47,655 bases of DNA from Palleronia rufa (GTDB lineage Bacteria > Pseudomonadota > Alphaproteobacteria > Rhodobacterales > Rhodobacteraceae), in assembly GCF_000743715.1 (NCBI RefSeq), contig NZ_JQEY01000010.1, positions 72,818 to 120,472 of the forward strand, written 5' to 3'. Shown here in pieces: positions 1-47,655 of this stretch. Position 1 is the stretch's first letter, and every line of letters starts with the position of its first letter. A program made the position numbers and the translations under genes. The notes beneath the pieces are model-generated. The model was not told where the DNA came from and ran no database searches. It was given only the letters and a program-made list of their open reading frames with translations.

Positions 1-1
1 G

Positions 2-271
2 TCCGCGTGGCCTGAACCCGAACGGGAAAGGGACACTCACGCCTCAGGCGGCCTTTCTGCAACAAAACCTCAGTGCGATCCACCGCATCTTGGAGAAATT
101 CGTGCGTCCGTTTCAGCCCCATCGCCCGTCTCCATCGTTGGCGTAAATGCTCTCAACAGGAGCGGCATCAAACCGAGACAGGTCCACATCGGTTACGTCT
201 TCATCGTCGACGGTGCGCTGCTCCACGGCTCGAACGGCATCGCCCTCACCTTCCGCCCGGCAGAGGCCTAG
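2..271 (+). other. possible 3' end of an unidentified gene, cut by the window edge
   Basis: One plus-strand frame is open from base 2 to a TAG at 269-271, 89 codons with no start inside the window. The last 45 or so codons look protein-like and favour G or C at third positions; the stretch reading VHIGYVFIVDGALLHG is the most convincing. I do not recognise a family. It converges on the zntB-like gene and the two stop codons overlap. Open frames of this length occur by chance in GC-rich DNA, so this is a weak call; a decayed gene end is the alternative. Confidence 0.25.
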
Positions 272-1242
272 AGAATCCGGTAGCGTCTGAGAAGCGCCAG
301 CGCGACGCCGGTGATGACCGCCAATCCGCCGGCGAACACCCAGAACGCCGGCGGCCAGTTCGTTCCCGGCATCCCCGCGATATTGATGCCCATAAGGCCG
401 GTGAGAAAACTCAACGGCAGGAATACCGCGGAAATCACGCTGAGGACGTAGAGATTGCGATTCAATCGTTCGTTCCGCGCGCTCTCGATCTCATCGCGGA
501 TCGCATAAAGCTGCTCGCGCAGGGCCTCCAGCGTCTCTGTCACCCGGGTCAACTGGTCCAGCTGTTCGCCCAGCACGGTCCGATCGGAGTCAGCCAGCCA
601 TCCGATTCTCGCCCGCAGGATGTCGGCGACGGCCGTGCGCTGGGGAATGAGGAACCGTCTGAGCTCCGTAAGCTCCAGCCGTTGGCCGGAGACGACAGAG
701 CTTAGCTCTCCGTGCGGGGCGGCGATCGACTGGGCTTCCAGTGCTTCCACGCGGTCGTCCAGATCCGCCACCTGATCCTCGATCAGGTCGGTCAGCGCCT
801 CGACGAGCTGCGCCAGAAACGCCCCGGCATCGGTCGGGCCCTCCCGGCTCTCGACGGCCCCTGCCAGAGCCTCGACCGAGCCAAGCCGCCGGCGCGACAG
901 ACTCACGATCCGCGCGGGGTCGATGTAGAGCCGGAGCGACACCATATCCTCGGGATCCTCGCCGTCGTTGACGTTGATGCCGCGCAGGTTCACCAGCAAT
1001 CCGTCACCGATCCTCAGCGCGCGGGGCCGCGTCTCGGTGTCGGTCAGCGCATCGCGGATCGCCGGGTCGAGATAGGACAGATGGCGGTCGACCCAGGGAT
1101 CCGCCTCGGGATGGTCGGCGCGCAGATGCAGCCAGGCCGGGGTGTCGGCGTGGAGCGCGTCGGCGATCACGTCGTCATCCTCAAGAAGCCGCCCCTGTTC
1201 GGGTCCGCGCAAAGGATAGGCAAAGGCGATATGGTCGGGCAT
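268..1242 (-). CDS. zntB: CorA-family divalent cation transporter, ZntB-like
   Basis: A 324-residue inner-membrane transporter of the CorA/ZntB family, which moves divalent cations (Zn2+ in ZntB, Mg2+ or Co2+ in CorA) as a pentamer. The first ~260 residues form the cytoplasmic alpha/beta and long-helix region, rich in Asp and Glu. Two C-terminal transmembrane helices follow, roughly 267-288 and 298-318. The loop between them carries MGINIAGMPG, the family's GMN-type selectivity signature in the GxN variant (MGIN). The protein ends with a short basic tail (RRYRIL), which stays in the cytoplasm in this family. Length fits ZntB. Zinc rather than magnesium specificity is inferred from overall resemblance to ZntB and is not certain. 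It lies downstream of tuf on the same strand but with its own spacing of about 160 bases. Confidence 0.85.
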   Translation of the reverse strand: MPDHIAFAYPLRGPEQGRLLEDDDVIADALHADTPAWLHLRADHPEADPWVDRHLSYLDPAIRDALTDTETRPRALRIGDGLLVNLRGINVNDGEDPEDMVSLRLYIDPARIVSLSRRRLGSVEALAGAVESREGPTDAGAFLAQLVEALTDLIEDQVADLDDRVEALEAQSIAAPHGELSSVVSGQRLELTELRRFLIPQRTAVADILRARIGWLADSDRTVLGEQLDQLTRVTETLEALREQLYAIRDEIESARNERLNRNLYVLSVISAVFLPLSFLTGLMGINIAGMPGTNWPPAFWVFAGGLAVITGVALALLRRYRIL

Positions 1243-1269
1243 GGCGTCCCGCTGCCAGAACGGTAAAGG

Positions 1270-1290
1270 GGGCGGCCGGACAAGCCGCCC
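1270..1290 (-). terminator. short GC hairpin downstream of tuf
   Basis: A 7-bp perfect stem, GGGCGGC at 1270-1276 pairing with GCCGCCC at 1284-1290, lies between tuf and the zntB-like gene. Read on the minus strand it is followed by CCCTTT, so there is little of the U-tract an intrinsic terminator needs. It may act together with the hairpin at 1343-1372. Confidence 0.3.
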
Positions 1291-1342
1291 TCTGGATCTA
1301 GGCCATGGTGGGCGCTGGTCATCCCCGGCGCGTCCGCACAGG

Positions 1343-1372
1343 ACCCCGGCGGCTTTTTCGGGTCGCCGGGGT
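1343..1372 (-). terminator. inverted repeat after tuf, probable terminator or RNA 3' end
   Basis: ACCCCGGCG at 1343-1351 is perfectly complementary to CGCCGGGGT at 1364-1372, with a 12-base loop, 30 bases past the tuf stop. A 9-bp GC stem here is a plausible transcript end for the highly expressed tuf gene, but no T-run follows on the minus strand, so Rho dependence or RNA 3' protection is possible. Confidence 0.4.
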
Positions 1373-1401
1373 TGCGGTCGGGCTGGCGCCCGGGGCGCGG
1401 T

Positions 1402-2577
<1,176 letters not shown>

Positions 2578-2645
2578 GGCCTGGTCAGCCTCATTCGTCT
2601 GGGGGCCGAAACGCCGTCGCGGCAGGGCCCGGTTCAACAACGCGC

Positions 2646-2674
2646 GCTACGTAGCCACGCGCCCCGGGAAAGGC
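2646..2674 (-). promoter_or_regulatory. candidate sigma-70-type promoter for tuf
   Basis: Reading on the minus strand, TTGCCT (2674-2669) and TACGTA (2651-2646) are separated by exactly 17 bases, about 70 bases before the tuf start. Position and spacing suit a housekeeping promoter. It sits just past the stop of the upstream lipoprotein gene, which would give tuf its own transcript. Confidence 0.5.
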
Positions 2675-2679
2675 AAGGC

Positions 2680-3285
2680 TCAGCGGGCCGCCGCGATGGC
2701 GTCGCTGCCGATCCGGCGCAGCGTCTCGCGGTCGATGTCCACGCGCGCCCGGCCTGGGCCGCCTTCGAACCAGTCGGGGTGCTCCTTCAGCCAGCGCTCG
2801 ACCGCCCGGGCGCCCTGCGTGGTCAGGTTGGCAAGCTGCGCCTCGCGGTCCCGCGCGATACCCGAGCCGATCAGCGGGGCGATGTTCTCAAGTCCCTCGA
2901 ACACCTGGATCCGGTGCGGCGCGTCATTCAGCCGGGTCCCGGTGGCATTGTCGTAGATGTTGATGTCGAACATCAGCACCGATTTCGGGGTGTAGATCAG
3001 CGGCACGCCGGGTTGCGCCAGAACGTAGGCCCCGATCGCCACCCCGATGTGGTAGAGTCCGTCGCCGTCGTAGCGCCCCAGGCGCGCCTCGATCGCGCGG
3101 GAAAGGGCGGCGGACAGTTCCGCGCCGTCCGCAGGGCGTGAGAACGGGCCGGTCTGGACGTCGTTGGCCTGGACGATGTTGTAGCCCAGGCGGAAGTCGC
3201 CCAGTTCCGCCGGACCGTCGTCGGTCGCCGATGCGCAGGCCGACAGAAGCATCAGGCAAAGCCCGGCGGCAACGCGTCGGATCAT
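2680..3285 (-). CDS. putative lipoprotein of unknown function
   Basis: A 201-residue predicted lipoprotein. The start at 3285 gives a typical lipoprotein signal peptide (basic MIRR, hydrophobic core, then LLSAC with the acylated cysteine at residue 17) and is preceded by a clear GGAGG ribosome site about 8 bases upstream; an earlier in-frame ATG lacks both. After the signal the protein is globular, with no further membrane segment, and alternates beta-like and helical stretches, including YIGVAI-like and [14 protein letters not shown]-like strands. I do not recognise a named domain with confidence. It is 58 bases downstream of parC on the same strand and may be co-transcribed with it. The cell-envelope location is inferred from the lipobox only. 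Confidence 0.8.
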
Positions 3286-3343
3286 CCAGAACCCTCCAGG
3301 TGGTTGCCCGTGGATAGCGGCTGACGCGCGCCGGGCCAAGCCG

Positions 3344-5656
3344 TCAGGGAAAGCGGTTGTCGCGGGGAAAGCCGCGCGGCGCCATCCGTCCGGCAGAGGC
3401 GCGCTTGCCGACCCATTCGGCCAATTCCGCAGATCCCACGCTTCGGGTCCGGCCTGCCGGATCGGCCCAGGCGAGGCCCTCGGACAGGCCGAACACCCGT
3501 GCGTCGGACAGCCCGCCGTCCTTGAACTTCTGCAGCCTGACCCCCTTGCCGCGGCCCATTTCCGGCAGCTCGTCGAGCCGGAATACCAGGAGCTTGCGGT
3601 TTTCGCCGACGCTGGCCACGTGGTCGCCTTCGACCGGGCGCACCACCTGCACGACGGCCGGGGCCTTGACGTTCAGCACCTGCTTTCCGGAACGGGTCTG
3701 CGCCACGGCCTCATCCTCGGGCAGGATGAAGCCGTCCCCGGCGGAGGAGGCCACCATCAGCCGCCCCCCGGGCCGATGGATCCGTAGCGCGACGATCTGC
3801 GCCTCATTCGGCAGGTCCACCATGAGGCGCACCGGCTCACCCATGCCGCGTCCGCCGGGCAGGGCCGTGACGGGAATGGTGTAGAACCGCCCCGTCGAGC
3901 CGACGAGCAGCAGCCGGTCCGTGGTTTCGGCGTGAAAGACGAAGCGCGGCCCGTCGCCGTCCTTGAACTTCAGGTCCTGTCCCAGATCCACATGGCCCTT
4001 CATGGCGCGGATCCAGCCCATCCGGCTGCACACCACGGTGACGGGTTCGCGGTCGATCATCGCCTCCAGGGGCACGTCCTCGACCACGCCGGCCTTGGCG
4101 AATTGCGTCATCCGCGCGCCACGGGGATCGTCGCGGCCGAACTGCTGCCGGGTGGCCTTCAGCTCATCGGAGATCGCGCGCCACTGGAGCCCCTCATCGG
4201 CCAGCAGGTCCTCGATCCCGGCGCGTTCGCGCATCAGGGCGTCGCGCTCGCGCTTCAGCTCCAGCTCTTCCAGCCGGCGCAGCGCGCGCAGGCGCATGTT
4301 CAGGATCGCCTCGGCCTGGACATCGGAGAGTTCGCCGTCGCCTTCCGTCGGCAGAGGCGAGACGTAGTCGCTTTCGTCGTTGGAGCGTGGCGGGACGTCC
4401 GCCCAATTCTGCGCCATGAGCGCGATCTTCGGCTCCGCGTCGTAGCGGATGATCTCGATCACGCGGTCGAGGTTGAGGAACGCGACGATGAACCCTTCGA
4501 GCACTTCCAGCCGGTGGTCGATCTTGCCCAGTCGGAACCGCTTGCGGCGCAAAAGCACCTGCTGGCGATGGTCGAGAAACGCGCGCAGCACCTCCTTGAG
4601 CGAGCAGACGCGGGGCGTGCGCCCGTCGATCAGCACGTTCATGTTGAGCGCGAAGCGGGTTTCCAGGTCCGACTGGCGGAACAGCATGTTCATCAGCACA
4701 TCCGGATCGACCGAGCGCGCGCGCGGCTCCAGCACCAGGCGGATGTCCTCGGCGCTCTCGTCGCGCACATCGGCCAGGATCGGCAGCTTCTTGGAGGCGA
4801 TGAGATCCGCGATCCGCTCGACCAGCTTGGACTTGGCCACCTGATACGGGATCTCGGTTACGACGATCTGCCACTGGCCCCGGCCCAGGTCCTCCTGCTG
4901 CCATTTCGCCCGGACCCGGAAGCCGCCGCGCCCGGTGCGATAGGCCTCTGCCATGCTCTCGGGTGTCTCCACGATCACCCCGCCAGTGGGAAAATCGGGT
5001 CCCTTGACGTGGTTCAGAAGCGTGTCGTCGCGCGCGTCCGGCGACTTGATGAGATGCAGGCAGGCGTCGATGAGTTCGACGATGTTGTGTGGCGGAATGT
5101 TGGTGGCCATGCCCACGGCAATGCCGCTGGAGCCATTGGCCAGCAGGTTCGGGAAGGCCGCCGGCAGGACGATGGGCTCTTCCAGCGTGCCGTCGTAATT
5201 GGGACGGAAATCGACGGCATCCTCATCCAGACCGGCTAGCAGCGCCTCGGCCGCGGCGGTCATGCGCGCCTCGGTGTAGCGGGAGGCGGCGGGGTTGTCG
5301 CCGTCGATGTTGCCGAAGTTTCCCTGCCCGTCCACCAGCGGATAGCGGATCGTGAAATCCTGGGCCAGCCGCGCCATGGCGTCGTAGATCGCCGAGTCTC
5401 CGTGCGGGTGGTAATTGCCCATCACGTCGCCGGAAATCTTCGCGGATTTGCGATAGCCACCGGTGGAACCCAGGCGCAGCTCACGCATGGCGTAGAGAAT
5501 CCGCCGGTGGACAGGTTTCAGCCCGTCGCGCGCGTCCGGCAGCGCGCGGTGCATGATCGTCGACAGCGCATAGGTCAGGTAGCGGTCGCCGATGGCCCGG
5601 CCCAGGGATTCCGACAGTTCGGCCGTAGGATCGTCGTCGTCGGTTACATCGCTCAT
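3344..5656 (-). CDS. parC: DNA topoisomerase IV subunit A
   Basis: A 770-residue type IIA topoisomerase A subunit. It cleaves and rejoins DNA and with ParE decatenates sister chromosomes after replication. The N-terminus holds the winged-helix breakage-reunion domain: [20 protein letters not shown] near residue 30-48, [12 protein letters not shown] near 83-94, and SRYTEARMT with the catalytic tyrosine at about residue 127. The C-terminal half holds the beta-pinwheel DNA-wrapping domain. It is called ParC rather than GyrA because of its shorter length and the absence of a recognisable GyrA box (QRRGGKG). The ATG at 5656 is chosen because conserved sequence begins there; the open frame extends far upstream without similarity. 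It is divergent from the SH3b gene, sharing about 150 bases of intergenic DNA. Confidence 0.96.
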
Positions 5657-5810
5657 GGGGGCGCAATAGCCGCGCGGCGCGGGTGGGTAAACGCCAATCC
5701 GGAGTAGGCAGCGAACCTTTCGGCTAGGGCCGCGTTCACATCGCGTAAGTGATTTGCGTGGAAAACCGGGATATCCGGAGCAAGATGCGCGGCTGAGTCG
5801 GGAGGGTACA

Positions 5811-6281
5811 TTGATTCGTTTGACGCTTTTGCTGCTCGCCGGGATCGCCGTCACCCTGTCTGTCGCGGGGCGCGATTTGCCTGAAACGGCTGCGACCGAC
5901 ACCGCCGCCGTCACGCGCAAGCAGACCGATCCGCCAACCGCTCCATCTGGCCGCCTGGCTCTGGACGATGAAGCCGGCGCGATCGAGCGTGCGCTGAATG
6001 CCGCGAAAACGATCCAGCCGGCCACCGTCCAGCCCGCCGCGGTGCAAACCACCCCAACCGAAGACGTCAGGTCCGAAAGCGGCGCCGTACGCGCCACCGT
6101 CAACGCGGAACGGGTCAACCTGCGCACAGGTCCGTCCACGTCCAATTCGGTCATCGATCAGGTCGTGCGCGACCAGACTGTAGAGATACTCGGCGCACAG
6201 GACGACTGGGCGCGGATCCGCGTGACCCAGACCGGCCTGGAGGCATGGATATTCGGCCGCTTCCTGACGCCGCAGGGCTGA
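5811..6281 (+). CDS. exported SH3b-domain protein
   Basis: A 156-residue secreted or periplasmic protein. It begins with a hydrophobic signal segment (IRLTLLLLAGIAVTLSVAG), then a Pro/Ala/Thr-rich linker, then a bacterial SH3 domain from about residue 93 (TVNAERVNLRTGPST... through EAWIFGRFL). SH3b domains usually bind peptidoglycan or other wall components; the target is unknown here. The likely start is a TTG codon at 5811 because GGGAGGG lies 4-10 bases upstream and the signal peptide begins there; another TTG at 5754 would add 19 charged residues in front of the signal. The gene is divergent from parC. Confidence 0.8.
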   Translation: MIRLTLLLLAGIAVTLSVAGRDLPETAATDTAAVTRKQTDPPTAPSGRLALDDEAGAIERALNAAKTIQPATVQPAAVQTTPTEDVRSESGAVRATVNAERVNLRTGPSTSNSVIDQVVRDQTVEILGAQDDWARIRVTQTGLEAWIFGRFLTPQG

Positions 6282-6336
6282 GCCTTCGCTTTTCGGCGCG
6301 TCCGCGCTAGGTCGGGCGCGACCCGTCGCGAAGGAC

Positions 6337-6549
6337 ATGTCCATGCTCACCGACCCGCTTTTCCTGCTCGTCGTCGTCGCCTGCCTTGCGGTGGCTGTGA
6401 TCCTGCTGATGGGGATTTCCGGCTTCGGCAAGGCGGGCGAGGCGAACTCCAGACGATCGAACCTGTTCATGCGCTACCGCATCTATGCCCAGGCGATCGC
6501 CATCGTCCTGATCCTTGTCTTCGTCTTTTTCCGCCGCACGGGGGGCTGA
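6337..6549 (+). CDS. small twin-transmembrane protein
   Basis: A 70-residue protein with two hydrophobic helices, about residues 8-27 and 49-66, joined by a short polar loop (GKAGEANSRRSNLFMRYRIYAQ). Its architecture matches the short HIG1-type twin-transmembrane proteins annotated in Rhodobacteraceae. HIG1 proteins are associated with respiratory complexes, but a role in this organism is inference. GAAGGAC just upstream serves as ribosome site; a second ATG two codons later is an alternative start. The cobalamin adenosyltransferase start follows its stop by two bases, so the two are almost certainly co-translated. Confidence 0.8.
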   Translation: MSMLTDPLFLLVVVACLAVAVILLMGISGFGKAGEANSRRSNLFMRYRIYAQAIAIVLILVFVFFRRTGG

Positions 6550-6551
6550 AC

Positions 6552-7124
6552 ATGGTCGTTCTCTCGAAGATCTACACCCGGACCGGCGACGGCGGACAGA
6601 CCGCCCTCGGCGACGGTACCCGCGTGTCCAAGACGAATCTGAGGGTCGAGGCCTACGGCACCGTGGACGAGGCGAATGCCGCCTTCGGACTGGCCCGCCT
6701 TCACGCCGGCGGCGACCTTGCCCGGCAGATCGAGCGGATCCAGAACGACCTGTTCGACCTGGGCGCGGATCTCTGCCGGCCCGACATCGACAAGGACGCA
6801 GAGGCCGACTATCCGCCGCTGCGCATGGCGCCCGAACAGACCGCGCGGCTGGAGGCGGAGATCGACGCCATGAACGAACGGCTGGAGACTTTGCGTTCTT
6901 TCATCCTGCCGGGCGGCTCGGCCCTGGCCGCACACCTGCACCTCTGCCGCACGGTGACGCGCCGGGCAGAGCGGCGGGTTCAGGCCCTGGCCGGTGAGGA
7001 TGCCATGAATCCGGCCGCCCTGACCTACCTCAACCGTCTGTCGGACTGGTGCTTCTGCGCGGCGCGCATCGCCAACGATGACGGGCGGTCCGACATCCTG
7101 TGGACCCCGGGCGCGAACCGCTGA
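6552..7124 (+). CDS. cob(I)alamin adenosyltransferase, PduO type
   Basis: A 190-residue ATP:cob(I)alamin adenosyltransferase, which transfers the adenosyl group of ATP to reduced cobalamin to make coenzyme B12. The N-terminal ATP-binding signature KIYTRTGDGGQTALGDG lies at residues 6-22, followed by the all-helical body with VEAYGTVDEANA, RSFILPGG and CRTVTRRAERR; these mark the PduO family rather than the CobA/CobO P-loop family. In the family it forms cytoplasmic trimers. It follows the twin-transmembrane gene by two bases, and etfBA lies 104 bases downstream on the same strand. Whether it serves de novo B12 synthesis or cofactor repair for B12 enzymes cannot be decided here. Confidence 0.93.
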   Translation: MVVLSKIYTRTGDGGQTALGDGTRVSKTNLRVEAYGTVDEANAAFGLARLHAGGDLARQIERIQNDLFDLGADLCRPDIDKDAEADYPPLRMAPEQTARLEAEIDAMNERLETLRSFILPGGSALAAHLHLCRTVTRRAERRVQALAGEDAMNPAALTYLNRLSDWCFCAARIANDDGRSDILWTPGANR

Positions 7125-7228
7125 GCGCCGGGACGCGGCGTCGTTCCGCCAGGGGCCGTGCGGATTTCCCCTGTCGGTGGCGGCCGTGCCGCGCTAGGTC
7201 TCGGACCTGAGTGTATTAGGAGGACGAC

Positions 7229-7990
7229 ATGAAAGTTCTGGTCCCCGTCAAGCGCGTGATCGATTACAACGTCAAGGTCCGCGTCAAGGGCGACGGCAGC
7301 GGGGTGGACCTCGCCAATGTCAAGATGAGCATGAACCCGTTCGATGAGATCGCCTGCGAAGCGGCGATCCGCATGAAGGAATCCGGCGCGGTCGAAGAGG
7401 TCATCGCCGTGTCCATCGGCGTGAAGCAGGCGCAGGAGACTCTGCGGACCGCCCTGGCGATGGGCTGCGACCGCGCGATCCTGATCGTCGCCACCGACGA
7501 CGTCCACACCGATATCGAGCCTCTGGCCGTCGCCAAGCTTCTGAAGGCCGTGGTGGACGCGGAAGAGCCGGGGCTGGTGATCTGCGGCAAGCAGGCCATC
7601 GACAACGACATGAACGCCACCGGCCAGATGCTTTCGGCGCTGCTGGGCTGGAGCCAGGCCACCTTCGCCTCGAAGATCGACATCGACGGCGACCACGCCA
7701 CCGTCAAGCGTGAGGTCGATGGCGGGATGCAGTCGATCAAGGTCAAGATGCCTGCCGTGATCTCGGTGGACCTGCGCCTGAACGAGCCGCGCTACGCCTC
7801 CCTGCCGAATATCATGAAGGCCAAGAAAAAGCCGCTCGACGAAAAGACGCCGGAGGACTACGGCGTCGATGTCTCTCCCCGGCTGGAGGTCGTCAAGACG
7901 GCCGAGCCGCCGGAGCGAGACGCCGGCATCATCGTCAAGTCGGTGGACGAATTGCTGGACAAGCTCAAGAACGAAGCGGGGGTGATCTGA
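7229..7990 (+). CDS. etfB: electron transfer flavoprotein beta subunit
   Basis: Beta subunit of ETF, 253 residues, a soluble AMP/FAD-binding electron carrier that takes electrons from acyl-CoA and other flavin dehydrogenases and hands them to ETF:quinone oxidoreductase. The N-terminus [19 protein letters not shown] and the block ending [11 protein letters not shown] are typical of EtfB. AGGAGGA sits 7 bases upstream of the ATG. Its stop overlaps the start of etfA (TGATG), giving translational coupling for the 1:1 heterodimer. Confidence 0.97.
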
Positions 7991-8916
7991 TGGCTGTCCT
8001 TCTTCTGGCCGAAGTCGACAACGGCGAACTCAACCTGGACGCCACCGCCAAGGCGGTCACGGCGGTCAAGCCGTTGGGCGATGTGCATGTACTCTGCGCC
8101 GGCGCCAAGGCGGCCGCCGCCGGTGAGACCGCGGCGACCATCGACGGCGTGGCCAAGGTCCTCGTCGCCGAGGACGCGCAATACGGACACCGGCTGGCAG
8201 AGCCGACGGCCAAGCTGCTGGTGGACCTGGCGGGGGATTACGACCACATCGCCGCGCCTGCGACCACGGATGCCAAGAACATCCTGCCCCGCGCCGCAGC
8301 ACTTCTGGATGTCATGATCCTCACCGACGTTTCCGGCGTCATCGATGCCGACACGTTCGAACGCCCGATCTACGCCGGCAACGCGGTCCAGACGGTGAAA
8401 TCGCGGGACTCGAAGAAAGTGCTGTCGATCCGGACCTCGACTTTCGACGCCGCCGGGACCGGCAATTCCGCCCCCGTCGAAACCGTTACCCCCGCAGAGG
8501 CCCCCGGCCTCAGCGAATGGGTCGAAGACCACGTGGCCGAAAGCGACCGGCCCGACCTGACGTCGGCCGGGATCGTCGTCTCTGGCGGCCGCGGCGTCGG
8601 ATCCGAAGAGGACTTCAAGCTCATCGAGAACCTGGCCGACAAGCTGGGGGCGGCGATCGGCGCCTCTCGTGCCGCGGTCGACTCAGGCTACGCGCCGAAC
8701 GATTGGCAGGTCGGTCAGACCGGCAAGGTCGTCGCCCCGGACCTCTACATCGCCTGCGGCATCTCAGGAGCGATCCAGCACCTTGCCGGCATGAAGGACA
8801 GCAAGGTGATCGTGGCCATCAACAAGGATGAGGAAGCGCCGATCTTCCAGGTCGCCGATTACGGACTTGTCGCCGACCTGTTCGATGCCATTCCGGAATT
8901 GAACGAGAAACTCTGA
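7990..8916 (+). CDS. etfA: electron transfer flavoprotein alpha subunit
   Basis: Alpha subunit of ETF, 308 residues, carrying most of the FAD site. The N-terminal domain is variable; the C-terminal FAD domain shows [13 protein letters not shown] near 193-205, [22 protein letters not shown] and the ETF alpha signature around [17 protein letters not shown], ending with the [15 protein letters not shown] segment. It pairs with the overlapping etfB to feed electrons from beta-oxidation and amino-acid catabolism into the quinone pool. No ETF-quinone oxidoreductase gene is nearby. The gene ends at the edge of a low-information region. Confidence 0.97.
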
Positions 8917-9647
8917 CCTGAGACTCTTCCTCAAAGCCCGCCCCGCCGGGGATGCAATCGGCACAGTAAGAGGCTGATGGTGGAGTGCATTTCGGTGACT
9001 GCACCGGAAGGACCTTTGGGATTTCACGGTTCCTTGCGGCAGGCGCCGACGGGTCGACGGAAGGTCGGGCTGCGCTTTTCGCTGGACGGACCCGATCAGC
9101 CGTCTGCGATGGGTAGGCCAGGCGCGGTGAGCCGTTCCGAACCGCGACAAGGGGAGCTATCTCAGCGGTTTAGCAGGCTACATCCTTGTCTCCGCGCGAC
9201 TTCGGTAGTGGTATCGGCTCCAGTTTTGCCAGATCGTGCGGCCGAGGTATCCTGATGCTCGCGGCACCTCGTCTCGCGCGATTGCGCCCGCTTTGGATGG
9301 CGTCGGGGCGTGGCGTTCCTGCGAACGATGACGGCATGCAAACTCGATCCGATCACGGCGCTTTTGGGCGTCTCGGGCATCGTCTGCGGTAACGCCGCAA
9401 AAGTCCCAATCTTCCGACCGCAGGCCCGCCACCCGTGTGCCTTCCGGTGATCTCGATAGAGCGGACCTTCGGAATGTCGGCCTGCTCATGCATCCCGGTA
9501 GCCACACCGGACTCGCGAGGCGACCCGCTCAGGATCTGCGCACCAGAGGCCCGATCAGCCCGCAAAGTCCAAAGGCCATTCTGTTCACTTAACGTTCCAG
9601 TCATCGCGGTGCGCTATGGGTACCTTGAACGGAAAGGGAACTGCGGC
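8917..9647. other. 731-base gene-free stretch, probably decayed mobile DNA
   Basis: No open frame here has convincing protein character and I see no tRNA fold. The minus strand from about 9400 to 9164 carries transposase-like pieces in shifting frames (see next entry). Just after etfA the sequence GAGACTCTTCCTC resembles an insertion-sequence end, but no matching partner was found. The overall look is of a degraded insertion rather than a regulatory region. Confidence 0.4.
9164..9400 (-). pseudogene. possible relic of an IS5-type transposase
   Basis: Read on the minus strand, one frame gives AVIVRRNATPRRHPK and an adjoining frame gives DARDAQKRRDRI, which faintly resemble the 'VIPxRRNxxxR' part of IS5-family transposases. 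There is no continuous frame, no catalytic triad and no defined ends. This rests on pattern memory only and could be coincidence. Confidence 0.22.
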
Positions 9648-11012
9648 ATGGATCGGATTCGCGCGCACTGGATCACTCTGGCCCCGACGGGCGTGGCGGT
9701 CGTCGCCATCGGGCAGTTGTCGGCCGTCGCTCCACCGGTGGCGCTGGTGCTGGCGCTCGCCCTGGCCGGCGTGGGGCTGGTCGCGGCGATGCGGGCGCGG
9801 GCCGAAGCCGCCCGGGCAGCGTTTCTTGTGCGGCTTGCCGGCGGCGCGCCCGCCACGATGGCCTGTGTGGTCCTGCGGGCGGACGCGCCCGGCTGGCGGC
9901 GGTTTCGAGCCCCCCGCAGGCTGGACGACGCGGCGGTCGCAAACCTGGGGGGCGGACGTCTTGGCGTGGCCCTTGCCCATGGCGGCGGCGTGGGGGGGCT
10001 GGTGGCGGCGGCCTGCCGCCTTCAGGCAACCGCAGAGGCAGCTTTCGGCGGTCGCACCGTGTCGCTGGGGATCGCCTCCTGCCGCCTGTCCGCATCCGGC
10101 CACACAACACTGGAGGTCGCGACGCAGGCACTTGCCCGCAGATCCGGCCCATCGGCCATAGAGCTTGCGCAGGGCGATCCGGAGGCGGACGCCACCGCGC
10201 GCATCGCCCGCGCCATTCCCGATCCCGCCGCAAGCTCACTCTTCGAGATGTGGGGGGAACCCGTGGTCTGCGGAGACACCGGGCGGCTGCTGTCGGTTGA
10301 GCTGCACCCCCGCTGGAGCGATCCTGCCCTGGGCACCCTGACCGCCCGCGACCTGGCACCGGCGCTGACCGCCGACAGCCAGTGGCACGACCTTGCTCTG
10401 CGCACGCTGGAGTCGGGAATCCACCTTCTGGACAGTCTCTCCGCACGAGGTCTTGCCCCACTGCCGCTGACGCTGACGCTTCCCGCAGCCATCGGCCGCT
10501 GCGACAGGTTCGAACAGCGCCTGGCCTTCGCGCTCGACCGGGCCGATCTGCACCCCGGGGCACTGCGCATCCGCCTGGATCCCGGCCTGGACGCTGCGGA
10601 AGATCGGGGGGCGGTCGCGGCAGACGCCCATATGCGCCCCGGTTGCCCGCTGATCCACGACGCCGCGGCCACCTCTGTGGCCGAGCGGATCGCGATCCCC
10701 GCCGCACTGACCCGCGGCATCGACAGCGACCACGCCCGCCGCAGGCTCGTGTCGGGGATCCTCAAAGCGGCCGAGGCGCGAGGCGCTGAGACCGTCGCCA
10801 TGGGCCTGACGCGGCCGGAAGAGGCCGCACTGATGGCGCAGTTCGGCTGCACCGCGCTCCATGGGCCGGCAATCGCCCGCGCCATGCCGGCCCCGCGGTT
10901 GGCGGGGTGGATCGCCGCCCGCGCCGGCGCGGCGGCCCAGGGTCCCTGGGTTGTGCCCGCCGATCCCGGCGCGCTGCCCGCGGCCGGTCAGGCCCGGCGC
11001 AAGCACGGCTGA
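9648..11012 (+). CDS. membrane protein with degenerate GGDEF and EAL domains
   Basis: A 454-residue protein with two N-terminal hydrophobic helices (about 9-27 and 29-48), then a degenerate GGDEF-like region and a degenerate EAL-like region. The GGDEF part shows LGGGRLGVAL near 100-109 and VSLGIASCRLSASG near 138-151, matching the family fold but lacking the GG[D/E]EF loop. In the EAL part the signature position reads SVELHPRW near 216-223, so Ala-Leu of EAL is lost, and the end reads VAMGLTRPEEAALMAQFGCTALHGPAIARAMP, which aligns with the family's EGVE...LGCxxxQGxxxxxP block without its acidic residues. Catalysis of c-di-GMP synthesis or breakdown is therefore unlikely; a receptor or scaffold role is inferred. 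The ATG at 9648 is followed directly by the first membrane segment. Confidence 0.78.
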   Translation: MDRIRAHWITLAPTGVAVVAIGQLSAVAPPVALVLALALAGVGLVAAMRARAEAARAAFLVRLAGGAPATMACVVLRADAPGWRRFRAPRRLDDAAVANLGGGRLGVALAHGGGVGGLVAAACRLQATAEAAFGGRTVSLGIASCRLSASGHTTLEVATQALARRSGPSAIELAQGDPEADATARIARAIPDPAASSLFEMWGEPVVCGDTGRLLSVELHPRWSDPALGTLTARDLAPALTADSQWHDLALRTLESGIHLLDSLSARGLAPLPLTLTLPAAIGRCDRFEQRLAFALDRADLHPGALRIRLDPGLDAAEDRGAVAADAHMRPGCPLIHDAAATSVAERIAIPAALTRGIDSDHARRRLVSGILKAAEARGAETVAMGLTRPEEAALMAQFGCTALHGPAIARAMPAPRLAGWIAARAGAAAQGPWVVPADPGALPAAGQARRKHG

Positions 11013-11094
11013 ACCGGCCCGAAACGCCTTGACCTCTTGCGCCGTCGCCTGTTGAACACCCGCGACGTCTGACGGGCCGGAGAGGCAGAATTTC

Positions 11095-12888
11095 ATGGAC
11101 GACCAGAACAAGAACCTGATCCTCGCCATCGTGATGAGCGCCTTGGTGATCCTCGTCTGGTCGATCATGTTCCCGCCCGCCCCCGCTCCCACGTCCGACC
11201 CGGCCCAGGTGGAGACGGTCGCAGGCCCGGATGGCCGCGCCGCCGACCCCGCCGCCCCGGCGGCACCCACCGGAGAAGGCACCGCATCGCCCGTGGCCGC
11301 CGACGTTCCACGCGTGCCCATCGACACGCCGGCGCTTTCCGGCGCGATCGCAACCGAAGGCGGGCGCATCGACCAACTGTCGCTCAAGCGCTACCGCACC
11401 GAAGTCGATCCGGACTCGCCCATCGTGGACCTTCTGAACCCGGTGGGCACCAGCAGCCCCTATTACGCCCTCTTCGGCTGGGCGCCGGGCGGATCGCTCG
11501 ACTACGCCGATGTGCCCGGCGCCAACACCCCCTGGCGGCTTGAGGACGGGGAGACGCTGTCAGTCGACAGCCCCGTGACGCTCAGCTGGGACAACGGCGC
11601 GGGACTGACGTTCCGCCGCACGATCTCGGTGGATGAGGAGTACATGTTCACCATCCGGCAGTCGGTCGAGAACGCGACCGACGCCGCGGTGCGCCTGGCG
11701 CCCTACGGAACCGTTGCCCGCACCGGCGAGATGGACCTGGCCGGGTTTTTCATCCTGCACGAAGGCGTCGTGCGCATGTCCGACGGCCAGTTGCAGGAAC
11801 TCTCCTACGACGACCTGCCGGATCTGGACCAGGTGGCCCGCGAAGGCGCGCCCGCCGATGTCATAGAGGTGGCCCAGGACGGTTGGATCGGCTTTACCGA
11901 CAAGTACTGGATGACCACCCTCATTCCCGACCCCGGCTCGGCCTTCACCTCGGTCGCGAAATATGCCCAGGGCGATCTCTACCAGACCGAGGCACGCCTG
12001 CCGACCATGGAGGTCGCGCCCGGCGCCACCGAAGAGACCCAGATGCGCCTTTTCGCCGGCGCCAAGGAATGGGAGGCGATCCTGGGATACCAGGAACAGG
12101 GGATCGAGGGGTTCGTCGACTCCATCGACTGGGGCTGGTTCTTCTTCCTGACCAAGCCGATCTTCGTGGTCCTGCACTGGCTCAACGGTCTGATCGGCAA
12201 CATGGGCTGGTCGATCATCGTGCTCACGCTGGGGATCAAGGCGCTGCTCTTCCCGCTGGCCTACAAGTCCTACGTCTCGATGGCCAAGATGAAGGAACTT
12301 CAGCCCGAGATGGAGAAGATGAAGGAAAAGGCCGGTGACGATCGCCAGAAGCTCCAGCAGGGGATGATGGAGCTCTACAAGAAGAACAAGGTGAACCCCG
12401 CCGCCGGCTGTCTGCCGATCCTGATGCAGATCCCGATCTTCTTCTCGCTCTACAAGGTGATCTTTGTCACGATCGAACTCCGGCACGCGCCGTGGTTCGG
12501 CTGGATCCGCGATCTGTCGGCCCCCGATCCGTCTTCGATCCTGAACCTGTTCGGCCTGCTGCCGTTCGCCCCGCCGGACCCGTCGTCGATCTTCGCGATC
12601 CTGTCGCTGGGCGTCCTGCCGATCCTGCTGGGCATCTCCATGTGGCTCCAGCAAAAGCTGAACCCCGCCCCGGCGGATCCGACCCAGGCGATGATCTTCG
12701 CCTGGATGCCCTGGGTGTTCATGTTCATGCTGGGTCAGTTCGCCAGCGGCCTCGTGCTCTACTGGATCGCCAACAACACCATCACCTTTACCCAGCAATA
12801 TGCGATCATGCGCAGTCAGGGCTACAAGCCAGACGTGCTGGGCAACATCCTGCGAACCTTCAAGCGGGACAAGTCCGCGGCGAAATGA
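11095..12888 (+). CDS. yidC: membrane protein insertase YidC
   Basis: YidC, 597 residues, inserts and folds inner-membrane proteins, alone or with SecYEG. Residues 5-23 form the first transmembrane helix (NLILAIVMSALVILVWSIMF), followed by a Pro/Ala-rich linker and the large periplasmic beta-sandwich domain. The conserved five-helix core runs from about residue 345 (FFLTKPIFVVLHWLNGLIGN) to 585, with the cytoplasmic charged loop MAKMKELQPEMEKMKEKAGD and the NPAAGCLPILMQIPIFFSLYKV block that are diagnostic. The usual neighbours rpmH and rnpA are missing, so this locus is rearranged relative to many bacteria. Its stop overlaps the MOSC gene start (ATGA). Confidence 0.97.
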   Translation: MDDQNKNLILAIVMSALVILVWSIMFPPAPAPTSDPAQVETVAGPDGRAADPAAPAAPTGEGTASPVAADVPRVPIDTPALSGAIATEGGRIDQLSLKRYRTEVDPDSPIVDLLNPVGTSSPYYALFGWAPGGSLDYADVPGANTPWRLEDGETLSVDSPVTLSWDNGAGLTFRRTISVDEEYMFTIRQSVENATDAAVRLAPYGTVARTGEMDLAGFFILHEGVVRMSDGQLQELSYDDLPDLDQVAREGAPADVIEVAQDGWIGFTDKYWMTTLIPDPGSAFTSVAKYAQGDLYQTEARLPTMEVAPGATEETQMRLFAGAKEWEAILGYQEQGIEGFVDSIDWGWFFFLTKPIFVVLHWLNGLIGNMGWSIIVLTLGIKALLFPLAYKSYVSMAKMKELQPEMEKMKEKAGDDRQKLQQGMMELYKKNKVNPAAGCLPILMQIPIFFSLYKVIFVTIELRHAPWFGWIRDLSAPDPSSILNLFGLLPFAPPDPSSIFAILSLGVLPILLGISMWLQQKLNPAPADPTQAMIFAWMPWVFMFMLGQFASGLVLYWIANNTITFTQQYAIMRSQGYKPDVLGNILRTFKRDKSAAK

Positions 12889-13619
12889 GGCTGGAGGGAA
12901 TCCGCCGGTATCCGGTCAAGGGCATCGGCCGCGAGGCGCTGCGAACCGTGACCCTTGCGCCCGATGCACCTCTGCCCGGAGACCGCGCCTGGGCCGTGAC
13001 CCATGCCGGCTGTCCTGAAGGCGAAGGATGGCGGCCCAGGGGCAACTTTCTGGTGGTTGCCTCCGGTCCAGATCTCGCCGCGGTCGAGGCGACGAGCGAC
13101 GGCGACCGCGTGGCGCTCACCCATCCCGACCGGCCGGAGGCCGCGTTCGACCTGCCCGGCGACGCCGCGCGGCTGATCGACTGGGTCCGCCCGCTCTGGC
13201 CAGAGACCCGCCCTGCGCCCGCGGACCTGCGCCGGGCGCCGGAATCGACGGGGATGCCCGACAACGGCATCGCCAGCCTGTCGGTCCTGACGCGCCGCTC
13301 GCTCGACGCGCTGTCCGACGCGGCCGGCGCGGCGCTGGACGTCGCGCGCTTCCGGGGCAACCTGATCCTCGACGGCGCGGTGGCGTGGGAAGAGTTCGGA
13401 TGGGTCGGCAAGCGCCTGCGCGTCGGCGCCGCGACGCTGGAGGTCATCGAGCCCATCGGCCGCTGCCGCGCGACAGAGGCCAATCCGCTGAACGGCCGGC
13501 GCGACGTCAACATCCTGGCCCTTTTGCGGGACCGTTTCGGACACACGGATTTCGGCGTTTACGCACGTGTGGTCGACGGCGGCCGGATCGCCGTCGGCGA
13601 CGCCGCGGCCCTGTCCTGA
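12885..13619 (+). CDS. MOSC-domain protein
   Basis: A 244-residue protein with an N-terminal MOSC_N beta-barrel (LEGIRRYPVKGIGREAL near residues 3-19) and a C-terminal MOSC domain. The MOSC domain shows FRGNLILDG and EVIEPIGRCRATEANP, including the conserved cysteine that binds molybdopterin sulfur or the molybdenum cofactor in this family. Members carry out sulfur transfer or reduction of N-hydroxylated substrates; the substrate is unknown here. The ATG at 12885 overlaps the yidC stop by four bases, implying translational coupling; this start, not the far longer open frame, matches the family. Confidence 0.9.
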   Translation: MRLEGIRRYPVKGIGREALRTVTLAPDAPLPGDRAWAVTHAGCPEGEGWRPRGNFLVVASGPDLAAVEATSDGDRVALTHPDRPEAAFDLPGDAARLIDWVRPLWPETRPAPADLRRAPESTGMPDNGIASLSVLTRRSLDALSDAAGAALDVARFRGNLILDGAVAWEEFGWVGKRLRVGAATLEVIEPIGRCRATEANPLNGRRDVNILALLRDRFGHTDFGVYARVVDGGRIAVGDAAALS

Positions 13620-13629
13620 CGCAGCGCCC

Positions 13630-14274
13630 GTGCCCCTGCCCTTTCCCCTCAGCGACCCTGACGCCGAAGAGCTTTCGGCCGGCACGGCACTGTTCCGAAA
13701 GGAAACGGAGTTCCTCAAGGGCGTCGTCGCCATGGACGGCCTGCCGCCCGACGACCGGGCTGAAATCTGCTTTGCCGGACGCTCGAACGTCGGTAAGTCC
13801 AGCCTCATCAACGCCCTGACCGGCCGCCGCAATATCGCCCGCGCATCGAACACGCCAGGCCGCACGCAAGAGATCAACTTTTTCACCCTCGGGCCGCTCT
13901 ATCTGGTCGACCTGCCCGGCTACGGTTTCGCCAACGCGCCGGTGGAGGTGGTCCGCGGCTGGCAGAAACTGATGAAATCCTATCTTTCGGGCCGCGCGAC
14001 CCTGCGCCGCGCCTTCCTGCTGATCGACCATCGCCATGGCGCCAAACCGGTGGACGATGAAATCATGTCCCTTCTGGACAGCGCCGCCGTGCCCTTTCAG
14101 GCGGTCATGACGAAGGCCGACAAGGTCCGGCAGGCGGAGCGGGATCGCACGCTCGACCAGCTCCGCGCCACCCTGGCCCGCCATCCCGCCGCGTTTCCAG
14201 AGATCGTCGTGACCTCATCCGAAAAAGGCGACGGCATCGACACGCTCCGCGCGGTGATCGCCACCCTCGCCTGA
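13630..14274 (+). CDS. engB: ribosome biogenesis GTP-binding protein EngB/YsxC
   Basis: A 214-residue GTPase needed for assembly of the large ribosomal subunit. G motifs are complete: GRSNVGKS at 50-57, the NTPGRTQ switch region, DLPGYGFA (G3), TKAD (G4) and a VTSSEKG-type G5. The likely start is GTG at 13630, 10 bases after the MOSC stop, because it gives the family's usual short N-terminal extension before ETEFLKG; an earlier ATG at 13567 would lie inside the MOSC gene. The tight spacing makes yidC-MOSC-engB a single operon, joining membrane-protein insertion with ribosome assembly. Confidence 0.95.
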   Translation: MPLPFPLSDPDAEELSAGTALFRKETEFLKGVVAMDGLPPDDRAEICFAGRSNVGKSSLINALTGRRNIARASNTPGRTQEINFFTLGPLYLVDLPGYGFANAPVEVVRGWQKLMKSYLSGRATLRRAFLLIDHRHGAKPVDDEIMSLLDSAAVPFQAVMTKADKVRQAERDRTLDQLRATLARHPAAFPEIVVTSSEKGDGIDTLRAVIATLA

Positions 14275-14374
14275 ACCGGATCCAAGGGCCGGTTGTCGCA
14301 GCGGGTTGCTTTTCAATCGCCGATCCTACTCTACTATATCGCAGACGGGTGAACGGCGCGTGAGTGGAGGCAAC

Positions 14375-16198
14375 ATGAAAATTTTCGGTTATTCCCTGAA
14401 AAGTCTCATTCCCGGGATCGTCGCCGCCGCCGTGCTGGGCGTGGCCGGCGCATCCGCCGTCTTCGCCTTCGTCATCCTTGGCGGACTGAACCTTGCCGCG
14501 ACCTGGCCGGATCCCAAGCCGGTCTATTGGGTACTTCACAACACCTTCACGAATTCCGTCGCCTGGCGCGCCCCGGACGAGGTTCCGGTGGATCTGGACG
14601 ATCCCGGCCGCATCGCGCTTGGCGCCCAGCAATACGTCAACAGCTGCGCCAAGTGCCACGGCGGCCCCGAACTGGGACAGAATCCGCTGGCGCTGGCGAT
14701 GCGGCCCCGCCCGCAGCATCTTCCCTCCGTTGTCGACCAGTTCACGGATGCCGAACTTTTCTACATCCTGAAATCCGGCGTTCGCATGTCGGCCATGCCG
14801 TCCTGGCCCACCGAGGACCGGGATGACGAGATCTGGAACGTGGTCGCCTTCATCCGCAACCTTCCCGACATGTCGGCGCAGTCCTATCTTGCCCTGCTCG
14901 AAGACCGTGAGCTTGCCATGCCAGAGCGCGCGGCGGCGATCACCTACGGTGCGCCGGGACCCCGTCTCGACAACGATCTCGGGGCGGAGCGCTATCCTGC
15001 CGACGAGTACGCCTATTCCTCTCCCGCGACGGAATGGCGCGACTTCGCGATCCAGGGCGATGTGGTCCAGCGGTGCGCGGCCTGCCACGGCGGCAACGGC
15101 GGAGGAGAGGCCACCCTGGGCCGCGCCCCGAACCTGACGGTCCTTTCGGCCGACTACATTACCGAGCAACTCACCGATTATGCCAGCGGGGAGCGGAAGT
15201 CCGGGATCATGCAGATCGTCGCGTCGAACCTTTCCCAAGGCCAGCGGGAGGCGCTGGGCAAGTATTACGACGCGCTGCCGGACGTTGCGCCGACCCAGGC
15301 CAGCCTTGGCGACCCGCAGATCGGAGAGGACATCGCCACCGGCGGAAAGCTCATGGCCGCGGTTCCGTCCTGCGTGACCTGCCACAACAACGCCGGCGTC
15401 GGCGACGACGCCGTGGCCGGATTGGACGTCCCGAACCTTGCCGGGCAATCGGCGCCCTATATCCGCGATCAGCTGCGCCTGTTCGCGGCTGGCGTCCGAC
15501 AGGGCGGAGCGGCGTGGAAGCCGATGCAGTACATTGCCTCGAACCTTACCGAAGAAGAGATCGACGGCCTTGCCGCATGGTTTTCCCAGCAGGAGCCGGG
15601 CGCGCAGATCGAGCGCCGGGACCTGCTGGCAAGCGCCAGACCGTCGGACGCCGCGGGCGTGGTCGAGCAGGTATGCAAGGAATGTCATACCGTGGCGGGG
15701 ATCGGCAGCCCGTCCGGAGACAAGCCGAACCTGACGCTGCAGAGTCCGGACTACATCCACCAGCAACTGTGGAAATTCCGCGAGGATATACGCCCGAGCT
15801 CACAGATGGGCCAGACCGCCACCAAGATCAGCGAACAGGATATCGCCAACGTCGCCGCCTATTTCGGCGCCCTGCCTCCGGTCGCGGTCGTGCGCGATGT
15901 CGATGCCGCCTCCGCGCAGAGGGGCGCGGCCATCGCCCAGAACGGGCTGCCCGACGTCGGCGTGCCGTCCTGCGTGACGTGCCACGGCTCCGAACCCACG
16001 CAGGAGATCGAGATCCTTCCGCGGCTGAACGGACAGAACTACGCCTATCTCAAGGAGCGGCTCGACCAGTTCGCCGGCGAGCGCGGAGAGAACCTCTATG
16101 CTCTGTCGCCGATGAACAAATTCGCATCCCGCATGACCGATGAGCAGCGGGACGATGTCGCGGCGTGGTTCTCGACCCAGGAGCCACTGGCGAAATAG
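14375..16198 (+). CDS. membrane-anchored pentaheme cytochrome c
   Basis: A 607-residue protein with a single N-terminal transmembrane anchor (about residues 11-41) and five c-type heme sites: CAKCH at 91-95, CAACH at 234-238, CVTCH at 333-337, CKECH at 434-438 and CVTCH at 533-537. Each domain has a plausible distal methionine (near 138/141, 279, 384, 478 and 580). Domains 2-5 repeat the cytochrome c4 pattern, with a Met followed by an [13 protein letters not shown]-like helix. It probably transfers electrons in the periplasm, tethered to the inner membrane; donor and acceptor are unknown. The start follows GGAGG. A loose promoter-like TTTTCA-N16-TACTAT lies at 14310-14337. It is flanked by unrelated housekeeping genes and ends in a hairpin. 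Confidence 0.9.
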
Positions 16199-16220
16199 GA
16201 TCTCCTTCGGTAGGAAAGTC

Positions 16221-16245
16221 GCGCAGGCTCCGGGGCCTGCGCCTT
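16221..16245 (+). terminator. hairpin after the pentaheme cytochrome gene
   Basis: GCGCAGGC at 16221-16228 pairs perfectly with GCCTGCGC at 16235-16242, loop of 6, followed by CTTTCG. It begins 23 bases past the cytochrome stop and ends 27 bases before argB, so it is a likely intrinsic or partial terminator separating the two. Confidence 0.55.
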
Positions 16246-16268
16246 TCGTCGCGGCCCGAAGGACCCCC

Positions 16269-17132
16269 ATGACCGACACCCACGCGACCGATTGGGCCCA
16301 GACCGCCCACACGCTCAGCCAGGCCCTGCCATTCTTCCAGCGCTATGCCGGCGCGACGGTCGTCATCAAGCTGGGCGGCCATGCCATGGGCTCTGACGCG
16401 GCGATGCAGAGCTTCGCCCGCGACATCGTGCTGATGAGCCACGTGGGCGTGAACCCCGTGATCGTCCACGGCGGCGGGCCGATGATCAATGCGACGCTGA
16501 AGGCGCAGGGCGTCGTGTCGGATTTCGTGAACGGCAAGCGCGTGACCGACGCCCGGACCGTCGAGGTGGTCGAGATGGTCCTGTCCGGTCTTGTCGGCAA
16601 GCGCATCGTCTCCGCCATCCAGGCGGTCGGGGGACAGGCCGTGGGGATCTCCGGCAAGGACGCGCGGCTGATGGTCTGCGAACAGACCGACCCCGCGCTG
16701 GGGTATGTCGGCACACCGGTGGAGATGAACCCCGGCTTTCTGGAGCGGCTCAAGGACAGCAAGACGATTCCCGTGATCGCACCCATCGGCATGGGCAGGG
16801 CAGGAGAGACGTACAACGTGAACGGCGATACCGCCGCAGGTGCCATCGCCGCGGCGTTGAAGGCCGACCGCCTGCTGCTTCTGACCGACGTGGCCGGGGT
16901 CAAGGACGCGGAGGGCCGCGTGATCTCTGAGATCACGCCCGACGCGATCCGGGACCTGACCGACGCTGGCGTGATTGCCGGCGGCATGATCCCCAAGACA
17001 GAGACCGCGCTGGCGGCCATGGCGGGGGGGGTGCGCGCGGTGGTGATCCTGGACGGGCGCGCGCCGAACGCCTGCCTGCTGGAGCTCTACACCCAGGCCG
17101 GGGCAGGCACGCTGATCAGGACCGCGCGATGA
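16269..17132 (+). CDS. argB: acetylglutamate kinase
   Basis: A 287-residue amino-acid kinase that phosphorylates N-acetyl-L-glutamate with ATP, the second step of arginine synthesis. Visible landmarks are [10 protein letters not shown] near residue 31 (phosphate binding), VHGGGPMI (substrate site), [25 protein letters not shown] and LLTDVAGV, all standard for ArgB. The N-terminal helix before the kinase core is typical of arginine-sensitive hexameric ArgB, suggesting feedback inhibition, but this is inferred. The ATG at 16269 opens a protein of normal length; the longer open frame runs back into the cytochrome gene. Its stop overlaps the next gene's start. Confidence 0.96.
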
Positions 17133-17650
17133 CCCTGAGGCTGATCCTGACCCGCCATGCCAAATCCGGCTGGGACGATCCCGACCTGGCCGATCATGAC
17201 CGGCCGCTGAACGCGCGCGGCCGTCGCGCGGCCCCCGCCATCGGCCGGTGGCTGCGCGCGCGCGGCCATGTCCCGACGGCCGCGCTTCTGTCCACGGCGC
17301 GCCGTGTGTCGGAAACCTGGGACGCGCTTGGCCTGGAGGCAGATGTGGACACGGTGACGCGCGATTCCCGGCTCTATCTGTCGGCGCCCGAAACGATGCT
17401 GGAGGCGCTGGCCGATCAGACCGCGGATCGGGTGATCCTGATCGCCCATAATCCGGGCATGGCGTCCCTTGCCCAGTGGCTGACACGGGATCCGCCCCAG
17501 GACGATGCGTTCGAACGCTTTCCCACCTGCGCGACGCTGGTCCTGGACTTCGACGGGGACGGCTGGTCGGAGATCCAGCCGCTGTCCGGTCGGCTGGTGG
17601 ATTTCATCGTGCCCGGCGCGCTTCTGGACGGGACCGCCCGGAAAGGCTGA
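17129..17650 (+). CDS. SixA-like histidine phosphatase
   Basis: A 173-residue histidine phosphatase superfamily protein. The catalytic RHAKSGW motif (Arg 9, His 10) is at the N-terminus; STARRVSET supplies a second conserved arginine and LIAHNPGM the second conserved histidine. It resembles SixA, which removes phosphate from phosphohistidine, but many relatives act on small phosphomonoesters. The start overlaps the argB stop by four bases (ATGA), so both are translated from one message. It ends 9 bases before the convergent aapP gene, with no clear terminator between. Confidence 0.88.
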
Positions 17651-17659
17651 GCCGCACCG

Positions 17660-18460
17660 TCAGTGGCCCAGGATCTGGCTCAGGAACTGCTGGGTGCGCT
17701 CCGATTTCGGATGCTTGAAGAACGCCTCCGGCTCGTTCTGCTCGACGATCTGGCCGTCGGCCATGAAGATCACGCGGTTCGCCACCTGCCGCGCAAAGCC
17801 CATCTCATGGGTGACGCAGATCATGGTCATGCCTTCCTCTGCCAGCTCGATCATGGTGTCGAGCACCTCCTTGATCATCTCCGGGTCCAGGGCCGATGTC
17901 GGCTCATCGAAAAGCATGATCTTGGGCTTCATGCAGAGCGAGCGGGCGATGGCCACACGCTGCTGCTGGCCGCCGGACAGCTGGCCGGGGTACTTGTCCG
18001 CCTGCTCGGGGATCTTGACCTTGCGCAGGAAGTGCATCGCCGTCTCATCGGCCTCCTTCTTGGGCGTCTTGCGGACCCAGATCGGCGCCAGGGTACAATT
18101 CTCCAGGATGGTGAGGTGCGGGAACAGGTTGAAGTGCTGAAAGCACATGCCGACCTCGGAGCGGATCTTGTCGATCTGCTTGAGATCGGAGGAGAGGCGC
18201 GTTCCGTCCACCTCGATGGTGCCCTTCTGGTGTTCCTCCAGCGCGTTGATGCAGCGGATCAGCGTCGATTTCCCGGACCCCGACGGGCCGCAGATCACGA
18301 TCCTTTCGCCGCGATAGACGGTAAGATTGATGTCGCGCAGCACGTGGAACGTGCCGAACCACTTGTTCATGTCCTTGATCTCGATGGCGACCTCGTCCGA
18401 GACTTTCATCTGCTTCCGGTCGACCTGGATATCGTCGGCGACGGTTCCGGTAGTGTCCAT
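17660..18460 (-). CDS. aapP: ABC transporter ATPase for general L-amino acid uptake
   Basis: A 266-residue ATPase of the polar amino-acid ABC family. Walker A is GPSGSGKST at about 58-66, the Q-loop [10 protein letters not shown] follows, then the [15 protein letters not shown] signature, Walker [13 protein letters not shown] and the switch histidine in VTHEMGFA. It powers uptake through AapQ/AapM. The ATG at 18460 ([10 protein letters not shown]) is preferred over one 14 codons earlier because conserved sequence begins here. It is last in the operon aapJ-aapQ-aapM-aapP; the aapM stop lies only 10 bases upstream. Confidence 0.95.
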
Positions 18461-18470
18461 GGCGATGCCC

Positions 18471-19766
18471 CTATCGGTTATCCGTGGCCAGCTTACGCTC
18501 AAGCCACTGGGAATATTGCGAGATGCCGTAGCAGGTCACGAAGAACAGCAGCGCGGCGAAGCCGTAGAGCTCCCAGTAGACGCCGTTCCAGTCGGTCGAG
18601 GCCAGGATGGGGCCGCGGATCATGCCCACCACGTCGAACATGGAGATGATCGACACCAGCGTCGTGTCCTTGAAAAGCCCCACGGCCACGTTGACGATGC
18701 CTGGGATCGAGATCTTCAGCGCCTGCGGCAGGATGATCAGCCGCATCGCCTGCGCGTAGTCGAGGCCAAGGCTGTCCGCGGCCTCGTACTGGCCGCGCGG
18801 GAGTGCCGCCAGACCGCCGCGGATCACCTCTGCGATATAGGCCGAGGCGAACATCGTGATCATGATGATGACCCGCAGGATCAGGTCGAAATTGGTGCCC
18901 GGCGGCAGGAAGTAGGCCAGCACCACATTGGCCACGAACAGCAGCGTGATGAGCGGCACGCCACGCACGAACTCGATGAAGGCGACGCAGAGGATCTTGA
19001 TGATCGGCAGTTTCGACTGCCGGCCCAGCGCCAGCAGGATGCCGAACGGCAGAGACAGGGAGACGCAGACCGTGCCGAGGATCATGTTGAGCATGAACCC
19101 TCCCATGTCGCGGCTTTGCACCGGTGTCAGGCGCAGCAGGAACTGCCCGTTCTCTGCCGCAAGACCGCCCATCCACCAGACCACGGCGGCGGCGGCCACC
19201 GCCGCCAGAAGGCCAATGGCGAATCCGCGCCGCTCTGCATAGGTGAACGCCACGTAGCCGACCACGACGCCCAGAAGAGCGACCAGCGGCACAAGGATCG
19301 TGCCACCCCAGATCAGCCAGTAGGCTGTGAACGGATAGAGCAGCGTCACGATCAGCAGCTTTCGCGGCAAGTCGGGAAAGAGCACTGGCGCCACGGCCAC
19401 GAAGAGCAGCACCAGAGCCAGCGTCGGGCGCCAGTACTGGCTGGACGGGTAGGAAAACCCGAACAGAAGCTGGTTCCAGCGTTCGGTCAGGACGGCGAAG
19501 CAGCCCCCCCTTGCGCCGTCCAGCACCTCGCGGCAGCCACGGATCGAGTCCGCCGTCCACACGCCACCGAAAAGCCAGGGCAGGAATCCAGACAGCAGCT
19601 GCCAGATCACGAACAGCGCCAGCAGCGTCAGGATGGTGTAGGGGATCGACGAAAACAGGTTCTCGCGCAGCCACTTGACGGCCCCGGCCTCACGCGTCGG
19701 CGGGGCCTGTTCGGCGATGAACGTGTCGCGGACGTAGGCGACGGACTGGGCGTGTGTGTCGCTCAT
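18471..19766 (-). CDS. aapM: general L-amino acid ABC transporter permease
   Basis: A 431-residue permease with multiple membrane helices, including [17 protein letters not shown] near the N-terminus and a C-terminal half with the HisMQ-type signature [22 protein letters not shown], the cytoplasmic EAA loop that contacts the ATPase. AapM proteins are longer than HisM/HisQ because of extra N-terminal helices, and this length fits. It pairs with AapQ as the membrane channel for a broad range of L-amino acids. It lies 24 bases downstream of aapQ and 10 bases upstream of aapP. Confidence 0.93.
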
Positions 19767-19790
19767 GCGCGGCGCTCCTTACCAGTCATC

Positions 19791-21026
19791 TCACCGCTCC
19801 TTCAATGCGACGGAAGCGTTGTAGACGTTCATCACCGCAGAGATCGACAGGCTGATGACCAGATAGAACAGCATCAGCAGCAGCACGCTTTCGATGGCGC
19901 GGCCGGTCTGGTTCAGGGTGATGCCGCCCAGGGTCGCGGTGATGTCGGCATAGCCCACCGCGATGGCGAGCGATGAGTTCTTGGTCAGGTTCAGGTACTG
20001 CGAGATCAGCGGCGGGATGATGACCCTGAGCGCCTGGGGCAGGACGACCAGGTTCATGATCCGGCGCGGACGCAGGCCCAGGGCGGCCGCGGCCTCTGTC
20101 TGGCCGCGGGAGACGGACAGGATCCCGGCACGCACGTTCTCGGCGATGAAGGCGCCGGTATAGACCGACAGCGCCAGCCAGAGCGCGATCAGCGGCTTGC
20201 CGATCAGGGTGCCGCCCTGGATGTTGAAGTTGTTGGACGCCACGTCCGGCATGGAGAGCGACACCGGCGTCAGCACCAGTTGCACCACAAGGGCCGGCAG
20301 GACCAGGATGGCCCAGGCGGGCCAGCCGGGCAGAAGCTTGCCGTGCTTGAACAGCGTCTGCCTGACGTGGCGGCGCCACAGCAGCGCGCCGACGATGCCG
20401 CCGACCAGCGCCGCCAGTACGGCGATCCAGCCCGGACCCAGCAGAACCGACGGCGCGTAGAAGCCGCGGTTGGTCAGGGCAAAGGCGCCCAGGATCAACT
20501 CGGAGTTGGGCTCTACCGCGCCGCCGCGGGTCAGGAACTCGCGCGGGTTCGCCCCGCTGACCGTGACGACCGTGCCGATGGCCAGGATCCAGATCAGCAC
20601 CGGAACGTTACGGAACGCCTCGACATAGACGGACATGAGCCGCGCGACGAGCCAGTTCTTCGACAGCCGCAGAACGCCCGCGGTGACGCCGATGATCGTG
20701 GCGGTGATGCAGCCCAGAACGGCGACCAGCAAGGTGTTGATGACGCCGACCAGCGCGGCGCGCAGATGGGTCGACCGGCTGGAATAGTCGATCAGCGCCT
20801 GGTTGATGTCATAGCCAGCAGGCTCGTCCAGAAAGTCGTAGGAGATGTTCAGACCCGCCGCGGCAAGGTTGCTGACCAGATTCATCCCCAGCCAGCCCAC
20901 CAGGAAGATGATGAGGACAAGGGCGACAAACTGGAAGGTCAGGCCGCGGTAGCGCGTGTCGTTGAGCAACATCGACGGGCGGAAGCCGCCGGAGCCGTCG
21001 GACTGGGAATCGGGAACAGAGGTCAT
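19791..21026 (-). CDS. aapQ: general L-amino acid ABC transporter permease
   Basis: A 411-residue permease, partner of AapM. Helices include FVALVLIIFLVGWLGMNLV near the N-terminus and several in the conserved C-terminal half, where ENVRAGILSVSRGQTEAAAALG is the EAA loop that docks AapP. The N-terminal insert with SYDFLDEPAGYDINQALIDY between the first helices is characteristic of AapQ. It follows aapJ with a 127-base gap that contains a strong hairpin, a usual device for making more binding protein than permease. Confidence 0.94.
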   Translation of the reverse strand: MTSVPDSQSDGSGGFRPSMLLNDTRYRGLTFQFVALVLIIFLVGWLGMNLVSNLAAAGLNISYDFLDEPAGYDINQALIDYSSRSTHLRAALVGVINTLLVAVLGCITATIIGVTAGVLRLSKNWLVARLMSVYVEAFRNVPVLIWILAIGTVVTVSGANPREFLTRGGAVEPNSELILGAFALTNRGFYAPSVLLGPGWIAVLAALVGGIVGALLWRRHVRQTLFKHGKLLPGWPAWAILVLPALVVQLVLTPVSLSMPDVASNNFNIQGGTLIGKPLIALWLALSVYTGAFIAENVRAGILSVSRGQTEAAAALGLRPRRIMNLVVLPQALRVIIPPLISQYLNLTKNSSLAIAVGYADITATLGGITLNQTGRAIESVLLLMLFYLVISLSISAVMNVYNASVALKER

Positions 21027-21113
21027 GGGCGCCTTCCCCGGTATGCGTCGGTCCGTTCGGGATCCTGCGGTCCGCCCGGCGCATGTGCTGTTTGGGAACG
21101 TCCTTCACGAAAC

Positions 21114-21144
21114 CGGGGGGCGCAGGACAACGCCGCGCCCCCCG
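21114..21144 (-). promoter_or_regulatory. intercistronic hairpin between aapJ and aapQ
   Basis: CGGGGGGCGC at 21114-21123 pairs perfectly with GCGCCCCCCG at 21135-21144, 11-base loop, starting 10 bases past the aapJ stop. The minus-strand message then reads GGTTTCG, so termination would be partial. Such stems protect the binding-protein message and reduce read-through into permease genes. Confidence 0.65.
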
Positions 21145-21153
21145 AAAACCGGC

Positions 21154-22173
21154 TTACCGGAACGGCGGCGAATAGAGCAGGCCGCCTTCGGTCCACTGAG
21201 CGTTGAGCCCGCGGGACAGGCCGATGGGCGTATCCTCACCGATGTTCTTGGCGAACAACTCACCGTAGTTGCCACCGGCAGCGATCGCGTTGGCGGCCCA
21301 GTCGGCGTCGAGGCCGATCATCTCGCCCAGGTTGCCCTCGGTGCCGAGCATGCGGTTGATCTCGGGGCTGTCGCCGGGGGCGGAGGCCATGTCCGCCACG
21401 TTGGCCGAGGTCACGCCGTATTCCTCGGCCGCGATCAGCGCATTGAGGGTCCAGCGCACGATGTCGCCCCATTCGTTGTCGCCGTGGCGCACCAACGGGC
21501 CCAGCGGCTCCTTCGAGATGATCTCCGGCAGGATGACATGCTCTGACGGGTTCTCCAGCGTGGCACGGTTGGCGGCCAGGCCGGAAGCGTCGGTGGTATA
21601 GGCGTCGCAGGCGCCGGCGGTGTACTGCTGAAGCGCCTCGGCGTTGGTCTCGATCGGGACGGGCTCATAGCTGATGTTGTTCTTGCGGAAGAAGTCCGCA
21701 AGGTTCAGCTCCGTCGTGGTGCCGGTCTGCACGCAGACCGTTGCCCCGTCGAGATCCTTGGCAGAGGTGACGCCCAGCCCGGTCGGAACCATGAAGCCCT
21801 GGCCGTCGTAGTAGTTGACGCCGGCGAACTCGAACTTCAGGTCGTTGTCGCGGCTGAAGGTCCAGGTGGTGTTCCGGGCCAGCATGTCGATCTCTCCGGA
21901 GGAGAGCGAGGTGAAGCGCGTCTTGCCGGTGGTCGGCACGAATTCGACGGCGTTGGGATCGCCCAGCACGGCTGCGGCGACGGCCCGGCAGACGGCCACG
22001 TCGAAGCCCTCCCAGTCGCCGCTGGCGTTGGGGGCCGAGAAGCCGGTCAGGCCGGTGGACACGCCGCAGTTCAGCTTGCCGCGTTCCTTCACGTCATCGA
22101 CCGTCGCTGCGCCTGCCGCGCCGGCGGTGAGGGCCGTGGCGGCGAGAACGCCGTAGAATGTGGATCTGTGCAT
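21154..22173 (-). CDS. aapJ: general L-amino acid periplasmic binding protein
   Basis: A 339-residue solute-binding protein of the AapJ group. A signal peptide (STFYGVLAATALTAGAAGAAT, cleaved near AGA-AT) is followed by VKERGKLNCGVSTGLTGFS and GFDVAVCRAVAAAVLG, landmarks of the polar amino-acid family, and a C-terminal YSPPFR. It captures L-amino acids in the periplasm and delivers them to AapQM. The ATG at 22173 is chosen because the signal begins there and GGAAGAGG lies just upstream; the frame could start 11 codons earlier. Upstream, TTGACG followed 18 bases later by CACACT (minus strand) is a weak promoter candidate. Confidence 0.95.
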   Translation of the reverse strand: MHRSTFYGVLAATALTAGAAGAATVDDVKERGKLNCGVSTGLTGFSAPNASGDWEGFDVAVCRAVAAAVLGDPNAVEFVPTTGKTRFTSLSSGEIDMLARNTTWTFSRDNDLKFEFAGVNYYDGQGFMVPTGLGVTSAKDLDGATVCVQTGTTTELNLADFFRKNNISYEPVPIETNAEALQQYTAGACDAYTTDASGLAANRATLENPSEHVILPEIISKEPLGPLVRHGDNEWGDIVRWTLNALIAAEEYGVTSANVADMASAPGDSPEINRMLGTEGNLGEMIGLDADWAANAIAAGGNYGELFAKNIGEDTPIGLSRGLNAQWTEGGLLYSPPFR

Positions 22174-22392
22174 TGATACCTCTTCCTGAATCGGTCCCGA
22201 AATCATTGTCCGGGCGCGTTGGCCGGGTTTGCTCCGGCGGTTTGGTGGCAGGGGCCGAACGGTGGCCCCGAACGCGGAGAGTGTGGGATTATTCGCCAGT
22301 CGGCGTCAAGTCGCCTATCGTCAGATCCGCTGAGGAATTGCACGATCCGCAATCGGCGTCCCCGGTTCCCGAGGGGATGAGAGGCCCATTGT

Positions 22393-23100
22393 CTATAATG
22401 ACAGCGCAAAAAACTTTTGCGCATCGCCGAACGCGATCCGCTTGACCGCGGCCGCGCGCATCGCCTCCTCGTCGTGGCCCCAGAGGGCCGCCTGCCAGTC
22501 CTCGTCCAGACGCGAGAGAGCCCAGATATCCTCGGGCGGTCGGATCCCTTCGGCCGCGGCATGGCCCAGGATGAGCGATCCCGACAATGCCACGAGGTCA
22601 TGGAACGCGGCCAGGCGGAACGGCGACATGGCCCGGACTGGCGCCACCAGGCGGTCGAGCGCCTCGGGATCCTGCGCGACCGGCATGACCCCCTGCGTGA
22701 CCGAGAGCCGCGCGCCGAACCGGTCCTCGGCCCAGTCCAGAAGCGGATCCCAACGCTCCGACTGGAGCGCGACCAGATCCTGCGGCCGTTCGGCGCGGTA
22801 GCTCAACAGGTCCGTGCCGCCGTATTCGGCCAGGATCGCGACGACCGCCGCGTGTTCGGGCGCCACCTTGTCGATGGCGGAGTTGGCGGTCCGGGTCATC
22901 GGCATGGTCGCAGGGCGCACGAACTCCACCTGCGCGTCCCATTCCCGCGCAATCCCCGCCGCAAGCTCCGGCGTCGGCACCACCAGGGGTGCGCCGGCGG
23001 GGGTGCGGATCGGCCGTGCGTCGAGCAAAACCCGGTGACCGCCCGGCGCAGGTTCGGTCCTGGCGGCGGTCCAGAAGCGTTTCGGGGCCCAGTCAGACAT
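22393..23100 (-). CDS. ATP12-family F1-ATPase assembly chaperone
   Basis: A 235-residue protein of the ATP12 family, which in mitochondria binds the F1 alpha subunit during ATP synthase assembly and is widespread in alphaproteobacteria. Conserved pieces are KRFWTAARTEP near the N-terminus, VLLDARPIRTPAG, AIAREWDAQ, MPMTRTANSAIDKV, DLLSYRAERPQDLVALQ and WDPLLDWAEDRFGA. It lies 36 bases downstream of the pseudouridine synthase and may share its transcript. No ATP synthase genes are in the window. Confidence 0.92.
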   Translation of the reverse strand: MSDWAPKRFWTAARTEPAPGGHRVLLDARPIRTPAGAPLVVPTPELAAGIAREWDAQVEFVRPATMPMTRTANSAIDKVAPEHAAVVAILAEYGGTDLLSYRAERPQDLVALQSERWDPLLDWAEDRFGARLSVTQGVMPVAQDPEALDRLVAPVRAMSPFRLAAFHDLVALSGSLILGHAAAEGIRPPEDIWALSRLDEDWQAALWGHDEEAMRAAAVKRIAFGDAQKFFALSL

Positions 23101-23136
23101 GCGCGGACCTCACCGGACGGTGCAGCGGGCGCCGCG

Positions 23137-24183
23137 TCATGGATCCGGCGCGAACGGGTCGTCCGCGGCGTCGGCGGGCGCCCATTCCAGCGCTGCCCAG
23201 GTGCGGGCCATGTGCTCCGGCAGCGGGGCGGTCAGTGTCATCGCGGCGCGGGTGACGGGATGCTCGAACCGCATGGACCGGGCGTGGAGATGCAGCTTCT
23301 TCGACATGTCGCCGCCCAGCTGGGCGCCCCAGCCGTCACCCTCATTCTGCTGGCCGGAGCCGCCGTACTTGCCGTCGCCGACGATCGGGTGCCCCAGTTC
23401 CGCCATATGCGCGCGAAGCTGGTGGGTGCGCCCGGTGATCGGCTCAAGCGCGCACCAGGACACGCGCCCGCCCAGACCGGAAATGACGGTGAAATCGGTC
23501 TCGGCCCGCTTGGCATCGGGTGTGTCGCGCACCGCGTCGGGATGAAGGCAGATCATCTTCTCGCCCTCGCCGCTGCGCCCGTGGCCGGGCGCCTTGACCA
23601 GACCGTACTTGATCGTCCCGCTGCGCGGCTGCGGCACGCCCGCCACCGCGGCCCAGTAGATCTTGCGCGTGGCGCGGTGGCGCAGCGCCTCGGCCAGACC
23701 CTTGGCGGCCGCGCGGGTGCGGGCCAGCAGAAGGATCCCCGACGTGTCCTTGTCCAGCCGGTGCACCAGCCGCGGCCGGTCCTCCAACCCGAATCGCAGG
23801 GCGTCGGACAGCTGGTCCACATGGCGCGTCTGTTTGGAGCCGCCCTGGGTCGGCAGGCCAGGCGGCTTGTTCAGCGCGATGATGTGGTCATCGCGGAAGA
23901 TCACCGCGTCCCGGATCATCCGGGCGTCCGCCGCGCTCACCTCGGTGGCGCCGCGCTGGGGCTGCGGGGCCGCGCCGTCGGGCAGGGGCGGGATGCGGAC
24001 CTCCTGCCCCTCATCAAGGCGGGTCGCGCCGCGGGCGCGGGCACCGTCGACGCGGATCTCACCCTTGCGGCACATCTTTTCGATCCGGCCCTGGGGGACG
24101 TGCGGATAGTGTCTGCGGAACCACCGGTCGAGCCTCTGGTCGCCCTCACCGGCCGCGACCCGGCGCATGTGGACGCCGCTCAT
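23137..24183 (-). CDS. RluC/RluD-family pseudouridine synthase
   Basis: A 348-residue rRNA pseudouridine synthase. The N-terminus has an S4-like RNA-binding domain (RLDRWFRRHYPHVPQGRIEKMCRKG), then a synthase core with IIALNKPPGLPTQGG, the catalytic RLDKDTSGILLLART motif with its aspartate, and ITGRTHQLRAHMAELGHPIVGD. It isomerises uridines in 23S rRNA; RluC versus RluD cannot be settled from sequence. The start MSGVHMRRV at 24183 overlaps the crcB stop by four bases (ATGA), which rules out the much longer upstream open frame. Confidence 0.93.
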   Translation of the reverse strand: MSGVHMRRVAAGEGDQRLDRWFRRHYPHVPQGRIEKMCRKGEIRVDGARARGATRLDEGQEVRIPPLPDGAAPQPQRGATEVSAADARMIRDAVIFRDDHIIALNKPPGLPTQGGSKQTRHVDQLSDALRFGLEDRPRLVHRLDKDTSGILLLARTRAAAKGLAEALRHRATRKIYWAAVAGVPQPRSGTIKYGLVKAPGHGRSGEGEKMICLHPDAVRDTPDAKRAETDFTVISGLGGRVSWCALEPITGRTHQLRAHMAELGHPIVGDGKYGGSGQQNEGDGWGAQLGGDMSKKLHLHARSMRFEHPVTRAAMTLTAPLPEHMARTWAALEWAPADAADDPFAPDP

Positions 24184-24554
24184 GCCACGCCCCGCGCCAG
24201 CACAAGGCCCAGGTAGAGCGCGCCCAGACCGGCGCCCACCGACAGCACGACATAGGCGACCGCCAGCCCCGCCTGCCCCTCCTTCATCAGGTTGATCGCC
24301 TCCAGGGAGAAGGAGGAAAAGGTCGTGTAGCCGCCAAGGAGCCCGGTGGCCACGAAGGGGTTCAGCCAGGTCCAGCCCCGCACCCCCGCCTGGCCGATGA
24401 ACAGTCCCATGAGCAGGCAACCGAGCACATTGGCCGTGAGGATGCCCAGCGGCATCCCCGGCCCGGCGATGCGCGCGATCCCGACGCCGGTGAGGTACCG
24501 GGCCGAGGCGCCGAGCGCGCCGCCCGCGGCGACCTGGAGGAGGGTGGCGATCAT
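24180..24554 (-). CDS. crcB: fluoride exporter CrcB/Fluc
   Basis: A 124-residue four-helix membrane protein of the CrcB/Fluc family, fluoride channels that work as antiparallel dimers. Signature residues are visible: GGALGASARYLTG near the N-terminus, TANVLGCLLMG with the pore asparagine, and GLLGGYTTFSSFS with the polar track and conserved phenylalanines. Length is typical for the single-gene (homodimer) form. It is directly upstream of and overlapping the pseudouridine synthase. I see no fluoride riboswitch between it and rarA; that gap is only 31 bases. Confidence 0.94.
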   Translation of the reverse strand: MIATLLQVAAGGALGASARYLTGVGIARIAGPGMPLGILTANVLGCLLMGLFIGQAGVRGWTWLNPFVATGLLGGYTTFSSFSLEAINLMKEGQAGLAVAYVVLSVGAGLGALYLGLVLARGVA

Positions 24555-24585
24555 GTCCCCCTCCTTTCCTGCGGCGCGCGCGGCG

Positions 24586-25920
24586 TCAATCCCCGCCCGC
24601 CTGCCGCTTGGCGCGAAGCGACACGAACCAGTCGAGCCGCTTCTTCAGATCGCGCTCGAAGCCGCGTTCCTTGGGCAGATAGTAGATGCCGCGCTTCATA
24701 CCGTCGGGAAAGTAGTTCTGCCCGGAGAACGAGTCCTCCTCGTCGTGGTCGTAGGCATAGCCTTCGCCGTAGCCCTGCTCCTTCATCAGCCTGGTGGGGG
24801 CGTTGCGGATGATCTTGGGCGGCGGCTGTGAGCCGGAGGTCCGGGCGTCCCGCATCGCCGCCTTGAACGCCGCATAGCCGGCGTTCGACTTGGGCGCGAG
24901 CGCCAGATAGGTCACCGCCTGGCCCAGAGCCAGCTCCCCTTCGGGACTGCCGAGCCGTTCGTAGGTCTCCCACGCGTCCAGACAGACTCGCTGGGCCTGG
25001 GGATCGGCCAGGCCGATATCCTCGACCGCCATTCGGGTGATCCGGCGCGCCAGATAACGCGGATCCTCTCCGCCGGCCAGCATCCGGGCAAGCCAATAGA
25101 GGCTGGCATCCGGATCCGACCCGCGCACCGACTTGTGCAGCGCCGAGATCAAGTTGTAATGCGCGTCGCCCGACTTGTCGTATTGCGCCGCCCGGCGCTG
25201 CAGGCGGGACTGCAGCCCCGCGGTGTCAAGCGGGGCGTCGACCGTCCATGCCATCACCTGCTCGACTAGGTTCAGAAGCGCCCGTCCGTCGCCATCGGCC
25301 ATGTCCAGCAGCGTGGCCCGCGCCTGGGGGAGCAGCGGCAATGCGCGGTCCATCTCCGTCTCGGCCCGCTGTGCCAGTCGCTCCAGGTCCGTCGGCGACA
25401 GTCGGTCCAGGACCAGCACCTGCGCGCGGCTCAGAAGGGCGGCGTTCAGCTCAAAGGACGGGTTCTCGGTGGTGGCCCCGACCAGCAGGATCGTGCCGTC
25501 CTCCATATGCGGCAGGAAGCTGTCCTGCTGGGCCTTGTTGAAGCGGTGGATCTCATCGACGAAGAGCAGCGTCCCCTGCCCGTTGGCTCGCCGGTGCCGA
25601 GCGGCCTCGAACACCTTCCGAAGGTCCGGAACGCCGGTGAAGATCGCGCTGATCTGGACGAAATGCTGATCCGTTTCATGGGCGAGGAGGCGCGCGATGG
25701 TGGTCTTGCCCACCCCGGGCGGGCCCCAGAACACCACCGACGACAGCGCCCCGGATGCCAGCATCACGCCCAGGGGCGCGTCCGGTCCCAGCACCTGAGG
25801 CTGACCGATCACATCCCCAAGGACGGTCGGACGAAGCCGGTCGGCAAGCGGACGCGCGACGCCCCTGCGGTCGGACGATGCGTCCTCCGACATGGGACCG
25901 GTATCGAAGAGATCGGGCAT
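24586..25920 (-). CDS. rarA: replication-associated recombination protein A
   Basis: A 444-residue AAA+ ATPase of the RarA/MgsA/WRNIP1 family, acting at stalled replication forks. Walker A GPPGVGKTT is at 66-74, Walker B is LLFVDEIHRFN, and sensor segments GATTENPSFELNAALLSRAQV follow; the C-terminal clamp-like region includes RRAAQYDKSGDAHYNLISALHKSVRGSDPDAS and DPRYLARRITRMA. The ATG at 25920 (MPDLFDTGP) starts the conserved protein. It lies 43 bases downstream of the luxI gene on the same strand, so it could be reached by quorum-sensing transcription. Confidence 0.95.
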   Translation of the reverse strand: MPDLFDTGPMSEDASSDRRGVARPLADRLRPTVLGDVIGQPQVLGPDAPLGVMLASGALSSVVFWGPPGVGKTTIARLLAHETDQHFVQISAIFTGVPDLRKVFEAARHRRANGQGTLLFVDEIHRFNKAQQDSFLPHMEDGTILLVGATTENPSFELNAALLSRAQVLVLDRLSPTDLERLAQRAETEMDRALPLLPQARATLLDMADGDGRALLNLVEQVMAWTVDAPLDTAGLQSRLQRRAAQYDKSGDAHYNLISALHKSVRGSDPDASLYWLARMLAGGEDPRYLARRITRMAVEDIGLADPQAQRVCLDAWETYERLGSPEGELALGQAVTYLALAPKSNAGYAAFKAAMRDARTSGSQPPPKIIRNAPTRLMKEQGYGEGYAYDHDEEDSFSGQNYFPDGMKRGIYYLPKERGFERDLKKRLDWFVSLRAKRQAGGD

Positions 25921-25963
25921 GGGCAGGATGTAGTCCGCCCATGCCGCCGAGCCAGTCCGGCCC

Positions 25964-26554
25964 CTAGTGCGATGCGTTGAGATTGATCCAGACGCATCTG
26001 CTGGGGGTCGTTCCGTCCTCGAACTCCAGCACCGGGCCGGCGGGTTCGATGTCCAGCCCCACGCGGCGCCCCCAGCGGGCACCGTTGGCCGGGATCAGGC
26101 CCAGCACGCGCTTCGCGTTCATCCGCTCGGCGCTCGCCACCATCTCGGAGATGAGACCGATCTGGACACGCATCCTGAGCTTCGCTTCGACTTTCGAGGA
26201 CACGAAGATGCGGGAACTCTCGATGATGTCGGGGCTGACGGGCGCCTCTTCGTAGAGAAGATCGCTCGAGATGGAATCGAGAAGGCCTTTTTGCGCGTCC
26301 CGGATCATGTAAGTGTAGATCCCGCAGCGGGCCGTGGTCGGCGTCAGCCGCACCCCGGCAAGCACCGTGTCCGCGTCATGGACGACGATCCAGCGGCTGG
26401 CGGGCGTGTCGTACTGATCGTACTCCATCCCCTCGGACGAGGGGATGTCCCACTTGGCTTCCTCTATGAAGGTTTCGTAGCGCGCTCTCAGGACGTTCGC
26501 CAGGAGCGGGCCGTATTCGTGCATGTTGTGGAAGGAAAGAGTTGTGGTCTTCAT
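25964..26554 (-). CDS. luxI: acyl-homoserine lactone synthase (LuxI family)
   Basis: A 196-residue LuxI-type synthase, making N-acyl-homoserine lactone signals from S-adenosylmethionine and an acyl carrier protein or CoA. The invariant residues line up: Arg 25, Phe 29, Trp 35, Asp 46, Asp 49, Arg 69, and Glu 112/Arg 115 in the ESSRIFV block. The C-terminal half is tuned to the acyl chain and does not reveal the product. The ATG at 26554 follows AGGA by eight bases. It is immediately downstream of a luxR gene (52-base gap) in the same direction, and upstream of rarA. Confidence 0.94.
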   Translation of the reverse strand: MKTTTLSFHNMHEYGPLLANVLRARYETFIEEAKWDIPSSEGMEYDQYDTPASRWIVVHDADTVLAGVRLTPTTARCGIYTYMIRDAQKGLLDSISSDLLYEEAPVSPDIIESSRIFVSSKVEAKLRMRVQIGLISEMVASAERMNAKRVLGLIPANGARWGRRVGLDIEPAGPVLEFEDGTTPSRCVWINLNASH

Positions 26555-26606
26555 GGTAAATCCTGATGCTAGGGGGAGAGTCCAATGCACCGCAGGATGG
26601 TGACCG

Positions 26607-27242
26607 TCAGATTAACCGGTACTCCTTCGCCTTGAGAATGGCCTCGGGGAGCGTTCGTACGTCTAGTCTTTGCCGGACGGAAGACAGGCGCGCCTTCAGC
26701 GCACTTTCCGATATTCCGAGGCGATATGCCGCGGCTGCAAGACGGTCACCGTCCGCGATGCAACAAAGGGCCTCTGCCTGAGCCTTCGTCAGCTCGGCCG
26801 GCGGCTGCGCGCTGAGATGCATCCGCGCCACGATCTGCTCCGCCGTGGCAAGCTCCTCGGCGGTGAACTCCCGGTCCTCGCGGGAAATGCCGACGATACT
26901 GCGGGACTGCAGGGGCCCGACCGAGATAGCGGCTCCGAAATTGAGACCAAATTCCCTGGCTTGCTGCCAGATTCCAAATGGATCGGGCACGGCGATCTCA
27001 CTCCAGCGCGCCGCGCCCGTCGTGCTCAGCCCCCAACCGATCAGGGGATCGCGGAGCGCGTAGCCCTGCTCGGTATAGATCTGCAGCCATTCCTCGGGAT
27101 AGGTGTGCGCCGTGATGGTCGGTGCCGCGAACCTGATGTGCAGACCGACGGCGTAGCCCCTTGGCGCGACATGCCCAAGCGCGCCGAGATCCTCATCCAG
27201 ATCCTTCAGGCGCCACGACCGTGCGTCGAACCGAAAAACCAT
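26607..27242 (-). CDS. luxR: LuxR-family quorum-sensing regulator
   Basis: A 211-residue LuxR-type transcription factor. The N-terminal autoinducer-binding domain carries the expected Trp 52, Tyr 56 and Asp 65 (EEWLQIY and RDPLIGW) plus Trp 80 and Gly 103. The C-terminal helix-turn-helix runs from LTKAQAEALCC (151-161) to the end; its recognition helix region ISESALKARL departs from the common TVKxH pattern, so DNA specificity may differ. The ATG at 27242 follows GAAGG by 7 bases. It is paired with luxI downstream, and three short palindromes lie in the upstream gap (27292-27378). Confidence 0.92.
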   Translation of the reverse strand: MVFRFDARSWRLKDLDEDLGALGHVAPRGYAVGLHIRFAAPTITAHTYPEEWLQIYTEQGYALRDPLIGWGLSTTGAARWSEIAVPDPFGIWQQAREFGLNFGAAISVGPLQSRSIVGISREDREFTAEELATAEQIVARMHLSAQPPAELTKAQAEALCCIADGDRLAAAAYRLGISESALKARLSSVRQRLDVRTLPEAILKAKEYRLI

Positions 27243-27291
27243 CCGCAACCTTCTTTCCCTACAGACGCCCACGGAAAACCGGCGTGAAAGC

Positions 27292-27378
27292 GTCTTAAGA
27301 CAACCCCTTATACCAGACCGAGTCATACAACGGCCTGGGGTTGATTATCAAAGGAAAGTTCGCGTTACCTTACGTAAG
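27292..27378. promoter_or_regulatory. cluster of short palindromes upstream of luxR
   Basis: Three near-perfect palindromes occur within 87 bases between rplQ and luxR: GTCTTAAGAC (27292-27301), TTGATTATCAA (27341-27351) and CTTACGTAAG (27369-27378). The region is more AT-rich than its surroundings. The middle one overlaps TTGATA, followed 17 bases on by GTATGA on the minus strand, a possible luxR promoter. One or more may be a LuxR-type operator, though none matches a standard 18-20 bp lux box. Confidence 0.4.
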
Positions 27379-27413
27379 CCTGACGTCCGTTGGTCGTGGC
27401 CAGGACGTGTGGA

Positions 27414-27827
27414 TCACTCGGCCTCTTCGGCCTCCAGCCGCGCGCGGTCGCCGGCGCCCTTGGCGTCGCGGTCGCGGTCCACGAACTCTATGATCGCCAT
27501 GGGGGCCATGTCGCCGTAGCGGAATCCGGCTTTCAGAACGCGCACATAGCCGCCCTGCCGCGTGGCGTAGCGGGGGCCGAGAACGTCGAAAAGCTTGGCC
27601 ACGTGCATGTCCTGCTTGAGTTGCGACGCGGCCTGCCGGCGGGCGTGCAGGTCGCCGCGCTTGCCCAGGGTCACGAGCTTTTCGACGATCCGGCGCAGCT
27701 CCTTGGCCTTGGGGAGCGTGGTCTTGATCTGCTCATGCTCGATGAGCGATCCGGCCATGTTGGAAAAGAGCGCCTTGCGGTGCTCATGGGTACGGTTCAG
27801 GCGGCGGTAGCCGCGGGCGTGACGCAT
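27414..27827 (-). CDS. rplQ: 50S ribosomal protein L17
   Basis: L17, 137 residues, sits near the exit tunnel of the large subunit. [25 protein letters not shown] is the family N-terminus, followed by [25 protein letters not shown]; the C-terminus is an acidic EAEEAE tail. It is last in the alpha operon after rpoA, but separated from it by 158 bases that contain an 11-bp repeat array, so its expression may be set apart from that of rpoA. Confidence 0.97.
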
Positions 27828-27914
27828 GGTGTGTCCTTTCGCGTTTTGCTTTGTCCGGCCGGGGGATGCGTGTCACCCGGCTCTCCTTGGGGCTTGTGCC
27901 CGGTCGTGTCCTAC

Positions 27915-27958
27915 CCCCGTCGGACCCCCGTATGAGCCCTGTAGGAGTCTTGTAGGAG
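27915..27958. repeat. four imperfect 11-bp tandem repeats between rpoA and rplQ
   Basis: Four contiguous 11-base units fill 27915-27958: CCCCGTCGGAC, CCCCGTATGAG, CCCTGTAGGAG and TCTTGTAGGAG (plus strand). Neighbouring units share 7 to 9 of 11 positions and the register is exact. The array is non-coding in every reading I tried and lies in the transcribed spacer. A small hairpin (GGGCG/CGCCC) sits between it and the rpoA stop. Confidence 0.75.
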
Positions 27959-27985
27959 GGCGCGTACGCCCCCCTAAACCTTTTC

Positions 27986-29002
27986 TTAGAAGTTATCCTC
28001 GAACTTCTTGGCCAGGTCCTCGATGTTCTCGGGCGGCCATTCCTCGACGTCCATGCCCAGGTGGAGGCCCATGCCGGACAGCACTTCCTTGATCTCGTTC
28101 AGCGACTTGCGGCCGAAGTTCGGCGTGCGCAGCATCTCGGCCTCGGTCTTCTGGATGAGGTCGCCGATATAGACGATGTTGTCGTTCTTGAGGCAGTTGG
28201 CGGAGCGGACCGACAACTCCAGCTCATCGACCTTCTTGAGCAGCAGCGGGTTGAACTCCAGCCCGTCGTCGTCGGTGGCCTGACCGCCCTGGTCGGGCTC
28301 GTCGAAATTGACGAAAATGCCCAGCTGGTCCTGGAGGATCCGCGCGGCGAAGGCCACGGCGTCGTCGGGGCTGACGGAGCCGTCGGTTTCGAGCTTCAGC
28401 GTCAGCTTGTCGTAATCCAGCACCTGGCCCTCACGGGTGGGCTGGACGTCATAGCTGACGCGGCGCACCGGGGAATAGATCGCGTCGATGGGCATCAGGC
28501 CGATCGGCGCGTCCTCCGGGCGGTTCTTGTCGGCCGAGACGTAGCCCTTGCCCTGGTTCACGGTCATCTCCATGAACAGTTCGGCCCCCTCGTCCAGGTG
28601 GCAGATGACGTGCTCCTTGTTGAGCACCTCTATGCCCTGGCTCACGGCGATGTCGCCGGCGGTCACGACCATCGGGCCCTTGGCCTGGATCGACACCCGT
28701 TTGGGCCCCTCGACCTCCATCTTGATGGCCACGCCCTTGATGTTGAGCACCACGTCGGTCACGTCCTCGCGGACGCCGGCGATGGAGCTGAACTCGTGCA
28801 GGACGTTGTCGATCTGCACGGAGGTGATCGCGGCGCCCTGCAGCGACGACATCAGAACCCGGCGCAGCGCGTTGCCCAGCGTCAGGCCGAAGCCCCGTTC
28901 CAGCGGTTCGGCCACGACCGTGGCCTGGCGATGGGGATCGTTGCCGGGCTTGATCTCCAGCTGCGCCGGCTTGATCAGTTCCTGCCAATTCTTGTGAAGC
29001 AT
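27986..29002 (-). CDS. rpoA: RNA polymerase alpha subunit
   Basis: A 338-residue alpha subunit, standard for alphaproteobacteria. The N-terminal dimerisation domain (to about 235) shows [22 protein letters not shown], and the C-terminal DNA- and activator-binding domain shows [46 protein letters not shown]. It nucleates the polymerase core and contacts UP elements and regulators. The start at 29002 ([12 protein letters not shown]) is the conserved one; an upstream ATG would add 16 unrelated residues. It is part of the alpha operon rpsM-rpsK-rpoA-rplQ; rpsD is not present here. Confidence 0.98.
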
Positions 29003-29118
29003 GTATGTCTCCTCAATTCCTGTCGGCAGCCCATGCAAAGCGCGCGACACCCCGAGGTAAAAACGACGATTGCGGACCGCGCCATGGGGGCACGGTCCGC
29101 CGGACGGTCAGGTTGCGA

Positions 29119-29511
29119 TCAGACGCGGCGGCGCTTGGGCGGACGGCATCCGTTGTGGGCCATGGGCGTCACGTCGCGGATCGACGTGATGTTGAACCCC
29201 ACGGCGGCCAGGGCGCGCAGGGCGCTCTCGCGGCCGGAGCCGGGGCCCTGGACCTCGACCTCGATGGTGCGCACACCGTGCTCCTGGGCCTTGCGGCCGG
29301 CGTCCTCCGCGGCCATCTGCGCCGCGTAGGGCGTCGATTTCCGGGAGCCCTTGAAACCCATGGTGCCGGCCGACGACCAGGCGATGGCGTTGCCCTGGAC
29401 GTCGGAGATCAGGATCTTGGTGTTGTTGAACGAAGAGTTCACATGCGCAACGCCGGCGGCAATGTTCTTGGAAACCTTCTTTTTCGCGGTAGCGCGACGG
29501 TCGCGTGCCAT
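29119..29511 (-). CDS. rpsK: 30S ribosomal protein S11
   Basis: S11, 130 residues, forms part of the small-subunit platform near the mRNA exit. Family blocks are present: [53 protein letters not shown] and the C-terminal [18 protein letters not shown]. It follows rpsM by 15 bases and precedes rpoA by 116 bases. Confidence 0.98.
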
Positions 29512-29526
29512 TGGTCAGGCCTCCCC

Positions 29527-29895
29527 TTACTTCTTCTTGCCGGCAATGGCCTTCGCGGGGCCCTTGCGCGTGCGTGCATTGGTATGGGTGCGCTGGCCGC
29601 GCACGGGAAGGTTGCGCCGGTGGCGCAGACCGCGATAGCAGCCCAGGTCCATCAGGCGCTTGATGTTCATCTGCGTCTCGCGGCGCAGGTCGCCCTCGAC
29701 CGTGTAGTTCTCGTCGATATGCTCGCGCAGCTTGAGCACGTCGGAATCCGACAGCTCGTTGACGCGGCGGGCCGGGTCGATGCCCACGGCGTCGCAGATC
29801 GAGCGGGCAGAGGACGGGCCGATTCCGGTGACATAGGTCAGGGCGACGGGCACCCGCTTGGCGGTGGGGATGTTGACCCCGGCGATACGTGCCAA
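29527..29895 (-). CDS. rpsM: 30S ribosomal protein S13
   Basis: S13, 122 residues, contacts tRNA and the 50S subunit from the head of the small subunit. It starts [26 protein letters not shown] and ends with the basic [23 protein letters not shown] tail. It is the first gene of the alpha operon here, about 150 bases downstream of a promoter-like pair, and its leader can fold into a long nested stem (29957-30026). Confidence 0.98.
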
Positions 29896-29956
29896 ATATA
29901 CGTTCCTTTTCGTTGCGAGCCCGTGGTACCAGGCCCTTTTTTCACAACGTCGGACC

Positions 29957-30026
29957 GCGGCACGGTGCGCGCCGGCGGCCTTGCGTCTGACAGGTGTTCC
30001 GGGCCGCCGGGCAAACCCCGTGCCGC
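29957..30026 (-). ncRNA. nested-stem leader RNA before rpsM (candidate cis-regulator)
   Basis: Two perfect 9-bp stems nest in the rpsM leader: an outer pair GCGGCACGG (29957-29965) with CCGTGCCGC (30018-30026), and an inner pair CCGGCGGCC (29972-29980) with GGCCGCCGG (30002-30010). They are joined by a 6 x 7 internal loop and closed by a 21-base apical loop. The structure lies between the candidate promoter at 30049-30077 and the start codon, as expected of an autoregulatory ribosomal-protein leader; E. coli controls this operon by S4 binding, but the fold here is not obviously the E. coli pseudoknot. Confidence 0.5.
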
Positions 30027-30048
30027 ACCCGATCCGTTGGGATGCTGC

Positions 30049-30077
30049 GCCTTAGTCGGGATTCGGAACGGGGTCAA
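30049..30077 (-). promoter_or_regulatory. candidate promoter of the alpha operon
   Basis: On the minus strand TTGACC (30077-30072) is followed after exactly 17 bases by TAAGGC (30054-30049), about 155 bases before the rpsM start. It would give the rpsM-rplQ genes a start separate from secY-adk and leave a leader long enough to hold the nested stem. Confidence 0.55.
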
Positions 30078-30172
30078 GTCCACCCCGCCCCCTGCCGGGG
30101 ACGCGGCGGACCCATGCCGGACCCGGAGTGTTGGGACGCGCGCTGCGGCGGCGGCGTTTCCGGTCCCGCGGG

Positions 30173-30286
30173 CTAGTCGTCCCGCGCGTCCAGCCAGTTG
30201 ATGACGAACACCAGGGCGACGCCGCAAAGCCCCAGTCCGAATCCGATAGCATAGACGGCGATGACCGTCTGCGTGATGGTATCCAT
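30173..30286 (-). CDS. 37-residue single-span membrane protein, unrecognised
   Basis: A short open frame of 37 codons plus TAG. The product MDTITQTVIAVYAIGFGLGL... is one hydrophobic helix (about residues 7-31) followed by a polar tail NWLDARDD, giving a likely N-out or N-in single-span protein. AGGCAGG lies 5-11 bases upstream of the ATG at 30286. Codon third positions are mostly G or C. It lies between adk and rpsM in the ribosomal block, on the same strand, 141 bases after adk. No family is recognised; a role near the SecY translocon would be guesswork. Confidence 0.6.
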   Translation of the reverse strand: MDTITQTVIAVYAIGFGLGLCGVALVFVINWLDARDD

Positions 30287-30427
30287 TAGCCTGCCTCGAT
30301 CGTTTTTTGTTTTGGTCGTGTTTGTGAGGTCAGGCTACAGGATCGAGACCCCCGCGCGAAGCCCCCCGGCCGGGTTTTTTCTTCGGTCCGACCGCCGGCG
30401 CCCCGGGTGCGGGTCGCGGCACCGCGG

Positions 30428-31080
30428 TCAGGCGCGGGAGTCGATCACGTCCTTGATGGCGCGGGAGACCTCTTCGATCTCACCCAGCCCGTCGACCCGG
30501 TCCAGCTGATCGTTGGCGTGGTAATAGCCGATCAGCGGCGAGGTCTTCTTGTAATATTCGAGCAGGCGCTGCTTGAGGCTTTGCTCGTTGTCGTCCTCGC
30601 GGCGCTTGAACTCGGTGCCGCCGCAGACCGCGCATTTGCCGTCCTCGGGGATCGGCTTGGTGATGTCGTTGTACATCTCGCCGCAGTTGGCACAGGTCGA
30701 GCGGGCGGTGATGCGGCGCACCAGCGCGTCGTCGTCCACCTGCATCTCGATCACGGCGGTCAGACGCTCCCGCTTCTTTTCCAGCAGCGCGGCCAGCGCA
30801 TCGGCCTGGGCCAGCGTCCGCGGGAACCCGTCGAAGATGAAGCCGTCGGTGCGGTCGGCGTCGAGCCGTTCCTCGATCAGGCCGATCACGATGTCGTCGG
30901 TGACCAGCTCACCGCGGTCCATCACCTCCGCCACCCGCCGTCCCATGTCGGACCCGGAATTGCGGGACTGCCGCAGCATGTCCCCGGTGGAAAGCTGCGT
31001 CATGCCGCGCTCTTCCACCAGGCGGCGGGCCTGGGTGCCCTTGCCGGCCCCAGGCGGTCCCAGAAGGATGATGTTGGTCG

Positions 31081-31084
<4 letters not shown>
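30428..31084 (-). CDS. adk: adenylate kinase
   Basis: A 218-residue adenylate kinase converting AMP and ATP to two ADP. The P-loop [11 protein letters not shown] is at residues 8-18, the AMP-binding STGDMLR follows, and [11 protein letters not shown] is the conserved active-site block. The LID holds four cysteines (CANCG near 130 and CAVCGG near 150), so it is the zinc-binding long form. Its start overlaps the secY stop (ATGA), the usual secY-adk coupling. The usual next genes infA or map are absent. Confidence 0.97.
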
Positions 31085-32457
<1,373 letters not shown>

Positions 32458-32518
32458 GGGGGCCTCTCTCATGACCATGGGGCGGTCCGGCTCTCGGCCC
32501 ACCGCGCAATTCTGTGGT

Positions 32519-32547
32519 CATCTAAAGACGCGCGCCTGTCTCCGCAA
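32519..32547 (-). promoter_or_regulatory. candidate promoter of secY-adk
   Basis: On the minus strand TTGCGG (32547-32542) is followed after exactly 17 bases by TAGATG (32524-32519), 61 bases upstream of the secY start. It explains how secY-adk is expressed despite the intervening opposite-strand gene. Confidence 0.6.
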
Positions 32548-32626
32548 CCTCGTTCGGCGCGGCGGACCGGAACTTGCGCCCCCGGGGGCCGTTCGGCAGG
32601 GGGACGACAATGGGGGGCAGGTGTCC

Positions 32627-33313
32627 ATGTTCGCAAATCTCGGCAACCGCCACGAGGAGGCCGACATCGTCGCGCGGGAGCGGCCCGAACTGCTGATGTT
32701 CTGTGGCCTCGTCGGGCTGATCGGCAATGTCATGCCCGTGGTGACGATCTTCTGGGGCTGGTCGGTCACCGACCATGCCTTTGTCGCCGACACGATCAGC
32801 GACCTCGCCCGCGGCGACAACAAATGGATCATGGACCTGGGGTTCTATTTCCACGCCGCCGGGCTTCTGGCGCTGGCCATCGCGGCGGCCCATGCGCATC
32901 TGGGCCGGGCGGGCTGGTCGGTGGGGATCTTCTGCCTGGCGTTCCTGGCGCTCGACGTGGTGCTGCTGGGCCTCTGGGACGAGTTCGGCGCCTCGGCACA
33001 GCCCGGAGACGGCATGAGCGTCCACACCAAGCTCAGCTTCGTGCTGGGACCGCTGTTTCTTCTGGGTCCGCTGGTCATGGTGCCCGGCGTGGCCGGGCTG
33101 TCGCGGACCTATGCGGCGCTCTTCGTCGGCGCCGCGGCGTCCTGGGCGGTGTTCGCCACCGGGTTCAAGCTGGCCCCGGACGGGATCGACGGGCTTCTGG
33201 AAAAGATCGCGGTGGTCGGCGCGATGGGCTGGACGCTGCCGCTGTCGTTTCTCTACCTCGCGCGCGGGTACGAGAAATCCCACCGCGTGGCCGGGCGGGC
33301 GGAGGCGGGCTGA
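32627..33313 (+). CDS. DUF998-type membrane protein inserted among ribosomal genes
   Basis: A 228-residue integral membrane protein with six predicted helices, for example LLMFCGLVGLIGNVMPVVTIFWGW, FHAAGLLALAIAAAH, GIFCLAFLALDVVLLGLW and LGPLFLLGPLVMVPGV. The layout and length resemble the DUF998 family, whose function is unknown. The ATG at 32627 is preferred because the conserved, membrane-directed sequence follows; the open frame extends upstream through the secY promoter region. It is transcribed against the surrounding ribosomal genes and sits between rplO and secY, which are normally adjacent. A 13-bp hairpin follows its stop. Confidence 0.75.
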   Translation: MFANLGNRHEEADIVARERPELLMFCGLVGLIGNVMPVVTIFWGWSVTDHAFVADTISDLARGDNKWIMDLGFYFHAAGLLALAIAAAHAHLGRAGWSVGIFCLAFLALDVVLLGLWDEFGASAQPGDGMSVHTKLSFVLGPLFLLGPLVMVPGVAGLSRTYAALFVGAAASWAVFATGFKLAPDGIDGLLEKIAVVGAMGWTLPLSFLYLARGYEKSHRVAGRAEAG

Positions 33314-33345
33314 ACCGCCGCGCCGGTCTGCCCCGGCGCGGCGGT
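33314..33345. terminator. strong bidirectional hairpin between DUF998 gene and rplO
   Basis: ACCGCCGCGCCGG (33314-33326) pairs over all 13 bases with CCGGCGCGGCGGT (33333-33345), loop of 6. It lies exactly between the convergent stops of the DUF998-type gene and rplO. Neither side has a true T-run, so termination may need Rho, but the stem would end or protect both transcripts. Confidence 0.6.
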
Positions 33346-33367
33346 GGCCGCCGCCCTGCGGGCCGCC

Positions 33368-33841
33368 TCAGGCCTCGGAGGTCTCGCGGGGCTGGGTCAC
33401 GGTGACCGAACCGCCGGCCTTTTCGACCGCCTCGATGGCGCCCCTGGAGGCGCCGGTGACGGTGATCTTGGCCGCGGTCGTGAGTTCGCCCTTGGCCAGC
33501 AGACGGATGCCGTCGCGCTTGCGGCGCACCAGGCCCGAATCGACCAGCTCGGTCTCGGTGATCTCCTCGCCCAGCTTGCCGGCGTCGATGAACTTCTGGA
33601 TCAGGCCCAGGTTCACCACCGCGTAGGACTTGGCGTTGCGGTTGTTGAAGCCGCGCTTGGGCAGGCGCTGGTAGAGCGGCATCTGGCCGCCCTCATAGCC
33701 GTTGATCGCCACGCCGGACCGGGACTTCTGGCCCTTGATGCCGCGTCCGGCGGTCTTGCCCTTGCCGGAGCCGGGGCCGCGGCCGACGCGCCGGGCCTTC
33801 TTCGCCGCGCCGTCGTTGTCGCGGAGTTCGTTCAGTTTCAT
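33368..33841 (-). CDS. rplO: 50S ribosomal protein L15
   Basis: L15, 157 residues, a late-assembling 23S rRNA-binding protein. [41 protein letters not shown] is the glycine-rich basic N-terminus; [17 protein letters not shown] follows. It normally lies between rpmD and secY in the spc operon; here a GFA-domain gene precedes it and an opposite-strand membrane gene follows, making it nearly a single-gene unit with its own promoter-like site at 33917-33945. Confidence 0.98.
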
Positions 33842-33916
33842 GTCGCTTCTCCTGTCTTGCCGGACGACCCCTCCGGGAAGCGGATGAGGGGGACACGGCC
33901 TGCGTTCAGATGGGCG

Positions 33917-33945
33917 CGTATAGACAGGGTGGCGCGCAAGATCAA
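33917..33945 (-). promoter_or_regulatory. candidate promoter of rplO
   Basis: On the minus strand TTGATC (33945-33940) is followed after exactly 17 bases by TATACG (33922-33917), 75 bases upstream of rplO. It lies between the GFA-domain gene stop and rplO and is the most AT-rich spot of that 177-base gap. Confidence 0.6.
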
Positions 33946-34018
33946 GCGCCCGCCGCGTGGCCAGAGGCCCGCGCCGCCGGGCGCGCGATGCGGACGGCGC
34001 GGGCCCGGGCGCCGCGCG

Positions 34019-34459
34019 TCAGGACGGCGTAGGCCACTGGAAATCCGGGCGCAGCCCGTCATAGACGGGGCGCCCGTCGTCCGGCTTGGCATAGCCTTTC
34101 GATTCGTCCCAGAACGCGTGGTAGTCGGCCTCTGGAAAGCGCGCTTCGTCGTAGCCCATGACGTTGGGCACCGCGACGCGGATGCGCCGTTCGGTATCGT
34201 CCAGCATGATCGGCGTGCCGCAGTCCTGGCAGGTGCACAGCTGCAGCGGGCCGTCGGGATTGTCCTTGTTGAACGGCTGGCGGGCCAGTTTCTCCGGGTG
34301 ATCCACCGTCAGGTCGGCATGGTTGAAGAACGCCACATGGGTGGTCTGCTGGCCGGTGACGGACTTGCAGACGTCGCAGTGACACACGTGGTTGTCGATC
34401 GGCGCGGCGCTGGCCGTGGCATGGATGTGGTCGCAGCCGCCTTCATAGTGATCGGACAT
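34019..34459 (-). CDS. GFA/CENP-V-type zinc-binding protein
   Basis: A 146-residue protein of the glutathione-dependent formaldehyde-activating (GFA)/CENP-V fold. Zinc ligands are seen in GGCDHIHATASAAP, CHCDVCKSVTG and LCTCQDCGTPIM; CHCxxC and CxxCG are family hallmarks. GFA proper binds a glutathione-formaldehyde adduct, but most relatives have no proven substrate. The ATG at 34459 follows GGAGGAG by about 8 bases. The gene lies between rpmD and rplO, normally adjacent, just past a strong terminator, so it should have its own promoter; I do not see a good one in the 140-base gap. Confidence 0.88.
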   Translation of the reverse strand: MSDHYEGGCDHIHATASAAPIDNHVCHCDVCKSVTGQQTTHVAFFNHADLTVDHPEKLARQPFNKDNPDGPLQLCTCQDCGTPIMLDDTERRIRVAVPNVMGYDEARFPEADYHAFWDESKGYAKPDDGRPVYDGLRPDFQWPTPS

Positions 34460-34596
34460 GGGGATTCTCCTCCGCTTGCGGCCGGACATCGGCCACGGGG
34501 GCAAGACTGCGCCCCATCGGTGCCGCGGTCCACATATCCTTCGGTAGGGGCGTGCCGCGCGGGGGCCGTTGCGGTTCGCGGGGGGCCGGACAGAAA

Positions 34597-34620
34597 AACG
34601 GCGCCCCGGGAGGCGCCGTT
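34597..34620 (-). terminator. strong Rho-independent terminator after rpmD
   Basis: AACGGCGCC (34597-34605) and GGCGCCGTT (34612-34620) form a perfect 9-bp stem with a 6-base loop. Read on the minus strand the stem is followed by TTTTTCTG, with the T-run at the stem base, the classic intrinsic form. It begins 21 bases past the rpmD stop and should end the rpmC-rpmD transcript inside what is usually one continuous spc operon. Confidence 0.85.
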
Positions 34621-34641
34621 CCTGTCGGGATGTCGGGGCGG

Positions 34642-34830
34642 TCAGCCCCGCTCTTCGACGATCTCCACGAGATGCGGGATCTTGTTGACCATGCCGCGGA
34701 TCGAGGGCGTGTCCTCAAGCTCGCGGGTGCGGTGCATCTTGTTCAGGCCCAGCCCCACCAGGATCTGGCGCTGCACCTTGGGGCGGCGGATGGGAGAGCC
34801 GACCTGCTTGACGACGATGGTTTTGGCCAT
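34642..34830 (-). CDS. rpmD: 50S ribosomal protein L30
   Basis: L30, 62 residues, the usual small bacterial form. [33 protein letters not shown] matches the family start, and the ferredoxin-like core ends [15 protein letters not shown]. It starts 3 bases after the rpsE stop, so the two are co-translated. A strong terminator follows. Confidence 0.97.
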
Positions 34831-34833
34831 GGA

Positions 34834-35418
34834 TCAGGACTCCTCTGCGACCTGGGCGGAGGCCTCTGGCGCCTCGTCCCGCTTGGGCAGGATGTCCGCG
34901 ACCTTCTTGCCGCGGCGCTGCGCCACCGACCGGGGGCTGGACTGGTTCTGCAGCCCGTCCAGCGTGGCGCGGATCATGTTGTAGGGGTTCTGCGAGCCGT
35001 TCGACTTGGCCACCACGTCCTGCACGCCCAGCATCTCGAACACGGCGCGCATCGGTCCGCCGGCGATGATGCCGGTACCCTGGGGCGCGGTGCGCATGAC
35101 CACCTTGCCGGCCCCGTGGCGGCCGTTGACGTCATGGTGCAGGGTGCGCCCGTCGCGCAGCGGCACGCGGATCATGTTGCGCTTGGCGGCCTCGGTGCCC
35201 TTGCGGATCGCCTCTGGCACCTCCTTGGCCTTGCCCTTGCCGAAGCCGACGCGGCCGCGCTGGTCGCCCACGACGACGAGCGCCGCGAAGCCGAAGCGCT
35301 TGCCGCCCTTGACGGTCTTGCTGACGCGGTTGATCGCGACGAGGCGATCGGCGAATTCCGGGTTCTCGTCACGGTCGCGGCGTCCGCCCCGCCCGCCTCT
35401 GTTGTCGTCTCTGGCCAT
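34834..35418 (-). CDS. rpsE: 30S ribosomal protein S5
   Basis: S5, 194 residues, a fidelity protein at the mRNA entry. The RNA-binding domain shows [29 protein letters not shown] and [15 protein letters not shown], and the C-terminal domain shows [36 protein letters not shown] poly-Gly/Arg N-terminal leader ([15 protein letters not shown]) and an acidic C-terminal tail extend the E. coli form, common in alphaproteobacteria. rplR lies 106 bases upstream. Confidence 0.98.
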
Positions 35419-35524
35419 GCCTGGCTCCTTCCGTCAGGGGGCATCGCGCCCCGCACCATCCGATCCCTGGTGGGCACGAGCGGCCCCCGGATCATCGAGG
35501 GAGGCAACCTGCCTCCCTGCGCCG

Positions 35525-35884
35525 TCACAGTTTCAGACCACCGTCGCGCGCGGCATCGGCCAGCGCCTTGATGGTGCCGTGGTAGAGGAACCCGCCGCGG
35601 TCGAAATAGGCCTGCTCGACCCCCTTCGCCTTGGCGCGCTCGGCGATCGCCGCGCCGACCTTGGCCGCCGCGTCCCGGTTGTTCTTGCCGACCACGCCCA
35701 GATCCTTTTCCAGGGTCGAGGCAGAGGCCAGCGTCACGCCCTGACCGTCGTCGATCAGCTGCGCGTGGATGTTCTTGTTCGAGCGGTGGACCGACAGGCG
35801 GAGACGCCCGGTGTTCACCTTGCGAAGCTTGTTCCGGACGCGCAGGCGGCGCTTCTGGAACAGCTGCAACTTACTGTTTGCCAT
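35525..35884 (-). CDS. rplR: 50S ribosomal protein L18
   Basis: L18, 119 residues, binds 5S rRNA together with L5 and L25. [13 protein letters not shown] is the basic N-terminus and [19 protein letters not shown] the conserved core; [22 protein letters not shown] is the C-terminal signature. It follows rplF by 12 bases. Confidence 0.98.
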
Positions 35885-35896
35885 CTGTCCGGTTCC

Positions 35897-36430
35897 TTAC
35901 TTCTTCTTGCCTTCCTTGCGGAAGATGAACTCACCCTTGTAGCGGATGCCCTTGCCCTTGTAGGGCTCCGGGCGCCGCCAGTCGCGGATGTTGGACGCGA
36001 CCTGGCCCACCTGCTGCTCGTCGCTGCCCTCGACCACGATCTCGGTCGGTTTGGGGGCTGTGACGGTGATGCCGTCGGGCACCTCGAACTCCACATCGTG
36101 GCTGAGGCCGAGGTTCAGGCGCAGGGTGTTGCCCTGCATCTGCGCGCGGTAGCCGACGCCCTGAATCTCAAGCTCCTTGCGGAACCCGGTGGTCACGCCC
36201 TGCACCAGGTTCGCGACCATGGTGCGCGACAGGCCCCACTGCTGGCGCGACCGCTTGGACAGGCCACGGGGCGTGACCTTGATCGCGCCGTCATCCATGG
36301 CGATGGTCACATCGTCGGTCGCCTTGAAGGAGCGGGTGCCCTTGGGCCCCGTCACCTCGACCCGCTGGCCGTCGATCTTCGCCTCGACCCCGGAGGGGAT
36401 CTCGACGGGACGTTTTCCGATACGAGACAT
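35897..36430 (-). CDS. rplF: 50S ribosomal protein L6
   Basis: L6, 177 residues, two tandem RNA-binding domains at the base of the L7/L12 stalk. [22 protein letters not shown] opens the protein and the C-terminal signature [18 protein letters not shown] is near the end, with a terminal KKEGKKK-like basic tail. It lies 11 bases downstream of rpsH. Confidence 0.98.
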
Positions 36431-36441
36431 CTTGCCCTCCT

Positions 36442-36834
36442 CTAGAAGACGGTGCAGAGCACTTCACCGCCGACATTGGCCGAACGCGCGGCCTGGTCGG
36501 ACATGACGCCCTGCGGGGTTGAGACGATGGACACGCCAAGGCCCTGGCGGACCGAAGGAAGGTCCGCAACGCCCATGTAGACGCGGCGGCCGGGCTTGGA
36601 GACGCGCCTGAGATCCCGGATCACCGGGGTTCCCTCGTAGTACTTGAGGGAGATCTCGATCTGCGCGTGGCCGTTTTCATCCACCGACTTTTCGTAGCCG
36701 CGGATATAGCCCTCGTCCGCCAGCACATCCAGAACCCACGCGCGAAGCTTGGAGGCCGGGCTGCGGACGGTGGACTTGCCGCGCATCTGCGCATTGCGGA
36801 TGCGGGTCAGCATATCGCCGAGAGGATCGTTCAT
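36442..36834 (-). CDS. rpsH: 30S ribosomal protein S8
   Basis: S8, 130 residues, a primary 16S rRNA-binding protein and, in E. coli, the translational repressor of the spc operon. [23 protein letters not shown] and the C-terminal [32 protein letters not shown] are diagnostic. If S8 autoregulates here, the rplO and secY units with separate promoters would escape direct control by an rplE-leader target, an inference worth noting. Confidence 0.98.
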
Positions 36835-36846
36835 GTCATACCCTCC

Positions 36847-37152
36847 TTACCAGCTCGATTTCACAAGGCCGGGGATCTGTCCGGCCGAGCCGAGATCCCG
36901 GAGCGCGATCCGGCTCATCCTTACCTTGCGGTAATAGCCGTGCGGACGCCCGGTGAGCTGGCAGCGGTTGTGCAGGCGGGTGGCCGAGGAGTTGCGCGGC
37001 AGCTTGGCCAGCTTCAGCTGGGCCTTGAACCGCTCTTCCATCGGCTTCGATTCGTCGCGCGCGACGGATTTCAGCTCGGCACGCTTGGCGGCATATCTGT
37101 CCACCAGCGCCTGACGCTTCTTCTCGCGCTCGATCATTGCTTTCTTGGCCAT
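36847..37152 (-). CDS. rpsN: 30S ribosomal protein S14
   Basis: S14, 101 residues, the long zinc-independent form: no CxxC pairs are present. [28 protein letters not shown] opens it and [38 protein letters not shown] is the 3' rRNA-binding end. It sits between rplE and rpsH with short gaps. Confidence 0.98.
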
Positions 37153-37167
37153 GATATCCTCCAGGCT

Positions 37168-37728
37168 TTAGCTGCTGAACGGCATGTTGAAATGCTTCAA
37201 CAGCGCCTTGGCTTCCGCGTCGGTCGCGGCGGTGGTGACGATGACGATGTCGAGGCCCCAGGCCTCGTCGATCTTGTCGAAATTGATCTCCGGAAACACG
37301 ATATGCTCCTTGAGACCCATGGCGAAGTTGCCGCGCCCGTCGAAGGACGGCTTGAGCCCCCGGAAGTCCCGCACCCGCGGCAGCGCCACGGTCACCAGAC
37401 GGTCGAGGAAATCGTACATCCGCGCGCCGCGCAGCGTCACCTTGGCGCCGAGGGGCATGTCCTCACGCACCCGGAAGCCGGCGATCGACTTCTTGGCCTT
37501 GGTGACGACGGCCTGCTGGCCGGCGATCCGGGTCAGGTCGTCCGCGGCGGATTTCGCCTTCTTCGAATCGCGCACCGCCTCTGAGCCGGCGCCGATGTTC
37601 AGCACGATCTTTTCCAGGCGCGGAACCTGCATGTCGTTCTTGTAGGAGAACTCTTCCTTCAGGGCCGCGCGGATCGTCTCGTCGAACTGCTGGCGCAGAC
37701 GCGGGGTGTATGTGGCTTGGTCCAGCAT
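37168..37728 (-). CDS. rplE: 50S ribosomal protein L5
   Basis: L5, 186 residues, binds 5S rRNA and contacts the P-site tRNA. The conserved [39 protein letters not shown] and [20 protein letters not shown] blocks are present. Its start overlaps the rplX stop by one base. In E. coli S8 represses at the rplE start; I did not identify the S8-binding stem here. Confidence 0.98.
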
Positions 37729-38033
37729 CAGATCGCGTCTCCCGTGGTCTTGGCGAAGCGCACCTTCTTGCCCTCTTCCTCGCGGAAGCCGACGCGGGTC
37801 GCCTTGCCGTTGGCGTCGACCAGGGCCAGGTTGCTCAGGTCGATCGGCATCGCCTTGGGGGTGCGGCCGCCCTGCGTGGTCTGGGACTGGCGCACGTGGC
37901 GGATGGCGACGTTCACGCCCTCCACGATGGCCTTGCCCTTGGCGGGCATGACGGTCTGGATCGCACCCTGCTTGCCCTTGTCCTTGCCGGCCAGCACGAT
38001 GACCTTGTCGCCCTTGCGGAGTTTCGCAGCCAT
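37728..38033 (-). CDS. rplX: 50S ribosomal protein L24
   Basis: L24, 101 residues, an early assembly initiator. It begins [23 protein letters not shown], a KOW motif, and contains [19 protein letters not shown]. The ATG at 38033 fits; the longer open frame upstream is out of frame with rplN and lies within it. The start overlaps the rplN stop by one base, and the stop overlaps rplE. Confidence 0.97.
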
Positions 38034-38401
38034 CACAGCACCTCCGGAGCGAGCGAGATGATCTTCATGTAGTTCTTGGCCCGCAGCTCGCGGACCACCG
38101 GTCCGAAGATGCGGGTGCCGATCGGCTCGCCGTTGTTGTTGAGGATGACGGCGGCGTTCCGGTCGAAGCGGATCGCGGTGCCGTCGTCGCGGCGGACTTC
38201 CTTGGCGGTCCGCACGACGACGGCCTTGCGGACGTCGCCCTTCTTGACGCGACCGCGCGGAATGGCCTCCTTCACCGACACGACGATCACGTCGCCGACG
38301 GAGGCATATTTCCGCTTCGATCCGCCAAGGACCTTGATGCACTGCACCCAGCGCGCGCCGGAGTTGTCAGCGACATCCAGATTGGTCTGCATCTGGATCA
38401 T
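38033..38401 (-). CDS. rplN: 50S ribosomal protein L14
   Basis: L14, 122 residues, at the subunit interface. [37 protein letters not shown] and [23 protein letters not shown] are the family's ends. It lies 85 bases downstream of rpsQ and overlaps rplX by one base. Confidence 0.98.
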
Positions 38402-38486
38402 TGGTTAGATCTCCCGACCTTCAGGGACCATCCCTGGGGTTTCGTATGTGTCCCGGACCGACGACGCCGGCCCGGTCGGTCGCCGC

Positions 38487-38816
38487 TTATGTGGCGGCGG
38501 CCTCCTTCTCCTCGTGACGCTGGGCGTCCTCGACCTGCTGCTGGCGGGCGTGTTCCTCGCGCGCGATCCGATCGGCCTCGATCATCTCCGGCGTCATCAC
38601 TTCCCAGCGCTTGGTCTTGGACTTCGGCGCGCATTCCTGGATCCGCACCAGATCGCCCACGTCGAACCGGTTGTCCTCATCGTGGGCGCGGTACTTCTTC
38701 GACTTCCGGATCGTCTTTTTCAGGATCGGATGGGTGAAGCGGCGCTCGACCGACACGGTCACGGTCTGGGCGTTCTGGTTCGACGTCACGACGCCCCTGA
38801 GGATACGCTTGGGCAT
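38487..38816 (-). CDS. rpsQ: 30S ribosomal protein S17 with a C-terminal extension
   Basis: S17, 109 residues; the family norm is about 75-90. The OB-fold core is complete: [46 protein letters not shown] and [21 protein letters not shown] up to about residue 73. Residues 74-109 form a charged Glu/Arg/Gln-rich tail ending EKEAAAT. The preceding gene product L29 also has an extra tail. The start is 3 bases after the rpmC stop. Confidence 0.97.
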
Positions 38817-38819
38817 GTC

Positions 38820-39068
38820 TTACGCCTCCGTCTTGCTGTCGGCGGCCGGGGCGGCCGTCTTGTCTGACGCCGCGGCGGCGGCTTTCTCGTTCATCACCGT
38901 CTTGACCCGCGCCACGTCGCGGCGGACGCTGCGCATCCGCGCGGTGTTCTCAAGCTGGTTGGTGGCGGCCTGAAAGCGCAGGTTGAACTGCTCTTTCTTC
39001 AGCTGGGCAAGCTGGTCGCGCAGCTCGTCCGGGGTCTTGCCCCGCAGGTCGGTCGCATCGAGCGCCAT
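38820..39068 (-). CDS. rpmC: 50S ribosomal protein L29 with an Ala-rich tail
   Basis: L29, 82 residues; usual lengths are 63-70. The helical hairpin core shows [26 protein letters not shown] and [20 protein letters not shown] low-complexity Ala/Lys/Asp tail of about 20 residues follows. The ATG at 39068 ([10 protein letters not shown]) is the conserved start. L29 sits at the tunnel exit, where it binds chaperones and SRP. It is the first ribosomal gene here: rplP and the rest of the S10 block are not upstream, and a promoter-like site stands in their place. Confidence 0.96.
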
Positions 39069-39148
39069 GGTCTCGGTCCTTTGCAACATCACCGGAAGGC
39101 CCGCGGATCGCGGTCACCCTGTCGCCCGGTGGAGGTGGATGAGCGGCG

Positions 39149-39177
39149 CACATAGACCGGATACCGGCGCGGCGCAA
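39149..39177 (-). promoter_or_regulatory. candidate promoter of the rpmC-rpmD unit
   Basis: On the minus strand TTGCGC (39177-39172) is followed after exactly 17 bases by TATGTG (39154-39149), about 80 bases before rpmC. This form, TTGCGC/TATGTG, is common for strong ribosomal promoters in alphaproteobacteria. It makes rpmC the head of a transcript rather than a middle gene of S10. Confidence 0.65.
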
Positions 39178-39223
39178 CACCTTATCCCCCGCGTCGGGGC
39201 GACGCATCCCGCGCGACGGCTGT

Positions 39224-39254
39224 CTTGATCGGGTCGCGGCCGCTCCCCACATAT
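39224..39254 (+). promoter_or_regulatory. RpoH (heat-shock sigma-32) promoter of clpB
   Basis: CTTGAT at 39224-39229 and CCCCACAT at 39245-39252 are 15 bases apart. They match the sigma-32 consensus (CTTGAA and CCCCATNT, spacing 13-15), about 75 bases before the clpB start. A heat-shock chaperone is the expected target. Confidence 0.75.
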
Positions 39255-39327
39255 CCACGCAGAGGCCCCGGGGACCGCGCTGCAGGTGCGGGCGGTCCGG
39301 GCGGGCGCTTGAAAAGGAGATAAAGAC

Positions 39328-41940
39328 ATGAACTTGGAGAAGTTCACCGAGCGGTCGCGCGGGTTCATCCAGGCCGCCCAGACCATCGCCATGAGAGAGC
39401 AGCACCAGCGGCTGGTCCCCGAACATCTGCTGAAGGCCCTGCTGGACGACGACCAGGGGCTGGCGGCCAATCTGATCGCCCGGGCCGGCGGCGACGCCAA
39501 GCGCGTGGCCGAGCAGGTCGCGCTGTCGCTGGGCAAGCAGCCCAAGGTGTCGGGCGACGCGGCGCAGGTCTACCTGGACCAGACCACGGCGCGGGTGCTG
39601 GACGAATCGGAGACCCTGGCCAAGAAGGCCGGCGACAGCTTCGTGCCGGTCGAGCGGATCCTGACCGCCCTGGCGATGGTCAAGTCCAAGGCGAAGGACG
39701 CGCTGGACGCGGGCGGCGTCAACGCACAGGCGCTGAACGGCGCGATCAACGACATCCGCAAGGGCCGCACCGCCGACACGGCAAGCGCCGAGGACGGCTA
39801 CGAGGCGCTCAAGAAATACGCCATCGACCTGACCCAGCGCGCCCGTGAGGGCAAGATCGACCCGATCATCGGCCGCGACGACGAGATCCGGCGCACCATG
39901 CAGGTCCTGTCCCGCCGCACCAAGAACAACCCGGTGCTGATCGGCGAGCCCGGCGTCGGCAAGACCGCCATCGCCGAGGGCCTGGCCCTTCGCATCGTGG
40001 ATGGCGACGTGCCCGAGAGCCTGCGCAACAAGCGGCTGCTGGCGCTCGACATGGGCGCGCTGATCGCCGGCGCGAAATACCGCGGCGAGTTCGAGGAACG
40101 GCTGAAGGCGATCCTCAAGGAGGTCGAGACCGCCGCCGGAGAGATCGTCCTGTTCATCGACGAGATGCACACGCTGGTGGGCGCGGGCAAGGCGGACGGC
40201 GCGATGGATGCGTCGAACCTGCTGAAACCGGCGCTGGCCCGCGGTGAGCTGCATTGCGTCGGCGCCACCACGCTGGACGAGTACCGCAAGCACGTGGAAA
40301 AGGACGCGGCCCTGGCCCGCCGGTTCCAGCCCCTTGTGGTGTCCGAGCCGACGGTATCCGACACCGTGTCGATCCTGCGCGGCATCAAGGAGAAGTACGA
40401 ACTCCACCACGGGGTGCGGATCTCCGATTCCGCGCTGGTGGCCGCCGCGACCCTGTCGCACCGCTACATCACCGACCGATTCCTGCCCGACAAGGCGATC
40501 GACCTGATGGACGAGGCCGCGTCGCGGCTGCGCATGGAAGTGGACAGCAAGCCCGAGGAGCTCGACGCGCTCGACCGCGACATCCTGCAAAAGCAGATCG
40601 AGGCCGAGGCGCTGCGCAAGGAGGACGACCAGCCGTCCCGCGACCGGCTGGAGACGCTGGAGCGCGAACTGGCCGACCTGCAGGAGACCGCCGAGGCGAT
40701 GACCGCCAAGTGGCAGGCCGAGCGCGACCGCCTGAACGCGGGCCGCGAGCTGAAGGAGCATCTCGACCGCGCCAGGGCGGAACTCGACATCGCCAAGCGA
40801 GAGGGCAACCTGGCCCGCGCCGGAGAGCTGTCCTACGGCATCATCCCGCAGCTGGAACGCGACCTTGGCGATGCCGAGAGCGGCGAGGATCTGATGGTCG
40901 AGGAAGCCGTGCGCCCCGAGCAGATCGCCCAGGTGGTGGAGCGCTGGACCGGGATCCCGACCTCAAAGATGCTGGAAGGCGAGCGCGAGAAGCTGCTGCG
41001 CATGGAAGAGGAGCTGGGCCACCGCGTCATCGGCCAGCGCACCGCCGTCACCGCCGTGTCCAACGCCGTGCGCCGGGCGCGTGCCGGCCTGAACGATGAG
41101 AACCGTCCGCTGGGCTCGTTCCTGTTCCTCGGTCCGACCGGCGTCGGCAAGACCGAGCTGACCAAGGCGGTGGCCGAGTATCTCTTCGACGACGACAACG
41201 CCATGGTCCGGATCGACATGTCCGAGTTCATGGAAAAGCACAGCGTCGCGCGGCTGATCGGCGCGCCGCCGGGCTATGTCGGCTATGACGAGGGCGGCGC
41301 GCTGACCGAGGCGGTGCGGCGGCGTCCCTACCAGGTGGTTCTGTTCGACGAGGTCGAAAAGGCGCATCCCGACGTGTTCAACGTACTGTTGCAGGTGCTC
41401 GACGACGGGGTGCTGACCGATGGCCAGGGCCGCACGGTGGACTTCAAGCAGACGCTGATCGTGCTGACCTCGAACCTCGGATCCCAGGCGCTGAGCCGGT
41501 TGCCCGACGGGGCCGACGGCGCCCAGGCCAAGCGCGACGTGATGGACGCGGTGCGTGCCCATTTCCGGCCCGAGTTCCTGAACCGGCTGGACGAGACGGT
41601 GATCTTCGACCGCCTGTCACGGGCGGACATGGACGGGATCGTCACGATCCAGCTCAGGCGGCTGGAGGCGCGTCTGGCGCAGCGCAAGATCACGCTGGAC
41701 CTCAGCGACGCCGCGCGGACCTGGCTGGCGGACGAAGGCTATGACCCGGTGTTCGGCGCGCGTCCGCTCAAGCGGGTGATCCAGCGCAGCCTGCAGGACC
41801 AACTGGCCGAAATGATCCTGGCCGGCGACGTGGCGGACGGGGCGACGGTCACGGTGGACGCGGGCAGCGACGGGCTCATCGTGGGCGACCGGGTGGCGGC
41901 GTCGAACCGGCCCAAGCCCGACGACGCGGTTCTGCACTGA
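39328..41940 (+). CDS. clpB: ATP-dependent disaggregase ClpB
   Basis: A full-length 870-residue ClpB/Hsp104 AAA+ disaggregase that pulls proteins from aggregates with DnaK. The N-terminal Clp_N repeats are followed by the first AAA domain ([15 protein letters not shown] near 209-223), a coiled-coil middle domain from about residue 405 to 525 (long charged helices [20 protein letters not shown] onward), and the second AAA domain ([17 protein letters not shown] near 602) with [22 protein letters not shown]. The coiled coil and the lack of a ClpP-binding IGF loop identify ClpB. AAAAGGAGATAAAGAC precedes the ATG. The RpoH-type promoter upstream implies heat induction. It is divergent from rpmC. 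Confidence 0.97.
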
Positions 41941-41952
41941 CACGACGCGCCT

Positions 41953-42024
41953 CGGCGGCCCTGTGCCGCCGGGGTGCCCATGCGCAAGACGCATGGCGGG
42001 CATGGCGAAATCCGCGTTTTCGCC
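41953..42024 (+). terminator. tandem hairpins after clpB
   Basis: Three stems follow the clpB stop: CGGCGGC/GCCGCCG (41953-41971, 7 bp), CCATGCG/CGCATGG (41978-41996, 7 bp) and GGCGAAA/TTTCGCC (42004-42024, 7 bp). None is followed by a clear T-run, but together they make a likely transcript end before the DUF1127 genes. Confidence 0.45.
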
Positions 42025-42078
42025 ACCCTCCGAAAGGGCCATCTGATCTGTCGAAACACGCAGACAGAGGAGGCCCCG

Positions 42079-42282
42079 ATGGCCTTGTACACCGATACCC
42101 ACACCGGCCGCGGCGATGCCCGGCGCCTGACACGCATTCTCGACACACTCCGCGCCCGCCTGGCGGACGCGCGAGAGGTCAGGCGCATCGAGAACGAGTT
42201 GGCGCAGATGTCGGACCGCGAGCTTGCCGATATCGGCATCTCCCGCGCGTCGATCCGCCATATCGCCCGCCAGTCCATCTGA
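42079..42282 (+). CDS. DUF1127 protein
   Basis: A 67-residue DUF1127 protein. The family core ELAQMSDRELADIGISRASIRHIA occupies the last third, with a basic N-terminal half (RRLTRILDTLRARLADAREVRR). GAGGAGG lies about 6 bases upstream of the ATG. Small DUF1127 proteins are widespread in alphaproteobacteria, some bind RNA and affect phosphate or carbon metabolism. It shares the SDRELAD(I/L)GI core with the gene 172 bases downstream. Confidence 0.9.
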   Translation: MALYTDTHTGRGDARRLTRILDTLRARLADAREVRRIENELAQMSDRELADIGISRASIRHIARQSI

Positions 42283-42346
42283 CCGGCACCGCGACCCCGC
42301 GCCGGGGCGGGGCGGGGTTAACCCGCTGTTAAGCGGCCTTGCGTTT

Positions 42347-42359
42347 GCTGCAATGCAGC
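42347..42359. promoter_or_regulatory. palindrome GCTGC-AAT-GCAGC between the DUF1127 genes
   Basis: GCTGC (42347-42351) and GCAGC (42355-42359) form a perfect inverted repeat about 96 bases before the second DUF1127 gene, just after TTAACCCGCTGTTAA. It is the only tidy dyad in the gap and may be an operator or a transcript feature. Confidence 0.35.
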
Positions 42360-42454
42360 GTTTCCCCCTTGTCCATTGTGCAGTCGCAGCAATTCCCCAT
42401 CTTGAGAGGGAAGAGCGCGACACACGACGCTCCAGACATACAGGAGATTTTTCC

Positions 42455-42667
42455 ATGGCGACCAATCGCATCGTGGCGGCACCATCCGCCCCCCGCTTCG
42501 ACCAGGGCTTCGATCACATCGCAACGTCCTGGCGCCGGTGGCGCGTTGCCAACCGGACCCGTTCGGCCCTTGCGGCCCTGTCGGACCGCGAGCTTGCCGA
42601 CCTCGGCATCGAACGGCACGACATTCCCCGGATCGCGCGGGAGGCCGCGCGGAACGGCCAAGCGTGA
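42455..42667 (+). CDS. second DUF1127 protein
   Basis: A 70-residue DUF1127 protein with the core ALAALSDRELADLGIERHDIPRIARE at the end and an Arg/Trp-rich middle (WRRWRVANRTRS). AGGAG lies 7 bases upstream of the ATG. Similar core and spacing suggest tandem duplication with the previous gene. Its stop overlaps the start of the esterase gene (GTGA), so they are probably translationally coupled. Confidence 0.9.
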   Translation: MATNRIVAAPSAPRFDQGFDHIATSWRRWRVANRTRSALAALSDRELADLGIERHDIPRIAREAARNGQA

Positions 42668-43455
42668 CCCAGCCCGATCCCCCCATGGTCCGCGCGCGCC
42701 ATGACAGCGCCGCGGGCCACAGGGAGTTTCTGGTGTTCGAGCCGGCCACCAAGCCCCGGGGCCTGGTGATGATGCTGCATGGCTGCGCTCAAGATCCTGA
42801 GGATTTCGCCCGCGGCACGGGCATGAATGCCATCGCCGCCCGCCAGGGCTGGGTGGTGGTCTGGCCCGAACAGAGCACCGGCGACAACGCGAACGGCTGC
42901 TGGAACTGGTTCCGGACCGGCCACCAGTCCCGCGGCTTCGGCGAACCGGCGATCCTGGCCGGCATCGTCGAAGATCTGATCCTGGACCACCGCCTTGCCC
43001 GCGCGCGCGTCGCGGTCGCCGGCTTTTCCGCCGGCGCGGCCATGACGATGGTCCTGCGGGAAACCTATCCCGACGTATTTCGCGCCTTTGCCAGTCATTC
43101 CGGCCTTGGCACCGGTCTGGCGCGCAACGGCGTGGCGGCCCTGTCGGCAATGCGCGAAGGCCGGGAGGGCGGCGGCGTGGTCAAGGCCCCGTTCCGCCCG
43201 ACGCTGATCGTCCACGGCACCCATGACGACGTGGTCAGCCCGTCCAATGCGGCCCAAGCCGCGCGGCGCCTGCCCGGCAGCACCCTGCGCCTGATCCCCA
43301 ACCTGGGCCACGCCTGGTCCGGCGGCCGGCCGGAGGGCAGCTTCACCGCGCCAGGGTTTCCGGATATCACGCTCGAGATCGCGGATTTCTTCGCCCGCGC
43401 CATGGGACAGAGCCGCTGGCTGCCGTCGCTTCCCTTCGCCGCGCGGGCCTCCTGA
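42664..43455 (+). CDS. PHB-depolymerase-type alpha/beta-hydrolase
   Basis: A 263-residue alpha/beta-hydrolase of the PHB depolymerase/LpqC esterase group. The oxyanion region reads MMLHGCAQDPEDFA near residue 36-49; the nucleophile elbow is GFSAG; WNWFR precedes a family-typical insert; HGTHDDVV gives the acid and NLGHAW the catalytic histidine. There is no obvious signal peptide, so a cytoplasmic location is likely if the start is right. The start is taken as GTG at 42664, overlapping the DUF1127 stop; an ATG seven codons later is possible. Substrate could be an intracellular polyester or a feruloyl-type ester. Confidence 0.85.
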   Translation: MTQPDPPMVRARHDSAAGHREFLVFEPATKPRGLVMMLHGCAQDPEDFARGTGMNAIAARQGWVVVWPEQSTGDNANGCWNWFRTGHQSRGFGEPAILAGIVEDLILDHRLARARVAVAGFSAGAAMTMVLRETYPDVFRAFASHSGLGTGLARNGVAALSAMREGREGGGVVKAPFRPTLIVHGTHDDVVSPSNAAQAARRLPGSTLRLIPNLGHAWSGGRPEGSFTAPGFPDITLEIADFFARAMGQSRWLPSLPFAARAS

Positions 43456-43457
43456 CC

Positions 43458-44021
43458 TCAGGCGCGGCCGCCGCATGCCGACAACAGCACCGGATCCACC
43501 CCGAGCGAGCGCACCGCCCGGCCCCATTTCCCGCCATGATCGCCGTCGAAAACCAGGTCCGGCGTGCCCTCGGCCAGCAGCCAGCCGTTGCGCGCGATCT
43601 CGGACTCCAACTGGCCCGGCCCCCAGCCGGCGTAGCCCAGCGCGACCAGCGACCGCTCCGGCCCGGTGCCGGCGGCCATCGCCCTGAGGATGTCCAGCGT
43701 CGCGGTCATCCCGAATCGGCCGGCCACATCCAGCGTGCTGTCGTCCTGCCGATAGGCCGCGGGGTGCAGCACGAACCCGCGCGAACTTTCCACGGGCCCG
43801 CCGATATGGACCCGCGCCTCCAGCGGCACGGCGCGCGGGATCGACAGCTGCTCGAAGAGGTCGGACAGGACGATCTCTGGCGCGGGCTTGTTGACGACCA
43901 GGCCCATACCGCCATCCGGCCCGTGGGCGCACAGCAGGATCACGCTGCGCTCGAACCGCGGATCCCCCATGTCGGGCATGGCGATCAGCAGTCTCCCCGT
44001 CAGGTCGGTCACATCATCCAT
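43458..44021 (-). CDS. YqgE/AlgH family protein (UPF0301)
   Basis: A 187-residue UPF0301 protein. Signature blocks are LTGRLLIAMPDMGDPRFERSVILLCAHGPDGGMGLVVNKP, VHIGGPVESSRGFVLH and ALGYAGWGPGQLESEIARNGWL. AlgH in Pseudomonas affects alginate regulation but the family's biochemical role is unsettled. The ATG at 44021 (MDDVTDLTG) is chosen by family likeness; an ATG at 44033 would add four residues and neither has a strong ribosome site. It converges on the esterase gene, the two stops being two bases apart. Confidence 0.9.
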   Translation of the reverse strand: MDDVTDLTGRLLIAMPDMGDPRFERSVILLCAHGPDGGMGLVVNKPAPEIVLSDLFEQLSIPRAVPLEARVHIGGPVESSRGFVLHPAAYRQDDSTLDVAGRFGMTATLDILRAMAAGTGPERSLVALGYAGWGPGQLESEIARNGWLLAEGTPDLVFDGDHGGKWGRAVRSLGVDPVLLSACGGRA

Positions 44022-44033
44022 GGGGTGCAACAT

Positions 44034-45567
44034 GGCGTGACCCGGCCGTCGCGCAAGAGCGCGGGCGGTGTAGGGTCCGGGTGTCTCTGCATTTCCGGGG
44101 CGAAGCTGCGGCCGGCATCGCGGCGTCGGCGCCTTGCAGCGGGCTGACGCCATCTGCGGCCGTCGCGCCGCGGGCCAGGCGGGCCGTTCGACCGGGCATG
44201 ACATGGGCGCCACCGGGATGCCGGGGCTGCAACGCGATGGGCCCTTCCGCGCCTGAGCGCCCATACCGGGGGGTTCGCCCGTGCTCTGTGCATTTACCGG
44301 GTTTGCCACCGCGTTTCGCCGGGTTTGCACCGGAAGAGGGCGGACGTCCGGCCTCCATCCGAAATGGTGCGCCGCCGGATCGGGTGCAATGCTTCCTTTG
44401 GATGTTCCACCAGGCGTGGAGGGCGGAGCGGCGGGGGCTGCGGGACGCGTTCGGACACGGCATCTGCGGCCTGCGCGCACGTCAATTGGTCGATCCGGTC
44501 GCTCCCGGAGGCGCGCAGCTCCGGCGCCGTGTCGAGCCGGCGCGGCCTGCCGGGGCGATGCTCGCGCCGATGCTGTTCCGACGGTGTGACGGGCGGTTTG
44601 AACGGGGTGTTCGGAGACGTTGAACACCCCGTCACGGGCGGCATGCGCGGCGGGGGCAGTGGCCAGCGGCGTCGGCACGGTCCAGGGCCGCTGTCAGTGC
44701 GTCGGAGCCGTCGGTTGTGGGCATTGCCATGCAACGCGAAGTGCACTTGGGTACCCGGATGATGGCAGACGCCAAGCGGCTGAATGCCTTCGGTTTTCCT
44801 GCCTGCATTGCGAAAGCGGTGGACGTTGCCGCCAGCGGCCAGGTGGCCGGCGACGGCCGATCCGTTGTCGGTATGGAAGGGTGCGCCTATCGGTCCCTTT
44901 CGCACCGACCCGGCCGCGCACCAGGTGCAGCCGGTCCGACCAGGACGAATCTTCGGGCAGCGTTTTCAGGATGCGAACCATGGCCGCCCGCCGTTCGCCT
45001 TCGGCGTGGCGGCAAGGAAGGCATCGTGCGCATCGTCGTCGCGCGTGCCCGAGATGGAGACCCGCGGCGTCCAGCTCACGCCGCAGGAAAGCAAGGCGCT
45101 CGCGCTCGGGGAGGCCGGAGAGCTGGACAACCTCGGCAACACCTCCAATGGATCGCAGCCTGTTTGTCGGTATGTCCAAGCGCCCGAACCATGAGGATGT
45201 CGAGGACCTGTCTCGTGGGATCGCGCCGACGCCCGAGAGACTGCGGTGGGGCGGGTCTATTACGGCAATGAAGCGTTCCGAGGAGCGCCTTTCGGTCCAC
45301 ACGACGGTTCGGTGAAACTGCACGCGGCGAAGACGACCTTGCAATCACCGAAACGTTCGCCCCCCAAGCGCGGCTTTCTGGATGCTATCGGCCGCCGCTC
45401 CGTCAGACATGATGGAGATGATGGACGATGGCTCCTGCACGGCGCACCACGCGGCGCGGCGCTTGATCTGTACCGACTTCGAAAATCCTGACGCCTCACT
45501 GACCAGAGATCGGCAGAACCTCACGGAAGCCTCTTCGCTATTCGCAACGCGCTTCGACCGCGCGAAA
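44034..45567. other. 1.5 kb without a convincing gene, left of the IS630 element
   Basis: Several open frames exist on both strands, but each is dominated by Arg/Pro/Gly-rich shadow-like sequence with no recognisable domain, signal or ribosome site. No tRNA fold, inverted-repeat ends or duplicated genes are visible. The right end (45345-45567) holds a minus-strand frame that continues across the IS630 insertion into 46618 and beyond. I read the stretch as decayed accessory DNA; a hidden divergent gene cannot be excluded. Confidence 0.45.
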
Positions 45568-46617
45568 TAGAGCGGGATGAAATCAGCCTGAATCGATAGA
45601 GGATTCACAGGCCTGCATTTTGGTGATTCACTGTTGCCGACCACAAGATGGAGGGCGAGTAGTGGGTAGAGCACTTTCAATGGACCTTCGAGAGAGGGCA
45701 ATGGCGCGGCTGTTGGGGGGCGAGAGCGTGCGTCAGGTCGCAGCGGCCCTGGATGTGGCTCCGTCCAGTGTTGTGAAGTGGTCGCAGCGTTTGCGTGCGA
45801 CCGGGAGTTGCGCTCCGGCAGGGACAGGCGGCCACCCGCCACGCAAGATTGCAGGCGGGCATGAGGCGTGGCTTCTGGAGCGGATAACGGAGCCGTTCAC
45901 ACTGCGCGGACTGGTGGTGGAACTGGCCGAGCGCGGGCTCAAGGTCGACTACCGCACCGTCTGGGCCTTCGTGCGCCGCACGGGCTACTCGTTCAAAAAA
46001 AGACCCAACTCGCCGAGGAGCAGAACCGCCCCGACGTGAGCCGCCGCCGTGTGCGCTGGAAGCGGCACCAGGGCCGGATCGACCCCCGTCGTCTCGTGTT
46101 CATTGATGAAACCTGGGCCAAGACCAACATGGCCCCGCTGCGCGGCTGGGCTCCCAGAGGTGAACGCCTGATCGGGCGGGCCCCGCATGGTCACTGGCGC
46201 ACCATGACCTTTATCGCAGCGCTGCGTCATGATCGGATCGACGCGCCCTTTGTTTTGGACGGTCCCGTCAACGGCGAAGCGTTCCGGGCTTATGTCGCGC
46301 ACGTGCTCGTCCCAACCCTGCGCCCGGGCGATGTGGTGGTTATGGACAATCTGGGCAGCCACAAAGGGCAAGCCGTGCGGCAGGCGATCCGTAACGCGAA
46401 AGCGCATCTACTTTTTCTGCCGCCCTACAGCCCCGACCTGAACCCGATTGAACAGGTCTTCTCGAAGCTCAAACACATGCTCCGCAACGCAGCCGAGCGC
46501 ACAATGGAGGCAACGTGGCGCAGGATCGGGACACTGCTCGACCGCTTCAGCCCACAGGAGTGCGCGAACTACCTCGCCAATACTGGATACGCTTCAAGCT
46601 AATCTCATCATGCTCTA
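45568..46617 (+). mobile_element. IS630-family insertion sequence, both ends present
   Basis: A 1,050-base unit including a TA at each end. The left end TAGAGCGGGATGAAATCAGC and the inverted right end TAGAGCATGATGAGATTAGC match at about 22 of the first 29 positions. IS630 elements insert at TA and duplicate it, as seen at 45568-45569 and 46616-46617. Inside is one transposase read through an A7 frameshift site. Everything needed for movement appears present, though the mismatched ends may lower activity. Confidence 0.9.
45662..46602 (+). CDS. IS630-family transposase, made by a -1 frameshift
   Basis: Two overlapping frames make one transposase of about 313 residues. The first, from GTG 45662 (after GGAGG) to 46039, carries the helix-turn-helix DNA-binding part ([37 protein letters not shown]). 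At AAAAAAA (45995-46001) a -1 slip joins it to the second frame ending at 46602, which carries the DDE domain: [20 protein letters not shown] and [15 protein letters not shown]. Without slippage the first frame would give only a 125-residue protein. Programmed slippage on A-runs is common in this family; nothing suggests mutation. Confidence 0.9.
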
Positions 46618-46792
46618 GAACGCGAGGCGCGCCACCACGTGACAGGTGATTGTCCATAACGCGCTCGATGATGAGCCGACGGCTGCCGTCAGGGGCTCGA
46701 TCCTGTCGGACCTGCGCGCCCTCGTCCTAAATGATGGCCTGCTTTTCGCGAGGCGTAGCTTTCGCGCGGACACAGTCTCGTTGCCCAGTGGG
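46618..46792. other. short non-coding flank between IS630 and the SRAP remnant
   Basis: Nothing recognisable except a minus-strand frame that, if the IS630 element is removed with one TA, joins without a stop to the frame at 45345-45567. No promoter, tRNA or repeat is visible. Confidence 0.4.
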
Positions 46793-46874
46793 CTACGAGC
46801 CGTCAACAGTTTCCAACGCGCCGTCCGGCAGCGGCCGCTGTAGATCCGACGCTTCGTCCCAGGGCGCATGCAGC
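46793..46874 (-). pseudogene. C-terminal scrap of a SRAP/YedK-type peptidase gene
   Basis: The minus strand reads LHAPWDEASDLQRPLPDG, then ALETVDGS and a stop at 46795-46793. The WLxAPxxEAxxLQRPLPDxAL pattern belongs near the end of SOS-response-associated peptidases (SRAP, YedK/HMCES), which crosslink abasic sites in single-stranded DNA. Nothing of the catalytic Cys-2 domain remains; the fragment starts exactly at the end of the IS3-family remnant (46875), suggesting the insertion cut the gene. It also ends a few residues earlier than typical. Confidence 0.6.
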
Positions 46875-47367
46875 TGGACCTGTCGCGATTTCGTGCCGCC
46901 CCAAGTGCTCGTTTAAGCCACTTTTCTTTCGAATGCGACGGGGCTTTTCCAGCCCAGTGCTGAGTGGCGGCGACGCGGATTGTAGAAGCCATTGATGTAT
47001 TCAAAGATCGCCACTTCAGCTTGCCGCCGCGTTTCCCATGACCTGCGCCAGATGAGCTCGGCCTTGATCGTCTTGAAGAAGGTTTCGACAGCGGCGTTGT
47101 CATAGCAATTGCCCTTGCCGCTCATCGACACCTTGAAGCCATGCTGGCGCAAAAGCTTCTGATAGTCGTGTGAACAATATTGCGACCCGCGATCCGTATG
47201 ATGGATGCAGCCTTTGGGCGGCGCCCGAAAAGCTATGGCCATGTTCAACGCCCGGATCGCCAAGTCGCGTTTCATCCGGTTGCTCACGGCCCAGCCGATC
47301 ACACGCCGTGAATGCAGATCGAGGATTACGGCCAGATACAACCAGCCTTCGCGGGTCCAGACATAGC
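46875..47367 (-). mobile_element. IS3-family remnant (IS2/IS51-like), 3' part
   Basis: From the TGGACCTGTCGCGATTTCG end at 46875 to the junction with an IS481-type element at 47367. It includes the C-terminal 150 codons of an OrfB integrase: VWTREGWLYLAVILDLHSRR, GCIHHTDRGSQYCSHDYQKLL and GKGNCYDNAAVETFFKTIKAEL, giving the last two residues of the DDE triad. OrfA and the front of OrfB, including the first catalytic aspartate, are missing or displaced beyond the window. Confidence 0.85.
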
Positions 47368-47655
47368 TGTCAGATCCCGCTTGATTGTATGGCCGCTTTT
47401 TGAAGAGCCTTGGCTTTTGGCGATGCCAGTCCTTGAGGGCGTCGATAGGCGTTCTGCCCTTCAGGACGGATTGCGGGAGCTGGCCGTTGTAGAGGCGGAC
47501 ATAGCGCAGGATCGTCTGCTCAAGGTCCTCGCCTGATCGGAAGCGATGACTCTGCAGGACGTCCTCGATCCGCCCGTTGAAGCGCTCCACCATGCCGTTG
47601 GTTTGCGGCCGCATCGGTGGTGCGAGGCGATGCTCGATCCCGAGGTCGGCACAGA
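46913..47655 (-). pseudogene. chimeric transposase frame: IS481 C-terminus fused to IS3 OrfB C-terminus
   Basis: One uninterrupted minus-strand frame runs from the window edge to TAA at 46915-46913. Its first part, CADLGIEHRLAPP then MRPQTNGMVERFNGRIEDVL onward to RLFKKRPYNQAGSD, is the C-terminal end of an IS481-family transposase with the catalytic glutamate in VERFNGR. From SYVWTREGWLYLA it is IS3-family OrfB. The switch lies in one codon (47366-47368), so the natural IS481 stop was lost. Neither part is a complete enzyme inside the window, so a functional fused protein is unlikely. Confidence 0.85.
47368..47655 (-). mobile_element. IS481-family element, right part, cut by window edge
   Basis: The element's end begins with TGTCAGATCCCGCTTGAT at 47368, the TGT start being typical of IS481 ends, immediately followed inward by the 3' end of its transposase on the minus strand. 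The element continues beyond the window. It sits inside the IS3 OrfB frame, so it landed after the IS3 element. Confidence 0.75.

Follow-up and report, generated by a model that had tools for sequence, protein, structure and literature searches.

The 47,655-nt stretch of Palleronia rufa DNA analyzed here (the window) carries on its reverse strand the spc genes from rpmC to rpmD in their classical order (34642..39068). These were recognized from open reading frames, with rpmD matching TIGR01308; the other spc names are putative assignments from the sequence and the original prediction. Farther along the same strand lie a GFA-domain gene (34019..34459; PF04828, E = 2e-12), rplO, encoding L15 (33368..33841; TIGR01071), secY (31081..32457; TIGR00967, start set by homology), and adk (30428..31084; TIGR01351), which overlaps the end of secY. 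A DUF998 gene on the forward strand separates rplO from secY (32627..33313; PF06197, E = 8.2e-11; start codon uncertain). Open reading frames and profile matches thus confirmed the predicted layout. The 800 nt from rpmD to rplO hold a terminator, the GFA gene, and a new promoter, and the classical contiguous spc arrangement is not found here. The GFA gene was present in 0 of 80 family loci and lies upstream of rplO in L112 and L117. Only in this species did a DUF998 gene stand between rplO and secY (0 near rplO in the 80 loci and 0 in 13 genus relatives). A defence role for these two cargo genes was dropped after 0 PADLOC matches.

The intrinsic terminator predicted after rpmD is present on the reverse strand at 34597..34620, where AACGGCGCC-TCCCGG-GGCGCCGTT is followed by a T-rich run. 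The fold of segment 34590-34626 has an energy of −22.4 kcal/mol (z = −4.0). When the window was taken together with 62 loci, 48 of these 63 sequences had a terminator-like hairpin at most 80 nt past rpmD, versus 3.8% of shuffled ones. This terminator was not among the results of a generic scan of the window, probably because the scan runs the stem on into the T run.

Is the break between rpmD and rplO peculiar to this genome? Across the 62 other loci that contain both rpmD and rplO, the gap between them ranged from 104 to 6990 nt (median, 1473), and in 10 further loci of the 80 the region upstream of rplO, at least 9.3 kb long, contained no rpmD. When distances were compared without two partial rpsE rows (G319 and G232), rpsE and rplO were less than 350 nt apart in 22 of 108 genomes; the two genes were on opposite strands in four family genomes, with one pair 2.56 Mb apart. 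In other families of the class, rpsE and rplO lay within 593 nt on one strand in 21 of the 22 genomes with both genes. The split is therefore common in Rhodobacteraceae and not special to this genome, which rules out a breakage unique to P. rufa. Since the gap is so widespread in family loci, the gene-order comparison in relatives that the original prediction had proposed goes partly against it: the split is ordinary for the family, and the cargo is not. In Rhodobacteraceae, rplO usually appears to form its own transcription unit.

Both promoters named in the original prediction could be read directly on the reverse strand and were recovered in a family promoter scan: TTGATC (33940..33945) and TATACG (33917..33922) before rplO, and TTGCGG (32542..32547) and TAGATG (32519..32524) before secY. 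Each pair has a 17-base spacer in the window, and this spacing is kept across Rhodobacteraceae. Exact TATACG occurred ahead of 129 of 207 distinct rplO genes versus 5 of 414 shuffles; with at least five of six matches, the figures were 160/207 and 101/414, and the spacer was 17 in 150 of the 160, under a scoring with a small built-in bonus for that length. For secY, the pattern TTGTGA-N17-TACAT scored at least 8 of 11 in 187 of 208 distinct upstream regions versus 55 of 624 shuffles, with a spacer of 17 in 184 of the 187; the window itself scores 8. A generic sigma-70 scan requiring T at the last −10 position returned 0 promoter-like sites in the window (shuffles averaged 1.3). That T is missing from most alphaproteobacterial promoters analyzed in PMC8407463, and both promoters show the alphaproteobacterial sigma-70 features of a TTG −35, a 17-nt spacer, and a −10 often lacking T at −7. 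Because the sites and their spacing are conserved over many genera, it is very likely that rplO and secY start from their own promoters and that the spc unit ends after rpmD. The proposed uncoupling of rplO and secY from spc is upheld to that extent, with the conserved promoters in its favor; the supposed singularity of the breakage is not. secY also has a leader of its own, different from that of rplO and degenerate in the window. Its hairpin was dropped as a terminator: among the 177 of 208 upstream regions taken into this analysis, just 17 had at least four T's in the next six bases.

The main feature of the locus, missing from the original prediction and exposed by the family comparison, is an RNA leader on rplO. 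About 70 nt long, it stands directly ahead of the gene and ends at the rplO start in 128 of the 141 family genomes with rplO; no match at rplO was found in the other 13. Of these 141 genomes, 133 were fetched (not G000, G009, G030, G230, G235, G278, G287, and G331). In an order-level sample, the leader was found in 120 of 121 genomes, and among the matches listed, all were in Rhodobacteraceae. Additional matches were few, weak ones at 24 to 25 bits plus one strong duplicate in G339. The leader was present in 54/54 genomes with rpsE and rplO at least 1 kb apart and in 46/54 with a shorter distance. In the window, covariance model R1, built from 69 rows including the window row itself, matches the reverse strand at 33839..33909 with 55.6 bits (E = 1.4e-13); the next match in the window has an E value of 0.26, and the part of the operon associated with S8 gives nothing above noise. 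Alignment A1 holds 69 of 81 leaders after near-duplicates were dropped, and the R1 alignment A2 holds the window and 99 of the 133 fetched stretches, without the weak L192 and L230 and without L232-L263.

In the family alignment, a near-invariant GCCG/CGGC helix is followed by a conserved internal loop and then by an upper helix that covaries strongly and carries the hairpin loop. In the window, helix P1 is formed on the reverse strand by GCCG (33896..33899) and by CCGGC (33859..33863), of which CGGC pairs. The RNAalifold consensus has nine pairs, with two-sided changes at all five upper pairs. In the 100-sequence alignment, itself fitted to the covariance model, 98.4% of cells were paired versus 84.2% when shuffled, and covariation was 0.385 versus 0.112, with 0 of 500 shuffles matching the native alignment; slid controls gave 15.5 to 55.7% paired. 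A G and a U are present in the internal loop of all 197 parsed leaders, found with a search pattern that allowed just G or T at the G position. Single-sequence folding was unremarkable (z = −0.42 for the window, 0.00 for L072, −0.10 for L013, and −0.98 for L075), and it failed as proof of structure. For the window and L072, the P1-P2 hairpin is not the nested minimum-energy fold, which leaves room for an either/or switch. A covarying RNA structure thus lies 5′ of a ribosomal gene, as expected of a ribosomal protein leader, and the structure is almost certainly real. None of the 4227 Rfam 15 models matched the leader at E ≤ 1 in window positions 27000-40500, and a search at gathering score of the whole window and six relatives placed no family there; a known Rfam RNA was dropped as a candidate.

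How might this structure be coupled to expression of rplO? The hairpin-loop bases CGCUUC (33877..33882, reverse strand) are complementary to GAAGCG (33844..33849, reverse strand), which lies between the Shine-Dalgarno sequence and the AUG. A loop-ribosome-binding-site (RBS) duplex of at least 5 bp occurred in 201 of 202 parsed unique leaders, and the mean score was 16.8 for native loops versus 11.2 for shuffled ones. Single cases mean little, since a score of 13 is reached by 25.9% of shuffled loops (99.5% of native ones). At 44 variant sites, the observed score was 699 and the best of 5000 permutations, which ignore the relatedness of the sequences, was 622; none reached the native value. Among the pair types seen at core positions are TA145/AT9 and TA186/AT10/GC2, loop and RBS changing together. 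The duplex lay wholly within the hairpin loop in 194 of 197 leaders, with a linker of 5 to 11 nt in 196 of 197. A linker of this length may be short for spanning the whole P1-P2 stem. Eight of 210 unique leaders were unparsed; by eye, loop and RBS were complementary in L192, L250, and L254 and not in L255-L258 and L261. Coupling to expression, as seen comparatively in this covariation, suggests that the loop-RBS pairing probably controls translation, and we infer that it takes the form of a pseudoknot, not of an alternative fold, and is repressive.

Family comparison supports the terminator, the promoters, the helices, the loop-RBS covariation, and the position at rplO, and we propose the following model. 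Transcription of rplO would start from its conserved TTG-N17-TATACG-type promoter, and the mRNA would open with the leader, whose hairpin loop would pair with the bases between the Shine-Dalgarno sequence and the AUG. The resulting H-type pseudoknot would compete with ribosome binding and block rplO translation. Free L15 (uL15) would bind the helix and conserved internal loop, stabilize the pseudoknot, and shut off its own translation, while secY-adk would be transcribed from the second conserved promoter. We propose L15 as the ligand because rplO is the only ribosomal gene that follows the leader before the separate secY promoter; an "only" principle of this kind is used for ligand inference in PMC7247131. 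By analogy with other ribosomal leaders, L15 is slightly favored as the ligand, and the explanation as a whole (an rplO unit of its own, a pseudoknot leader, L15 autoregulation, and a separate secY-adk promoter) strikes us as fairly plausible. A broader version is more tentative and somewhat doubtful: that spc control has been dismantled in Rhodobacteraceae in favor of a self-standing circuit, with an L15-binding pseudoknot leader on rplO and with secY-adk separated from ribosomal protein control by a second leader, pseudoknot-like in form, and by a promoter bearing a dyad.

The leader could also be a real switch that answers to something other than L15, such as another ribosomal protein (S8, from the parent operon, or L30 or S5), a small RNA, temperature, or magnesium. 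The whole E. coli spc operon is under S8 control and translational feedback is the known mode of its control, according to PMC10931766, where spc regulation outside gammaproteobacteria and of the last cistrons is described as unknown; a crude pattern search of the 23S rRNA of this genome revealed no convincing resemblance to the leader, and no 16S rRNA copy was found in the searched assembly. However, weak second matches aside, a genome carries the leader only a single time, at rplO, as would be expected of a single-gene leader, and R1 rises above noise nowhere in the S8 part of the operon in the window. We consider such a ligand unlikely, if still a serious contender. Alternatively, the pairing might set a constant, ligand-free level of translation or protect the mRNA with no feedback, and the 13 genomes that live without the element would fit this; the G and U of the internal loop are typical of protein sites and needless for simple sequestration, which makes this reading improbable. 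That spc is still one transcript with incidental sites and hairpins would be compatible with the 22 genomes with a short rpsE-rplO distance, yet is very improbable given the conserved terminator and promoters and the opposite-strand and distant gene pairs.

Literature searches listed no L15 or rplO leader; "rplO" and "L15" were not found in the available main text of PMC8632094, PMC11109978, and PMC2864571, and L15 is named just as a part of spc in that of PMC2704228. If the broader version above is true, bacterial L15 would have here its first autoregulatory leader, as far as the sources checked show. L15 becomes a candidate autoregulator, and the family-wide rearrangement supplies a testable RNA element on rplO, with natural compensatory variants on offer for experiments. 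The locus would also be a case, among essential genes, of an operon broken up and its control replaced.

The locus resembles the E. coli spc operon in gene order from the rpmC side to rpmD, with rplO and secY further on. It differs in that rplO, which in E. coli lies inside the S8-controlled transcript with the S8 site at rplE and not at rplO, has here its own promoter and leader. The leaders of the S4/alpha operon and of S15 form pseudoknots that engage the RBS region. Like them, the rplO leader lies at or immediately ahead of a ribosomal gene and engages the RBS region in a putative pseudoknot, whereas its sequence, structure, and gene are different. The S15 pseudoknot is mentioned in PMC10931766; the Rfam alpha-operon model matches at rpsM only, with 20.3 bits versus a 38-bit cutoff. 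The table in the available portion of PMC7247131 lists no bacterial L15 leader, eL15 there being an archaeal protein, and a match to the L2-Alphaproteobacteria leader of that set (RF03142) in L009 lies far from rplO. Like the leaders of that set, the rplO leader is restricted to a family or class, stands before a ribosomal gene, and has a candidate ligand suggested by the gene that it precedes.

Alignment of rplO upstream regions from relatives exposed a leader RNA element that was absent from the original prediction. Its lower helix, P1 (GCCG/CGGC), is close to invariant, and the upper helix above the internal loop showed two-sided changes in all five of its pairs. The leader structure outperformed both shuffled and slid controls (100 sequences). 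A covariance model of the element, R1, matched the window leader at 55.6 bits, the window being one of its 69 training rows. R1 matched 129 of 149 Rhodobacteraceae genomes, with 128 of these matches adjoining rplO, and 120 of 121 genomes in an order-level sample. Among the matches listed for 190 genomes sampled across the Alphaproteobacteria there were 3, all in Rhodobacteraceae; both large searches used stricter filters and the non-matching rows of the class sample (167 genomes) were not itemized, so weak relatives may exist elsewhere.

The hairpin loop of the leader is complementary to the stretch between the Shine-Dalgarno sequence and the AUG. Among 202 unique parsed leaders, the commonest loop/site pair was UCGCUUC/GAAGCGA (54 leaders), followed by GUCGCU/AGCGAC (51) and CGCUUC/GAAGCG (39). 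Rarer pairs, in which both sides co-vary, were UCGCUC/GAGCGA, GUCGCA/UGCGAC, UGACGCU/AGCGUCA, UCGCAUC/GAUGCGG and GCUCU/AGAGC. For the 44 leaders with a nonconsensus site, the summed native score was 699, against a mean of 576 and a maximum of 622 in 5,000 permutations. The duplex lay wholly inside the hairpin loop in 194 of 197 cases, which is the topology of an H-type pseudoknot. Single leader sequences folded no better than shuffles and nested folds may compete with the pseudoknot; an alternative is therefore that the leader switches between the hairpin and a fold that sequesters the site. On the pseudoknot reading, loop pairing would most likely impede 30S binding at rplO, and a protein recognizing P1 and its internal loop would most likely stabilize that pairing. 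Because rplO is the sole ribosomal gene in its unit, we infer that L15 is the natural candidate ligand.

Is the separation of rplO from the rest of the spc operon peculiar to this genome? Comparison of gene order revealed instead a family trait with varying cargo. We searched genome contigs for RplO and kept the best 80 loci. Both rpmD and rplO were present in 62, separated by 104 to 6,990 nt (median, 1,473; window, 800), compared with an rpsE-rpmD spacing of 0 to 16 nt. In 10 further loci, rpmD was absent from the upstream sequence, which extended for 9.3 kb or more, and the remaining 8 had less than 4.4 kb of sequence on that side of rplO. Where the gap measured 400 nt or more, its longest open reading frame occupied either strand (27 versus 25, window included). 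Searches of the independent sample of 149 family genomes located rplO in 141 of them and rpsE in 137. The two genes shared contig and strand in 108 of the 141, at least 1 kb apart in 54 of these (two partial rpsE rows left out); rpsE was on the opposite strand in 4 genomes and on a different contig in 23, some of which may reflect assembly breaks, and 6 were counted as without rpsE. Of 22 genomes from other families of the class in which both genes are present, 21 had them no more than 593 nt apart (counted by hand). The long, variable gaps within the family and the close genes outside it thus identify the split as a family trait. In assembly G000, 23S was found once and 16S was not found, probably an assembly gap.

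The GFA-domain gene in the rpmD-rplO gap is a recurrent cargo, two other genera carrying relatives upstream of rplO. Such relatives were seen at L112:563-988 (75% identity) and L117:903-1331 (72%), both stretches from relatives. Among the best 80 loci and 13 genus relatives, a DUF998 gene lay between rplO and secY in the window only; 7 of 59 other genomes carry relatives of it elsewhere. The rplO-secY spacing was 98 to 143 nt in 79 of the 80 loci and 228 in one; it is 910 nt in the window because the DUF998 gene lies there. Three sister species (L264, L265, and L266) have 828 to 1,090 nt with other open reading frames in its place. A second variable gap is the adk-rpsM junction (window 30428-29895), 135 to 5,114 nt in 73 loci and 532 in the window, which leaves the spc/alpha boundary open as well. 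At rpsM, a subthreshold match to the alpha-operon leader RF00140 occurs at 29863-29941 on the minus strand (20.3 bits; cutoff, 38). Inside the operon, the rplR-rpsE spacer (35419-35524; ∼106 nt; median, 132 in 61 loci) may be another leader or mere spacing.

Every element listed in the original prediction was located in the window. The terminator 3' of rpmD is strong (z, −4.0), and the rplO and secY promoter sites have the sequences claimed, both with 17-nt spacers. Both sites escaped a generic scan because it demands a T at one position, which, according to the accessible text of PMC8407463, most alphaproteobacterial promoters analyzed there lack. Of 207 distinct regions upstream of rplO, 160 had a −10 element matching TATACG at five or more of six positions, and 129 had exact TATACG, which occurred in 5 of 414 shuffles. 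The first −35 positions were T, T, and G in 156, 156, and 154 of those 160 regions, −35 similarity having entered the score. A terminator-like hairpin followed rpmD in 48 of 63 cases. By sequence comparison, both predicted promoters and the terminator are conserved.

Upstream of secY, the pattern TTGTGA-N17-TACAT reached a score of 8 or more out of 11 in 187 of 208 regions. The spacer of this promoter forms a dyad with arms of 9 to 10 pairs in 110 of 184, whereas 4 of 920 shuffles reached 9. Its sequence varies and covaries, the arms often having 10 pairs, at a constant 17-nt spacing (e.g., L168:865-985, in a relative). The dyad might represent a hairpin at the 3' end of the rplO mRNA that overlaps the promoter. 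After the promoter, a hairpin has inner bases that can pair with a 5' segment (GTTTTCC/GGAAAAC type), with a native mean of 14.3 versus 10.1 for shuffles and, for 60 variants, a count of 0 in 3,000 permutations. This analysis covered 177 of the 208 regions, 30 of them with duplexes of fewer than 5 pairs or weaker. In the window, the secY promoter is kept and the hairpin is degenerate.

The rplO leader had no match in Rfam 15, and an L15/rplO leader was not found in the literature searched, supplements not covered. None of the 20 new leaders tabulated in the accessible text of PMC7247131 is for bacterial L15. In the accessible part of a 2023 review, spc regulation outside gammaproteobacteria and secY regulation are described as unclear, and uL15 is named only within an operon listing. 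The rplO element works like a ribosomal leader, of which it is a candidate member with putative ligand binding.
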